Source: Alphaproteobacteria bacterium UBA4588 (GTDB taxonomy: Bacteria > Pseudomonadota > Alphaproteobacteria > Rhodobacterales > Rhodobacteraceae). From it: a stretch of DNA of 64,000 nucleotides. The stretch lies in contig CAJJAW010000002.1 of NCBI GenBank assembly GCA_905182195.1, positions 1 through 64,000 of the forward strand, in the 5' to 3' direction. A program made the position numbers and the translations under genes. Shown one piece after another: positions 1 to 64,000 of this stretch (position 1 is the first letter of the stretch; each line of letters opens with the position of its first letter). The notes under the pieces are model-generated. The model was not told the DNA's origin and ran no database searches. It saw only the letters and a list, made by a program, of their open reading frames with translations.

Positions 1-40
1 TTAATGAATCTGATATCTTATCCTATATGAAAACGCTGGC

Positions 41-769
41 ATGAGTACGGTTGCAGTTATTGGAGCAGCCGGTGGCATTGGTCGAGTTCTTGTGGATGAG
101 CTGAGCGCAAATGGTAGCAATGTAATTGCCTTGGATCTTCCCACTTCCCTACGCGCTCACCCTTTAAAATGTACTTCAATACCTATTGACATACTTGACA
201 CCGAAAGCATCGATCTAGCTACCAACATTGTCAGAAGCATGAATTTGGAACTTGACGGGTTGGTAAACCTTGCTGGTTATACCAAGGGTGTGAGGCCCTT
301 GGTCGAGATGGATTTAGCCACTTTTGATGATACCATTATGGGTAATTTAAGGGGTGTTTTCACAAGTACGCGCGAGCTGCTCCCGCTTATGGCTCAAAAT
401 GGGTCGATCGTGACTGTTGCATCGGGATTGGCACAATCCATTCGACCGGGGCATGGTGCCTATGCGATGGCGAAAGCGGGTATAATTGCAATGACGAAAA
501 CTCTAGCCATTGAGGAATCTCCACGTCTACGAGTAAACGCAGTCGCGCCAGGGCCAGTACAAACTGCCTTTTTGACCGGAGGGACAGGAGTTTCTAATGA
601 AGATCAGGCATGTATCATCGATGTTGAAAAATTGGCGTCAGCAACACCCCTTGGACGGATAGCCATTCCCACAGATGTAACGGGTCCCATCAGATTTTTA
701 CTCAGTGATCAAAGCGGTTTTATGACAGGTCAGGTTCTCTGGATTAATGGAGGAGCATATATGCCATGA
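41..769 (+). CDS. SDR family NAD(P)-dependent oxidoreductase
   Basis: N-terminal GAAGGIG Rossmann motif, YAMAK catalytic motif, C-terminal GQVLWINGGAYMP. Confidence 0.9.
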   Translation: MSTVAVIGAAGGIGRVLVDELSANGSNVIALDLPTSLRAHPLKCTSIPIDILDTESIDLATNIVRSMNLELDGLVNLAGYTKGVRPLVEMDLATFDDTIMGNLRGVFTSTRELLPLMAQNGSIVTVASGLAQSIRPGHGAYAMAKAGIIAMTKTLAIEESPRLRVNAVAPGPVQTAFLTGGTGVSNEDQACIIDVEKLASATPLGRIAIPTDVTGPIRFLLSDQSGFMTGQVLWINGGAYMP

Positions 770-901
770 GTGGTACCCAGTCTAAAAATGTGGGGACGCC
801 TTGAAAAGCTGTTCAAGATTTGCCCCTCTCTTCGAATGAAGTAATATTTAAGCATTTTTTTATTTAGTAAATTTGGGTTTGGTATTCTTAACGTTGTGTA
901 T

Positions 902-1783
902 CTAAATACTATCCAAGAAAACTGGCATAAAGACGTCTTTATGCCGCGTCACATGGCATCTACCTGTATTCCCAAAGTGCATTGGTATGAGAATCCTAGA
1001 AGTATCACACAGGTCCTCCAAAAGTGTGATGCGAGTTTGTCGAGCAAGCAGCGGGTCAGAGCAAAAGGCACTGCTCCAACCTGGTTGAACCATTTGAATG
1101 GGAGAGTGAAGGGTATCGCCACAAAACACGCCAGTATGGCCCTCACAACTTGCATAAATACTCATATGGCCAGGTGTGTGCCCAGCAGATAATTTCAAAA
1201 CAAGACCATCAGCCAGTTGGAAACCATCAGTGACCAAATCCATTTGACCTGACTCCATGACAGGCAAGACGCTGTCCTGAAAGCAACCGTGGCCGACTGG
1301 CCCCTCACTGGCCGCTATTTCTGCCTCCCAATGGGCATATTCAGTTTGCCCGGTGATATAGCGCGCGTTTGGGAAAGTTGGTACCCACTGGCCATTTTCA
1401 AGCTTTGTGTTCCAACCCACATGATCAGCGTGCAGATGGGTGCAAAAAACAATATGGATGTCTTCCGGTTGCAACCCAGCATCGGCCAGCGCCTCCGTCC
1501 AAGACTTATCGTTGCGTTCATGCCAATCAGATCGGGCCGGACGTTGCTTGTGGTTTCCAACACATGCATCTACTAAAATATTTCTACCATTGCGCTTTAA
1601 AAGCCAAGAACGGACGGCCAAGCGGACATTTCCATCTCTGAGTAAGTTAGGCTCTAACCAATGAAGATGGCTTTGCAATTTTTGATAATCTGATTTTGGG
1701 AAGATGATTGTGAGAGGGATATCGAACGAACGTATATCGCATATCTCCGTTACCGTCATATCACCAATTGAAAATTTTAACAT
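902..1783 (-). CDS. MBL-fold metallo-hydrolase
   Basis: HTHLHADHVGW metal-binding motif, later GHTPGH and CGDTLHSP. Confidence 0.9.
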   Translation of the reverse strand: MLKFSIGDMTVTEICDIRSFDIPLTIIFPKSDYQKLQSHLHWLEPNLLRDGNVRLAVRSWLLKRNGRNILVDACVGNHKQRPARSDWHERNDKSWTEALADAGLQPEDIHIVFCTHLHADHVGWNTKLENGQWVPTFPNARYITGQTEYAHWEAEIAASEGPVGHGCFQDSVLPVMESGQMDLVTDGFQLADGLVLKLSAGHTPGHMSIYASCEGHTGVFCGDTLHSPIQMVQPGWSSAFCSDPLLARQTRITLLEDLCDTSRILIPMHFGNTGRCHVTRHKDVFMPVFLDSI

Positions 1784-2147
1784 TCTGCTACCCTAATACA
1801 AGTGCTGAAACCCGTTAGGGTTTGATTAGCTAAATTAAAAATAAATATAAAGTTATGACGCCTACGACTGTGCCACTTAATAAATTATATGGATATAATT
1901 TTTTTATCTTGCTACTAATAAAAACCAAACATAAGAAATTTTGTGCCAGGATTTAAAGAAAAAGGGCTTATTTAAGCTTGGTTACGGGAACCGTATTAAA
2001 CTTTGGCCGAACACATTATAAGCTAAGAACAAATTAATTAATAAAGTGGTTAGGGGAATAATTGATGTAGTAACTAATGGAATGGTGAAGGAAGTGGTCA
2101 AAAATGATCACTTTTGATGACTCCACTAATTTTCTTAGTTGATACAT

Positions 2148-2176
2148 ATAAAAAGCCCTTGCAAAAACAAGGGCTT
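2148..2176 (-). terminator. Rho-independent terminator downstream of tRNA-fMet
   Basis: Minus-strand hairpin AAGCCCTTG-TTTTTG-CAAGGGCTT followed by a T-run. Confidence 0.7.
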
Positions 2177-2186
2177 ACTTGGTACT

Positions 2187-2263
<77 letters not shown>

Positions 2264-2340
2264 CCAAGTCTGCATTGGTTAGTCGCTCAACCAACAAATC
2301 ACAATAGGCAAATAGCAGAATACTTATCGAAAAGCCTTAA

Positions 2341-3876
2341 TTATTTCATCGACATACGCAACGCGTCTGCATAGTGCTTGCCAACGGCTCCGTCACTAGC
2401 CTTTTCAACTACATCATGCATCACGCCATCCGATAAGCCCGCACCATTTTTGACAAAACTGAGCGGACCATCCCAATCAAAGTTTCGGTAAACCGCAGCA
2501 GACTGAGCAAATGGAGGTGACTGAGCAAAAAGTTGGAACGTGAGTCGGTGACCAGCATAATCTGAATTCAGCAAATCACGGGCAAAAGCCAACAACTTTC
2601 GACGATCTTCAGCCACCCAGTGCTCATTGATAGTATAATATTTATCCATCCATGGCTTTGTTTCTGACGACTCAAACGTGGCAACATTTGGAGTGACGCA
2701 AATTTGCCCACCACAAAGTTCTCGAGCAATATGCATCATCTTCGGCAAGTTGTTGAGCGCGTGGCACCGCCCAGTCATAAGCAGGGATTGGTTGGGCATC
2801 ATCAATCCCGCCGGAGATGTCTCACCCAGTGCAATCGAGGCGGTTAGGTGTGCGTTGATCCCCTCTCGCCAAATCGCCAATTCAGATAGCTTTTCTTGGA
2901 CCGCCGGTTGCTTCTCCAGCCCAGTTTGACGCGCATTAAACAGCGCCGCACCTATCATTTGGTCTGCCTGTTTCAATGTGCGTTGCACGAAGGCAAACGC
3001 TGAATACCGATGCAGGGTCGCACGAATGAAGCTGGCCGCACGCGTGTGCCGATAGAATAAAACGTTCTCCCAAGGTATCAAAACGTTGTCAAAAATAACA
3101 ATGGTATCGACTTCATCAAATCGATTTGCTAGTGGATAGTCACGGTGATCTGCTCGTGGACAGCCCCCATGAGCACCGGCAAACCCACCACGACAGATAA
3201 ACTTTAGACCAGGCGAACCCAAGTCACAAATAAATCCAACAGCATAATCAGATAGTTCCGCGTTCCCCCAATTGGCTATGGTGGGTTTGGTGAAGGCTTG
3301 GTTGGCGTAGGCCGCCGCAGTTTCATATTTTGCGCCTCGCACGACGATGCCAGCATCCGTTTCTTTCACCACATGCAAAAGCATATCAGGGTCTTGATCT
3401 TGCGGCGCTAGGGACCGGTCACCCTTTGGATCAGTATTGGCCGATACATGAAATGGATCACCCTTCAAAACTTTACCAATATGCATTTCAATATTCTTGG
3501 CAAATTGGGGGTCAACCTCATTGAGCACATCTGTCCCGTCAAATAGAGACCACATCTCGCCCACGGTCTCATCGCCAACCCGGGTTACAACGCCACCAAT
3601 ATCTTCCATCAACAAGTCCGTCGCACGACGCTTGGCCCACCAATCATCTTGTGTATAAGGCAAGGCACTGCCAATCGCGTTAACGTCTGGGCCCTGGGTC
3701 ACCGTCATAACATCACGCGTTGCAGGATCATGGGCCATGTCATACATGCGCGCCCTAATATCTATAAGAGGCTTAAACATCGGATGGGCGGTCACGTCTT
3801 TGACGCGCTCGCCGTTCATGAAGACCTCACGATTGTCCTTAATCGAGTCGCGGTATTCATCACCAGTCCTGATCAT
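2341..3876 (-). CDS. 4-hydroxyphenylacetate 3-hydroxylase (HpaB)-family flavin-dependent monooxygenase
   Basis: MIRTGDEYRDSIKDNREVFMNGERVKDVTAHPMF N-terminus and overall HpaB-like architecture. Confidence 0.85.
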   Translation of the reverse strand: MIRTGDEYRDSIKDNREVFMNGERVKDVTAHPMFKPLIDIRARMYDMAHDPATRDVMTVTQGPDVNAIGSALPYTQDDWWAKRRATDLLMEDIGGVVTRVGDETVGEMWSLFDGTDVLNEVDPQFAKNIEMHIGKVLKGDPFHVSANTDPKGDRSLAPQDQDPDMLLHVVKETDAGIVVRGAKYETAAAYANQAFTKPTIANWGNAELSDYAVGFICDLGSPGLKFICRGGFAGAHGGCPRADHRDYPLANRFDEVDTIVIFDNVLIPWENVLFYRHTRAASFIRATLHRYSAFAFVQRTLKQADQMIGAALFNARQTGLEKQPAVQEKLSELAIWREGINAHLTASIALGETSPAGLMMPNQSLLMTGRCHALNNLPKMMHIARELCGGQICVTPNVATFESSETKPWMDKYYTINEHWVAEDRRKLLAFARDLLNSDYAGHRLTFQLFAQSPPFAQSAAVYRNFDWDGPLSFVKNGAGLSDGVMHDVVEKASDGAVGKHYADALRMSMK

Positions 3877-4292
3877 CTCACGCGCTCCTTATGACATTTT
3901 CAGTAAGGGACGCATGATTGAACGGGCCCCTTCACACTCGATCGTGTCACAAACCATCCACTTTTCAAGTACAATCTCAAATAACAGTTTCGGTGGGGCG
4001 ACTGCCCCAAGCATGCCAATTGACAAACATGCTGGACCACCTGCCCCACCCACCTCATTCACATGCCATAGCCTTTGGCATCATCCGTCCCCACGCCGCA
4101 CGCCTAAATTCATATGGGATCGCACCTATTTCTCGCTCACTAATTTGCTGACCTTGATCCAATCAGCCAAATTCTAGTCTCAGTGGGATTTCGGCTTAGA
4201 TGAGGATACTGCCCTAGGTACCAAATTTGGCGTCGACATTTTCGCAGTTTTGCCACAACAGTAGCTCTGTAAACTTTCAAACGGGGCCACTT

Positions 4293-5246
4293 ATGTCAGA
4301 CCATGGATACGCAGCAGGACGATTGAACTTGCCTTTCGTTGGAATTTCCACATTTGGCAAACGCCCATATATTGCGGATTGGGACGCCATAAACGCAGAC
4401 GTAGCTGTATTGGGAGCGCCTTACGATTTTGGCACTCAGTGGCGCCCCGGCGCGCGGTTTGGACCAAGAGCTGTGCGCGAGGCCTCAACCTTATTTTCAT
4501 TCGGCCATGCTGGCGCATACGACCACGAGGATGATGCCACCTATCTAGCCAGTGACGTACGTATAGTGGATATTGGTGACGCCGATATAATCCACACCAA
4601 AACTAAAGAAAGCCACGCAAACATAGAATTTGGGGTGCGCAAGATCTTAGCCGCAGGCGCACTTCCCGTGGTGATAGGTGGTGATCACTCGATCAACATT
4701 CCCTGTATAAACGCATTTTCGGATCAAGACCCAGTGCATATTGTGCAGATCGATGCTCATCTTGATTTTGTCGATGAGCGCCACGGCGTGACCGCCGGGC
4801 ATGGCAACCCAATGCGCCGCGCTATTGAAAAGCCTTGGGTCAGTGGCATGACGCAATTGGGGATCAGAAACGTGAGTTCTACTGCCAAGGAAGGCTATGA
4901 GGATGCGCGGGCGCGCGGCTCTGATATTCTTTCTGTGCGCCAAGTTCAAAAGCTGGGGATCGACGCGGTGCTGGAGCGCATTCCATTGGGCGCGCGCTAT
5001 TATGTAACAATCGACATTGACGCCTTCTGCCCATCAATTGCGCCAGGAACTGGCACGCCAAGCCATGGCGGCTTTCTTTACTATGACGTGCTAGAAATAC
5101 TGCAGGGCTTAGCGAAACGCGGTCAAGTGGCTGGTATCGACTTGGTAGAGGTCGCCCCAGCTTATGATCCGACCGACAGCACGCAAATTTTAGCTGCACA
5201 ATTGCTTTTAAACTTCATAGGGTTCATTTTTCATGCACAAAAGTGA
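4293..5246 (+). CDS. speB: Agmatinase / ureohydrolase family protein
   Basis: GGDHSI, DAHLDF and TIDIDAFCPSIAPGTGTP motifs; start chosen at internal ATG 4293 (MSDHGYAAGRL). Confidence 0.88.
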   Translation: MSDHGYAAGRLNLPFVGISTFGKRPYIADWDAINADVAVLGAPYDFGTQWRPGARFGPRAVREASTLFSFGHAGAYDHEDDATYLASDVRIVDIGDADIIHTKTKESHANIEFGVRKILAAGALPVVIGGDHSINIPCINAFSDQDPVHIVQIDAHLDFVDERHGVTAGHGNPMRRAIEKPWVSGMTQLGIRNVSSTAKEGYEDARARGSDILSVRQVQKLGIDAVLERIPLGARYYVTIDIDAFCPSIAPGTGTPSHGGFLYYDVLEILQGLAKRGQVAGIDLVEVAPAYDPTDSTQILAAQLLLNFIGFIFHAQK

Positions 5247-5265
5247 TTGAACTGAGCAGTTTAGC

Positions 5266-6135
5266 CTAGGCATCGCCGCCGAGGTCGTCCCAGATCTCAT
5301 GTACCCAGGATTTTATTTGCAAAGCCTCTTGCCAGCGGTTCGACATTTCGCGCCCATCGGGCCCAGTCATGGCATATTCAGGGGGGCCGAGTTCACACAG
5401 GAAAATACAGTCACCCATGCTGCGTTTGCGCCAATCTTGGAGGCCCTCACGCCACCAACCCTTAAACAGCTCCACCCATTTTTGATTTTGTGGAAAATCG
5501 AGTTGTAGCTGGATTTGCTGGCGGCTCGCCACACGACCTTGGAAGCTGTCTGAGCGCTGCAAAATCCTAGTGATCAACCCCATGTCTCGGTCAGACATCG
5601 GAAACCAAAACTCACGATCCACCACATAGTGGCTGAGGTCAGCACACATCCGCATTTCAGGAATGGCGTCCAGAAGACATAGGGTTGAGTAAAGGTCATT
5701 AGTGATACAATTTCGGTGGCTCTCAAATTGCACTGGTACACCTATTAGATCAGCCATATCCATCCACTGGCGTATCACAGGGATCATACCATCTACTGAA
5801 AGAGGCATCACTTGGCCAATCACATCCACAAAGGGGCTGCCAAAATCCTTAGCCATAACCAAAGTTTCACGCAAACCTTCAACACTTTTAGGGAAGGCAA
5901 CAATCAAAGGTGTTAGCCCATGGCGCTCCATATGCGGGCGGATTTCATGAGCCTGCGCCACGTCACCAGCACCTAAGTCAATTGCCATTCCATCATAACC
6001 AGCATTGGCCACCATCTCGCAGACCTGATCATAAGGCAGTTTAACACCTGTCTGATCGTGGGGCTGCATGGCCCAAAGGCTCGTATAAGTTTTGAGGTGC
6101 TGAGGCATCGAGCTCTCCAATAACATTTTAATCAT
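5266..6135 (-). CDS. Sugar phosphate isomerase/epimerase family (TIM barrel)
   Basis: AP-endonuclease-2-like pattern including FESHRNC and MCADLSHYVV. Confidence 0.75.
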   Translation of the reverse strand: MIKMLLESSMPQHLKTYTSLWAMQPHDQTGVKLPYDQVCEMVANAGYDGMAIDLGAGDVAQAHEIRPHMERHGLTPLIVAFPKSVEGLRETLVMAKDFGSPFVDVIGQVMPLSVDGMIPVIRQWMDMADLIGVPVQFESHRNCITNDLYSTLCLLDAIPEMRMCADLSHYVVDREFWFPMSDRDMGLITRILQRSDSFQGRVASRQQIQLQLDFPQNQKWVELFKGWWREGLQDWRKRSMGDCIFLCELGPPEYAMTGPDGREMSNRWQEALQIKSWVHEIWDDLGGDA

Positions 6136-6260
6136 TAAAAATGCTTCACCGCCAAAGTGAAGCAGAGAAGTTCATTCGTATCCAGAGCTAGGTTTGCAGT
6201 CTTGGCCTATGTCACAGGCAAAAGTGTATTGATACAGAACAGAGTTATAAAACGCATAAC

Positions 6261-7349
6261 TTAATCTACCGCAACACGGACCCGCCCCCCGTCAGTAGGC
6301 ACGACCCAGACTTCGTTTTGCGGCCACTGGCTTTCATCCTTTTGCATCAACCGTTTAATCACTTCAATCTGAAACTCTATCCAACCCATCCTATGAACAG
6401 TACCCGCCTGTGCTTCTATTTTTGCGTTCAATTGGCGCAATTTCCAAAATGGCACAGAAGGGAAAACGTGGTGTGCAGTGTGGTAGGGCATTTGCCAGCA
6501 AAGCCATCGCATCAACGCATTTGTGCGGGTAGAGCGGGTGTTTTCGAGTATATCGTCCTCATGGCTTAATCCCAGATGCTCAATAGTATTTTGCAGCTGA
6601 TGGATCGGTTTGGTTAGCACTATTGGTAAAATCCAAAAGACCATCACCGCCCAGCTTTGCATTGCAAATGAAACCGCCACGATGAGGACGTAAAGAGCCA
6701 CATGAATTCTACTCTCACGGACCACCTTTGCCTCCTCCTCAGCACGGATAAAGGGTTCAATTATTACACCACGAGAGCGACGGATCACTCCAAATACACG
6801 GTTGCGCCAATAGGTGATACCCGACATCCACAGCAAATAGGTCGTCAACGTATAAGGCTCGCGCACCAACTCGCCATCTTTCTCCCAGCTTTGGGTGTAT
6901 GTGTGGTGTGCAAAATGCATCACTTGATCATAATCACGCGGAAAAATCATCGCAAAGCCAATTAACCGGCCAAAAACCTCATTTAGCTTGCGAGTAGCAA
7001 AAACAGTTGCATGGCTTAGCTCGTGCTGCGCGGCATATAGAAAGTTGAGCAACACTCCTAAAACAAAGCCCGTCACCCAAACCCAGCCAGTACTCAATAC
7101 GAGACTATGCAGATAACCCACCAGAAGGATTATCCCCAGATGGCTTGCCATTTGCCCCGCACCCCAAAGATTGGAACGCGTATTCAGCATTTTTAATTCT
7201 GCCGGTGTCACCAGTTTGCGGCGTGAAAACGATGCTTCCATTACAGCCTCATATCTAAACTTCTTCATCAGTCTAAGGACGGTGGTTAAGTCTGTCCAGT
7301 CTAGCAGTGAATGCAAAAGCTCACCGCATTTAATACGCCTGTGAGACAA
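6261..7349 (-). CDS. Membrane fatty acid desaturase family protein
   Basis: Histidine boxes QHELSH, HFAHH and HTAHH; hydrophobic segments. Confidence 0.88.
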   Translation of the reverse strand: MSHRRIKCGELLHSLLDWTDLTTVLRLMKKFRYEAVMEASFSRRKLVTPAELKMLNTRSNLWGAGQMASHLGIILLVGYLHSLVLSTGWVWVTGFVLGVLLNFLYAAQHELSHATVFATRKLNEVFGRLIGFAMIFPRDYDQVMHFAHHTYTQSWEKDGELVREPYTLTTYLLWMSGITYWRNRVFGVIRRSRGVIIEPFIRAEEEAKVVRESRIHVALYVLIVAVSFAMQSWAVMVFWILPIVLTKPIHQLQNTIEHLGLSHEDDILENTRSTRTNALMRWLCWQMPYHTAHHVFPSVPFWKLRQLNAKIEAQAGTVHRMGWIEFQIEVIKRLMQKDESQWPQNEVWVVPTDGGRVRVAVD

Positions 7350-7368
7350 TTTCTATAAGGCGCACAAC

Positions 7369-9249
7369 CTAACTTAAGCGTTCCCAGGGCCGGGTAAAGC
7401 CACCCAGCACCTCGGTAATGGCGCCATCATCTGCACCGCCAACAACTTGAGCAACAAGCCCACGCTGCTTATCCTCCACAACGCTTTCCACTTGCGCATC
7501 CAGGCCGGCCTCAGCAAGCATGGTATTATAGACCCGGGTGATAGCCGATTTCCTAAGTGCTGGTTTGAAAACTTTGCCCACTGCTGTCTTGGGTAACTCT
7601 GGTAAAATTTCGATATATTTTGGCTGTGCTGCACGTTCTGTTAAGCGCTCATTGGCAAAGGAAATCAGCGCCTCTGGCGTCACAGAGCCGCCAGCCACCA
7701 ACTCAACGTATGCGCATGGGATTTCGCCAGCATGCGCGTCAGGCTGCCCAATCGCACCAACAAAACCAACGGCTTCGTGACCGGCCAACACCTCTTCAAT
7801 CTGAGCTGGGTCTATATTGTGCCCACCACGAATGATCAGATCTTTCGCCCGGCCGGTGACCCAAAGATAGCCATCCTCATCCATCCTGCCCAGATCACCA
7901 GTCCGCAAGTAATTATTAAAATAGTAAAGGTCTTTGTTTTTAGCATTCTCTGTATAGGTGTTCCCAGCAAAAACGCCGGGGCTTTCCACACAGATCTCAC
8001 CAATTTCGTTAGCAGCGCATTCTTCAGGTCCATTAGCCATATCCAACAAAATCTTCACATTGGTATGCGGCAATGGAATACCAACAGACCCAACCTTTTT
8101 GAGCCCTTGGTCAGGGTTGCAAGAGACCAAGCAGGTCACCTCAGTCAGCCCATACCCTTCTACAATTTCAATACCCGTGGCTTTTTCAAATCGTTTGAAT
8201 AATTCCACCGGCAGAGGCGACGACCCCGAAAATGCAGTTTTCAGGGTGGAAATATCTGCATCCACGGGCCGTTGCATCAACGCTGAAATCGCCGTAGGAA
8301 CTGTGATCATAAACGACACGTTCCACCGCTCAATGAGTTTCCAGAAGTTATCAAATACGCCCTCACCGCGATATCCCTGAGGAGTTGGAAATACCACATG
8401 CGCACCAGAACTGATCATGGCCATTAGTATAACATGGCAGGCGAACACATGAAACAATGGCAGTGGGCAAATGATGGTGTCTTCTGAGGTAAACAACATC
8501 CGATCACCAAGCCAGCCGTTATACACAATACCTGAATATTTATGCTGGGCCACCTTGGGCATGCCAGTAGTCCCACCAGTATGAAAATATGCAGCCACTC
8601 GGTCTTCCGCGGTATCGGCAAAATCAATAACACGGTTTTGCCGATCAAGTTCAGCATTGAAATCCATAATCTTAGCAGAATGAGTGGCCACCACCTTTGG
8701 CCGAACCAGCGATACAATCCAAGATTTTGGTGGCGTCAGATAGCGGTTGAGATCTACCTCCAAAACTGTCTCCACATTGGGGGCCTGGGCCACTGCATCA
8801 GCTGCCAATTGTGCCAAATTCGTTTTTGGGAACCCGCGCAGTGTGACCAAAACCTTGGCATTGGTTTCGCGCAAAATCGCTGCAATCTGGTCTGGTTCCA
8901 ACAGTGGATTAATCGGATTTGCGATGCCAGAGATGCTGCCACCGATCAGGGTAAGCGCTGCCTCATTACAAATTGGTAGCAGATAGGCCACAACATCAGT
9001 CTCACCGATCCCCAAGCGTCGAAACATATTCGCTGCCTGCACCGATTTATCACGAAATTCCTGCCAGCTTAGGGTTTCGGCATTATCTTTTGGGCCAGCG
9101 GTTATCTGAAAGCTAACGCCTGGGCGTTGACCATGGCGCTGTGCGACAGAATTTATGAACTCATACATGGTTTTGGGAACGTCACGCTCAACCCAGGGCA
9201 TTTCATTTTCAACTGCGTCCCGATCGGCTTTTGTTGCAAAGCTCATCAT
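7369..9249 (-). CDS. Acyl-CoA synthetase (AMP-binding family)
   Basis: HTGGTTGMPKVAQHKYSG P-loop, EGYGLTEVT, RTGDLGRMDEDGYLWVTGRAKDLIIRGG. Confidence 0.92.
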   Translation of the reverse strand: MMSFATKADRDAVENEMPWVERDVPKTMYEFINSVAQRHGQRPGVSFQITAGPKDNAETLSWQEFRDKSVQAANMFRRLGIGETDVVAYLLPICNEAALTLIGGSISGIANPINPLLEPDQIAAILRETNAKVLVTLRGFPKTNLAQLAADAVAQAPNVETVLEVDLNRYLTPPKSWIVSLVRPKVVATHSAKIMDFNAELDRQNRVIDFADTAEDRVAAYFHTGGTTGMPKVAQHKYSGIVYNGWLGDRMLFTSEDTIICPLPLFHVFACHVILMAMISSGAHVVFPTPQGYRGEGVFDNFWKLIERWNVSFMITVPTAISALMQRPVDADISTLKTAFSGSSPLPVELFKRFEKATGIEIVEGYGLTEVTCLVSCNPDQGLKKVGSVGIPLPHTNVKILLDMANGPEECAANEIGEICVESPGVFAGNTYTENAKNKDLYYFNNYLRTGDLGRMDEDGYLWVTGRAKDLIIRGGHNIDPAQIEEVLAGHEAVGFVGAIGQPDAHAGEIPCAYVELVAGGSVTPEALISFANERLTERAAQPKYIEILPELPKTAVGKVFKPALRKSAITRVYNTMLAEAGLDAQVESVVEDKQRGLVAQVVGGADDGAITEVLGGFTRPWERLS

Positions 9250-9356
9250 TCTCTCCCGATCCTGAAACCAAAACTACTTTCCGTAGTGTTTTTAATAGGA
9301 TGATTAGTTTTAACAGATTTCGCAAGGCTTATGGCAAAGCCTTAGCTTGAGCCAGT

Positions 9357-11146
9357 TTAGGAAGCGCTCTCTTCCGTAAATTGCAACTTGGCCAAGCGCG
9401 CATAAAGCCCGCCTTCACTGACCAATGTAGCATGTGTGCCCTGCGCAACAATCTGGCCCTGATCCATTACCAGAATGCGATCAGCTTTTTTCACCGTAGC
9501 TAAGCGATGCGCTACTACTAATGTCGTCCGGTCTTTAGACAAAACTTCAAATGCCTTTTGAACCAGAGCCTCACTCTCGCCATCAAGCGCCGAGGTTGCC
9601 TCGTCGAGCAAAAGAACAGGCGCATCGCGCAATATGGCCCTCGCAATTGCAATCCGCTGCTTCTGCCCACCCGACAACATAACACCACGCTCACCAACGT
9701 AGCTGTCATAGCCTTCTGGCAAAGCTAATATGAAATCATGGGCAGCTGCCGCTTTTGCAGCTGCAATCACCTCATCTTTGTCGCGTCAGGACGACCAAAA
9801 AGAATATTGTCATAGGCAGAGCAAGCAAAAATTACTGGGTCTTGCGGTACCAAGGCCATAAATCTTCGAAATGCACTGCGCTCCATCTCTGGTAAAGCGA
9901 TGCCGCCAAAGCTAATTTGGCCCTCTTGCGGGTCATAAAAACGCTGCAGCATTTGAATGATTGTTGATTTCCCAGCTCCTGACGGCCCAACCAAGGCGAC
10001 GGTCTCACCCGGATTAATAGTGAAACTCACCTTATCAAGCGCCAAGGCATCAGGGCGATTGGGGAATGTGAAATTAACTTTGTCAAAAACCACAGCACCA
10101 GCTTTTGGTGCCCGTGGGTTTTGGGGATCCGCAATCGTGTCTTGGGCATTCAACAGCTCGACCAAGCGCTCTGTGGCACCAGCGGCTCGTTGCAACTCTG
10201 ACCAAAGCTCCGACAAAGCTGCAGTGGAGCTGGCCACGATGGTGGCATAAATCACAAACTGGACCAGTTGGCCGGCCGAGGTGACGCCGCTCCGTACATC
10301 AATCGCACCAACCCATAAAACGCCCATCACACCGCTAAAGGCCACAAAGATAATAATCATTGTAATTAATGCGCGCACTTTGATGCGTGCTTTTGCGCTG
10401 TCAAAAGCTTTTTCAGTCACACCTGCAAACTCTGACAGGCTTCGAACCTCATGGGTAAAAGCCTGCACAGTTTGCACCGACAAAAGAGATTCGGAGGCCT
10501 TGCCTGATGAGGCTGCAATCCAATCTTGGTTTTTGCGTGACAGCCCACGCAGCTTGCGGCCCAATGCCAAAATTGGCCCAAGGATTAGCGGCACGATCAA
10601 TAATACCAAACCGGTGAGTTTGGGCGATGTCCAAAACATCATCACAAGCCCACCAGACATCATTAACATATTGCGTAAAAGCCAGCTGGCCGAAGATCCA
10701 ACGACCGACAGAATAAGAGTTGTGTCTGTAGTAATTCTACTTAGCACCTCACCCGTCATCAATTTTTCGAAATAGGCCGGCGACATCCCAATCATACGTT
10801 CAAAAATCGCTTTTCGGATATCAGCCACCACACGTTCACCTAGACGCGTGACAACATAGTATCGCAACCCAGTGCCCAGCGCGAAGATCGCAGCAACTAT
10901 AATGGCACCGAGGAAATACCGATTCAAAAGAGCCACGTCGCCCACGGCAAAACCATCTATAACCTGGCGCGCGGCCAAAGGCAGCACAAGCGACACACTG
11001 GCTGTGATGGTCAAGGCAATAAGCGCAAGAATTACCAACAGCTTATAGGGAGCAAAATAGGGAACCAACGCGCGCAAAACCCCAACCTGCTTGGAGGATG
11101 CACGATCCTCTGCCACATCAGCAACTGACTTTGGTCCCCGTGCCAT
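9357..11146 (-). CDS. ABC transporter, fused permease and ATP-binding protein, frameshifted
   Basis: Two ORFs (9767..11146 and 9357..9770): Walker A GPSGAGKS in the first, LSGGQKQR signature and Walker [13 protein letters not shown] in the second; joined by a 1-nt frameshift at about 9777-9779. Confidence 0.9.
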
Positions 11147-11325
11147 ACTCGTTCCCCTATTTTCTCATCCGATGTATCTTCCGCGGTGTATACCAACAAG
11201 AGGGCAATAAAGTTTATCCATCAATTTATATGTTCCATATGTATTATTTTCACAGAACGCCTGCCTTGAGAACTAAATCGCTCATAGTTTGCAGTCTGTA
11301 ATTAATATTCTATGAAATAGAGAGT

Positions 11326-11343
11326 TTGGAGCGGGTAGCGGGA
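11326..11343. repeat. Distal attachment-site copy (18-bp direct repeat of the tRNA-Gly 3' end)
   Basis: TTGGAGCGGGTAGCGGGA is identical to 17778-17795, the 3' end of tRNA-Gly(TCC). Confidence 0.82.
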
Positions 11344-11685
11344 GTTCATTTCCTTTGCCCAGTACCAATCAAATATCCAAGTAAGCAATATCAATAAGTT
11401 ATGACAACCACTATGAAACGCAAGTGGCTATTTTTGTCTACTGTGTCGTACCACAGCTAACTGCAGTCACTGTACGTGATGACAATGTACGTGTGTGGTT
11501 ACGTATGCCTGACGTAATTCCTTATCGTTACTAGTACAGGGGATGTGATGGGTGGTGATGGTGATACATATACATGTTGTTAAGCACACCTACAGACTGT
11601 CAGCCAAGGCAAGGCACTGTACGTGTCGATCACTTACTGTGACCCTACCCATAAACGTCGCAGTTGCGACATTTTGATATTACAT

Positions 11686-11717
11686 GGGGGGGCAAGGGCC
11701 AGTGGGGGTACGTGGGG
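11686..11717 (+). other. Canonical G-quadruplex motif
   Basis: GGGGGGG-CAA-GGG-CCAGT-GGGGG-TACGT-GGGG, fits G3+N1-7 x4. Confidence 0.7.
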
Positions 11718-11764
11718 TATATATACATGTAGGACTACACTCATGGGGGTTTTGGTTTGGGGGT

Positions 11765-11884
11765 ATGTCGAAAAAAACAACAGGCTGTTTGAACAGACAC
11801 AACAAGTTCTTCAATCCTAAACCTGCTAAATCAAAGTCTGTACAATACACGCCAGATGAAATTGTAATGCCAAAGAATTACTAG
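11765..11884 (+). CDS. Putative 39-aa small protein
   Basis: ATG ORF MSKKTTGCLNRHNKFFNPKPAKSKSVQYTPDEIVMPKNY; coding potential uncertain. Confidence 0.35.
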   Translation: MSKKTTGCLNRHNKFFNPKPAKSKSVQYTPDEIVMPKNY

Positions 11885-11948
11885 AAATGACAGGGATTAG
11901 TTATATGGATAACAAACCCAAAACCTGTCTGTAATAGATGAGCTTATA

Positions 11949-12567
11949 ATGAGAAAACTAACTTTCCTTTTTTACCTTACTTTTTTAACTCCTAATATTG
12001 TGACAGGTAATTTGGTAGAAATTTATTCTCTGGACCAGATGGATGACCCACGGGGTTTTTGTATAGACATAAGAGGCCATAAATCTAAAGCAAAAACCAA
12101 TTCAGGACTTCAGGCACATACCTGTTACTCATACCAAGGTAGCATTGCCGTTGATCAGGGTTTTGACTTGCTTAGGTTGGATAAAGGCCAATTTCGTTTA
12201 CCTGCCTTTGATGTGTGTATGGAAGCAGACTCAAATACTGCGTCAGCATCTTTGCGACTAAGCAAATGCCAAGATGAGGAACTTCAGAAATTTGACTGGG
12301 ATAACAACGGTAGAATTTATCTGATCAGTAATATGAAATTATGCCTTACTGTTGCCCAAGGAAAATCTAGGAAAGGTGGAGGTGGCTCGCCAATACATCT
12401 AATGAGAAATCTTTCACTGGAGCTTTGCGGTGATACGCTACAAGCATTTCAAATGTGGGGTGCAAGAAGTGAACGGTAAAGCAATAGACATAGATACTAT
12501 CATCACAGGTGATGACGATGTTTCACAATGGCGAGAGAGACATCAGCTTTGGTATGCCCAGCGCTAA
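11949..12567 (+). CDS. Exported ricin-B-lectin-like (beta-trefoil) protein, probably frameshifted near its C-terminus
   Basis: Signal peptide MRKLTFLFYLTFLTPNIVTG; repeated Cys-containing GFCIDI / DVCMEA / KLCLTV segments. The ORF-track frame ends at 12479, but removing one G from GGGG at about 12457-12460 extends it to TAA 12565-12567. Confidence 0.5.
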
Positions 12568-13064
12568 TTACCCTCAAACCTGTAAAGCCAATCTTTAGAT
12601 AGCTTTGGATCATAGTCATCAAAACTAAGGTCATCGTATAAGATTGATAGGCCACGAGCAGCCCATGTCACCCCGTAATTATATGCCTGTTGATAAAGTA
12701 TGGCTGCCTTAAGTAGGTCTTGCGGCACACCCTCTCCAAAGTGATGTAGTGTGGCGAGAGCAAATGTTGCGGCTGCATAACCCATCTCATGAGAGTAAGT
12801 TATGTCACTCTTTGCTTCTTCGTAAGAACCAGAACTCAAATAACCTCTCGCCCTCAGCAGATAATACCTTGGAAGGTTTTCGTTTTGTTTGTTAATCGCT
12901 ATCGTGCAAACCTCAATAAGCTTTGCGCCTTGGATGTCTTGGAACTTCACTGGCTCTGAGATTGATAGTGGATCAGCCTCCAGAGATCCATGAAGGTCAC
13001 ATTCCTCAACGGCATAAGCTTTGCTGGAGAGTGCAGTGCATATGAGTAAAATAATAATGCGCAT
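12564..13064 (-). CDS. Exported Sel1-like repeat protein
   Basis: Signal peptide MRIIILLICTALSSKAYA; AATFALATLHHFGEGVPQDLLKAAILYQQAYNYG matches the Sel1 pattern. Confidence 0.72.
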   Translation of the reverse strand: MRIIILLICTALSSKAYAVEECDLHGSLEADPLSISEPVKFQDIQGAKLIEVCTIAINKQNENLPRYYLLRARGYLSSGSYEEAKSDITYSHEMGYAAATFALATLHHFGEGVPQDLLKAAILYQQAYNYGVTWAARGLSILYDDLSFDDYDPKLSKDWLYRFEGN

Positions 13065-13068
13065 TCAG

Positions 13069-13623
13069 TCAGTCCAAGCGAAACACTTTTCGTCTCTTAG
13101 TAAGGGTGTTGTACGCAACGAACTCTCCACTTCCTACTGAGGCTCCAGTAGTGGCGTTGATAATCACCTGATGAGTTACCATTAAAGTCACCCCTTCGGT
13201 AAGCTCCTTAAGCCTTATGCTTAACTTATCCAGTGTGTTGTGTTTGTTGGCATAGCCCTGAAAGAAGGAGTTTAAGCCCGAAAAGGTTCTCCACTGACCT
13301 ATTTTCATGAGTTCTGTGGTTTCTTTGCAGCGACACCACTCACTTGATAATATTCGGATGAAACGGAAACCACTGTCCTTGATCGCAACACCAATGTCAC
13401 TGGCTTGTTTTCTCCCCGCTGAGCCTAAGTTTCTCTGAGTATTACAGTCAATCAGTGAGAAATTAGCAGGATCTCCATAACCAGGCGCTAATGCGTGCCG
13501 CATGAAAATAACATTGGCGTCAACTTCTGTTATCGCATTCATGAGAATGTTTTGACTTTCAGCACTAACTTGGTTGGTGGCAATGACAAGAAACGCTAGA
13601 ATGGAAGTCAATTGGCTTAACAT
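13069..13623 (-). CDS. Exported histidine phosphatase family protein
   Basis: Signal peptide MLSQLTSILAFLVIATNQVSA; MRHALAPG (RHG-like) and VTHQVIINATTG motifs. Confidence 0.82.
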   Translation of the reverse strand: MLSQLTSILAFLVIATNQVSAESQNILMNAITEVDANVIFMRHALAPGYGDPANFSLIDCNTQRNLGSAGRKQASDIGVAIKDSGFRFIRILSSEWCRCKETTELMKIGQWRTFSGLNSFFQGYANKHNTLDKLSIRLKELTEGVTLMVTHQVIINATTGASVGSGEFVAYNTLTKRRKVFRLD

Positions 13624-13865
13624 AGCTTCACCTTAACCGCAGCCCCATCTAAGGCTACACCACCATTACCTTTGTAGATGATTTGAAAAGTGTTCTCACC
13701 TTTGGCCTTACACTGCTTGCACCTAAACTTCTTACTTACATCGTGAACCGTAGCTTCCGCACCTACCACAAGTATTAGGTTGGCTACTTCAAGCATTGAG
13801 TGGTGCTTGCATAAGCCACAGGTGATGCTGAGTGTGTGGTCAGGAATCATCTTGAGTTGGGTCAT
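13617..13865 (-). CDS. Small double-CxxC zinc-ribbon protein
   Basis: CGLC...CKQC; overlaps the histidine phosphatase gene by 7 nt. Confidence 0.65.
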   Translation of the reverse strand: MTQLKMIPDHTLSITCGLCKHHSMLEVANLILVVGAEATVHDVSKKFRCKQCKAKGENTFQIIYKGNGGVALDGAAVKVKLC

Positions 13866-13870
13866 TTTAT

Positions 13871-14212
13871 TTATCTGAGTTGCCCTAGTAAGTTAATCAT
13901 CAAGACGCCAACTACTATTAAGAATAGCCCAACCATAGTCGGTACATTTGGGATTTGATTAAACTTAATAATACCAACAACAGATGTCGCTATTATGCAG
14001 ATACCAGCATACGATGCATAGGTTATTCCAACTGGCAATGATTTCATTACCTGCGACAAGCAAAACATACACAATATTATCGTGGTTATACTTAGCAGCG
14101 ACGGTAATATTTTTGTGAACCCATTTGCACTGTTGGCAAAGGTAGCAGATGCAGTTCCAAATCCCACAGCCAAGACCAAAACCAGATAAGGAAGTAGAGT
14201 TTTTACCATCAT
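13871..14212 (-). CDS. SMR-fold (EmrE-like) four-TM protein lacking acidic residues
   Basis: GFTKILPS, LPVGITYASYAGICII and GVLMINLLGQ align with the SMR family; no D or E in the sequence. Confidence 0.72.
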   Translation of the reverse strand: MMVKTLLPYLVLVLAVGFGTASATFANSANGFTKILPSLLSITTIILCMFCLSQVMKSLPVGITYASYAGICIIATSVVGIIKFNQIPNVPTMVGLFLIVVGVLMINLLGQLR

Positions 14213-14292
14213 GTCCTCCTAAAGGTAGATAATACTAATACTGGTGAAGAGAGCGTCATCAGGAACGCAAGGATGATCGTGAGGTGCTTCAT
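14209..14292 (-). CDS. Putative 27-aa hydrophobic small protein
   Basis: MKHLTIILAFLMTLSSPVLVLSTFRRT; its stop overlaps the SMR-like start and it contains AGGAGG, the likely SD of the next gene. Confidence 0.4.
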   Translation of the reverse strand: MKHLTIILAFLMTLSSPVLVLSTFRRT

Positions 14293-14357
14293 ATTCTAAC
14301 CTTAATGCTAAATCTCTCAACACGATCTTAGCTTAGCTTCATTGAGTTACAAAGAGG

Positions 14358-14531
14358 TTAGTCCTTAGTCATATCTAAGTAGCCTGCAAAGAAAGCCATG
14401 AAGCCAACAAGTATTAGCAAGTACGATGTTATGTTGTAAATGATCTGGTACGTGTTTTTGCCCTTAACTGTACACTTCTGACAGCGGAACTTTTGGCATA
14501 CACCATGGACTTTAGCATCGTCTTCAAACAC
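14358..14531 (-). CDS. Second zinc-ribbon paralog fused to a TM helix (GTG start) or truncated remnant
   Basis: VFEDDAKVHGVCQKFRCQKCTVKGKNTYQIIYNITSYLLILVGFMAFFAGYLDMTKD resembles EATVHDVSKKFRCKQCKAKGENTFQIIYK of 13617..13865; absent from the ORF track. Confidence 0.5.
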   Translation of the reverse strand: MFEDDAKVHGVCQKFRCQKCTVKGKNTYQIIYNITSYLLILVGFMAFFAGYLDMTKD

Positions 14532-14679
14532 AGACTAGCATCCTCCCGGCATATTCAGTAATATCCCACCATGCACCTGAGAAAACAGATTATGACTTAG
14601 ATCAAATAAGTACTAAATTACCTGATAGTCTATAGCTCGCATTTGATAGTATTATTATTAAGGTTTAAATTGGTGAATA

Positions 14680-15027
14680 ATGGAAAAAGTAAACTATAAA
14701 TCTGGCAGCATAATATTTGACCAAGGCGAAGCCGCAACCCAACTATTTGTAATTTCTTCAGGAAAAGTTGGTATATATTTTCCAACAAATGAATTTACTG
14801 AAGAGCCAAATATTGTACTCAATAGCCCCGAAATATTTGGGGAAATGGGGCTGATCGATGATGCTTTACGAATGGCGGGAGCAAAAGCAGAAACCGATTG
14901 TATGTTGATTTCGGTTTCAAAAGTTGAATTTGAACAAAAGCTAGAAAATTCTGATGTTATAATTCGAGGCGTAGTAGCCGCTTTATCACAACGTCTTCGG
15001 CAACTTCAAAAAAAGAAGTTAAAATAA
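14680..15027 (+). CDS. Stand-alone cyclic nucleotide-binding domain protein
   Basis: SGSIIFDQGEAATQLFVISSGKVGIY...PEIFGEMGLIDDALRMAGAKAETDC matches the CNMP-binding domain. Confidence 0.82.
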   Translation: MEKVNYKSGSIIFDQGEAATQLFVISSGKVGIYFPTNEFTEEPNIVLNSPEIFGEMGLIDDALRMAGAKAETDCMLISVSKVEFEQKLENSDVIIRGVVAALSQRLRQLQKKKLK

Positions 15028-15077
15028 ATATAGTAAGCCTTATTTACAAAAACTGATTGGTTCGCACAACAGAAATA

Positions 15078-15105
15078 GCCCAAGACCAACTTAATGATCT
15101 TGGGC
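15078..15105 (+). terminator. Putative terminator hairpin after the cNMP-binding gene
   Basis: GCCCAAGA-loop-TCTTGGGC followed by ACTTTTGG. Confidence 0.5.
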
Positions 15106-15175
15106 ACTTTTGGCCTTCATGTAGGGAGATGCTCGAGTTGGGCACTTAGAACTGAAGCTCTAAGCCCATATTATA

Positions 15176-15580
15176 TTATTTACAGGGGTAAAGATTCCAC
15201 TCTGCTTTGCCCTCTGGATCAGATTCGTAAGTGAACATGTAATACTTACCATTCAGTTCAGATAATGCTTCAGATGTAGTTTCAAATATAGCGCCGCCTC
15301 TAAACGATACGCCACCAGCTTCCGTCATGTTTCCAACACCATCACACTTATATGTGGCAACACCTTCTGCACAAAATATGACTCCAGCATGAGCATGGCC
15401 TAACCAAGAACCATCAGGTTTCATGTGAGCGGTAAATGATGCTTGTGTCTGAACATCATGGCCTAGCAGTTTCCCGCCACCAACAGTGTTTGTTTCCATA
15501 GCAGGTAATCCATATTGCCCAGAGTCTATCGGCTTACTGGTTTCCTGAAGGGTCATTGATCCGGCTTTATTACCAAGCAT
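15176..15580 (-). CDS. Hypothetical protein, beta-rich (cupin / allene-oxide-cyclase-like?)
   Basis: Intact 134-aa ORF; family assignment tentative. Confidence 0.5.
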   Translation of the reverse strand: MLGNKAGSMTLQETSKPIDSGQYGLPAMETNTVGGGKLLGHDVQTQASFTAHMKPDGSWLGHAHAGVIFCAEGVATYKCDGVGNMTEAGGVSFRGGAIFETTSEALSELNGKYYMFTYESDPEGKAEWNLYPCK

Positions 15581-15753
15581 TTTTATTCTCCTATGTTTTT
15601 TGCCAATAAGTAGTATGAAAACTTAGAAAGCCATATCCATAAAATGAAGTAAACCTATAGTTGACTATTTTTATCAGATATATATAAATTTATTTTTATA
15701 GCTAAATAATTGCTTCAGTCGCAATGTAAAATGAAGTGAAAAGGAAGAATTTG

Positions 15754-16038
15754 ATGCCTAGTATTCTAGTAACAGTAAAAATTTCAAAAGGTTTTAAAAC
15801 TTGGTCAGAAATGGCGAAGTCATTTGATGACGAAATGCCTGAGCACGGCGGTAAAATAGTATGGGCCGCCACTAACCCCGATGAAACTGAAATCTATTGT
15901 ATGATGGATGTGCCCGACCCAGAATTTATGAAGACATTTGGTGAGCGTCCTGATGTCAGAAAAAGACGTGAGGATGCTGGTGCTGATGTTTCATCAACTA
16001 CAGTTATAACTCAGATTGGCGATTATTGGTTAGGATAA
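15754..16038 (+). CDS. Small hypothetical protein (DUF3764-like)
   Basis: MPSILVTVKISKGFKTWSEMAKSFDDEMPEHGGKIVWAATNPDETEIYCMMDVPDPE; start chosen at internal ATG. Confidence 0.55.
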   Translation: MPSILVTVKISKGFKTWSEMAKSFDDEMPEHGGKIVWAATNPDETEIYCMMDVPDPEFMKTFGERPDVRKRREDAGADVSSTTVITQIGDYWLG

Positions 16039-16141
16039 GGTAGTCATTTGATCTTCGAAGAATAAACTATGGTACACTACCAGTGGGCTATTACAGCCTG
16101 CTGCTTAACCAAAAAAGAAATATAATCAGGATACTAAAATA

Positions 16142-16468
16142 ATGTCGATTTATGAAAGATGGAACGAAGCATGGAACAATAATGATGCTACTGCAGCATT
16201 CGAATGTTTCCATGATGATTTTGAATTCAAATTTCATTCAAGCGGTAACGTAATGAAAAAATCCGATATGAGCGTTGAGATGATGACGAAGATGATGCAA
16301 AATGAAACGCTTACAAACCAACGCTGTATTTATGAAAATGATGACATTTGCGTTTTCCACCAGGTTTCTAAGTTTGCAAGCGGTGACAAAGAAGCCGTTA
16401 TGATGGTCAGTCTCAAAAAAGATGGACTGATATGGAGAACTGAGACAGGAGCAACGCCACTCAAGTAA
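16142..16468 (+). CDS. SnoaL/NTF2-like fold protein
   Basis: MSIYERWNEAWNNNDATAAFECFHDDFEFKFH N-terminal pattern. Confidence 0.65.
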   Translation: MSIYERWNEAWNNNDATAAFECFHDDFEFKFHSSGNVMKKSDMSVEMMTKMMQNETLTNQRCIYENDDICVFHQVSKFASGDKEAVMMVSLKKDGLIWRTETGATPLK

Positions 16469-16595
16469 TCATTTTTGTGGGCTCTCTTTAAGCATCTAAA
16501 ATCAAAAATTAGGAAAGAAAATAACAATAGTTAAGACTAGAGTTCTTATGAATTTGTGTACCAATATTTAGTTGAGCCAAACGTGCATTATCACT

Positions 16596-17201
16596 TTATT
16601 TCCAATCGACCCGATACATGGCTTCGTTCCGTTTCATAAATGGTAGGGTGAACGGGCCGTTATAGGTGGCCATCAGTGGGTCTCCGATTGTAGGAATATT
16701 AGCTTTTCCTAAGGCTCCTTTAAGTAGAGCGGAGTGTTTATTGTAGTTTTTACTGGTTGAGCGCCCTGAGTATTTAATAACCGCATAAAATCCACCTTTA
16801 ACCGTAATCAATTCGATATTGTCTGCATCTGGAGTTGGGGCTGATTGCTTTGTGAAACTTTTAGGCAAAAAGAAAATCATGGCAGAGCTGTTATCGTTGT
16901 TCGACTGCAGCACAGGAACAGTCATCGCAATTTTTGATGAACTTTCATTTGAGCCTGAGATATATTTAAATAACCGCCTAAAGGCTCCATTTTGACCGCT
17001 AGTCTGCATAGTTTGTACGGCGAGCCTATCTTGATATTGCCTTATTTCATAAACATCTGTCGCTTTGATTAGTTTATAATCTGGTTCTTCATACGCCATT
17101 GCGTTTCCAGTCATAAATAAGAAAATAGCAACAATAAGACCGAAGAATTTGCACACTAATTTAATGCGTTTTGTCATGATGCTATGGCCCATATTCTTCA
17201 T
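16596..17201 (-). CDS. SOUL-family heme-binding protein, exported
   Basis: EEPDYKLIKATDVYEIRQYQDRLAVQT...SSKIAMTVPV matches SOUL. Confidence 0.9.
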   Translation of the reverse strand: MKNMGHSIMTKRIKLVCKFFGLIVAIFLFMTGNAMAYEEPDYKLIKATDVYEIRQYQDRLAVQTMQTSGQNGAFRRLFKYISGSNESSSKIAMTVPVLQSNNDNSSAMIFFLPKSFTKQSAPTPDADNIELITVKGGFYAVIKYSGRSTSKNYNKHSALLKGALGKANIPTIGDPLMATYNGPFTLPFMKRNEAMYRVDWK

Positions 17202-17216
17202 GTTGATTGCAAATAA

Positions 17217-17702
17217 TTAGCACTTTTGTGGGTTGTTATCAATGTATACTAAACTAACGCAATTTGAACAGACTGAAGCGGCATCAGATGACGAATACGC
17301 ATCAAGAGGCCGGTCGCCTAAATGTTGGATCACATATCCAACATTTCTTCTTGCTACTTTGAAGAATTGATCCCCTCTGCCAATATCTTTTAGCCGGCAA
17401 TATTTTTCCAATGCATCAGACAGTTTTGGAGAAAATGATGTGAATGTGTTTGTTGGTTGTCCCTTGATTAGTAACTCTGCAGCGGGAACTTCCATCTGAG
17501 AAATACGCATCTTTAGCCAGAAGTCATCAAGTTTACTGGCAAGAGAATGACTAGCCTTCAACGCAGAGTTTTTACTACGGGTCTTTAAACATATCACAAT
17601 GCGAGGTCGTGCATAATGACATTGCAGATCATTCGGCACATGTCTGGTGAAGTAAAATACGCCGCCTTTATTCATTAAATAATGAGCATCTTTGTCTACC
17701 AT
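17217..17702 (-). pseudogene. Truncated tyrosine-recombinase-type integrase (N-terminal part only)
   Basis: MVDKDAHYLMNKGGVFYFTRHVPNDLQ... N-terminal domain followed by a SAM-like core-binding region; ends before any catalytic domain; next to the tRNA-Gly 3' end. Confidence 0.75.
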
Positions 17703-17778
17703 GTCGTATACTCCACATAACCTGCAAAACAAAACATGCCTACAGATCAAGTGTTTATAAATATTGATGGAAATTTAT

Positions 17779-17852
17779 TGGAGCGGGTAGCGGGAATCGA
17801 ACCCGCGCCTTAAGCTTGGAAGGCTCTTATGATACCATTTCACCATACCCGC
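17779..17852 (-). tRNA. tRNA-Gly(TCC)
   Basis: GCGGGTATGGTGAAATGGTATCATAAGAGCCTTCCAAGCTTAAGGCGCGGGTTCGATTCCCGCTACCCGCTCCA. Confidence 0.96.
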
Positions 17853-18156
17853 ACCGTGACTTCGGAGTATGCTAGCCAAAATTTGACGTCAAGTCCGGAA
17901 GTGTGAAACCCCCATACCAGCGGGTTACTTTTTGCGCCCATTTAACCTCAAAATGAGAGGTTTTTACAGTGTTGTTGTCTGGCCTATCCCGTTGGCACTT
18001 AGATGTAATCACCACAATTCAACACTTTTGAATTCAGCAATCATATTAGTTTTCAAGAGCCCTATTCCATTGCCCTCGTACAAAACCCATTTTTGGTGCA
18101 ATTTAAATTACTATTGTTGATGATTGGAAACATGCTCTCAGTTTGGGCATAGTGAT

Positions 18157-18696
18157 TCACTCCATTTTGGCTAGTTCTGCCTCGATAGCTTTGATGACAC
18201 TGCGCGACATCAGAGCAGTAAGCGAACGCCCAGTCCCCACAACATCGCCATCTACACCAATTAAAACCTTGTTGAAATTCCAAGATGGGACGAAGCCAAC
18301 CTCAGCCTCAACCGCCTTAAAGAATGAGTGCGCACTTGCTTCTTTAACTGACAATGTCTCACTCATTGGCATATTAATGTCATAGTTAAGTTCACAGAAG
18401 TCTTTAATCTCAGCATAGCTACTAAGCTCTTGATTGAAGTCATCCAATGGTACTGCAACCATACCAAAACCTGCCTCACGGTAATTGTCGTAAAGCTTTT
18501 GTAGAGATACGTATTGGCGGGTAAACGCACACATTGATGCCGTATTTACAACCAAATATGGTTTACCTGCCCACTGCTGAGTTTCGATTTTTCCGCCATA
18601 AATCGATGGGAACGAAATATTGGAAACCTCACCCACGGACTGTGTAGAGTAACCGCATATGCTAATGGCCAAAATGAAAGCTGATAAATTTTTCAT
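18157..18696 (-). CDS. Glutathione-peroxidase-like protein, exported
   Basis: YLVVNTASMCAFTRQYVSLQKLYDNYREAGFGMVAVP and SWNFNKVLIGVDGDVVG; Cys at the usual Sec/Cys position. Confidence 0.88.
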   Translation of the reverse strand: MKNLSAFILAISICGYSTQSVGEVSNISFPSIYGGKIETQQWAGKPYLVVNTASMCAFTRQYVSLQKLYDNYREAGFGMVAVPLDDFNQELSSYAEIKDFCELNYDINMPMSETLSVKEASAHSFFKAVEAEVGFVPSWNFNKVLIGVDGDVVGTGRSLTALMSRSVIKAIEAELAKME

Positions 18697-18986
18697 CCGT
18701 TATTACCCCTTCATTAGTAATATGCAAAACTTCTGAAGATAGATCATACTATTATGAGAAAATCATAACAAGAATTTCACTTAATCGACGTTGCACTGTG
18801 GACGATATTCCTTCTAGACCACCCTAAAATGATGTTTTTACAGTGCAGTTTTCCTACCAGATTTATCTAGTGCATGGTGGATAGCGTAGCAAACCACCTA
18901 CCGTGACGTATCAGTAGAATAAATAGTTAACACCCGAAGCTAACTAGGTTACACCAGTAAGGTAGTACACGGTAACGGGAGCTAAA

Positions 18987-19481
18987 ATGCCATACTCTAC
19001 AAGCAAAGCGGCAAGGGTGTCAGGGGTAAGCAAGACTACGATTCACAAGTGGATCAAGTCTGGTAAGCTGTCAGCCTCTAAGCTTGAAGACGGTACATAC
19101 GCTATTGATGAAAGTGAGTTGGCTAGGGTTACTTCGCACCGTGAAAAGATTTCGCTATCTAGACCTTTCACACCATCACCTGAGGATAACGCTGTACCTA
19201 AAGCTGTGCCCCTTGATCTGAGTATTTATAGGGCAAATACAATACATGAGCTAAAGTTTGAGGCTGCTCTTGAGGCTGCAACCTATGAGCGTAAACTTCT
19301 ACAGCAACAGGTTGACCAGTTAACAGTGACTGCTAGCGAAGCCAAAGATCGGGCGGAGCAAGCTGAGGAACGAACAGACGAGGCTAGAAAACAGTATCAT
19401 GAGAGCATTCAAACGCTCACCAGACTGCTTGAAGATAAAAGACCTGCCCCGCCACGTACGAGGTTTCTGGGCATTTTCTGA
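18987..19481 (+). CDS. Excisionase/MerR-like HTH protein with C-terminal coiled coil
   Basis: MPYSTSKAARVSGVSKTTIHKWIKSGKLSASKLEDGTYAIDESEL, then a long QQQVDQLTVTASEAKDRAEQAEERTDEARK coil. Confidence 0.72.
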   Translation: MPYSTSKAARVSGVSKTTIHKWIKSGKLSASKLEDGTYAIDESELARVTSHREKISLSRPFTPSPEDNAVPKAVPLDLSIYRANTIHELKFEAALEAATYERKLLQQQVDQLTVTASEAKDRAEQAEERTDEARKQYHESIQTLTRLLEDKRPAPPRTRFLGIF

Positions 19482-19585
19482 ACTGTGGTGGTTAACCTTA
19501 AGGGTGTTTGGGCTTACGTTAACGGCTTGTCGCAAGTTCCACTCATAGCACACTAAACCAAGCTCACAGAAATGTTATTGGGCCT

Positions 19586-20182
19586 TTAGTTACCGCACTT
19601 GGTATAAGCGCTGCTGATACACTCTTTAGACATATCTTGGGCTTTGGAGATGTCAGATTTAGCCATTTCTTCTGCTATAAAATCTCTTCGCACTCCCGCT
19701 TCGGGCGCGCCATTTTCAAAGGCTAGGTTGATCCACATGTAAGCAGTTAAATTGCTCTGGGTAACACCATCACCAAAGTAGTACAAAATTCCTAGATTAT
19801 CTTGGGCTATTGCATTGCCTTGTTCAGCAGCCAGCCTGTACCAATTAGCAGCCTCAACAAAATCTTGAGGTACGCCTATGCCGTTGCGGTAAATTGCCCC
19901 AAGGTTTAATTGGGCATCACCATGTGCTTGTTCAGCTGCCAACCGGTACCACTTCACTGCTTCAGCTTTGTCTTGCGTGAGGCCTTGGCCATTATCATAC
20001 ATAAATCCAAGATTGTATTGAGCTTCAATATTACCTTGTTCAGCTAGGGGCTCCCACTCTCTCAGGGCTGTATCATAATTGCCTGCGTCATGGGCCTTTA
20101 GGCCTTTATCAAAATTTTGCGCTGCCAATGGAGAGAGAACTAAAGACAATGCGGTAGCTAATACAGTAATTATAAACTTCAC
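19586..20182 (-). CDS. Exported Sel1/TPR-like repeat protein
   Basis: AQYNLGFMYDNGQGLTQDKAEAVKWYRLAAEQ type repeats. Confidence 0.92.
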   Translation of the reverse strand: MKFIITVLATALSLVLSPLAAQNFDKGLKAHDAGNYDTALREWEPLAEQGNIEAQYNLGFMYDNGQGLTQDKAEAVKWYRLAAEQAHGDAQLNLGAIYRNGIGVPQDFVEAANWYRLAAEQGNAIAQDNLGILYYFGDGVTQSNLTAYMWINLAFENGAPEAGVRRDFIAEEMAKSDISKAQDMSKECISSAYTKCGN

Positions 20183-20802
20183 GCTGGATGGCCTTAAAAT
20201 TTAAATGTGTCTACATTTGCGCACTCATAGGAGACGGTCAACAAGCGACCACCCAAACTACGAATTTTTCAAATTTATTGTAATCAATTTAGGTAACCTT
20301 AGCAATCTCATCACATAATATCCTCTATAAATAAAAATGAGCCCTTCAACTGCTTAAGCTTCATCCCACTCCCTTGCATTAAACTATTACATCAGCATTT
20401 TTATTGGGGAAATATATTTCGATGTAAGCTATTTTCGTTCTATTAGAAGCTAGGTGGTTGCAAGCTATTCCTGCCATAGTTTAAGGTCGAAAGCTATTCT
20501 CCAAAAACCAGATTGCCGCGCGGCTAAGTTCGACGTTGAACCCATGTATTCAACAAATACCAAAAATTTAGGGACAAAAATAAAAACCTGCCAGAAAGTA
20601 TAACCTCTCAGTGGTTTTTTTCGATACTCCTGTTGGGTCGGTGAGCTCAAAAATTTTAAAACTGTTCTGCTTAAAAACTCGTCCACTCGCCGTGAGGAAG
20701 TTTTGCCTGACAGCATCTGGACATTCACTCAACGCAAATAGCACTATCTCAAATAAATCTGTCGATTCGATACAAAAGCCCAGAAGTCAACGAGGACACA
20801 CG

Positions 20803-21984
20803 ATGCAAACAGTCAAAAACTTTGATCGGATTGGCGAAGAAAACGCCTTTGCTGTACTTGGGCGTGCGGGTGAATTAGCGGCCGGTGGCATGGACGTCAT
20901 TAACCTTGGGATTGGGCAGCCCGACTTTCCTACTCCTGAAAATATCGTCGAAGCTGCTGTTCGAGCGCTGCGCGATGGCCATCACGGCTATACTGATGCC
21001 ACTGGCATTTTGCCCTTGCGTGAAGCAGTCAGCGCCGATTTGTATCGCCGCTACCAAACTGAAGTGAGCCCAGCGAATGTGTTGATTGTGCCTGGTGGGA
21101 AAGTCACCATGTTCACGGCCATATTGATGTTCGGGGAGCCCGGGGCTGAAATACTTTACCCGGACCCAGGCTTTCCGATTTACCGCTCTATGATCGAGTA
21201 CACTGGTGCAACACCTATTCCAGTACCCATTCGTGAGGAAAATGGCTTTGCGTTTTCGGCTGACGAAACCCTAAAGCTGATTGGACCAAAAACTCGACTG
21301 TTAATTTTGAACTCTCCAGCCAATCCCTGTGGCGGTATTACGCCGCGCGCAGAGATAGACAAGTTGATTGCTGGCTTAGCCCACCATCCGCATGTCGCCA
21401 TACTATCTGACGAAATATATGATCAGATGTTTTACGATGGCGAGAAACATGTAAGTCTTTTATCATATCCCGAAATCCGAAATCGGCTAATTGTGCTAAA
21501 TGGTTGGTCTAAAACATATGCAATGACGGGGTGGCGGTTAGGCTATTCTATTTGGCCTGATGAATTGTATAATAAGGCTCGTAAGTTGGCAGTTAATGCA
21601 TGGTCTTGCGTCAATGCGCCTGCACAATATGCAGCAATCGAAGCGCTTACTGGTCCTCAGGATGCCGTAGGTAAAATGGTTGCAGAATTTGACGCCCGAC
21701 GTAAAAGTGTCGTGCACCTTTTAAATGATCTTCCAGGTGTCTCCTGCATTGTTCCAAAAGGTGCCTTTTATGCTTTTCCTAACATATCCCTAACAGGATG
21801 GCTGGCAAAAGACCTGGCGCGCGAATTACTAGAAAAAACAGGCGTTGCGACTATTGGAGGTCCAGATTTTGGCACCCTTGGGGAGGGATATATTCGAATA
21901 TCCTATGCTAACAGCCAGGAAAACATAGCCCGCGCATTGGGTCGGATTAAAACATTTTTGGAGACGACACAATCAGGCAGTTGA
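20803..21984 (+). CDS. Pyridoxal phosphate-dependent aminotransferase class I/II
   Basis: INLGIGQPDFPTP, NSPANPCGG and SWSKTYAMTGWRLGY motifs; start chosen at internal ATG 20803. Confidence 0.9.
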   Translation: MQTVKNFDRIGEENAFAVLGRAGELAAGGMDVINLGIGQPDFPTPENIVEAAVRALRDGHHGYTDATGILPLREAVSADLYRRYQTEVSPANVLIVPGGKVTMFTAILMFGEPGAEILYPDPGFPIYRSMIEYTGATPIPVPIREENGFAFSADETLKLIGPKTRLLILNSPANPCGGITPRAEIDKLIAGLAHHPHVAILSDEIYDQMFYDGEKHVSLLSYPEIRNRLIVLNGWSKTYAMTGWRLGYSIWPDELYNKARKLAVNAWSCVNAPAQYAAIEALTGPQDAVGKMVAEFDARRKSVVHLLNDLPGVSCIVPKGAFYAFPNISLTGWLAKDLARELLEKTGVATIGGPDFGTLGEGYIRISYANSQENIARALGRIKTFLETTQSGS

Positions 21985-22069
21985 TTATTTACAATAGCTG
22001 TCGAATTTATAAATATGACAGCCAACCTACGTCCAGATCGGATGTATAAGGTGGAGCTAAGGCAGTAAA

Positions 22070-22616
22070 ATGTTCAGTAAGAAAACATTGCAGGGACTAG
22101 TAACTGGTACTTTTTTTGTGGCTTCAACGTGCGGTGGGGCAATGGCTGAAAACCTTATTCGAACAGGCCAGTGGACCTATTTGGCAGACACCGTGATGGG
22201 GGGGGAGTTCGGAGGGACGTGCTGAATTTGAAAATAGTGGATCGGATAAAACTATAAGGCTAATAGGTGAGGTCTCTACAGCCAATAATGGAGGCTTCAT
22301 ACAGGTGAGGTCATCAGTTCCTTGGGCACTTGCAAAGGGCAAAACAGGTATAAAATTAAAGGTTAAGGGTAATGGAGAGACTTACTATCTACATATCAGA
22401 AATTCAAGCACACGCCTACCTTGGCATTACTACCAACAGGGCTTTGATACGACCAATACTTGGCAGGAGATTGATCTGCCCTTTCAATCTTTTGTGAAGT
22501 CTTCATCACTCATGCGGACTGTAATAAAACAAGCTACAATTAAGACCATAGGCATTGTTGCATATGGTAAAGACCACACAGCGGATATTTCAGTTATAAG
22601 TTTGGAATTTTACTAA
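22070..22616 (+). pseudogene. CIA30-family protein interrupted by a frameshift in a poly-G run
   Basis: WTYLADTVMGG / SSEGRAEFEN...NGGFIQVRSSV; the two halves are in different frames either side of G8 at 22198-22205. Confidence 0.75.
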
Positions 22617-22760
22617 ATTAAGAAAATTTGAGTGCACTTTTTACAGAGCAAGCACACGCAAAAGCTGGTTAATATTAATGTTAGTTAAGTTAGGCTGGGC
22701 TGGGCTGGGAACTAACGCTTTCGACAGTCAGGAACCAGCCCAAACCCTCTTTGGTCTCTT

Positions 22761-23546
22761 TCAAATTATTTTTTCAAGACTTTGTTCTTCGCAAAAGAAA
22801 ACGTAATTTATAACTCCACGAACTGGTCCGTCCGTGGGTGTCATACAGGGATCTATGCATTTTGCTGAGTAACCAGCTTTTGCAAATAAAGAAAAAACTT
22901 CGTTAGCAGAACCCTTCTGTGCCGATTCTGTTCCCTCTGATATTGTTTCTACTATCCAAATGGGGCGAGGCCAGGCAGCGATCAGTTTTTTTGCGCCCAG
23001 AAGCGCCTTATATTCCAAACCTTCAACATCTACCAAAATTAACAGTTGCTCGTTTTTGTTTGGCATCTTGATAACATCGTCAAGGCAAACAACTGGTACT
23101 CTCTGCGCTAGACTCTTGGGGTTATTCCCCCAATCCTTCAAAAGCGAAGCGCCGGTACCTACCCCATAAATTGTCTCAACACCCGTAGCATCGCTAACCG
23201 CTGCCGGTATAACTGTGACTTGATCTGTCAGTGAGTTTATCTCTAAATTTTGCAATAAAAACTGTACGGTTTGAGGCACGGGCTCAAAGGCAGTAACAGC
23301 TAGCCCACTTTGTCGAGCAAGTAAGACGTAAACCCCGACATTAGCTCCCACATTTATAAACCTGTGTGACTTAGATAATAGTTGGCGAAAAAACTTAATT
23401 TCTTCGACTTCCCAGTTATCATGAAAAAGATAAGAGGGACCTTTCATAAGGAACCCAAGGGGCGTCTTTTTAGGAGGTTTCATAAGGCGCCGACGATTAA
23501 TGCGAAGAAGGTTCCAGGATCGAAAGCGATCTATAACATATTTCAT
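22761..23546 (-). CDS. FkbM family methyltransferase
   Basis: FINVGANVGVYVLLARQSGLAVTAFEPVPQTVQFLLQNLEIN. Confidence 0.88.
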   Translation of the reverse strand: MKYVIDRFRSWNLLRINRRRLMKPPKKTPLGFLMKGPSYLFHDNWEVEEIKFFRQLLSKSHRFINVGANVGVYVLLARQSGLAVTAFEPVPQTVQFLLQNLEINSLTDQVTVIPAAVSDATGVETIYGVGTGASLLKDWGNNPKSLAQRVPVVCLDDVIKMPNKNEQLLILVDVEGLEYKALLGAKKLIAAWPRPIWIVETISEGTESAQKGSANEVFSLFAKAGYSAKCIDPCMTPTDGPVRGVINYVFFCEEQSLEKII

Positions 23547-23906
23547 AATTTACACATTTCGTTGTTCAATGGAAAAGACTGCGCGAGAGCGCATGACCTG
23601 AGTTTTAAAGAAGTAGCCTTATAAATGGAACTGCTAGAATAAAGTCCCATCAGTCTAGTGCAAGTACTAGCCATTTTTCTACCTCTAGTAATTTTTATCT
23701 CTTTAAAATCGTATGAGTATTCAGTCGATTTACGACGCGCGTAAGCAGCAAAAAATTTCTTACTTATATAAAAATGGACAATTCCATAAAATCACGTAAC
23801 GTAAGGCCTTGAAATATAAAAATATAGAATCGGTAAGTTGAGACCCAAATCACGTATTGATCTAAACTTTCTTGTAATTGGTCGTTAAATTGCAAGAGGA
23901 GCTGCA

Positions 23907-26900
23907 ATGGCCAGGCCTATAAATAATGATTATGTCCCCATGGTCAACAAAAGTGCTCTGGGTATAATATCTCAGTCATTTTCCAAATGTGATTATACTC
24001 AGTTTGGCTTCCGGCTTGCAGCCAATCCCTCGCTTAAAATAGCGGGCCTTATTACTGCGCTTTCTACTGCATACGACTGGCTCTGCTCTGCACGCAACAG
24101 CACTGTGATGCCATATTACCTTAAATCCATAATAATCTCTTTTGCCATATGGATGAGCCTATCTACTGGAGTAATATCTCAAACGACAAATTATAAATAT
24201 GATATTATTTGGACTGGTAACGAAGGTTCAACAGCCACTGGGGCAGTTGTATTCAACACACTAAATCCTTCTTGCTCTTTCACGCTTTGCCCTAATGTTG
24301 AGTCTTTTAATATCTCAGTCGAAGGACAAAATTTCACAAAATCCGATTTTACATTCAGGGTCAACGTTGGTACTTTGGACCCACAAAACACATCCAACCT
24401 TGCTAACACCCTACCGGACTTTAACATTCGCGCCATCACACGCACAGCATCCAGCCCATATGGTGTGTGGTACAATGTCTTCACAACAACCACCGGCGCT
24501 ATGGTTTTGAACGACAGTAATGTAAGGTATTCAATTACTAGTTTCTCATTAGCTTCATCAGACACAACGCCACCAACTCTGGCGATTACCGCAGCTGAGG
24601 TGAGCGACGGCGCTACATCCAATGATGCAACCCTGGCCCTGACCTTTACGGCGAGTGAAGCCACATCCAACTTTGTTGTCGGCGACATCACCGTGAGCAA
24701 CGGCACTTTGAGTAGCTTTGCTGCAGCATCATCAACTGTCTATACAGCAACATTCACCCCTACTGCCGCGGGGGCGACAACAGTTGATGTTGCAGGCGGC
24801 GCCTTTACAGATGGCGCAGGCAATGCAAACACAGCTGCCACACAGTTCAATTGGACCTTCGACAGCACAGCGCCAACACTTGCGATTACCGCAGCTGAGG
24901 TGAGCGACGGCGCTACATCCAATGATGCAACCCTGGCCCTGACCTTTACGGCGAGTGAAGCCACATCCAACTTTGTTGTCGGCGACATCACCGTGAGCAA
25001 CGGCACTTTGAGTAGCTTTGCTGCAGCATCATCAACTGTCTATACAGCAACATTCACCCCTACTGCCGCGGGGGCGACAACAGTTGATGTTGCAGGCGGC
25101 GCCTTTACAGATGGCGCAGGCAATGCAAACACAGCTGCCACACAGTTCAATTGGATCTTCGACAGCACAGCGCCAACACTTGCGATTACCGCAGCTGAGG
25201 TGAACGACGGCGCTACATCCAATGATGCAACCCTGGCCCTGACCTTTACGGCGAGTGAAGCCACATCCAACTTTGTTGTCGGCGACATCACCGTGAGCAA
25301 CGGCACTTTGAGTAGCTTTGCTGCAGCATCATCAACTGTCTATACAGCAACATTCACCCCTACTGCCGCGGGGGCGACAACAGTTGATGTTGCAGGGGGC
25401 GCCTTTACAGATGGCGCAGGCAATGCAAACACAGCTGCCACACAGTTCAATTGGACCTTCGACAGCACAGCGCCAACACTTGCGATTACCGCAGCTGAGG
25501 TGAGCGACGGCGCTACATCCAATGATGCAACCCTGGCCCTGACCTTTACGGCGAGTGAAGCCACATCCAACTTTGTTGTCGGCGACATCACCGTGAGCAA
25601 CGGCACTTTGAGTAGCTTTGCTGCAGCATCATCAACTGTCTATACAGCAACATTCACCCCTGCCGCAGATGGGGCGACAACAATTGATGTTGCAGGGGGC
25701 GCCTTTACGGATGGCGCAGGCAATGCCAACACAGCTGCCACACAGTTCAATTGGACCTTCGACAGCACAGCGCCAACACTTGCGATTACCGCAGCTGAGG
25801 TGAACGACGGCGCTACATCCAATGATGCAACCCTGGCCCTGACCTTTACCGCGAGTGAAGCCACATCCAACTTTGTTGTCGGCGACATCACCGTGAGCAA
25901 CGGCACTTTGAGTAGCTTTGCTGCAGCATCATCAACTGTCTATACAGCAACATTCACCCCTGCCGCAGTGGGGCGACAACAGTTGATGTTGCAGGGGGCG
26001 CCTTTACGGATGGCGCAGGCAATGCCAACACAGCTGCCACACAGTTCAATTGGACCTTCGACACGACCTACCCAACACTTGCGATTACCGCAGCTGAGGT
26101 GAGCGACGGCGATATATCCAATAATGCAACTCTGGCCCTGATCTTTACGGCGAGTAAAGCCACATCCAACTTTGTTGTCGGCGACATCACCGTGAGCAAT
26201 GGCACTTTGAGTAGCTTTGTTGCGGCATCACCAACTGTCTATATAGCAATATTAACCCCTGCCACAGATGGGGCGACAACAATTGATGTTGCAGGGGGCG
26301 CCTTTACGGATGGCGCAAGCAATGCCAACACAGCTGCGACACAGTTCAATTGGACCTTCGATAGCACGGCGCCAACACTCAGCAGTGTCAGCATAGCTTC
26401 AAATAACGCCACAACTACGACAGCAAACATAGATGATGTTGTAACCCTCACACTCACAGCATCTGAAGTAATTCGTACACCGGTTGTCACCTTTCTATCA
26501 GGTGGTGCGGCTATCAAGGACACGTCTGTTACCTACGCAAAAGCAAGTGGAAACACTTGGACTGCGGCCTATACAGTCAATAAGGATGATACCTTTGGAG
26601 TTGGTCAAGTTACCTACAGCATCGCCTTTATTGACGCTGCAAATAACACTGGAACAGCTGTGACCAACGGCACTGGTAGCGTTACTATGCCAGCCGTCAC
26701 TGTGCCTGACTTCAGTTCATCTGACGACGGTATAGGCTCTGCCACAAAAGCCGCGAATACTCAGAGCTCGTATAGTGTTTACGATGGAGGCATACCTGTC
26801 GCCGTTATTCTCAGGGATGGAAATAATGCGCAACTCACAGATACTTCTCTTATATCTAGCGTCACTGTTTCAATCGTTTCTGGTGAGGGAACCCTATCAA

Positions 26901-28438
26901 CAAACCCCACCGGAACTACTATAACGATACCCAATGATGGTGACGCTGTATTCAGCTTCGAGATCATATCTACCACAGGTGGTGTAGTTTCCGTGAGCGC
27001 AACTGTCGTTACAACAAATGGCGTTAAACATATCCTCCCAAACAATTTGGATGTAGCATTTGTTGAAAATGCAGCTTCAGCAACTGGTAAAATTAATATT
27101 GTTACGCAACCTGCACTTGGTGGAACTACCGCAGTGTTGAATGGTGACCTTCTATCCACTCAGCCTGTAGTGCGCTTGTTGGATAACAATGGGGCATTAA
27201 AGTCATCAGACAGTTCAACAGAAGTAACTGCACGTATAGTGAGTGGAGCAGACGGGTCTCTAAATGCAAATGGACCGGCCACTAAGGTGCAAGTTGTAAA
27301 TGGAATTGCAACCTTCACTGGCCTCAAATTAACAGGCAATGCTAACCAGGCGTACCGATTAGTGTTTATGGCAACAAATTACGTTCCCGCTATATCGCAA
27401 GAAATGAGCCTGACACCAAACGAAGTATTCACGGCGGTTAAAACAGACATCAAGGACAAGCTGGCGTCAAATGCTCAAACACAACTTAATGCCCTCAGTA
27501 CCAACATATCCTCTATTATGTCCTCAGCACGAAGCCGTTTCGTGAACAAAGACACTGGCCGTTCTCAAGATGGCAAAAACACAGATCTAAGCGGTCAGGT
27601 TTCCACAGGCGGATCTAACCTAAACGGTACGACGCAACGCAACTTCATATCAGCCGACGGTAAGGCAACTAAGATTTTAGAAGCACAGTTCAGCTATACA
27701 AAAACTAAAGAAGGTCTAAAGTCCCAGAGCGCCTCTGGCCACATCTTATGGGAACAACAGTTATCTGACTTCTTATCGGTTGGCCGTTTCCTCGGTGTCT
27801 CCGTGGGCGATGCTAGCACTGTAGCCACAAATAAAATCGACATTGACTTCAAGGGCGTGCAAGTAGGTACTTATTTAGTGAGTAGCTTCAAAGACAGCCT
27901 TATTTTTGATACTTATGTTGCTGGTTCCATTATTGAGAATAAGGTGGATATAACATCTGGAGCGATGACAGCGAGCTCAACCTATCTCAGTAAAATAATT
28001 ACATCAGGCGCATCCATAACTGGGAGAATGGATATAGAGCCGTTTGAGATACGACCAACACTTTCAGCAGATATAAGTCACGTGTTTGGGCAGGCCGCTG
28101 ACTTCAATGTAGCAGTTGGTACTGCTACTTCTATTCAGCAAATCTCTTATGATGAAATTAGCAAGGGCCAGATAACCTTTGCACCAGAGACTAGGCTGCC
28201 TATCAGGCTTGGTGGGAAGTACTGGGATAAGGCCTCAGTCATTGCATTAACACCCAATGTGAAGTGTCGCTATTTCAAGCAAAGCACCAATCTAAATGAA
28301 TGTGGTCAGGGTTTAGCACTAAGATTTAACGTCACCACTAAAGATGGTCTTAAAAGTCTCTCCGCTAAAGCTGGGCTGGATCGAATTGGTAGTGAAACAA
28401 CAACTACGTTAAAGTTGATGTTTCACTCAATGTTCTAA
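23907..28438 (+). CDS. Giant surface protein: Ig-like tandem repeats plus C-terminal autotransporter-like beta-barrel, frameshifted
   Basis: ORFs 23907..26102 and 26099..28438 join after restoring 1 nt at 25968/25969. Likely signal peptide begins at internal M 24108; C-terminus ...TTTLKLMFHSMF ends in Phe. Confidence 0.8.
24579..26377 (+). repeat. About six tandem 300-bp (100-aa) Ig-like repeat units
   Basis: CTGGCGATTACCGCAGCTGAGGTG... recurs every 300 bp; first units nearly identical, last unit diverged. Confidence 0.95.
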
Positions 28439-28495
28439 GGTCGATACAATGCTAAAGCACCGAACTTGTTGTGACGGGTGATTTTGATAACCTAC

Positions 28496-28646
28496 CGGGC
28501 CAAGGCAAAAGGGCCCGAGGTTCGAGGCGCACGCTCCTTGCTGAGTGAGCCCCAGTCCATGGTCCCGCACCAATAAGGCCGCCAGAAGCTGTTGCTTCCT
28601 ATGGTGGGTTTTCCCATTGCCCACGGTTGATTGTGACAATCTGAAG
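28496..28646. ncRNA. Candidate structured RNA region
   Basis: Hairpins CGGGCC/GGCCCG (28496-28517), CCGCCA-GAAGC-TGTT-GCTTC-CTA-TGGTGG (28579-28607) and GATTG-TGA-CAATC (about 28628-28641) in a comparatively GC-rich ORF-poor segment. Confidence 0.3.
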
Positions 28647-29110
28647 AACGTATTAGGCAAGCCGGTCACACCATGCACGTCTATTCTTCGATCCGCCCTT
28701 TCAAGAGTACTGTCTCACCAGAGAACAAGCACTACAAATATATACCCAAACGCGTTTCTCACAAGCAAACTAGCAAGTTTATTTTATTATGACCTTTGAA
28801 GTTTTCCGCATCTATCACCGCCAGCATCTTAACCCATCCCATTAAATAACAATAGTTAACAGGGCCAACGGCCTCATTGTAGTCCTGTAAGGGTGAAAGT
28901 GCCTGTGATAGTACCTACTAGCTTGCAAAATAATATAAGGGGTTTAGCTCTCGTGTCGCTGCGAGGCGATTATTTCCACTGGTGGAGCCAGCTTCCATTG
29001 GGGGAGATAATTTAGTTACTTCTTGATCTATGCTGTTATCCTTCTCGCCTCTTGCAAGGGTTTATTTTAAGATAGCACCAGAGAATTGAACGAATATTTG
29101 GAGTTACTTT

Positions 29111-29299
29111 ATGGAATTTGGATTTGGATTTGCTCGCGCTTTTTGGACTGAGCATTGGGCGGTTGGAGCCGCGCTTTTGTTCACATGGCTTCTAATTTAT
29201 GGACAAGAGAAGAAAGGCCAAACTTTAGCCCTTAAGATTGAAGGGCTAGAGGACACTGTCAAAAAGTTGTCCAACAAACTGGATGAATTGAAGCAATAA
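29111..29299 (+). CDS. Small membrane protein with C-terminal coiled coil
   Basis: MEFGFGFARAFWTEHWAVGAALLFTWLLIYGQEKKGQTLALKIEGLEDTVKKLSNKLDELKQ. Confidence 0.55.
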   Translation: MEFGFGFARAFWTEHWAVGAALLFTWLLIYGQEKKGQTLALKIEGLEDTVKKLSNKLDELKQ

Positions 29300-29749
29300 T
29301 TGCCCAAGCACTTTCCACTGGTGGGCAGCCTTAATTTCTATTGGTGGGTGTCTTATGCGTTCAGTTTGCTACGGTTGTTGAAACAAACAAAGGAGAGCCA
29401 ATACAGTGAGGCATGTTTGAAGTGCTATGCGTATCATTGGGGTAACTTAACCAAATGCAGGGCGTGAAGGGCAGTCGTAGTGTCACAACTCAGATTGAGC
29501 CAAGGCACTCCCCAAAATTACAGGAAACAACAGAATTACTTCGACCCTTATGATAACCTTGGGGGGGTATGTAAGTAAGTTCAAGTCAGACCACTCATAT
29601 AAGTCATAATAATAAGGTAAATATATCATATGTTATTAAGGGGGTTAGCTGTTGTGATTGTTTTCAATATGTTGTTATTGCGATGAAGTTATCGCTGGAG
29701 GAAATTGTGCAGCTGTATTGCCTCTGACAGCCCCTACAGTGGAGCATTC

Positions 29750-30652
29750 ATGCAAAAGCCAACGACGCCCCCCAGTGGCGATACCCTGTCTGGTTTTTGT
29801 TTTGCTTTTGGTGCCTATTTCCTTTGGGGGTTTCTACCAATTTATATGAAGATGTTGTCGCACTTTCCATCCGCAGAGGTCGTTGCACATCGAGTGATTT
29901 GGTCTGTGCCTATTGCAGGTATTTTACTAATATTAATGGGTCGTACTAAGGATATTCGTGCCGCTATTTTAAATCCTAAAACGCTTGCAATGGGGTGTTT
30001 GACTGCTTCATTGATCACGACCAACTGGGGCGTTTATGTCTGGGCCATTTCAACAGACCGCACACTGGACGCTGCCCTTGGTTATTACATCAATCCGTTA
30101 TTCAGTGTTGGCCTAGGCGCGATCTTTTTGCGTGAGTCAATTACACGTTCTCAAATCGCTGCGATTGCCTTGGCGGCTGCTGCTGTGGTTTTTCTGGCAG
30201 TTTCAAACGGATCAGTACCGTGGGTATCGATTGGACTGACCGTTACCTGGGGTTTTTATGCATTGTGTAAAAAACAGCTGCCGATCGGCCCAAATCAGGG
30301 GTTTTTGCTAGAGGTACTCATCCTATTTGTCCCCGCACTGACCTATGTTGGCTGGCTCACCTCGCAGGGCCAAAATCATTTTGATCTGAGCATGACGTAC
30401 AACACTTGGTTGCTGTTGGGCTGTGGCCTTATTACAGCCGTACCGTTATTGCTTTACGCTAATGGAGCAAAGGGCCTGCAGCTGACAAGCATTGCAATCA
30501 TGCAATACATTGCACCCACATTGATATTCTTGGTTGCGGTTTTCGTTTTTGATGAAGAGTTTGGCCAAGCCCGCATGATAGCTTTTCCAATGATATGGCT
30601 GGCACTGGTCATTTATTCGGTTTCGATGTTTCGTAACATGCGTAGTGTCTAA
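29750..30652 (+). CDS. rarD: EamA family transporter, RarD-like
   Basis: GAYFLWGFLPIYMKMLSHFPSAEVVAHRVIWS and ALGYYINPLFSVGLG; start chosen at internal ATG. Confidence 0.92.
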   Translation: MQKPTTPPSGDTLSGFCFAFGAYFLWGFLPIYMKMLSHFPSAEVVAHRVIWSVPIAGILLILMGRTKDIRAAILNPKTLAMGCLTASLITTNWGVYVWAISTDRTLDAALGYYINPLFSVGLGAIFLRESITRSQIAAIALAAAAVVFLAVSNGSVPWVSIGLTVTWGFYALCKKQLPIGPNQGFLLEVLILFVPALTYVGWLTSQGQNHFDLSMTYNTWLLLGCGLITAVPLLLYANGAKGLQLTSIAIMQYIAPTLIFLVAVFVFDEEFGQARMIAFPMIWLALVIYSVSMFRNMRSV

Positions 30653-30886
30653 TATAGGTTTTCTGGCTATGGTGCTAAGCTAGCAAAGCGATGTCAGACA
30701 AAGTTGGGATCAGGCGTTGCTAAAGTGCGAACAAGAACCACGAGATGGTTAAGGGTAAACAGTAATTCAATATGACCTAACTTAAGATGGTACCTGATCT
30801 ACCGTCAAATGCTGACGTTTTGAAACCCATATTGAACTAAAAAACTAATGAATTAAATGGGTTATGAAATAACTTATTGATTTAAG

Positions 30887-30963
30887 TGGTGTCCCCTGAA
30901 GGATTCGAACCCTCGACCTGCCGATTAGAAGTCGGCTGCTCTATCCAGCTGAGCTAAGGAGAC
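30887..30963 (-). tRNA. tRNA-Arg(TCT)
   Basis: Cloverleaf with CCGACTTCTAATCGG anticodon arm and encoded CCA. Confidence 0.95.
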
Positions 30964-31404
30964 ATATGTTGCTTGACTAATACGCCCCAGAAAAATTATC
31001 CAGAGAGAATAAGCATTTTTATGATGGGTGGACTATATCGTGGCTGACTGCGGGTTAACATGATTAACTTAAATCTTCTTTAAATGCTTCGTCCCTTAAT
31101 CATTACTTATGATCTTGCTAGAGTATGCTTGATAGCAGCCACATTAACTGGCTGTATTCTTGAGGCATTACTCCAAGAGCCTTTCAATACATTACCCAGA
31201 CGTTTTGCATAAGCTGCAGCTTTACCAGGATCTTTGAAGAGTGCTAATCTTATAAAGGAGCCATAGGCTTGAACTGCGCGTTTAGGCACACGACGATTAT
31301 AATACTAGCTGCGTGAGATACTTGATGTGTACTGAATGTGTGACACGGCAATACCCCTCGATTGTTAAACTCGAAGGAATCACAATAAGTTGATACAGAG
31401 TATC

Positions 31405-31491
31405 TGGTGCGGTCGGCGGGACTCGAACCCGCACGAGTGTTACCTCACAGCGACCTCAACGCTGCGCGTCTACCAATTCCGCCACGACCGC
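31405..31491 (-). tRNA. tRNA-Leu(GAG)
   Basis: Class II tRNA with GCAGCGTTGAGGTCGCTGT anticodon arm, long variable arm and encoded CCA. Confidence 0.95.
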
Positions 31492-31556
31492 TTGCCACAG
31501 TGAATATAGTGGCGCATATCGAAACGATGAAACGGACTCAAGGGCTGTAACGCGAA

Positions 31557-32252
31557 ATGATGCCACAAGAAGGAACTTTTTTAAATGTAGAGTGGAAAAC
31601 ATCCACTGAGCTTGTACCGTACGCCCAAGCAGTGGCTTGGATGGAAGGCCGCGTAGCCCAAATTTTAGCTGGCACCGCCCCCGAAGTTATATGGTTACTA
31701 GAACATCCACCACTTTATACCGCTGGTACCAGCGCTGATGCAAACGACCTTATTGATCCTGATCGCTTCCCAGTCTTTCAGGCGCAGCGCGGCGGGCAAT
31801 ATACCTACCATGGCCCAGGGCAGAGGGTAATATATGTATTGCTGGATGTTGGAAAACGCGGTCGCGACGTGCGCAAATTTGTAAAAAACCTAGAAAATTG
31901 GGTGATCAGTACTTTGGCTGAATTCAATGTGGTTGGCGAAATTCGTCAGGGCCGGGTAGGCGTATGGGTGCAGCGACAAGACAAGCCATTAAGTGCCTCA
32001 GACACAATCATAGAAGATAAAATAGCCGCGATTGGCATTCGCTTGCGCAAATGGGTTAGCTTTCATGGCATTTCGATAAACCTAGAGCCAGAACTTGAGC
32101 ATTTCTCCGGCATAGTGCCCTGTGGCATAGCAGAACATGGAGTGACATCCTTAGTAGATTTAGGTCTTCCAATTACGATGGGAGATCTCGATCTCGCTCT
32201 GAAGCGCTGTTTTGAGCAGAACTTCCCAAATCCACAACGCTCTAAAATCTAA
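31557..32252 (+). CDS. lipB: Lipoyl(octanoyl) transferase
   Basis: [20 protein letters not shown] and GRVGVWV; HGISINL near the C-terminus. Confidence 0.96.
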
Positions 32253-32346
32253 ATGTTCACGCATCTATTTGTTTTTTAATTATTTTGTGATTAAATTTTG
32301 CACTCCTTCACATCAATTTGAAATTATTTTTGGGCATTAAGTGGCA

Positions 32347-32382
32347 CAGGCAAAGGCCCTAGCCCTCCAAGGCCTTTGCCTG
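32347..32382 (+). terminator. Strong hairpin after lipB (12-bp perfect stem)
   Basis: CAGGCAAAGGCC...GGCCTTTGCCTG; weak T-tract. Confidence 0.5.
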
Positions 32383-32519
32383 CGCCATTTTAACCCATCA
32401 AAAACACGGATCTGCGCGTTGCGCTGTAGGCTTGTGGGGGGTAGAGACTAACTCAGAAAGAAATAAGACTGCTGCGAGTCGGCCGTTTTGCTTCGATAGT
32501 AAATAAACGGGAGAGCCTG

Positions 32520-34193
32520 ATGGCCGACGCAGCCGTACACGGACACGATCACGAAGATAAGCGCGGGTTCTTTACGCGTTGGTTTATGTCAACCAATCAC
32601 AAAGACATTGGTATCCTTTATTTGTTGACCGGCGGTTTGGCCGGATTTGTCTCAGTTGCCTTCACCGTATACATGCGGATGGAGCTAATGGAGCCTGGCG
32701 TACAATACATGTGTATGGAAGGCGCACGGATTACTGCCGCTGCCGTAGGCGATTGCACTCCGAACGGGCACCTATGGAACGTTTTGATAACCGGCCACGG
32801 TATCTTGATGATGTTTTTTGTAGTTATTCCTGCTTTGTTTGGTGGATTTGGTAACTACTTTATGCCTTTACAGATCGGCGCGCCAGACATGGCCTTCCCC
32901 CGGATGAACAATCTGTCCTACTGGATGTATGTTGCCGGCACCACAATGGCAATATTATCAGTAGTTATGCCAGGTGGAAATGGGCAAGCTGGCTCCGGTG
33001 TGGGGTGGGTTTTGTACCCACCACTGTCGGTGAACGAGGGTGGCATGTCCATGGACTTTGCCATTTTCGCGGTACATTTATCTGGTGCCTCATCAATCTT
33101 AGGTGCGATCAATATGATCACAACCTTTCTCAATATGCGGACGCCAGGCATGACATTGTTTAAAGTGCCACTGTTTTCATGGTCAATCTTTGTAACTTCA
33201 TGGTTGATTTTGCTTGCGCTGCCAGTTTTGGCAGGCGCGATCACCATGTTATTGACCGACAGAAACTTTGGCACGGCATTCTTTGATCCAGCTGGTGGTG
33301 GGGATCCAATCCTCTACCAGCACATCCTATGGTTTTTTGGACATCCTGAAGTTTACATCGTGATCTTGCCAGCTTTTGGTATTGTATCGCATGTAATCGC
33401 AACCTTCTCGAAAAAACCAGTTTTTGGTTACCTCCCAATGGTATGGGCTTTAATCGCTATTGGCGCTCTGGGCTTCGTCGTTTGGGCACACCACATGTAC
33501 ACAGTTGGCATGTCCCTGACCCAGCAATCATATTTCATGTTGGCTACTATGGTCATCGCTGTGCCCACGGGGGTTAAGATATTTTCATGGATTGCCACAA
33601 TGTGGGGCGGATCTATCGAATTTAAAACACCTATGCTATTTGCTGTTGGCTTTGTTTTTATGTTCACCGTTGGTGGCGTAACAGGCATAGTTTTGTCCCA
33701 GGCTGCAGTCGATAGAGCATATCACGATACATATTATGTTGTGGCTCACTTCCACTATGTAATGGCGATTGCGGCCGCCTTTGGTATCTTTGCAGGTGTT
33801 TACTTCTACCTACCTAAGATGGCCGGTCGTTGGTATAATGAAACTCTCGGAAAAATCCACTTTTGGATGTTCTTTATCGGAACCAACATCACCTTCTTCC
33901 CACAGCACTTCCTCGGGCGCCAAGGGATGCCACGTCGATATATCGATTATCCTGAGGCCTTTGCTTATTGGAACTATTGGTCAAGCTGGGGCGCTTTCTT
34001 ATCCTTTGCATCTTTCCTCTTATTCATTGGTATTGTATTTTGGGCGGTCTTCGCTGGCCGCCGCGTGAATGCAAATAACCCATGGAACGAATGGGCCGAT
34101 ACACTCGAGTGGACTATCCCATCTCCTCCACCAGAGCACACCTTCGAAATACTAGCAAAGCAAGAAGACTGGGATAGAAGCTCCTCCCACTAA
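32520..34193 (+). CDS. ctaD: Cytochrome c oxidase subunit I (aa3 type)
   Basis: [36 protein letters not shown]. Confidence 0.98.
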
Positions 34194-34216
34194 ATAGTGG
34201 TGCAAATACAATCGCT

Positions 34217-34247
34217 GAAAAAGCTCTGGGTTTTCTGGAGCTTTTTC
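34217..34247 (+). terminator. Terminator after ctaD
   Basis: GAAAAAGCTC...GAGCTTTTTC. Confidence 0.7.
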
Positions 34248-34553
34248 ATTGGTTAATAATTACTTCTTATAACAGTACGTATTCTAGGGTTTTGGTTGTA
34301 TTTTCTCACTCATAATTATTTCAGCTCTAGGCTGATTTAGTCCGTAAAATAGAAAATACTATTATTCTAATAAGTACCCAATTAGATTTAGTTTAATTTT
34401 GGTTTTTAGAAAGCACCTATTCGGGGTTGTCTAATGTTCCATGACCGCTGTCAAATAGCAAAGATTAATATTTTATAATCATATGCAGCGCTTATATTTT
34501 GTGGCTAGCGCTTTCAGGACACGTTTCGAATAGCGCAAAACAGTCCACCCTTT

Positions 34554-35012
34554 TTAACTCAGCTGCGCTTTCACAAATCCACCAACTTTTCCAAAATCCA
34601 ACTGGCCAGTGTATTTAGCTTTAAGAACGCCCATAACTTTACCCATATCGCGAATCGAATTAGCATCAGCTTCGGCAATGGCATCGGCAATCACTTGCTC
34701 AGTTTCTGTAGCGCTCAGTTGACGCGGTAAAAACTCTTCCACGATAGTAATTTCAGACAGCTCTTTTTCAGCCAATTCGAGTCGTCCACCTTCTTCATAT
34801 GCGCGCGCACTCTCTTGGCGTTGTTTGACCATTTTGCTTAAAATAGCCAATAAAGTATCATCAGAGACCCCGGTTTCATTGCCTTCGGCTCGTGCATCAA
34901 TGTCGCGATCCTTGATGGCAGCATTAATGAGACGCAAGGTCATCAAGCGTGTTGCATCCTTAGCTCTCATCGCGTCTTTAAGCGACGTGCCCAACCGTTC
35001 TCGTAAATTCAT
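34554..35012 (-). CDS. GatB/YqeY domain-containing protein
   Basis: MNLRERLGTSLKDAMRAKDATRLMTLRLINAAIKDRDID. Confidence 0.93.
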   Translation of the reverse strand: MNLRERLGTSLKDAMRAKDATRLMTLRLINAAIKDRDIDARAEGNETGVSDDTLLAILSKMVKQRQESARAYEEGGRLELAEKELSEITIVEEFLPRQLSATETEQVIADAIAEADANSIRDMGKVMGVLKAKYTGQLDFGKVGGFVKAQLS

Positions 35013-35151
35013 GTTCTGTTGATCTCCGAACCGTTCAGATTACTCACTATACTGGTATAATAAACGATTTACAACATTAGTAGGGCCCCCTAGCCCTTGA
35101 CCACCACCAGTTCTGACTTTACCACCTCCGCAATCTGCCAGGGGTATTTTC

Positions 35152-36315
35152 ATGACAATGTCATCGAACCAAAAACCGACTGCTTGCCTCGTGCTTGCAG
35201 ACGGATCCATTTTTTATGGCCATGGGTTTGGCGCTACCGGAACCGCCGTCGCTGAGCTTTGCTTTAACACTGCTATGACAGGCTACCAGGAGATTATGAC
35301 TGATCCCTCCTATGCTGGCCAAATCGTAACCTTCACCTTCCCGCATATAGGAAATACCGGCTTCACAGCAGAAGATGATGAAGCCACAGATCCTTTTGCG
35401 GCTGGTATGGTTGTAAAATGGGATCCAACAGATCCATCCAGCTGGCGGGCGCAAGATGAGCTAGCACCTTGGCTCAAAGCCAGTGGCCGCATCGCCATTG
35501 GTGGCATCGACACCCGAAGATTGACGCGCACTATCCGCCAACAGGGTGCGCCACACGTTGCACTTTGCCATAACCCTGAGGGTTATTTTGATGTAAAAGA
35601 TCTGCTCTTGCAGGCACAGGCTTTTGCCGGACTGGAAGGGCTGGATCTCGCAAAAGATGTAAGCTGCACACAGCCTTACAAATGGAATGAAAAACGCTGG
35701 GCTTGGGGCGAAGGCTACGTAAAGGAAAGCGCACCAAAATATAAAGTTGTGGCCATAGACTATGGTGCAAAGCGCAATATCCTGCGTTCCCTTGCCTCAG
35801 TTGGATGCGATGTGACTGTTCTACCTGCCTTCGCCACGGCTGAGGACATTTTGACATATAAACCTGACGGCATATTCCTATCCAACGGTCCCGGAGATCC
35901 GGCAGCAACCGGCATCTATGCCGTCCCAATTATCCAAGAAATCTTAGCTCAAACCAATATTCCTCTTTTTGGCATTTGTCTGGGGCATCAGATGTTGGCC
36001 CTGGCGCTTGGCGCCAAAACAATAAAGATGAGCCACGGCCACCATGGCGCTAACCACCCCGTAAAGGACTTGGAAAGTAATAAGGTCGAAATCACTTCAA
36101 TGAACCACGGCTTCACAGTAGATAGTCAAACCCTTCCAGCAGGTGTTATTGAAACGCATATATCACTGTTTGATGGGTCAAACTGTGGTATTCGCATGGC
36201 TGATCGGCCCGTTTTTTCTGTTCAACATCATCCTGAAGCAAGCCCTGGCCCACAGGATAGTTTTTACCTGTTTGAAAAATTTTCAGCAGAAATGCAGAGC
36301 ACGCTAACCTCATAG
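35152..36315 (+). CDS. carA: Carbamoyl-phosphate synthase small subunit
   Basis: SNGPGDP, FGICLGHQ and VQHHPEASPGP class I amidotransferase motifs. Confidence 0.98.
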   Translation: MTMSSNQKPTACLVLADGSIFYGHGFGATGTAVAELCFNTAMTGYQEIMTDPSYAGQIVTFTFPHIGNTGFTAEDDEATDPFAAGMVVKWDPTDPSSWRAQDELAPWLKASGRIAIGGIDTRRLTRTIRQQGAPHVALCHNPEGYFDVKDLLLQAQAFAGLEGLDLAKDVSCTQPYKWNEKRWAWGEGYVKESAPKYKVVAIDYGAKRNILRSLASVGCDVTVLPAFATAEDILTYKPDGIFLSNGPGDPAATGIYAVPIIQEILAQTNIPLFGICLGHQMLALALGAKTIKMSHGHHGANHPVKDLESNKVEITSMNHGFTVDSQTLPAGVIETHISLFDGSNCGIRMADRPVFSVQHHPEASPGPQDSFYLFEKFSAEMQSTLTS

Positions 36316-36519
36316 AGGTTTTGACCATCTTTAAAAACTGTTCCTAAATGATCTGACAGTCTATTCTATTAGCTATGGCTAAGGTTTTTCCTGATATACA
36401 AAATAAACCTTTCCAAAGTCGCTGCTGATATGGCATCAAATGTGAAATTTTGTTCCCATGCTCTCGTTTAATTTTTTGGGCTAAAATGACTCGATTTCTC
36501 AGGCCGATGTCAGCGAAGA

Positions 36520-37167
36520 CTATTCGCCAGCATCATGCTGCAGGCGGGTAATAAAGGCTTGGCTCAAGTGTTGCCTAACCGCCTGATAGGCCGCAGCTCC
36601 ATTGCGCTCTGAGATCGCTGTAACAATCGCTTGATGCTCATCCAACGCGACTGGGCCACGGCCCTCCACCGCAAGTGATGTCGTGGCTAAGAGCGCCATC
36701 GAGCGGTGCACAAGGTCCAGTTGTTGAACCAGAAACCGGTTATGTGAGGCCAAATGTAATTGCTTGTGGAACCTTTTGTTGGACCGCGACAAAGCAGATG
36801 CATCATGTGTCCACGTCCGGTCAGCGCCTACCATCTGTTGCAATACATCAATCTCTTCTTCAGAGGCATGTTGCGCAGCCAACCGCGCTGCCAATCCTTC
36901 AAGCTCAGTGCGCACTACATAAAGTTCAGCCATCTGGTTATGATCTAAAGACGCCACGATCAAGCTGCGGCCTTCACGGGTCAAAAGACTTTGGGTTTCC
37001 AACCGCTGCAACGCCTCACGGATTGGAGTGCGTGACACGCCAAATCGTTCGGCTAATTCACTTTCAACCAAACGACTACCGGGTTTATAAATGCCCACAT
37101 CTATTGCTTCTAAGATCAGCACATAGGCATCGCGTTGTTCGGATCGTAAAGAGATTGTTGACGTCAT
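36520..37167 (-). CDS. GntR family transcriptional regulator (FCD domain)
   Basis: KPGSRLVESELAERFGVSRTPIREALQRLE. Confidence 0.94.
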   Translation of the reverse strand: MTSTISLRSEQRDAYVLILEAIDVGIYKPGSRLVESELAERFGVSRTPIREALQRLETQSLLTREGRSLIVASLDHNQMAELYVVRTELEGLAARLAAQHASEEEIDVLQQMVGADRTWTHDASALSRSNKRFHKQLHLASHNRFLVQQLDLVHRSMALLATTSLAVEGRGPVALDEHQAIVTAISERNGAAAYQAVRQHLSQAFITRLQHDAGE

Positions 37168-37269
37168 AATAGGCTCTTTTTGGATCAGTTGTTGGAGTAT
37201 GGGCTAGGATGTCCAGCCTAGCAAGCGTTTCGCCATTGATCCTACTGCGCCATTTGGTACCACTACCCC

Positions 37270-37962
37270 ATGAACTTTGATGAATTCCGTAATATCGACA
37301 CATGGATCTTTGATCTCGACAACACGCTGTATCCACCAGAGGTGCGACTGTTTGATCAAATTGAACAAAAAATGCGATACTTTGTGGCTAACTTCCTTGG
37401 TATTAGCCTCGCTGAAGCAGACCTGATGAGGGCGCAATATTGGCGTAGCCATGGCACAACCCTCGCTGGCATGATGGAAAATCACGCAATGCCTCCACAT
37501 GAATTTTTGCGCAATGTGCATGAAATTGATTTCTCAGTCCTGCCATCTTCCCAAAATCTGGCTCAATTAATTTCAGCACTGCCCGGTCGTAAAATCGTTT
37601 ATACTAATGGCACCGAACCCTATGCTAGGAGCGTTCTTGCGGCCCGCGGATTAGAACAAGAGTTTGAGTCTGTCTACGGCATTGAACATGCCAGCTACCA
37701 ACCAAAGCCTCGAGCGGAGGCGTTTCACGAGGTCTTTGCACGTGCAAAAGTGATCCCAAATACGGCCGCAATGTTTGAGGATGACCCACGCAATCTGGAG
37801 GTGCCCGCACATTTGGGGCTAAAAACTATTTTTATTTCCCCAGACCTTATATTTCCAGATTATGTAGACATGGCCCATTCTGATCTTGAAACGTTTTTGT
37901 CACACTTGGTCGCAGCCTGCTTTTCAGAACGGTTTTCCAGCTTAGGTAGCGCGGTATGGTAG
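37270..37962 (+). CDS. HAD-family pyrimidine 5'-nucleotidase
   Basis: WIFDLDNTLYPP, YTNGTEPYA, MFEDDPRNLEVP. Confidence 0.92.
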   Translation: MNFDEFRNIDTWIFDLDNTLYPPEVRLFDQIEQKMRYFVANFLGISLAEADLMRAQYWRSHGTTLAGMMENHAMPPHEFLRNVHEIDFSVLPSSQNLAQLISALPGRKIVYTNGTEPYARSVLAARGLEQEFESVYGIEHASYQPKPRAEAFHEVFARAKVIPNTAAMFEDDPRNLEVPAHLGLKTIFISPDLIFPDYVDMAHSDLETFLSHLVAACFSERFSSLGSAVW

Positions 37963-39143
37963 ATCATAAAGATATCGTAATTTCAGGCGGTGGCATCGCC
38001 GGTCTGGTGGCTGCCGTAGCCTTTGGCGATGCAGGGTTCGACGTGCTCTGCGTCGATCCAAAACCCCCTGTTACCAACCGCGACACGACTGGCGCAGATC
38101 TGCGCACCACCGCCTATTTGCAACCGGGGCAAACCTTTCTACAGACGATTGGCATCTGGCCTTTGGTCGCAGATCGCAGCGCACCGCTGCAAATCATGCG
38201 GATTGTTGATGCAGCGGGCCCAGATTTGGTCACCAAGGATTTCAACGCTACAGATATCTCGGATGCGCCGTTTGGCTGGAATGTGGGCAATTGGGATATG
38301 CGAGATGGGCTGTTGAGCCGGATTGCGGCGCTTCCCAATGTCGTCTTCGAGCCGGGCCTGTCCACGACCTCCACAAACACCCGCAGCACCGAGGCTCGTG
38401 TCACGCTCAGCGATGGGCGGTTGATTTCTTGTCAGCTGTTGATTGCCGCCGATGGGCGCGACAGCGCAATTCGTAAAACTGCCAGAATTGCAGCCAAACG
38501 CTCAGAGTTTGGCCAATTGGCCTTAAGCTTCGCTGTGACCCATGCCATGGGCCATGATAATATCTCAACCGAGGTCCATAAAGGCGGCGGGCCCTTCACG
38601 CTTGTGCCCCTGCCAGACTTTGAGGGTCAACCCTCTTCGGCAGTGGTTTGGATGGATAAGATCTTGGACATTCAAGCGATGCAGGCCTTGTCTATCGATG
38701 AGTTCAACGCCGAGATAACTGAGCGTTCAGCGGGCGTATTGGGGCCACTCAGCCTAATCACCGCCCGAACAGCTTGGCCGATCATCAGCCAGTTGGCCGG
38801 CAGCTTTTACAGTGAACGGACGGCCTTCATCGCGGAAGCTGCCCACGTGGTGCCCCCCATCGGGGCGCAGGGTTTGAACTTGAGCCTTGGCGATATCGAG
38901 ACCCTGTTGGAGCTGGTGAAAGCATCCCCCGGCGGCATTGGTGAACTTCCAGTGTTGAAAAAATATCACCAGGTCCGCAGGCCCATTGCACAGTCACGAG
39001 TGATCGGTGTTGGCGCGTTGAACCGCGCGTCGAAGGCTGAGGGGCCGGCGGCCACACGCGCGCGGGCTTTGGGGTTGGACGCAATCCACCGGATTGCGCC
39101 GCTCCGCCGTGCTTTGATGCATCTTGGACTGGGAACGCGTTAA
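37956..39143 (+). CDS. UbiH/UbiF/COQ6-family FAD-dependent hydroxylase
   Basis: ISGGGIAGLVAAVAFGDAGFDVLCVD and AEAAHVVPPIGAQGLNLSLGDIETL. Confidence 0.92.
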   Translation: MVDHKDIVISGGGIAGLVAAVAFGDAGFDVLCVDPKPPVTNRDTTGADLRTTAYLQPGQTFLQTIGIWPLVADRSAPLQIMRIVDAAGPDLVTKDFNATDISDAPFGWNVGNWDMRDGLLSRIAALPNVVFEPGLSTTSTNTRSTEARVTLSDGRLISCQLLIAADGRDSAIRKTARIAAKRSEFGQLALSFAVTHAMGHDNISTEVHKGGGPFTLVPLPDFEGQPSSAVVWMDKILDIQAMQALSIDEFNAEITERSAGVLGPLSLITARTAWPIISQLAGSFYSERTAFIAEAAHVVPPIGAQGLNLSLGDIETLLELVKASPGGIGELPVLKKYHQVRRPIAQSRVIGVGALNRASKAEGPAATRARALGLDAIHRIAPLRRALMHLGLGTR

Positions 39144-40273
39144 GCGGCCAGAATTTGATCTAAGGCGTTTTCCAATCGGGCCACGCTGGCATCCACATCA
39201 TAGAGTTTGTCCAAGCCAAATAGTCCCAAACGGAAACTGCTGTAGGCCGGACCTTCATCGCATTGCAACGGCACGCCCGCTGCAATCTGCAAACCCAAGG
39301 ATGCGAAGGGCTTGCCGGTTTGCATTTCAGGGCTGGAAGCGAAGCTGACCACAACACCCGGCGCGCCAAAACCATCGGCGGCCACAGACGCAAAACCACG
39401 TTCAGCCAAAGCCGCACGAACGCGATTGCCTTGCTCCCATTGCGCGGCTAAAAGTTTTTCAAACCCGTAGGCTTTCGTTTCAATCATCGTATCGCGGAAT
39501 GCAGTGAGGGCGTCAGTTGGCATCGTCGCATGATAGGCATGACCGCCGTTTTCATAGGCTTCCATGATCGACAACCACTTACCCAGATCCACAGCGAAGC
39601 TGTTAGATTGGTTTGCTTTCACTGCCGCCATTCCAGCCTCAGACATCATTACCATGCCCGCAGAGGGCGAGGCGGACCAACCTTTTTGCGGCGCAGAGAT
39701 CAAAAGATCAACGCCAGTGGCGCGCATATCAACCCAAGCACAGCCAGAGGCAATACAATCCAATACGAACAACCCCCCATAAGCGTGCACCGCATCTGTA
39801 ACCGCTTTGATATAGGAGTCGGGCAATATCATTCCAGAGGAGGTTTCCACATGCGGGGCAAAGACCACATCGGGTTGATCGGCAGTGATCTTGGCCACCA
39901 CCTCTTCGATGGGCGCGGGGGCGAAGGCCGCTTGCGCATCATTGCCAGTGCGCCGAGCCTTCATCACGGTTTCGCTTGCAGGAATACCACCCGCCTCAAA
40001 GATTTGCGACCAACGGAAGGAAAACCACCCATTGCGCAGGACCATCACGCGCTTATCAACCGCAATCTGCCGCGCTACAGCTTCCATACCAAAGGTGCCA
40101 CCCCCAGGAACCAAAGCCACCGCATCAGCGGCATAAACCTCTTTGAGGGTCGACGAAATATCGCGCATCACTCCTTGAAATTTCACGCTCATATGGTTCA
40201 GTGAACGATCGGTAAAAACCACAGAATATTCTAACAGGCCATCGGGGTCGACTGTGTTTAGCAAAGCGGGCAT
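39140..40273 (-). CDS. Class V aminotransferase (alanine-glyoxylate type)
   Basis: ALVPGGGTFGMEAVARQ and SAPQKGWSASPSAGMVMMS (PLP Lys region); start chosen at MPALLNTVDP. Confidence 0.9.
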   Translation of the reverse strand: MPALLNTVDPDGLLEYSVVFTDRSLNHMSVKFQGVMRDISSTLKEVYAADAVALVPGGGTFGMEAVARQIAVDKRVMVLRNGWFSFRWSQIFEAGGIPASETVMKARRTGNDAQAAFAPAPIEEVVAKITADQPDVVFAPHVETSSGMILPDSYIKAVTDAVHAYGGLFVLDCIASGCAWVDMRATGVDLLISAPQKGWSASPSAGMVMMSEAGMAAVKANQSNSFAVDLGKWLSIMEAYENGGHAYHATMPTDALTAFRDTMIETKAYGFEKLLAAQWEQGNRVRAALAERGFASVAADGFGAPGVVVSFASSPEMQTGKPFASLGLQIAAGVPLQCDEGPAYSSFRLGLFGLDKLYDVDASVARLENALDQILAA

Positions 40274-40366
40274 TTGGGGAACTCCTATATCGTTAACCAC
40301 AACATAAATTCCTTCGCCCCGGTATGCACGGTCTATTTTCGATATGCCTTGCACGGCACACCAGTT

Positions 40367-40822
40367 TCATAACGGGCCGCTCAGGCGTTCCTCACTAAGC
40401 AGCACATTGGCCTCAACTTCGCCCACGCCCGGCAATGCCATGATGCGGCGCCGCAAAACCCGCTCAAAATCAGAAATATCACGCGCCACAACCCGCAACC
40501 TGTAATCATAAAGACCCAATACATGCTGCACAGTTTGCACTTCGGGAATAGCCGTCACCGCGCGTTCAAAGTCTTCCAAACTCACCCGCCCTTTGGTGGC
40601 CAGTTTTACGCCAAGAAAGACCGTGACCCCAAATCCAAGTGCCTCCGCATCCAAATCAATCCGCCGGCTCGCCAAGACACCAGCCTCTTGCAACCTCTTG
40701 ATGCGCCGCCATGTCGCGGGTTGGCTTAGACCCAAGCCCCGTCCCAAAGAACCCGCAGATTGAGTCGCATCTTGCGACAGAGCCCGCAACAACGCAAAAT
40801 CAAGATCATCCCAAGGTGTCAT
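40367..40822 (-). CDS. Lrp/AsnC family regulator
   Basis: HTH plus AsnC-domain pattern. Confidence 0.9.
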   Translation of the reverse strand: MTPWDDLDFALLRALSQDATQSAGSLGRGLGLSQPATWRRIKRLQEAGVLASRRIDLDAEALGFGVTVFLGVKLATKGRVSLEDFERAVTAIPEVQTVQHVLGLYDYRLRVVARDISDFERVLRRRIMALPGVGEVEANVLLSEERLSGPL

Positions 40823-41274
40823 AACGGCAGGGTCTCCGCTGTTTTCAGCGTGGCCACATGCATCAGTGCTTCCAGTTCCGAGATATGGGGCAGGCTCAAA
40901 ATTTCATTTCGGTAGAGCTTTTGGTAGTCAGCCATATCTTTGGCAATCACCGATAGTCGCACATCCACGCGGCCCAGAAACGTTTGAATTGCGGTCACTT
41001 GCCGAATTTCACGCGCCGCGGCTAAAAATTCATCAAAAGCTTTAGCATTGGTTTTATCCAGCGTGAAACGCAGGCTCACCTCTACCGCGTAGCCCAAAAC
41101 CGCCCAATCAATCACGGCATATTGCCCGCGCAAAATACCCTGCGTCTTCAATCGCTCCAAGCGCCGCGCCACAGTGGCGGGTTGCGATTGGCAGCGCTCC
41201 GCCACCTCCGCAATGGGGGCCGCAGGGTCAGATTGGAGAAAGCGCAGAATGCGCCGATCAAGATCATCAAGCAT
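40819..41274 (-). CDS. Lrp/AsnC family regulator
   Basis: MLDDLDRRILRFLQSDPAAPIAEVAERCQSQPATVARRLERL. Confidence 0.92.
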   Translation of the reverse strand: MLDDLDRRILRFLQSDPAAPIAEVAERCQSQPATVARRLERLKTQGILRGQYAVIDWAVLGYAVEVSLRFTLDKTNAKAFDEFLAAAREIRQVTAIQTFLGRVDVRLSVIAKDMADYQKLYRNEILSLPHISELEALMHVATLKTAETLPL

Positions 41275-41398
41275 GAATATTTCATAATATAAAATATATA
41301 CGAATACGACCCCTTAAAATTTTCCTTAATATAAATAAATATACTCTAATTTTACCCTTTCAGGGCTGATAGAACCAGCGCAGAACAACAAACCATGA

Positions 41399-42433
<1,035 letters not shown>

Positions 42434-42522
42434 TCTTGCGATGGGCTTTGGCTCATTCTAGGCAGAGGGGCACGGCTATAATGGCTGGGCCCTTTTGAAT
42501 TTCCACACATGAAAGCACGCGC

Positions 42523-43446
42523 ATGACATCTCCTGGATTGATCAACTGGCTACGCATTGCCTTCATCGCTCTAATTTGGGGCGGGGCGTTTATGGTTGTT
42601 CGGGTGGCTCTACGTGATTTTGCGCCGCTGTCCCTGGCTGCGGGGCGGATCACCATTGGCGCACTGTCACTGTATATGCTCATGCGCTGGCGCGGGGTTG
42701 CACTCCCGTCGTTCGCCGATGCTCGGCTTTGGCGCTTTGTGGCATTGGTTGGCCTTCTGTCCAGCGCAATCCCCTTTGCCTTGCTCAGCTGGGGCCAACA
42801 GCATGTGCCTTCAGCTTTTGCCGGGATGACAATGGCGGCTTTGCCGATTTTTGTTTTGCCGCTCGCCCATTTCTTAGTGCCCGGTGAACGGGTCTACATG
42901 CGCAAGATCATCGGATTTAGCGTTGGATTTCTCGGAGCCATTTTGCTGATCGGTACCAGTGGCTTGGGCCTGGCGGAAGGTCCGCTGGAGGCCACAGCCC
43001 GCTTTGCCTGTGTTGCGGCGGCCTTTTGCTATGCCTGTGGCTCCATCGCAACGCGCCAATGCCCACCGGTGAATGAGCTGGCCCTGTCCACCGCCTCACT
43101 GATCGTGGCGGTTTTGATTTTGGTACCGATTGCCTTGGTGGTCGACGGCTGGCCTGCCATGCCAAGCGCCACCGGCTTAGTGGCCATTCTCTACCTCGGG
43201 CTGATCCCTACTGCGCTTGCCTTTATCATCAAAGTTGCGGTGATCCGCAGCGCCGGACCATCTTTTATGACTCTCACAAACTATCAAGTACCTGTTTGGT
43301 CTGTCCTCTTTGGCAGCTTATTTTTAGGGGAAACTCTGCCTGCCACCTTGTTTGTGGCACTGGCCTTGATCCTGCTCGGCGTGGCGATCATCCAAGCGGG
43401 GGTTCTCCGCTCAATTTTCAGCCGCGGACAGCCGCCCAAAGCCTAA
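42523..43446 (+). CDS. EamA/DMT family transporter
   Basis: ALIWGGAFMVVRVALRDFAPLSLAAGRI; multiple TM segments. Confidence 0.92.
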   Translation: MTSPGLINWLRIAFIALIWGGAFMVVRVALRDFAPLSLAAGRITIGALSLYMLMRWRGVALPSFADARLWRFVALVGLLSSAIPFALLSWGQQHVPSAFAGMTMAALPIFVLPLAHFLVPGERVYMRKIIGFSVGFLGAILLIGTSGLGLAEGPLEATARFACVAAAFCYACGSIATRQCPPVNELALSTASLIVAVLILVPIALVVDGWPAMPSATGLVAILYLGLIPTALAFIIKVAVIRSAGPSFMTLTNYQVPVWSVLFGSLFLGETLPATLFVALALILLGVAIIQAGVLRSIFSRGQPPKA

Positions 43447-44404
43447 GCGCCTGGACCGTTGGCAACACGTCGTGCACGCGGATGATTTGAGCGCCCTGCG
43501 CCACCGCAGCCAAAGCCACAGCCACAGATCCCGGCATGCGGTCTTCTGCCTGCTCGGCACCAGAAATTGTGCCAATGAAGCGCTTGCGCGACGCGCCCAA
43601 CAAGATCGGGCAGCCAAGTCCATGGAACAGAGCCAATCCGCGCAACAATGCCAAATTATGCTCTAAGGTTTTACCAAAGCCGATGCCCGGATCCACGATG
43701 ATTTTGTCGCGCGCAATCCCATGCCCCAAAGCAAATTCAATCCGCACGGCAAGGTAGTCATAGACATCCAGCAGCACATCTTCATAGGTGGCATGTTGCT
43801 GCATGGTCTTGGGGTCACTCGGCGCATGCATCAAACAGATAGGCGCGCCCGAACGCGCAGCCAAGCTGGCCATATCTTCGTCAAAGCTCAAAGCAGAGAC
43901 GTCATTGATCCAATCGGCACCTGCCGCCACGGCAGCTTCGGCCACGCTGGCCTTTCTTGTGTCGATAGACAATGGCAGGGCAATCTCTTGCCGCAACTCA
44001 GCCACGGCGGGGACTGTGCGGGCAATCTCATCGGCCACATCCACATAATCCGCCCCGGGTCGCGTGCTTTCTCCACCTATATCCACGATATCGGCTCCGT
44101 CTCGTCGCATGGTTTGCGCATGGGCCATGGCGGCAGCAAGCCTGTCAAACTGACCACCATCAGAGAAGCTGTCGGGTGTGGCGTTGAGAACACCCATGAC
44201 CTGCGGGCGAGACATCCCATCAGTGCCCAAATCCGGACGAGGGTCTGTCAGCCGCTGAAAAGCCTCTTCAGGGATATCGGCAGCCCTGCAAATACGAGGC
44301 TTTGTCCCGCGCTGCAACACTTCGATTTGCGAAAAACGGCACCAACCAACAGCCAGTAAAAACTGGCCCCGCTCTTCAATCAAAGGGCGGTAATAGGCCG
44401 TCAT
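43418..44404 (-). CDS. folP: Dihydropteroate synthase
   Basis: MGVLNATPDSFSDGG, IVDIGGESTRPGA, IVDPGIGFGKT. Confidence 0.97.
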   Translation of the reverse strand: MTAYYRPLIEERGQFLLAVGWCRFSQIEVLQRGTKPRICRAADIPEEAFQRLTDPRPDLGTDGMSRPQVMGVLNATPDSFSDGGQFDRLAAAMAHAQTMRRDGADIVDIGGESTRPGADYVDVADEIARTVPAVAELRQEIALPLSIDTRKASVAEAAVAAGADWINDVSALSFDEDMASLAARSGAPICLMHAPSDPKTMQQHATYEDVLLDVYDYLAVRIEFALGHGIARDKIIVDPGIGFGKTLEHNLALLRGLALFHGLGCPILLGASRKRFIGTISGAEQAEDRMPGSVAVALAAVAQGAQIIRVHDVLPTVQALRLWAAVRG

Positions 44405-45324
44405 AGCTTAGCCTGATCGACCTGCGCTTCTCGGGCAATGGCCAACTCACCAGTGGGTGCGGCACCAACAAATACCACCTGCACCGCCTGCATTTCTTTG
44501 GCGAACCATTCCACCAGAGCAGCCATATCTACCATATGGGTGGGCGGCCCATCGACGGCATCCAAAACAATCTTCGACGGAGCCCAAACGCTTATCTGGT
44601 CATGACGCATGCCCCAATCTAGCTCAGTCTTGGTGCAGACAACCACACAACGGTCATCGTGGCTGGCCAACACCCAAGCATTTTGCTCAATCGCCAGCAA
44701 ATCAATGCGGCGTTGCACCATTTTATGTTGAAACACTTGTGGCGGAGCGGTTTGCGGCGTGTCGACACAGATGATCACCGGGCGGTCATTGGTCTCGGCC
44801 GCTGCAACCCAATCCGAAAGATTATCGCCAGATACTACAGAATTAGCCAGAAACAGCACGATGGGATGCGGTGTATCTTCCAATCTGCGCAGACCGGCAT
44901 CCAAAGCCCGTGTCCGTGCTCTGACAATCTCCACGCCCAAATTGCCCGGGCCACGGTCAATTTTCTCAATACGCACGAAAACACGTTGCGCCTGTGGGGC
45001 CAAAAGAATGCGATCTGCAACCCGTTCTGCTAAGGTTTCCAGCAAATTTAGCCGTTCCTCGGAAAGAGCCGCCTCAATAGCTTCGGTGACGCGGTCATAC
45101 GATAAGATCCGGTCAACATCATCTTGAATTTCAGCATTCAAAGGCTGAACTTCAACCACAACATCGAAACGAATACGCTGAGTCGTGCCTCGTTCTGCCT
45201 GAAACGCACCTATTTCAACCGTAATAATATGATCTCTAACAGATATTCGGTCACAAGTACCTAGAGCGGTGGCCTCTGAGCGAGCTAACGGATGCGCAAA
45301 GGCATGTTCAAGATCATCTGTCAT
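44401..45324 (-). CDS. folB: Dihydroneopterin aldolase with long C-terminal extension
   Basis: FolB-like N-terminus (residues about 25-140) plus about 160 additional residues. Confidence 0.82.
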   Translation of the reverse strand: MTDDLEHAFAHPLARSEATALGTCDRISVRDHIITVEIGAFQAERGTTQRIRFDVVVEVQPLNAEIQDDVDRILSYDRVTEAIEAALSEERLNLLETLAERVADRILLAPQAQRVFVRIEKIDRGPGNLGVEIVRARTRALDAGLRRLEDTPHPIVLFLANSVVSGDNLSDWVAAAETNDRPVIICVDTPQTAPPQVFQHKMVQRRIDLLAIEQNAWVLASHDDRCVVVCTKTELDWGMRHDQISVWAPSKIVLDAVDGPPTHMVDMAALVEWFAKEMQAVQVVFVGAAPTGELAIAREAQVDQAKL

Positions 45325-45374
45325 TTAAATGCTCTCCGGCCCTGACATTACCATAATCGGCGCAGCAGCAGAAT

Positions 45375-46103
45375 TTAATTATCAGCACTGTTTTTAACAG
45401 GTTTATAAAATTTGTGTATCCCAATTGTAGCCGTATGCTCAAAACGTCGCGCCCAAGAAGGTTGGACCGATGTGGTGTGGTAGTAAGTAGCCCCACCACT
45501 CAAATCCCGTATGCCACCGTCGATCATAACCCCAGCAATGCCAACTATCTGGTCATAAACTTCTCTATTAGCGACACGTTCAAGCTTTCCATCGCAGGTA
45601 TAGCTGAACTGGCAGGCATGCTTTCGCCCAGTGCCTTGGTTTACAACCCTACAAATGCTATTGGGAAATTTCGAGCTGTCCACACGATTTAGAATCACTT
45701 CAGCCACCGCAAACTGGCCTTTAACCGGTTCACCACGTGCCTCAAAATACAGAGCTTCTGCCAAACATTTCCATTGGAGGTTTGGCCGGTTTTTAGGACG
45801 CATTGATGTCAGCAAAATACTACGTTCTTTGGGACGCATTGAAGTAAATAAATTGTTTTTTTGTAATGGTATGGATGTGGTAATTAACGATTCAGGCGTC
45901 AGTGTTTTGACAAATTCTTTCAGAAAAAAATGCACATTCAATTCTGCGGCTTCAATAGACCGCAGGACAAAAAGTTGAACCAAAAGCACATAGCATAAAG
46001 TTACCAAAACGGAGCGCATGAAGCCAATCCCCATAGCTAAAAGTTCCCAGCAGTCTATTCGGCTATAAGAAAATATGCAGGTTACGTCTAGTGACTGCGT
46101 CAA
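45375..46103 (-). CDS. SleB-type cell wall hydrolase
   Basis: CLAEALYFEARGEPVKGQFAVAEVILNRV and ATYYHTTSVQPSWAR. Confidence 0.93.
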   Translation of the reverse strand: MTQSLDVTCIFSYSRIDCWELLAMGIGFMRSVLVTLCYVLLVQLFVLRSIEAAELNVHFFLKEFVKTLTPESLITTSIPLQKNNLFTSMRPKERSILLTSMRPKNRPNLQWKCLAEALYFEARGEPVKGQFAVAEVILNRVDSSKFPNSICRVVNQGTGRKHACQFSYTCDGKLERVANREVYDQIVGIAGVMIDGGIRDLSGGATYYHTTSVQPSWARRFEHTATIGIHKFYKPVKNSADN

Positions 46104-46138
46104 AAGTAAATTATTTTGACTGGAATGCGACCTTTACA

Positions 46139-48679
46139 TCAATGTTTCAGCTGGTCTGAAATTGCGCATTGTGCTGCCGCAAGACGAGCCACAGGTACCC
46201 GAAACGGTGAGCAAGACACGTAAGTAAAACCACATTTTCGGATAAAGGCAATAGCCTTAGGATCACCACCATGCTCACCACAAATCGACAGAACTACTTC
46301 AGGGCGCGCCGCCCGGCCACGCTCAGCGCCCAATATTAGAAGCTCGCCAACACCATCTGTATCAAGGCTATGAAACGGATCTTCCTCATAGACACCTTGT
46401 TGAACATAAGAAGACATAAACCGGCCAGCATCATCTCGAGACAACCCATAGGTCATCTGCGTGAGATCATTTGTACCAAAACTCAAGAACTGGGAATGGG
46501 CCGCGATTTCACCCGCGCGCAGAGCTGCACGCGGGGTTTCAACCATGACACCCAACGAATAGGTGAAACTGTTCCCACGCTCTGTACGCACAGCCGCCGC
46601 CGCAGTATCAATCCGCGCCTTTACTAATTCCACTTCTCGGCAGGCGGAGACTAAAGGGATCATGATTTCAGGGGCGGCATCAACGCCACTATCAATTGCA
46701 GCCTCAAATATTGCACGGGCCTGCATGTCGTAAATCTCAGGCACAGTGATCCCAAGACGTACGCCGCGCAGTCCTAGCATGGGATTATACTCAGACAACT
46801 GCGCCACCCGCTCTGTAACTCTAGACAGCGGTAGATTCAGGGCCTCAGCCAAGTCGCGTAAACCGCTGCGATCTGCAGGCAAGAACTCATGCAGCGGCGG
46901 ATCCAAAAGTCGGATGCAAACAGGTCTGCCTTCCATGATTTGGAACAACTCAGTGAAATCTGCCCGCTGCATTGGTAACAGGCGCTCAAGAGATGCGGCG
47001 CGATCGTCTTCATTTTCAGCAAAAATCATCTCGCGCATCACCGTCAAGCGATCCGCCTCAAAAAACATATGCTCGCTGCGACACAAGCCAATCCCATCAG
47101 CTAGAAAGTTTTTGGCCGTCTGCGCATCGCGGGGCGTATCCGCATTAGCACGAATGCCAATATCGCGCAGATCATCAGCCCAGCTCAGTAATGTGATCAC
47201 AGTACTATCAAGGCCGGCTTCAACCGTCTCGACATGCCCCACAAGGATCTCTCCTAGGGTTCCATCAACGGTGATCACGTCACCTTCACGCAAAATCTGT
47301 TGATTTCTACCAACCACAATATTCTTCTGTGCATCAATGCTCATGTCAAATGCACCCACTACGCAGGGCAAGCCTAGACCGCGGCCGATCACCGCTGCGT
47401 GGCTTGTCACGCCACCACGCTCGGTCAACACCGCAACCGCCGAATGCATGCCACGAATGTCCTCCGGTCCAGTTTCACGCCGGACCAGAACAGCAGCCTC
47501 CCCACGCGCGGCACAGGCTTGTGCATCTGAGGCGGTAAACACAATCTTACCTGTGGCAGCGCCTGGACTGGCCGCGATGCCTTTTGCCAAAACCGTGCGG
47601 GCAGCATTGGGCGCCACTTGACGGTGTAGCAATTCCGATAAAGCCTTAGGGTCTACACGCATCAGCGCTTCTTCACGCGGAATAACGCCATCATTGGCCA
47701 GATCGACTGCTATATGCACGGCGGCACTGGAGGATCGAATAATCCGCACAGCATCCAATATCACCAATTCACCATTCTCAAGCGTAAACTCAATTTGCAT
47801 CTCTTCGCGCAAACGTTGCCTTGCCACAACTGAATGCGCTAAGAGTTCTCCAAACACTTCAGGACAGGTCTCCTCAAAAGACGGGCCACGAGGGTCTTTG
47901 GTTAAATATAGAGATCCCGCTTGTCGATCTAAAGCTTCGCGGCCCTGAGACTGGCGCAGATATCGGCCATGGATTTCCGGCAGGCCAGTCTCAGATGAAG
48001 CGAATTGTATTACACCAGATCCACATTCCCCAGGCCCAACCCCAATCGCCATCGCCTGGACCACAAGCCCAAGTCCCGCATCAACTGGTGCGCCTTTGGC
48101 TTGGCGCAACAGGCGCGCACTGGTTCCCTCCCAAGCGCGAGCCATAGACCGCAACACATACGCCAATTGTATATCTACTGCTTGCGGAAACGGCTCGTCA
48201 GCCTCCTCAGCATAGGTGGACAATGCGGTTATTACATCCTCCGCAGTAGGTGTTTCTGGATCTTCGAAAGCATCAGGATCAAGTCGGGCTACATGCGTCG
48301 CATAGGCATTGATGAACCGCAGATAGAGTACTGCCGCCGAAGTCTCGCCCAAGGTCCCAGACAAAGAAGCGAATTTCGCGTCGTTCATGCCTATGTTCAA
48401 AATAGCGCCAGGGCCACCCCAATCTGGGCTGCCAGAAGATGGCCGAACTGAAAGTAATGGTGTCTCGTCAAAATGCGGCAGCACGAGATTAAGATCGATC
48501 GCATTACCAGTAGCCATTTTATGCACAGCAGCAAAAGACAGGGCAACAGTGGTCGGCACAGGCATATCGAGTCGGATCAAACGTTGCGCACATTTTGCCC
48601 GCCCACCGTAAGCCGCTGCTGTCATGGGAGTGGTACTTTTTACCAACACGATGGGTGCGTATACTAGATCATTCTGCAC
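46139..48679 (-). CDS. PPDK-like / PEP-utilizing enzyme
   Basis: LTERGGVTSHAAVIGRGLGLPCVVG phosphohistidine motif; SFGTNDLTQMTYGLSRDDAGRF; SCSPFRVPVARLAAAQ. Confidence 0.93.
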   Translation of the reverse strand: MQNDLVYAPIVLVKSTTPMTAAAYGGRAKCAQRLIRLDMPVPTTVALSFAAVHKMATGNAIDLNLVLPHFDETPLLSVRPSSGSPDWGGPGAILNIGMNDAKFASLSGTLGETSAAVLYLRFINAYATHVARLDPDAFEDPETPTAEDVITALSTYAEEADEPFPQAVDIQLAYVLRSMARAWEGTSARLLRQAKGAPVDAGLGLVVQAMAIGVGPGECGSGVIQFASSETGLPEIHGRYLRQSQGREALDRQAGSLYLTKDPRGPSFEETCPEVFGELLAHSVVARQRLREEMQIEFTLENGELVILDAVRIIRSSSAAVHIAVDLANDGVIPREEALMRVDPKALSELLHRQVAPNAARTVLAKGIAASPGAATGKIVFTASDAQACAARGEAAVLVRRETGPEDIRGMHSAVAVLTERGGVTSHAAVIGRGLGLPCVVGAFDMSIDAQKNIVVGRNQQILREGDVITVDGTLGEILVGHVETVEAGLDSTVITLLSWADDLRDIGIRANADTPRDAQTAKNFLADGIGLCRSEHMFFEADRLTVMREMIFAENEDDRAASLERLLPMQRADFTELFQIMEGRPVCIRLLDPPLHEFLPADRSGLRDLAEALNLPLSRVTERVAQLSEYNPMLGLRGVRLGITVPEIYDMQARAIFEAAIDSGVDAAPEIMIPLVSACREVELVKARIDTAAAAVRTERGNSFTYSLGVMVETPRAALRAGEIAAHSQFLSFGTNDLTQMTYGLSRDDAGRFMSSYVQQGVYEEDPFHSLDTDGVGELLILGAERGRAARPEVVLSICGEHGGDPKAIAFIRKCGFTYVSCSPFRVPVARLAAAQCAISDQLKH

Positions 48680-48742
48680 TGCGGCATCCTTTTCTTCAAC
48701 TCCAGCATAGGCCCCTGTCGAAGTAGCGCAAGAGGACTGTGA

Positions 48743-50800
48743 TCAACCTTCCAGTTTGGACAGATCTGCCACGGAGAGGCAGGTGGTTCTGATACGGCTA
48801 AGCAAATTTAAACGGTTGCGTCGTATCATTGCGCTGTCCGCATTGATCTTCACCGCATCAAAAAACAAATCAATTGGGCCACGCAATATAGACAAAGCCG
48901 CCATAGCAGTTGAAAAATCCTGTGCGTCCATGGCTGGCTTGATCTGCGCATCCGCCACATCCAACGCCGCAAATAGTGCCTTTTCAGCATCACTTTCCGC
49001 AAACTTTACATCTGCGCCATAGCTGTATTCCACTCCATCTTTCTCTTCGGCTTGGCTAAGAATGTTATTGGCACGCTTGAACCCTTGGATGAGGTTCTCA
49101 CCATCATCTGTAGCTAATGTCAGCTGCAAAGCTTGTGCACGTTTGGCCAACAATGCCAGATCATCACTGGCAGACATCACGACGCAAGCGTCAATTACGT
49201 CATGGCGAATGCCTTGATCACGTAGAAAAACCTTCAGGCGGTCTTGAAAAAATCCAAGCAGATCAACCGCACCTGCTCCAACATCTGCAGGTTTGAGAAT
49301 TGCAGCCAGCGGCAACGTCAGCTGGTTCTCCATAATCAACCGGATCACACCTAAAGCCGCACGGCGCAAAGCAAAGGGGTCTTTGGAGCCAGTTGGCTTT
49401 TCATCAATCGCCCAAAACCCGGTCAACATGTCCAGCTTATCCGCCAAGGCTACTGCTACTGAGACGGGGGCCGTCGGCACGTCATCCGAGGGGCCCAGTG
49501 GTGAGTAATGGTCTTCACAGGCTGCGGCTATATCCTTACCCATACCTGCTTCCAAGGCATAATAACGCCCCATCAAGCCCTGCAGTTCAGGGAATTCATA
49601 AACCATTTCAGAGCTAAGATCAGCCTTAGCTACCAGAGCTGCTTTTTCCACAATATCTGCATCACATCCAACAATGGGAGCTAACTCCCGTGCCAACGTG
49701 GCAATGCGCTTAATCCGGTCGGATTGACTGCCCAACTGATTGTGGAATGTGACATTCTCCAAATCACTTTGCCATTTCAGCATGCCGGTTTTGGCTTCGC
49801 GCAGATCATTTTCCCAAAAGAACTTCGCATCAGCCAAACGCGCGGCAAGCACCTTTTGGTTACCCTTAAGGATTGTAGCACCTTGATCTGCCGTCTCGAT
49901 ATTAGCCACAGTCACAAAGCGCTCAATGCGACCAGTTTTTGGATTAGACACAGAAAAAAACTTTTGGTGCTCCTTCATGGAAGTTTTTAGTACTTCTGGC
50001 GGTAGACCAAGAAAATCATCGTCAATCTGACCCATTAACACTACAGGCCATTCAACCAGACCTGATACTTCAGCCAAAAGGCCCAAATCTTCTACCACGT
50101 CCTGACCCAGGGCAAAGGCTTGGCTGGTCGCCTCTTGCCAGATTGCAGCGCTGCGCTCATCGCAACGCAATATCACCTTAGCGCGTTTTAATTTAGCCTC
50201 ATAGTCATCAAAGTCATTCACCGTGAAGACATCATCAGCCATAAAGCGATGGCCTCGTGTGGTATTACCCGCAGATATACCATCAATTTCAAGTGGCACA
50301 ATTTGGGTTTCAACTTCATTCGACAGCAGACACAGGATTGACTGCAACGGCCGCACCCAACGCAGACTACCACTGCCCCAGCGCATTGATTTTGGCCATG
50401 GGAAATTACGTATTGTGACCTCGAGTTCCTCGGCCACAATCTCTGCGGCAGGACGGCCTGGTTTGGTAATATTAGCAAAATAGACTTGACCTTTTTTGTC
50501 GTCTCTGACTTCAAGATCATCCAGGGTTAGACTTGCACCACGTAAAAACCCCTGTATAGCCTGATCAGGTGCGCCAACTTTGGGCCCCTTACGCTCTTCT
50601 TGAACGGTAGGACTGGCTTCAAGTAGGCCCTCAATAGCCAAGGTTAAACGGCGCGGGGTGTGAAATGCCGCCGCGCTGGCATAGGTAAGCCCAGCATCAA
50701 CTATGCCGTTGGTCATCAGCTTCTTTAGGTTTTCAGCCGCTTGTGCCTGAAAGCCTGCTGGAATTTCTTCAGAAAAAAGCTCGATTAGAAGATCAGCCAT
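48743..50800 (-). CDS. glyS: Glycine-tRNA ligase beta subunit
   Basis: MADLLIELFSEEIPAGFQAQAAENL; start chosen at internal ATG. Confidence 0.97.
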   Translation of the reverse strand: MADLLIELFSEEIPAGFQAQAAENLKKLMTNGIVDAGLTYASAAAFHTPRRLTLAIEGLLEASPTVQEERKGPKVGAPDQAIQGFLRGASLTLDDLEVRDDKKGQVYFANITKPGRPAAEIVAEELEVTIRNFPWPKSMRWGSGSLRWVRPLQSILCLLSNEVETQIVPLEIDGISAGNTTRGHRFMADDVFTVNDFDDYEAKLKRAKVILRCDERSAAIWQEATSQAFALGQDVVEDLGLLAEVSGLVEWPVVLMGQIDDDFLGLPPEVLKTSMKEHQKFFSVSNPKTGRIERFVTVANIETADQGATILKGNQKVLAARLADAKFFWENDLREAKTGMLKWQSDLENVTFHNQLGSQSDRIKRIATLARELAPIVGCDADIVEKAALVAKADLSSEMVYEFPELQGLMGRYYALEAGMGKDIAAACEDHYSPLGPSDDVPTAPVSVAVALADKLDMLTGFWAIDEKPTGSKDPFALRRAALGVIRLIMENQLTLPLAAILKPADVGAGAVDLLGFFQDRLKVFLRDQGIRHDVIDACVVMSASDDLALLAKRAQALQLTLATDDGENLIQGFKRANNILSQAEEKDGVEYSYGADVKFAESDAEKALFAALDVADAQIKPAMDAQDFSTAMAALSILRGPIDLFFDAVKINADSAMIRRNRLNLLSRIRTTCLSVADLSKLEG

Positions 50801-51318
50801 TATTGATCCCTTTCCGGGCAATTGTCAGATGCCTGAGAGCCATCATAAAGCTTATCACCACAGTCATTGATTTGGTGCCATACAAATCCTCGACCATCGC
50901 CATAGATCGCTACAATCCGGTCTATGCCAAATTCGAAATTAGCTTCACCCATATAGGCTATCGCCATACCCGATTCTAAATCTTTGCCAATTTGGTTTGC
51001 ATCAAAACAGCTAAACCAATCCGGTGCATTACGCGGTTCCGGATTTGTAACTGTGGTGAAGGTTTCCGTTAAAAGCTCAGTGCTCAGCGATGTCCTGAAG
51101 CAGGCACGATAGCGGATAGGACTGCTGTTGGCATCGATACCTTCAAAAGCTGACACGGGAATACGCTCAGAATCACCACTCGTCACAGAGGTTAGCGCCA
51201 CATCACCCTGATTGAAGGTTTCATAATAGCCATAAACTTGAGCGTAATAGACACCTATTCCAAACACTGCTGTGACCGCTAGTATACCGCCACTTACCAA
51301 TTTTCCACTCACAGCCAT
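50800..51318 (-). CDS. Small membrane-anchored protein between glyQ and glyS (DUF6446-like)
   Basis: [35 protein letters not shown]; overlaps the glyQ stop and glyS start. Confidence 0.75.
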   Translation of the reverse strand: MAVSGKLVSGGILAVTAVFGIGVYYAQVYGYYETFNQGDVALTSVTSGDSERIPVSAFEGIDANSSPIRYRACFRTSLSTELLTETFTTVTNPEPRNAPDWFSCFDANQIGKDLESGMAIAYMGEANFEFGIDRIVAIYGDGRGFVWHQINDCGDKLYDGSQASDNCPERDQ

Positions 51319-52232
51319 CAGATCCCCCCTGCCGCTGCAGTTTGCACAAAAGCATCCGCACATTTTGTAGCTAAAGACCTGACACGGCCTATATACGCCT
51401 GCCGTTCTGTGACCGAGATCACGCCCCGCGCGTCTAAAAGGTTGAACATGTGACTGGCTTTGATGCATTGATCATAAGCCGGGTGCGCCATTATAATGTG
51501 TTTACCCGTTTTAGGATCTAAATGGTCCTGCGCTAAAATGTTTTCACATTCTGTTTCTGCTTCTTTAAATTGGCGTAGCAGAACATCCGTATTGGCAACA
51601 TCGAAATTCCAACGGGCATATTCTTCTTCAGTCTGCTTGAAGATATCACCATAGCTCAGTGGAATTGGCGCTAAGGGATCGTTGAACGGCATATCCATCA
51701 CATGATCCACACCCAGCACATACATCGCTAAACGCTCTAAGCCATAAGTCAACTCACCAGACACAGGATTGCAATCATGGCCACCAACCTGTTGGAAATA
51801 AGTAAACTGTGACACCTCCATACCATCACACCAAACCTCCCAACCAAGCCCCCAAGCTCCAAGAGTAGGGCTTTCCCAATCGTCCTCAACAAAGCGGATA
51901 TCATGCACGGCCATGTCGATGCCAATAACCTTTAAGCTCCCCAAATATAGCTCTTGCAGATTAGGTGGACTAGGCTTGATTACTACTTGATATTGGTAAT
52001 AATGCTGGAGCCGATTAGGGTTTTCACCGTAGCGCCCATCAGTGGGGCGCCGCGATGGCTGGACATAGGCCACAGCCCAAGGCTTAGAGCCTAGGGCGCG
52101 CAATGTTGTGGCAGGATGAAATGTTCCCGCACCCACCTCCATATCATAAGGCTGCAAAATCGCACAGCCGTGTCCCGCCCAATAACTTTGAAGGCGCAAA
52201 ATAATCTCTTGAAATGATTTTGGAGTATTCAT
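51318..52232 (-). CDS. glyQ: Glycine-tRNA ligase alpha subunit
   Basis: [43 protein letters not shown]. Confidence 0.97.
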
Positions 52233-52395
52233 GAAGTCCTCGGCCACTCTGATGGCGTCTGAATAGGCTGTGCGTTGGCCAGCGTCAATCAAGCCACCGA
52301 TGCTAAATCATCGCAAACCTAGAAAGGTTTTCTTGTTGTCTTGATTTGCAGTACAATCACACAAATAAGAGCTCAAAGATTTTAAAGGCCAAAAG

Positions 52396-54147
52396 ATGAA
52401 AAAATCCATGATCCAATGCACAGTTGCGATTTTCCTATTTTGGAGCTACGCCGCTTTAGCACAACTTGCGTCAACAGGCAGTGTTTGGATACAACTTGAG
52501 GCACAACCAGATCGCCCATCTGCCATGCAGAGCATCGAGCGTTATATGCGAGATTTTGGCAATGTGGTTGGATTTAATATTGGGGCAGGATGGTTTGGCG
52601 TCGCGCTTGGCCCTTACGAAGAAGACGCTGTGGAGGCGGTTTGGCAAGAGTTTCACAGGTCGGGGCTGATACCACGCACCAGTTTCATCACCACCGGTAC
52701 CTCTTACCGAAGTCAAATCCCTCTCCCAACTGTAGCACAGGACGACCCAGCTCAGCCAACCAGTCCTGAAATGCTTTCTGTAGCGATGGTTCCTGTTGGA
52801 ACCATCGCTACCTCCGAATTAAGCAGAGCCAAGCAACGCGACAAAGCATTAGAAACAGAACAGGCGATGAACATTTCAGAAAAAAAATACCTGCAACGGG
52901 CGTTAGCTTGGGTTGGATTTTATGAAAGCGCTATTGACGGTCTTTATGGCCGCGCCACCAGGAGCGCTATGTCGCTCTGGCAAATCTCCAATGGCTATGA
53001 TGAGACTGGTGTTTTAACAACTTTACAACGTGATGAATTGATTTCAAATTACACAAGACTTTTGGCAGGGCTAGACTTTATACAAACCATTGAAACTAAA
53101 GCAGGCATCTCAATCCAGGTCCCCAACGCCATTCTTGGTGCCCCAAAATATGATGAGCCTTTTGTCCGTTTTGAAGCTAACGACGGCAGTGTTATAAAGG
53201 TAATTTTAATAAGCCAAACTGGTGACGAAGCGAGGCTTAAAGCACTATATCAAGTCATTCAAACCCTTAGTATTATTCCAAAAAATGGCGCGCGGAAGCT
53301 TAACAAATCAAACTTCACTATCGAGGCCTTCAACAGCGAGCTACACACCACTGGCTTTGCGCAGTTACGCGACGGCCATATAAAGGGTGCATTATTGGTC
53401 TGGCCCGTGGGCGATGACGCCCGCAGAGAACGCGTGGCAGATGAGATTTTTAATAGCTTCAATACCCTGCCAGGTGCCTTGGCAGACGCTACCATTTTTG
53501 AGAATGGGTTTATACCAAAAGATTTGCTTTCTGGCCTAGGCATCCGTCAACCAAAATTTGTTCAATCAGGCGTCTTCTTGAACGCCACTGGTATGATTTT
53601 AACAGCTGCACGGGACTTTGGAAGCTGCGACCTGATCGAGCTGGGAGATGGGGTAAATGCCCAAGTTGTGATCGAGAATGCCCACCTGGCTGTTTTGGAA
53701 GCGCTGCAAGACATTACCCCAGCAATTGTGCCTGAATTTCAATCACTACCCCTGCTTGCTCCAAGGCGCATCTCCATTGGCGGATATTCCTACAGCGGAC
53801 AATTGAGTATGCCAACCGTAACACTGGGCATTTTGCAGGATGTCAAAAACCTTGAGGGTGAGCGGGACATCGCTCGACTTGAGATCAACACACTGCCGGG
53901 TGATATCGGTGGCCCACTGTATGACCAAAACGGTGCCGTAGTTGGAGTCTTGTTGCCAAACCCCAAGACTGTGGACCGGCAATTACCAAGTAACGTGAAA
54001 TTCGCAGCTACATGGGGTATGATATCCCCCCTTCTACAGCAAGAGAATGTGCCAGTAGCCTCAGCGGTTTCAAGCGTTTTAATGGATGCAATTGATCTAT
54101 CCAATATTGCGAAAAATACCGTGGCGCTAATAAAATGTTGGGACTGA
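52396..54147 (+). CDS. Exported trypsin-like protease with peptidoglycan-binding-like domain
   Basis: YLQRALAWVGFYESAIDGLYGRATRSAMSLWQ (PG-binding-like); C-terminal serine-protease-like TLPGDIGGPLYDQNGAVVGVL, with G-D-I-G-G at the usual GDSGG site. Confidence 0.72.
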   Translation: MKKSMIQCTVAIFLFWSYAALAQLASTGSVWIQLEAQPDRPSAMQSIERYMRDFGNVVGFNIGAGWFGVALGPYEEDAVEAVWQEFHRSGLIPRTSFITTGTSYRSQIPLPTVAQDDPAQPTSPEMLSVAMVPVGTIATSELSRAKQRDKALETEQAMNISEKKYLQRALAWVGFYESAIDGLYGRATRSAMSLWQISNGYDETGVLTTLQRDELISNYTRLLAGLDFIQTIETKAGISIQVPNAILGAPKYDEPFVRFEANDGSVIKVILISQTGDEARLKALYQVIQTLSIIPKNGARKLNKSNFTIEAFNSELHTTGFAQLRDGHIKGALLVWPVGDDARRERVADEIFNSFNTLPGALADATIFENGFIPKDLLSGLGIRQPKFVQSGVFLNATGMILTAARDFGSCDLIELGDGVNAQVVIENAHLAVLEALQDITPAIVPEFQSLPLLAPRRISIGGYSYSGQLSMPTVTLGILQDVKNLEGERDIARLEINTLPGDIGGPLYDQNGAVVGVLLPNPKTVDRQLPSNVKFAATWGMISPLLQQENVPVASAVSSVLMDAIDLSNIAKNTVALIKCWD

Positions 54148-54250
54148 CGGATATAATCCAGCTGCTGACCGAGTTGTATTTAGCCTTACTGAAACGGCAA
54201 AAAACCAAACTACAGTTGACGATTTTACTGCTACACGGCACAGGTGAGGT

Positions 54251-54589
54251 ATGATAATTTATAAAATACTCCGGCCCGCTGAATGGCAGGCTCTTCAAGC
54301 TCAGGGTGACACAGCCGGTGCGCCGATTGATCTGGCCGATGGTTACATTCATTTTTCCACCGCGTCGCAGGCGAAAGAAACTGCAGACAAGCACTTTGTG
54401 AGTATAGAAGGCCTATACCTTGCAGCCGTAGACATTGAGGCTCTAGGTAACGATGTGGTTTGGGAAGTATCACGCGGTGGAGCTAAATTTCCACATCTTT
54501 ATGCCCGCTTGCGGCTCAGCGATGTGATTTGGTGCCTACCACTGCCACTTGCCGAAGGGCGCCACCAGTTTCCAGATCAAATGGTATGA
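54251..54589 (+). CDS. DUF952 family protein
   Basis: [19 protein letters not shown]...[22 protein letters not shown]. Confidence 0.92.
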
Positions 54590-55647
54590 GCATGCTGGAG
54601 AAAATTGGCCTCAACCTGCTAAACTGTTTTGACCCAGAACGCGCGCACAGCCTGTCGATCCAAGCTCTGAAGCTTGGCCTTGCCCCCCTGCACGGTGGCG
54701 CTGTATCCCGCTCATGTCTCAAAACATCCATGGGCGGCATCGCCTTGGCTAACCCTGTTGGACTAGCAGCAGGCTACGATAAAAACGCCCAAGCCTTGGG
54801 TCCCATGTCCAAAGCTGGGTTTGGTTTTTTGGAAGTAGGTGCAGCCACACCACGCCCACAAGTAGGCAATCCAAAACCCAGACTGTTTAGGCTTAGGGAA
54901 GATTATGCCGTGATCAACCAGTTTGGCTTTAACAATATAGGCATTGATGCCATTGTGCGACGCCTCGCAGGGACGCCCACACCAATTCCGCGCGGATTGA
55001 ATTTGGGCGCCAATAAAGACAGTCCAGACAGCGCTGATGATTTTGGCCATGTCCTTACCAAAGCTGCCCCACACATTGATTTTGCAACGGTAAACGTCTC
55101 TTCACCCAACACTGAAAAACTCCGTGATCTTCAGGGCAAAGCAGCATTGGAAGATCTGCTCAGCCGGGTGAATGAGGCCAATTCAAAACTGGCAGAGCCT
55201 ATTCCTATTTTTCTCAAAATCGCGCCAGACTTGACCGATACAGAAATACAAGACATCGCGGATTTGGCTGTAGCAGCTGGTCTGGCTGCAATAGTCTGTA
55301 CTAACACCACACTAGACCGTGACGGACTCACCTCTTCAAATCGTATTCAAAAAGGAGGGCTCTCAGGGCAGCCTTTGTTTGAGAAATCAACGCGGGTCTT
55401 AGCAAAAATGCGAATCGCAACTCATGGCAGGATCGATCTCGTTGGTGTGGGTGGTATCGGCTCCGCCGCAGACGCATATGCAAAAATCCAAGCTGGCGCC
55501 TGTGCTGTGCAACTCTATTCAGCAATGGTTTATCAGGGCCTGTCTTTGGTACCGAAGATAGCAATTGGTATAGATCAATTGCTGACTAAAGATGGGTTTG
55601 ACCAGTTGGGGCAAGCAATTGGTCTGACCACAGAAAGCTGGCTGTAA
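54586..55647 (+). CDS. pyrD: Quinone-dependent dihydroorotate dehydrogenase
   Basis: [26 protein letters not shown] overlap with the DUF952 gene. Confidence 0.97.
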
Positions 55648-55653
55648 TAGAAA

Positions 55654-56979
55654 TCAAATTACAGCAGTGGCGCGTTCTAAGGCTGGATATCTCAGGGCCA
55701 AGGTAACACCACGTAGGATCAAAAATCCATTCATGGCCAGCCAAAGGCCATGGTTTCCAAAGCCTGGAAAAAGCAGGGCAACCAGCGCGCAATAGCCCAA
55801 AAATGACAAGATCATCATATTGCGCATATCGCGAGTACGAGTGGCACCAATAAATACGCCATCGAGCATCCACGCAAGAGCCCCCAGAAGTGGCGCCAAG
55901 GCAGTATGAGGCAAATACAAACGGGCAGCAGCCTGCACAGCAACATCTTTTGCCATCAAATCAATCACCCATGGCCCCACAGCCCAAAATATGACTGCCA
56001 TCAAAACCCCCAAACTAAAGGTCCAAATCGCTGTGAGTGAAGCTGCTCGCCGCAGCTGCGCCACGGCTCGTGCGCCCACTGCTTGGCCAACTAAAGATTC
56101 GGCAGCAAAGACAAACCCATCCATCGCATGGGCAGCCATATACACAAATTGTAGTAAAACTTGATTGCCCGCCAAGGTGACGTCCCCCAAATCTGCACCA
56201 AAGAATAGAAAGCTCACAAATCCGGCCTGTAACAAAACCGAGCGGATCAGAATGTCTACATTTACCTGTGCCATACGGATCAATCGCTCACGGTCAAAAA
56301 CCTGCTGCCATATTGACCCAGAAAATCCTGAAAGAACAGAGCGACATAGATACATTCCAAGGGCCAGCCCACCCCATTCTGCTATTAGAGTTGCAATTGC
56401 AACGCCCTCCACTCCAAGGCCCAGTCCCAAAACAAACCACAGATCTAGAATGATATTGGACACATTCATCAGCAATTGGATCATAAGGACAGCGCCAGTG
56501 CGCTCTTGCGCAATTAGCCAGCCGCTTAGTCCGTAGATCGCAATGGCCGCTGGCGCAGACCAAATCCTAATAGACATATACTGGCGTGCCAAATCCTCCA
56601 CTTCAGCCGAGGCTGGAGACACCCAAAATGCGCCTAAAAATAATGGTACCTGAAACAGAACAAACGCAAGTCCCGCAATCAAACCAATACCGGTCGCCCT
56701 AAAAAACAGGGCGTTAACTTCGCGATGATCTCCAGCGCCAAAGGCTTGGCTTGTCAATCCGACCGTACCCATTCGTAGAAATCCAAAGATCCAATACAGG
56801 GCGCCCAGGATAATTGCACCAATGCCAACCGCACCGATGGGGGCTGCCACACCCATTTGACCAATAACACCTGTGTCGACCGCTCCAAGAATTGGCACTG
56901 TGGCGTTAGAAATTACAATAGGGATGGCAATGGTTAGCACCCTTCGGTGTGTAATCCCAAACGTATGATCAGACATCAC
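55654..56979 (-). CDS. MATE family efflux transporter
   Basis: 12-TM MATE pattern; IPIVISNATVPILGAVDTGVIGQ. Confidence 0.93.
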   Translation of the reverse strand: MMSDHTFGITHRRVLTIAIPIVISNATVPILGAVDTGVIGQMGVAAPIGAVGIGAIILGALYWIFGFLRMGTVGLTSQAFGAGDHREVNALFFRATGIGLIAGLAFVLFQVPLFLGAFWVSPASAEVEDLARQYMSIRIWSAPAAIAIYGLSGWLIAQERTGAVLMIQLLMNVSNIILDLWFVLGLGLGVEGVAIATLIAEWGGLALGMYLCRSVLSGFSGSIWQQVFDRERLIRMAQVNVDILIRSVLLQAGFVSFLFFGADLGDVTLAGNQVLLQFVYMAAHAMDGFVFAAESLVGQAVGARAVAQLRRAASLTAIWTFSLGVLMAVIFWAVGPWVIDLMAKDVAVQAAARLYLPHTALAPLLGALAWMLDGVFIGATRTRDMRNMMILSFLGYCALVALLFPGFGNHGLWLAMNGFLILRGVTLALRYPALERATAVI

Positions 56980-57469
56980 GCTGCGGCATCAAAAAATGAC
57001 CAGAAGCCTGCGCAAAAAGCCGTTCACGGTTATCCTGCCAAGCCTCTACATGAACAGAAGCATAGCGCCGGCCAGATCTATTAACTCGAGCCCGCGCATA
57101 GGCATCGCGGGGTAGCCCTACCCGCAGGTAATCCACCGTGAAATCAATAGTTTTAGGCAAGCCTAAAACACCACTTTGTACCGCTTCAATATCTAAGACT
57201 TCCCCTTCAATCTCATCCCAAAGAGAGGTCCATGCCAGCCCAATAATAGCGGTAACCTCCAAGAATGCAGCTGTCGCCCCACCGTGCAGCGCGGGCAACA
57301 TAGGGTTGCCAATCAAATCATTATGAAAAGCCATAGTTGCAGTCAATTGATCCCCATGCCGGTCAAAACTAACACCCAAAAATTCGATGTAGGGCACTTG
57401 ATTTACGATTACTGATAGCGCAAGATCGCGGCGTCGTTTCACCTGAATGACGGGCTCTGGGGGTTTCAT
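56969..57469 (-). CDS. PaaI-family hotdog thioesterase
   Basis: NPMLPALHGGATAAFLEVTAIIG...DFTVDYLRVG. Confidence 0.9.
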   Translation of the reverse strand: MKPPEPVIQVKRRRDLALSVIVNQVPYIEFLGVSFDRHGDQLTATMAFHNDLIGNPMLPALHGGATAAFLEVTAIIGLAWTSLWDEIEGEVLDIEAVQSGVLGLPKTIDFTVDYLRVGLPRDAYARARVNRSGRRYASVHVEAWQDNRERLFAQASGHFLMPQRDV

Positions 57470-57894
57470 GCCTGCCCCTTTTCAACTGTAAAAGCTCCAG
57501 TCGCTGTTGCAACCGGGCGCGCTGTGTCTGCATCACAGGCTGTGGCCCGCACAAAGGCTACAGTGCGGGTGACATGATAGCATTCGGCCGTAGCAGTGAT
57601 CGTTTGGCCAGGTGTCGCAGGGCGCATGTAATCAATTCTGAGATCCAAAGTTGCGGTGCCAAGCCCTGCTAGAGGATGGGCCACAACAGCAGCACCTCCC
57701 GCAGTGTCCATCAATGCAGAAACTGCGCCACCATGAATTACCTTCGTGAGAGGATCCCCAATTAAAGCTTTGTCATAGGGCATTGAGATAACAGCTCGGC
57801 CTTCACCAAGTTCTTCAACCTTCATCCCCAACCTTTGGGAATGTGGGATGGCATTGATGAATTGGCGCGCAGCATCGATCTCTTTTTGTATCAT
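57466..57894 (-). CDS. PaaI-family hotdog thioesterase
   Basis: VIHGGAVSALMDTAGGAAV...DLRIDYMRPA. Confidence 0.92.
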   Translation of the reverse strand: MIQKEIDAARQFINAIPHSQRLGMKVEELGEGRAVISMPYDKALIGDPLTKVIHGGAVSALMDTAGGAAVVAHPLAGLGTATLDLRIDYMRPATPGQTITATAECYHVTRTVAFVRATACDADTARPVATATGAFTVEKGQA

Positions 57895-57946
57895 AGTCGC
57901 GGTTATTGGGCTTCAATCATGGATTGCCAAGCAGTTTATTTATACT

Positions 57947-57985
57947 TGCGAATTATTCTCAATTTATGCTTGCGAACCATTCTCA
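57947..57985 (+). promoter_or_regulatory. Tandem Fur/Mur-like boxes
   Basis: TGCGAATTATTCTCA (57947-57961) and TGCGAACCATTCTCA (57971-57985), 24 bp apart, just upstream of the transporter start at 58006. Confidence 0.6.
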
Positions 57986-58005
57986 TTTGCAGTAAGAAAT
58001 TAAGA

Positions 58006-59148
58006 ATGAAATCACAGCCAAATACACAGACATTCATAGCAACTGATATGGTGGGACCATTTCGGATCCAACGATTGGTGGTCCTTTGCATCATCTTAGT
58101 TTTGGCTTTAGCACCTAGCTACCTGGGCTCGCTGACGCGCGCACTGATGGTCGACGCCTATGTCCAAGTATCGTCTTTTGTTGCGGCAACACTATTACTT
58201 TTTTACGGTGCAGAACGATTGTTTAATTTTGACATTGGATCCGCTCTAAAAAAATCTCGTGGATTCCAAGTTCCACTAGCAGCGCTTTTGGGCGCAACAC
58301 CAGGTTGCGGAGGGGCCGTTGTGGTTGTTGCTGCTTATTCTTCAGGTAACGTTGGGTTTGGAGCAGTAGTAGCAACTTTGACCGCGACAATGGGGGATGC
58401 TGCATTTCTACTCATAGCGATCCGACCAGAGGCTGCAATGGTCATTCTTCCCTTGTCCTTTACGGTAGGTATAGTAGCAGGCTGGCTCGTAGATCGCTTT
58501 AACAAGATTGATTTAACTCCCGACCCCTCCAAGCACTGTGGAATTGCACCTGTTATTGGAAAGGTTCGCTGGCAAGATTACGGTTATGTGCTACTAGCAA
58601 TACCTGGTCTAGCCATTGGCGTTACTCAGTTAAGTGGAGCAGACATTTTTGCTATATATAATTCATATTTAGTATTTACAGTTGCACTCACAGGTACTTT
58701 TCTTGGGATATTTATATGGGCTACATCCCCATTAAAAGCGATGACTAATCTTGCAGATCACCCCCTAACACGTATGGCAGAAGAAACATCTTTTATTTCA
58801 ATATGGGTTATTGGCGCTTACTTGGCTTATGACTATGCCGATGCATTTGCAGGTCTGGATTTGGAGGCTGCATTTGGATCTGTTGGTATTTTATTACCTT
58901 TACTGGGTGTACTAGTCGGCTTTATTCCTGGCTGCGGGCCTCAAGTACTAATCGCAACACTGTACATAAACGGCGTCGTTCCCTTTGCTTCCTTGATCGG
59001 CAACGCTATATCTAATGATGGCGACGCTTTGTTTCCAGCAATAGCACTCAACCCGCGGGCAGCCATCGTGGCCACCGGCTATTCAGCAATCCCAGCCTTG
59101 GTGGTGGGTTACGGGTTTTATTTTGTTGCGCCTAATTTCATGAACTGA
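58006..59148 (+). CDS. Putative manganese / heavy-metal transporter (about 10 TM)
   Basis: Duplicated ATPGCGGAV / FIPGCGPQV motifs with DAA and GDALFPA; start chosen at ATG after the boxes. Confidence 0.75.
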   Translation: MKSQPNTQTFIATDMVGPFRIQRLVVLCIILVLALAPSYLGSLTRALMVDAYVQVSSFVAATLLLFYGAERLFNFDIGSALKKSRGFQVPLAALLGATPGCGGAVVVVAAYSSGNVGFGAVVATLTATMGDAAFLLIAIRPEAAMVILPLSFTVGIVAGWLVDRFNKIDLTPDPSKHCGIAPVIGKVRWQDYGYVLLAIPGLAIGVTQLSGADIFAIYNSYLVFTVALTGTFLGIFIWATSPLKAMTNLADHPLTRMAEETSFISIWVIGAYLAYDYADAFAGLDLEAAFGSVGILLPLLGVLVGFIPGCGPQVLIATLYINGVVPFASLIGNAISNDGDALFPAIALNPRAAIVATGYSAIPALVVGYGFYFVAPNFMN

Positions 59149-59195
59149 CCACTTGACCCTCCAGCGAAGAAGAATAGGTTTACGGAGGGGGAATT

Positions 59196-59564
59196 ATGAC
59201 AAAAGATAAGCTATCGTTCAAACAGATGTGTGCTGAATTTGACGTGACGCCCAGAACGTTGCGTTATTACGAATACATTGAACTGCTGCAACCAGAACGT
59301 GTGGGCCGTTCTCGTTTCTATAACGCGCGGGAGGTTGCTAGGATGACGTTAATAATGCGCGGTAGGCGCTTCGGGTTTAGCCTTGAAGAGTTGCGTCAAT
59401 GGCTCCAAATTTATGACAAGGATGGCAGCACTGCTCAGATGCAGGCTTGGGTGCCAATAGCGCAGGGCAAGCTTGTAGCTTTGAAGCAGCAGCAAAAAGA
59501 AATTTCTGATGCCGTCACAGAACTATCCGAAATGATCCAATCGGTTTCATCGGAACTGCCTTAA
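59196..59564 (+). CDS. MerR family transcriptional regulator
   Basis: LSFKQMCAEFDVTPRTLRYYEYIELLQPERVGRSRFYNAREVARM. Confidence 0.94.
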   Translation: MTKDKLSFKQMCAEFDVTPRTLRYYEYIELLQPERVGRSRFYNAREVARMTLIMRGRRFGFSLEELRQWLQIYDKDGSTAQMQAWVPIAQGKLVALKQQQKEISDAVTELSEMIQSVSSELP

Positions 59565-59684
59565 TAGCAAAATAGTAAAATATTTGTAGGCCCGCGTAAT
59601 ACATTTCATTCAAAATAGGCGTACCTATATGAAGATATTAAAATTGCCCAACCATTGCCAACTGAAACAAAGTTAGGAGTTAAT

Positions 59685-60318
59685 ATGACTGTTAAACTAC
59701 ATTGCTTCGGGGAAAGCGGAAATGCATATAAAGCGGCTTTGACCCTTGAACTTGCAGGTATGAACTGGGAACCTACTTTTGTTGATTTTTTTGCAGGCGC
59801 AGCACGCAGCGCTGAATATCATGACCTGAACGTGATGGCTGAAGCACCAGTATTAGTTCATGGTGATTTCACTCTGTCGCAATCTGGGGCCATTCAACAA
59901 TGGGTGGTCGATCAAACCGGAAAGTTAGGCGGTGCGCCAGAAGATAAATACGAAGTACTGCGCTGGCTATTATTTGATAATCATAAAATGTCCTCCCAAG
60001 CCGGCGTGACCCGGTTTTTGATGAACTTTCTACCAGAAGACAAACGACCCATTGCAGCGATAAAATTTTTACAGGGCCGCGTAATGGCTGCACTAAATAC
60101 TCTTGATACCCATCTGGAAGGCCGCACGTGGGTCGTTGGCAAGACAATGACTATCGCTGATATCGCCAAATTGCGGCTACCTTTTTTATCCTGAGCCTTA
60201 CGGATTTGTCCGAAAAAGTTGGCCAAATATTGATGCATGGTTAGGCCAGATCGAATCTACGCCAGGGTGGAAGCACCCATATGATTTAATGCCAGGCAAT
60301 CCATCGGACCGCGCATAG
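59685..60318 (+). CDS. Glutathione S-transferase family protein, frameshifted
   Basis: GESGNAYKAALTLELAGMNWEP...; removing one A at 60168-60170 restores ANCGYLFYPEPYGFVRKSWPNIDAWLGQIESTPGWKHPYDLMPGNPSDRA. Confidence 0.88.
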
Positions 60319-60329
60319 GGGAACTTACA

Positions 60330-61541
60330 ATGGCCGATGCTTACATTTACGATTCAGTTCGCACCCCACGCGGCAAAGGGCGCAACAATGGTAGCCTGAA
60401 TGAGGTGACGGCAGCACGTCTGTCAGCCTTGATACTTAATGCGTTGCGGCAGCGCAATGGCTTAGACGGCCATGCGGTGGAAGATGTGATCTGGGGCAAT
60501 GCTACCCAGGTGATGGAGCAAGGTGGATGTTTAGCACGCACAGCTGTGCTGGCATCAGATCTCGATCAAAGCATCCCCGGCCTATCTATCAATCGCTTTT
60601 GCGCCAGCGGTATGGAGGCGGTTAATCTGGCCGCCAATCAAATCAGAGGCGGCGCAGGGGAAGCCTATATAGCTGGTGGTGTTGAGATGATGAGCCGCGT
60701 ACCGATGGGCAGCGATGGGGCTGCGATTGCCGTCGATCCATCAATTGCGATGGCACACCATTTTGTGCCGCAGGGTATTTCCGCTGATATCGTTGCCACA
60801 GAATACGGGTTTTCGCGCGAAGATGCCGACATGTTAGCAGTCGAAAGCCAAAGACGCGCTGCTGCCGCTTGGGTGGGCCACCGCTTTGATGGTTCTGTGA
60901 TTGCTGTACATGATCTCAATGGCCTTTCCATTTTGGAGCGTGATGAATATCTCCGTCCTGGCACAGACTTGCAATCACTTGGTGGCCTGAAACCAGCCTT
61001 CAAAGACATGGGTGAATCTATGCCAGGCTTTGATAAGGTTGCCTTGATGAAATACCCTCACTTGGAGAGGATAAACCATATTCACCACGCCGGAAATTCC
61101 TCCGGCATCGTCGATGGTGCAGCTGGTCTTTTAATTGGCTCCAAAGACTATGGCAAAGCCCATGGCTTGAAACCCCGCGCTGTGATCCGTGGCACCGCTA
61201 AAATTGGCACTGACCCCACAATCATGCTGACAGGGCCCGTGCCAGTCACCGAAAAAGTTCTGGCGGACAATGGCATGTCCATTTCAGATATTGACCTGTT
61301 TGAGGTAAATGAAGCTTTTGCTGCAGTTGTTCTACATTTCATGCAGGCCTTCAATGTCGATGATAGCAAGGTTAATGTGAACGGTGGTTCTATAGCCATG
61401 GGTCACCCCTTGGGGGCCACGGGTGCTATCATCATCGGCACTTTGCTTGATGAATTGGAGCGCACTGGCAAAGGCATCGGGCTGGCAACTCTTTGCGTCG
61501 CGTCAGGGATGGGTGCAGCCACCATCATTGAACGTATTTAA
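60330..61541 (+). CDS. Acetyl-CoA C-acyltransferase (thiolase)
   Basis: NRFCASGMEAVNLAANQI, NVNGGSIAMGHPLGATG, LCVASGMGAA. Confidence 0.95.
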   Translation: MADAYIYDSVRTPRGKGRNNGSLNEVTAARLSALILNALRQRNGLDGHAVEDVIWGNATQVMEQGGCLARTAVLASDLDQSIPGLSINRFCASGMEAVNLAANQIRGGAGEAYIAGGVEMMSRVPMGSDGAAIAVDPSIAMAHHFVPQGISADIVATEYGFSREDADMLAVESQRRAAAAWVGHRFDGSVIAVHDLNGLSILERDEYLRPGTDLQSLGGLKPAFKDMGESMPGFDKVALMKYPHLERINHIHHAGNSSGIVDGAAGLLIGSKDYGKAHGLKPRAVIRGTAKIGTDPTIMLTGPVPVTEKVLADNGMSISDIDLFEVNEAFAAVVLHFMQAFNVDDSKVNVNGGSIAMGHPLGATGAIIIGTLLDELERTGKGIGLATLCVASGMGAATIIERI

Positions 61542-61839
61542 TGTACTAAAATTATGAGGATCTCATAGATTAATGTGACAGACTACCGCTAACCTTTTGT
61601 AATTTCATAAATCACCTAAAACATACACAAGGTGATTGCGATGGCTGTACGGAAAAAGAAACAATTATAGACACCAATCCAACCCAAATCTGTTCCAAAG
61701 AGACGCCCAAAAAATAATGCAGATAAACACACTGCGATATTGATATTTATGTCATAAATTTAAATAATTCATTCGATGATAAACGCCTTGGGCCACTGCG
61801 ACAGGTTTCCCCAATAAGATCCAATTTAAAAGGAGTTCC

Positions 61840-64000
61840 ATGTCTGATTTTACCACAACGAAAGACGCTGACGGCGTCACCACAGTCACCTGGGATTGTG
61901 TTGGTCGAACGATGAATGTGATGACTGAACAGGGGTTCGCTGACCTAAACGCCATAGTCGATAGTTGTATCACAGATGAGACTGTAAAAGGCGTGATAAT
62001 CACCTCTGCCAAAGCTGACTTTGCGGCTGGCATGGATCTCACAGTAATTTCTAAAATTAGGGAGAAAACCCCCGCAAATCCAGCGCAGGGCTGTTTCGAC
62101 ATGGTCATGCAAATTCATCAAATTTTGCGTAAAATCGAACTTGCAGGCATGGATTTCAAAACCAAAAAAGGTGGCAAACCCTTTGTTGCAGTACTTCCCG
62201 GCACAGCGCTGGGGATTGGCCTGGAAATCCCATTGGCATGCCATCACATCATTGCCACAGACAATCCAAAAGCCAAAATTGGCCTACCAGAAATCAAGGT
62301 TGGGATCTTCCCAGGTGCGGGCGGGACTACGCGCTTGGTGCGTAAAATGGGCGCCTTGGCCGCTAGCCCATTTCTGCTGGAAGGTAAATTGAGCACGCCA
62401 GCCAAGGCTTTGGCTGCTGGCATTATCGATGCCGTCAGCAACGAAGCTTTACAAAATGCCAAAGCATGGATCATGGATTCTCAGGATGCAGATTTAGTCA
62501 AGCCCTGGGATGCACCTGGCTATAAAATGCCGGGTGGCGCCCCCTATCATCCAGTTGGGTTCATAACTTTTATTGGAGCATCTGCTATGGTTAATGGTCA
62601 AACAAGAGGCGTTTATCCAGCAGCCAAAGCCTTGCTAAGTGCAGTATACGAGGGAGCGTTGGTATCCTTTGACACAGCTTTGAAAATCGAAGCCCGGCAC
62701 TTCACTTCAGTATTGTTGGACCCTTCCTCAGCCAACATGATCCGCAGCTTATTTATCAATAAGGGCGCGTTGGAAAAGGGCGCCGTGCGGCCTGTCGATG
62801 TGAAGGACCAATCAGTACTTAAAGTTGGCATTATCGGAGCTGGCATGATGGGTGCAGGTATCGCCTTAGTCTCCGCTCAGGCGGACATTGATGTGGTATT
62901 GATAGATCAAAACCAAGAGGCTGCTAACAAAGGCAAAGCCTATGTAGAAGCCCATTGTGACAAAGGAATTACACGCAAAAAGAGCACATCAGAGCGAAAG
63001 AAGGTATTGCTCGCTCGGATCAATGCCACCACCGATTATAAAGCCTTGGTCGATTGCGACCTGATCATTGAAGCCGTGTTTGAAGACCCGGCTGTCAAAG
63101 CTGAGGTTACCCAGAATGTGGAGGTCGTGATCGGTAAAGATTGTATTTTTGCAACCAACACCTCCACCCTTCCAATTTCAGATTTAGCCAAGGCCAGCAC
63201 AAGGCCGGAGCAATTTATCGGAATTCACTTTTTCAGCCCAGTCGATAAAATGCGTCTGGTAGAGATCATCAAATACAAAGACACCGGAGATCGGGCGGTG
63301 GCCAAGGCTTTGGATTATGTTCGCCAAATCCGCAAAACGCCCATCGTTGTCAACGATGCAAGGTTTTTTTATGCGAATCGCTGCGTCATCCCCTACATCA
63401 ACGAAGGCATACGCATGGTGAAAGAAGGCGTTGAACCCGCCTTGATTGAAAATGCCGCCAAATTGATGGGTATGCCACTGGGCCCACTTCAGCTGAACGA
63501 TGAAACCTCGATTGATTTGGGCGTAAAAATCGCCAAGGCCACCAAAGCGGCCATGGGGGCGGATTACGACAATGACCAAGCTGATGAGGTTTTGTTTTGG
63601 CTGTTTGATCAAGGCCGATTGGGACGTAAATCCGCGGCAGGTTTTTATGAATACGATGTGCGCGGCAAGCGAGTGGGCATTTGGCAAGGCCTGCGGGATC
63701 AATACACCAAAGAGGGCGCAGATCCCGAGCTGATCGAAGTGCAGCACAGACTTATGTTTGCTCAAACTCTAGAGGCGGTGCGCGCCTTGCAAGAGGGTGT
63801 TCTGATGGATGTACGCGAGGGCGATGTGGGGGCTATTTTAGGTTGGGGCTTTGCGCCTTGGTCTGGTGGACCATTGTCTTGGTTTGATATGCTGGGCACG
63901 GAATATGCGGTTGCCCGCTGTGATGAATTGGAATTCGCCTATGGCCCACGGTTCGCAGCACCCGATTTGTTGCGGGAAATGGCCGAAGAAGGCGATGCGT
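61840..64000 (+). CDS. Fatty acid oxidation multifunctional protein (enoyl-CoA hydratase / 3-hydroxyacyl-CoA dehydrogenase), partial at window edge
   Basis: Open from ATG 61840 to window end; GIIGAGMMGAGIALVSAQ NAD site, FIGIHFFSPVDKM; absent from the ORF track because no stop is reached. Confidence 0.93.
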   Translation, partial: MSDFTTTKDADGVTTVTWDCVGRTMNVMTEQGFADLNAIVDSCITDETVKGVIITSAKADFAAGMDLTVISKIREKTPANPAQGCFDMVMQIHQILRKIELAGMDFKTKKGGKPFVAVLPGTALGIGLEIPLACHHIIATDNPKAKIGLPEIKVGIFPGAGGTTRLVRKMGALAASPFLLEGKLSTPAKALAAGIIDAVSNEALQNAKAWIMDSQDADLVKPWDAPGYKMPGGAPYHPVGFITFIGASAMVNGQTRGVYPAAKALLSAVYEGALVSFDTALKIEARHFTSVLLDPSSANMIRSLFINKGALEKGAVRPVDVKDQSVLKVGIIGAGMMGAGIALVSAQADIDVVLIDQNQEAANKGKAYVEAHCDKGITRKKSTSERKKVLLARINATTDYKALVDCDLIIEAVFEDPAVKAEVTQNVEVVIGKDCIFATNTSTLPISDLAKASTRPEQFIGIHFFSPVDKMRLVEIIKYKDTGDRAVAKALDYVRQIRKTPIVVNDARFFYANRCVIPYINEGIRMVKEGVEPALIENAAKLMGMPLGPLQLNDETSIDLGVKIAKATKAAMGADYDNDQADEVLFWLFDQGRLGRKSAAGFYEYDVRGKRVGIWQGLRDQYTKEGADPELIEVQHRLMFAQTLEAVRALQEGVLMDVREGDVGAILGWGFAPWSGGPLSWFDMLGTEYAVARCDELEFAYGPRFAAPDLLREMAEEGDA

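Follow-up and report, generated by a model that had tools for sequence, protein, structure and literature searches.

Whether the interval at 11344-17795 (6,452 bp, if it is an element) is a mobile element inserted at a tRNA gene, and whether it could still move, is the question raised by this locus in the 64-kb window, i.e., the entire stretch of DNA analysed here. The window belongs to a 2.62 Mb genome of a genus that we take to be Planktomarina, as one of the congeneric genomes (G012) fits Planktomarina temperata RCA23. The family name Rhodobacteraceae, as used below, rests on this presumed genus and on a match in Ruegeria sp. TM1040, a genus that NCBI places in Roseobacteraceae. The interval is best explained as a derelict integrative element, a decayed member of a family of cargo elements that target tRNA genes in Planktomarina and other Rhodobacteraceae, a reading to which a probability of about 0.88 may be given.

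Borders and target of the island

The 18-mer TTGGAGCGGGTAGCGGGA is present in exact copies at both ends of the interval (Table 1), and the second of these is the 3' end of a tRNA-Gly(TCC) gene. The preliminary description had located both copies and the tRNA end, and its positions are exact to the base, with ARAGORN in agreement. With up to 3 mismatches allowed, no third site exists in the 64-kb window, and none of the window's three other tRNAs has a 3' end that is repeated there. A chance repeat is ruled out by shuffled sequence, which yields on average 0.04 matches, and a dispersed motif, against which the preliminary description had cautioned, is ruled out by the genome-wide count, as the only exact copies in the entire genome are the two in the window.

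Congeneric genomes supply both the empty and the occupied state of this site. The preliminary description had proposed looking for an empty tRNA-Gly site, and such sites are found in four genomes, where the distance from the start of an ABC-transporter gene to tRNA-Gly(TCC) is 176 bp (G016), 267 bp (G018), 208 bp (G015) or 186 bp (G008); in the window, the same gene lies 182 bp from the orphan 18-mer and 6,634 bp from the tRNA. The occupied site of G009, of which the left junction alone falls within its contig, and the empty site of G016 share 97.5% identity along 2,998 bp; the final base of the 18-mer is precisely where this identity stops, and beyond it G016 runs into the tRNA whereas G009 enters an element end 73% identical to that of the window (LE). 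This point of divergence is a base-exact integration junction at tRNA-Gly(TCC); it matches the distal att core of the window and bears out the earlier proposal that the orphan 18-mer is the displaced 3' end of the host gene. The window's LE is also 89% identical to a copy in the same genome (C6:2550-2974), which comes after a tRNA-Thr att core, and 83% identical to one in contig C50 of G005.

The target, the core and the empty and occupied sites can thus be read directly from the DNA. With the tRNA 3' end directly repeated at its far border, an empty site in relatives and an integrase adjoining the tRNA, the window island resembles the tRNA-targeting islands of the lambda-integrase kind, which likewise have the tRNA 3' end as core, an integrase beside the tRNA, a distal orphan repeat and empty sites. 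In the proposed course of events, for which the window gives good support, a circle coding for a DUF6538-type tyrosine recombinase would have joined its attP core to the identical 18 bp of the tRNA-Gly(TCC) 3' end; the element's own sequence would then have restored the tRNA, with the host's original 3' end left as the orphan at 11326.

Table 1. Features of the island and its target in window coordinates
Feature	Position	Strand	Basis or remark
Distal att core, the orphaned tRNA-Gly 3' end (displaced host attB half)	11326..11343	+	exact 18-mer
LE, non-coding element end, TACGTG-rich	11344..11764	+	homologous to other elements' ends
Ricin-B-type lectin-like protein	11949..12479	+	Pfam Ricin_B_lectin 6.9e-10
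Sel1-repeat protein	12564..13064	-	Pfam Sel1 2.7e-05, under curated cut-off
Histidine-phosphatase-like protein	13069..13623	-	Pfam His_Phos_1 3.5e-4, just under cut-off
82-aa zinc-ribbon protein	13617..13865	-	homologues in further elements of the genus
Membrane protein of the small multidrug resistance (SMR) family	13871..14212	-	Pfam Multi_Drug_Res 1.7e-16
Cyclic-nucleotide-binding domain protein	14680..15027	+	Pfam cNMP_binding 7e-17
Hypothetical protein	15176..15580	-	no Pfam match; 97.7% DNA identity in G005 C3
Hypothetical protein	15736..16038	+	ORF only; no family found
SnoaL-like protein	16142..16468	+	Pfam SnoaL_2 4.8e-08
SOUL haem-binding family protein	16596..17201	-	Pfam SOUL 2.6e-40
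Integrase remnant, DUF6538 N-terminal part	17217..17702	-	Pfam DUF6538 4.3e-16; homology ends at 17275
U, attP arm and presumed integrase promoter region (integrase start to core)	17703..17777	-	shared in conserved form with C6 and G005
Proximal att core, the tRNA-Gly 3' end as restored by element sequence	17778..17795	+	18-mer, tRNA call, empty sites
tRNA-Gly(TCC), integration target	17779..17852	-	ARAGORN

A truncated integrase and mobile cargo

DUF6538 is the N-terminal domain of one class of tyrosine integrases, and little more than this domain persists beside the tRNA: the homologous part of the remnant (17275-17702) corresponds to ~143 of the ~381 residues of full-length DUF6538-Phage_integrase proteins, the alignment stops at residue ~143 and Pfam gives no Phage_integrase match in the frame. 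The preliminary description had already called this frame an integrase remnant without its catalytic domain, and the truncation is plain from comparison with G005, in which a full-length integrase with a stop codon at its end adjoins the corresponding tRNA with matching orientation and has 84% identity over the shared part. In the tree, the window remnant and the G005 integrase are sisters (100/94) within a clade that includes L096/L097, the tRNA-Leu(CAA) elements of G012 and G004 (100/100).

The window copy lacks a functional catalytic domain, which is needed for autonomy though not for island status. Three further DUF6538 genes are present in the same genome: one at tRNA-Thr on contig C6 is broken, one on contig C10 is frameshifted and one at tRNA-Leu(CAG) belongs to a different subfamily (35% identity) and has a shifted N-terminus; no intact integrase of the remnant's own subfamily was found in this genome. 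Given the state of these three genes, no trans-acting integrase for the 18-mer core is evident, a situation that fits the earlier suggestion of an island either fixed or dependent on an integrase supplied in trans.

The cargo genes of the window are small and ordinary. The lectin-like gene is 88% identical in DNA to a gene in the G009 island, and it lies inside a 1.7 kb block (11944-13666) that is 98.4% identical to G018 DNA, as against only 76% identity of the chromosomal flank to that of G018; a second block (15145-15588) is 97.7% identical to G005 DNA. This disparity between cargo (97.7-98.4%) and flank (76%) indicates recent movement of cargo between lineages. Homologues of the zinc-ribbon protein are found in the islands of G009, C6, G004 and G012, and also near tRNA-Arg in G005.

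An inverted internal attP in intact relatives

The intact relatives follow the plan tRNA-[core]-U-int-U'-[core']-LE'-cargo-LE-[core], i.e., a complete attP, inverted, comes after the integrase. This family architecture is likewise legible in the DNA, and, being apparently lost from the window copy, it lay beyond the reach of the preliminary description, which had the sequence of the window alone. In the tRNA-Leu(CAA) elements of G012 and G004, which have 17-bp direct repeats at their borders, 81 bp comprising core and U recur inverted just past the integrase stop codon, followed by an inverted LE. The same plan is seen at tRNA-Thr(TGT), tRNA-Ser(TGA) and tRNA-Ser(GGA) in G012 and at tRNA-Ser(TGA) in G004, and a decayed 12.8 kb element in the window's own genome follows it as well. 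The two inverted repeats overlap in the att core (14-19 bp, or 28 in L097 via a gapped match), and the order LE-core-U at the internal site is the junction expected of the attP of an excised circle.

In a uniform test, the inverted repeat was found at 30 of the 37 loci of the integrase clade as against none of 18 more distant DUF6538 loci (24-40% integrase identity), with a Fisher value of 3e-9 that is indicative only, as related loci are not independent events. Its absence from the distant loci implies that the inverted attP is not general to DUF6538. Outside the genus lie 17 of the 30, spread over 13 genomes, each from a different genus, and the TM1040 record, the genus of which may be among those 13, hence at least 13 other genera. 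The seven clade loci without the repeat comprise one with a truncated integrase (L208), one with a contig that ends 661 bp past the integrase (L101), three with no adjacent tRNA (L132, L201 and L214) and two with long frames yet no repeat (L134 and L139). On the complete megaplasmid of Ruegeria sp. TM1040 (NC_008043.1), an integrase that shares 56% identity with the one of L128 lies at tRNA-Phe(GAA) in an element of this plan. The two copies of its 1,148-bp inverted repeat are 100% identical, and each holds the same BRO gene (WP_011537156.1), in opposite orientations; in G244, the repeat is perfect over 3,183 bp within the element. Phage records contain only weak matches to the integrase and no close relative.

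The U'-core'-LE' module is absent from the window island, which is probably best filed as a decayed relative of the clade with twin inverted attPs—having the right integrase clade but no inverted module—rather than as an intact member. A later deletion would have taken the integrase C-terminus together with the adjoining inverted attP module (core', LE'), the loss of the module being judged by comparison with relatives and not from a scar. Through the deletion of both, the window copy can no longer mobilise itself.

The repeats within one element are mostly more alike than those of different elements: identity within elements is 95.5-99.8% for LE and 99.6-100% for U, while homologous repeats of related elements mostly share 63-89% (LE) and 88-98% (U). 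An exception is the LE of L096, which is 84% identical within its element and up to 94% identical to that of L097. The repeats of most elements thus undergo concerted evolution, through either the integrase or homologous recombination. These observations bear on a simpler reading, under which the island is an ordinary tRNA island with a single attP, or the remnant of a prophage or phage satellite, and the inverted repeats of its relatives are incidental. The single attL/attR pair and the ordinary cargo of the window copy are what this reading would predict, and more distant DUF6538 integrases do lie at tRNAs without repeats; it is nevertheless unlikely in view of the frequency of the repeats in the clade, the position of the core exactly at their overlap and an identity of mostly 95-100% within elements versus 63-89% between them.

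At all inverted-repeat loci but one, the integrase reads away from the tRNA, and with orientation so nearly uniform, there is no sign that integrated elements invert often. The exception (L104 in G018) has its integrase reversed relative to tRNA-Leu(GAG), whereas that of G007 (L106) is forward, as might be expected of an invertible switch in which recombination among attL, attP' and attR would flip the integrase or the cargo and thereby alter expression. Such a role seems very unlikely: L104 is the sole case and lies where its contig ends, so that a short-read assembly crossing the repeat might have flipped it; a flipped integrase would keep the same promoter, as U is identical on either side; and in the two elements whose ORFs were read, the rep gene points the same way.

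Relation to known systems

Against the derelict element of a twin-attP family favoured here may be set several known systems. From the tRNA-targeting islands of the lambda-integrase kind, the intact relatives differ in adding a second, complete and inverted attP directly past the integrase. Tycheposons are described as marine cargo elements of 4-200 kbp with a tRNA border and a tyrosine recombinase (PMC10872708). By that description, the present elements share with them the marine host, tRNA border, tyrosine recombinase and metabolic cargo, and the window island itself combines tRNA border, tyrosine recombinase and cargo; they differ in their measured sizes of 5.6-12.8 kb, near the low end of that range, and in the twin inverted attP. 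PICMI and other phage satellites (PMC10803314) are also small site-specific islands with an integrase and, as here, a primase in some members; in contrast to PICMI, the present family has the inverted attP, and no AlpA-Fis set or packaging gene was recognised in the proteins examined. The PICMI set of integrase, AlpA, primase and Fis does not occur together in the window island.

The layout also recalls the yeast 2-micron plasmid, in which 599-bp inverted repeats contain FRT, the site through which Flp starts double rolling-circle replication, DRCR (PMC3147054). In the circle expected of intact members, two inverted attP sites would part the integrase half from the cargo half, and such a circle would resemble the Flp/FRT system in having two recombinase sites within inverted repeats and the recombinase in one half. 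The family nevertheless integrates in bacterial tRNA genes, uses an integrase of the DUF6538/Phage_integrase type and is not a member of the 2-micron family. By analogy, the integrase might recombine the two attPs and so flip one half of the excised circle during replication, which would convert theta forks to double rolling circles and increase the number of copies ahead of re-integration. The two complete inverted attPs with the recombinase in one half and the concerted evolution of the repeats are consistent with such amplification, as is the presence in several members of a primase plus an origin-binding-type protein (phrog_16950 4e-23; phrog_3712 3.5e-16), with three copies in G012. It is still a doubtful proposition, as no replication gene was recognised in the window island or the G004 tRNA-Leu element and orientation is almost uniform. 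Only tentatively, then, might the family, which extends to at least 13 other Rhodobacteraceae genera and has the window island among its decayed members, be seen as what the 2-micron circle of yeast would be in bacteria.

The perfect repeats of TM1040 and G244 resemble renewal in each cycle, and they might instead be renewed as a by-product of a replication or transfer form (e.g., a fold-back single strand or an inverted dimer) and not be recombined by the integrase; the intermediate here is purely putative, and this origin of the repeats appears improbable. The searchable literature, outside which most subscription journals fall, yielded no natural precedent in searches on duplicated or inverted attP, DUF6538 and Planktomarina islands.

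By itself, the window island is an ordinary decayed tRNA island, and it is its relatives that show a repeatable architecture. As these hold attP inverted in the integrated element, the attP can be read without seeing the circle, and the inverted repeat probably explains why many draft contigs end shortly after these integrases. The family offers a bacterial recombinase that has twin inverted sites and can be tested directly, and it carries cargo relevant to its hosts, such as the type I restriction-modification system that forms the cargo of the TM1040 element.

Decayed elements in the island's own genome

The element on contig C10 carries a frameshifted integrase, and its proximal and internal att cores differ by 2 bp from the distal core; an intact tRNA was not detected next to the element. 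In the element on contig C6, the integrase is broken and belongs to the same subfamily as that of the window's island, and an att core is present in attP-like surroundings. The protein encoded past the window's tRNA-Gly matches phage excisionase/regulator families (phrog_66, 6.5e-09).

Decayed elements of the assembly and the gene neighbouring the island
Feature	Location	Setting
12.8 kb element	contig C10 (locus L102), oriented 4894-17657	both inverted repeats present
Second decayed element	contig C6 (locus L098), 1544-5032	at tRNA-Thr(TGT)
HTH_17/MerR-like protein	window 18987-19481	just past the tRNA, not within the island

Occupied tRNA sites in other genomes

Relative to tRNA-Leu(GAG), the integrase is reversed on contig C15 of genome G018 (locus L104) and forward in genome G007 (L106); the reversal could reflect either an inversion or an assembly effect. 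After the occupied tRNA-Gly site of genome G009, translations of locus L045 reveal a serine-resolvase C-terminal fragment (5988-6233) and a pckA-like gene (8081-9679), and no DNA matching this region was found beside the tRNA-Gly of G016, whose site is empty.

Recurring and repeated cargo

The 82-aa zinc-ribbon gene of the window (13617-13865) recurs at many sites across the genus genomes, several of them inside elements of the island's family. The cargo of four loci (L128, L130, L131 and L135) includes 102-bp tandem repeats, which in L128 and L131 code for TPR proteins with unlike C-terminal parts (sulfotransferase-like and methyltransferase-like). In the element of genome G244 (L206), the inverted repeats are 3,183 bp long and 100% identical to each other; by their translations, each includes a complete gene for a 633-aa P-loop-like protein, and RTX-like repeat proteins are encoded between them.
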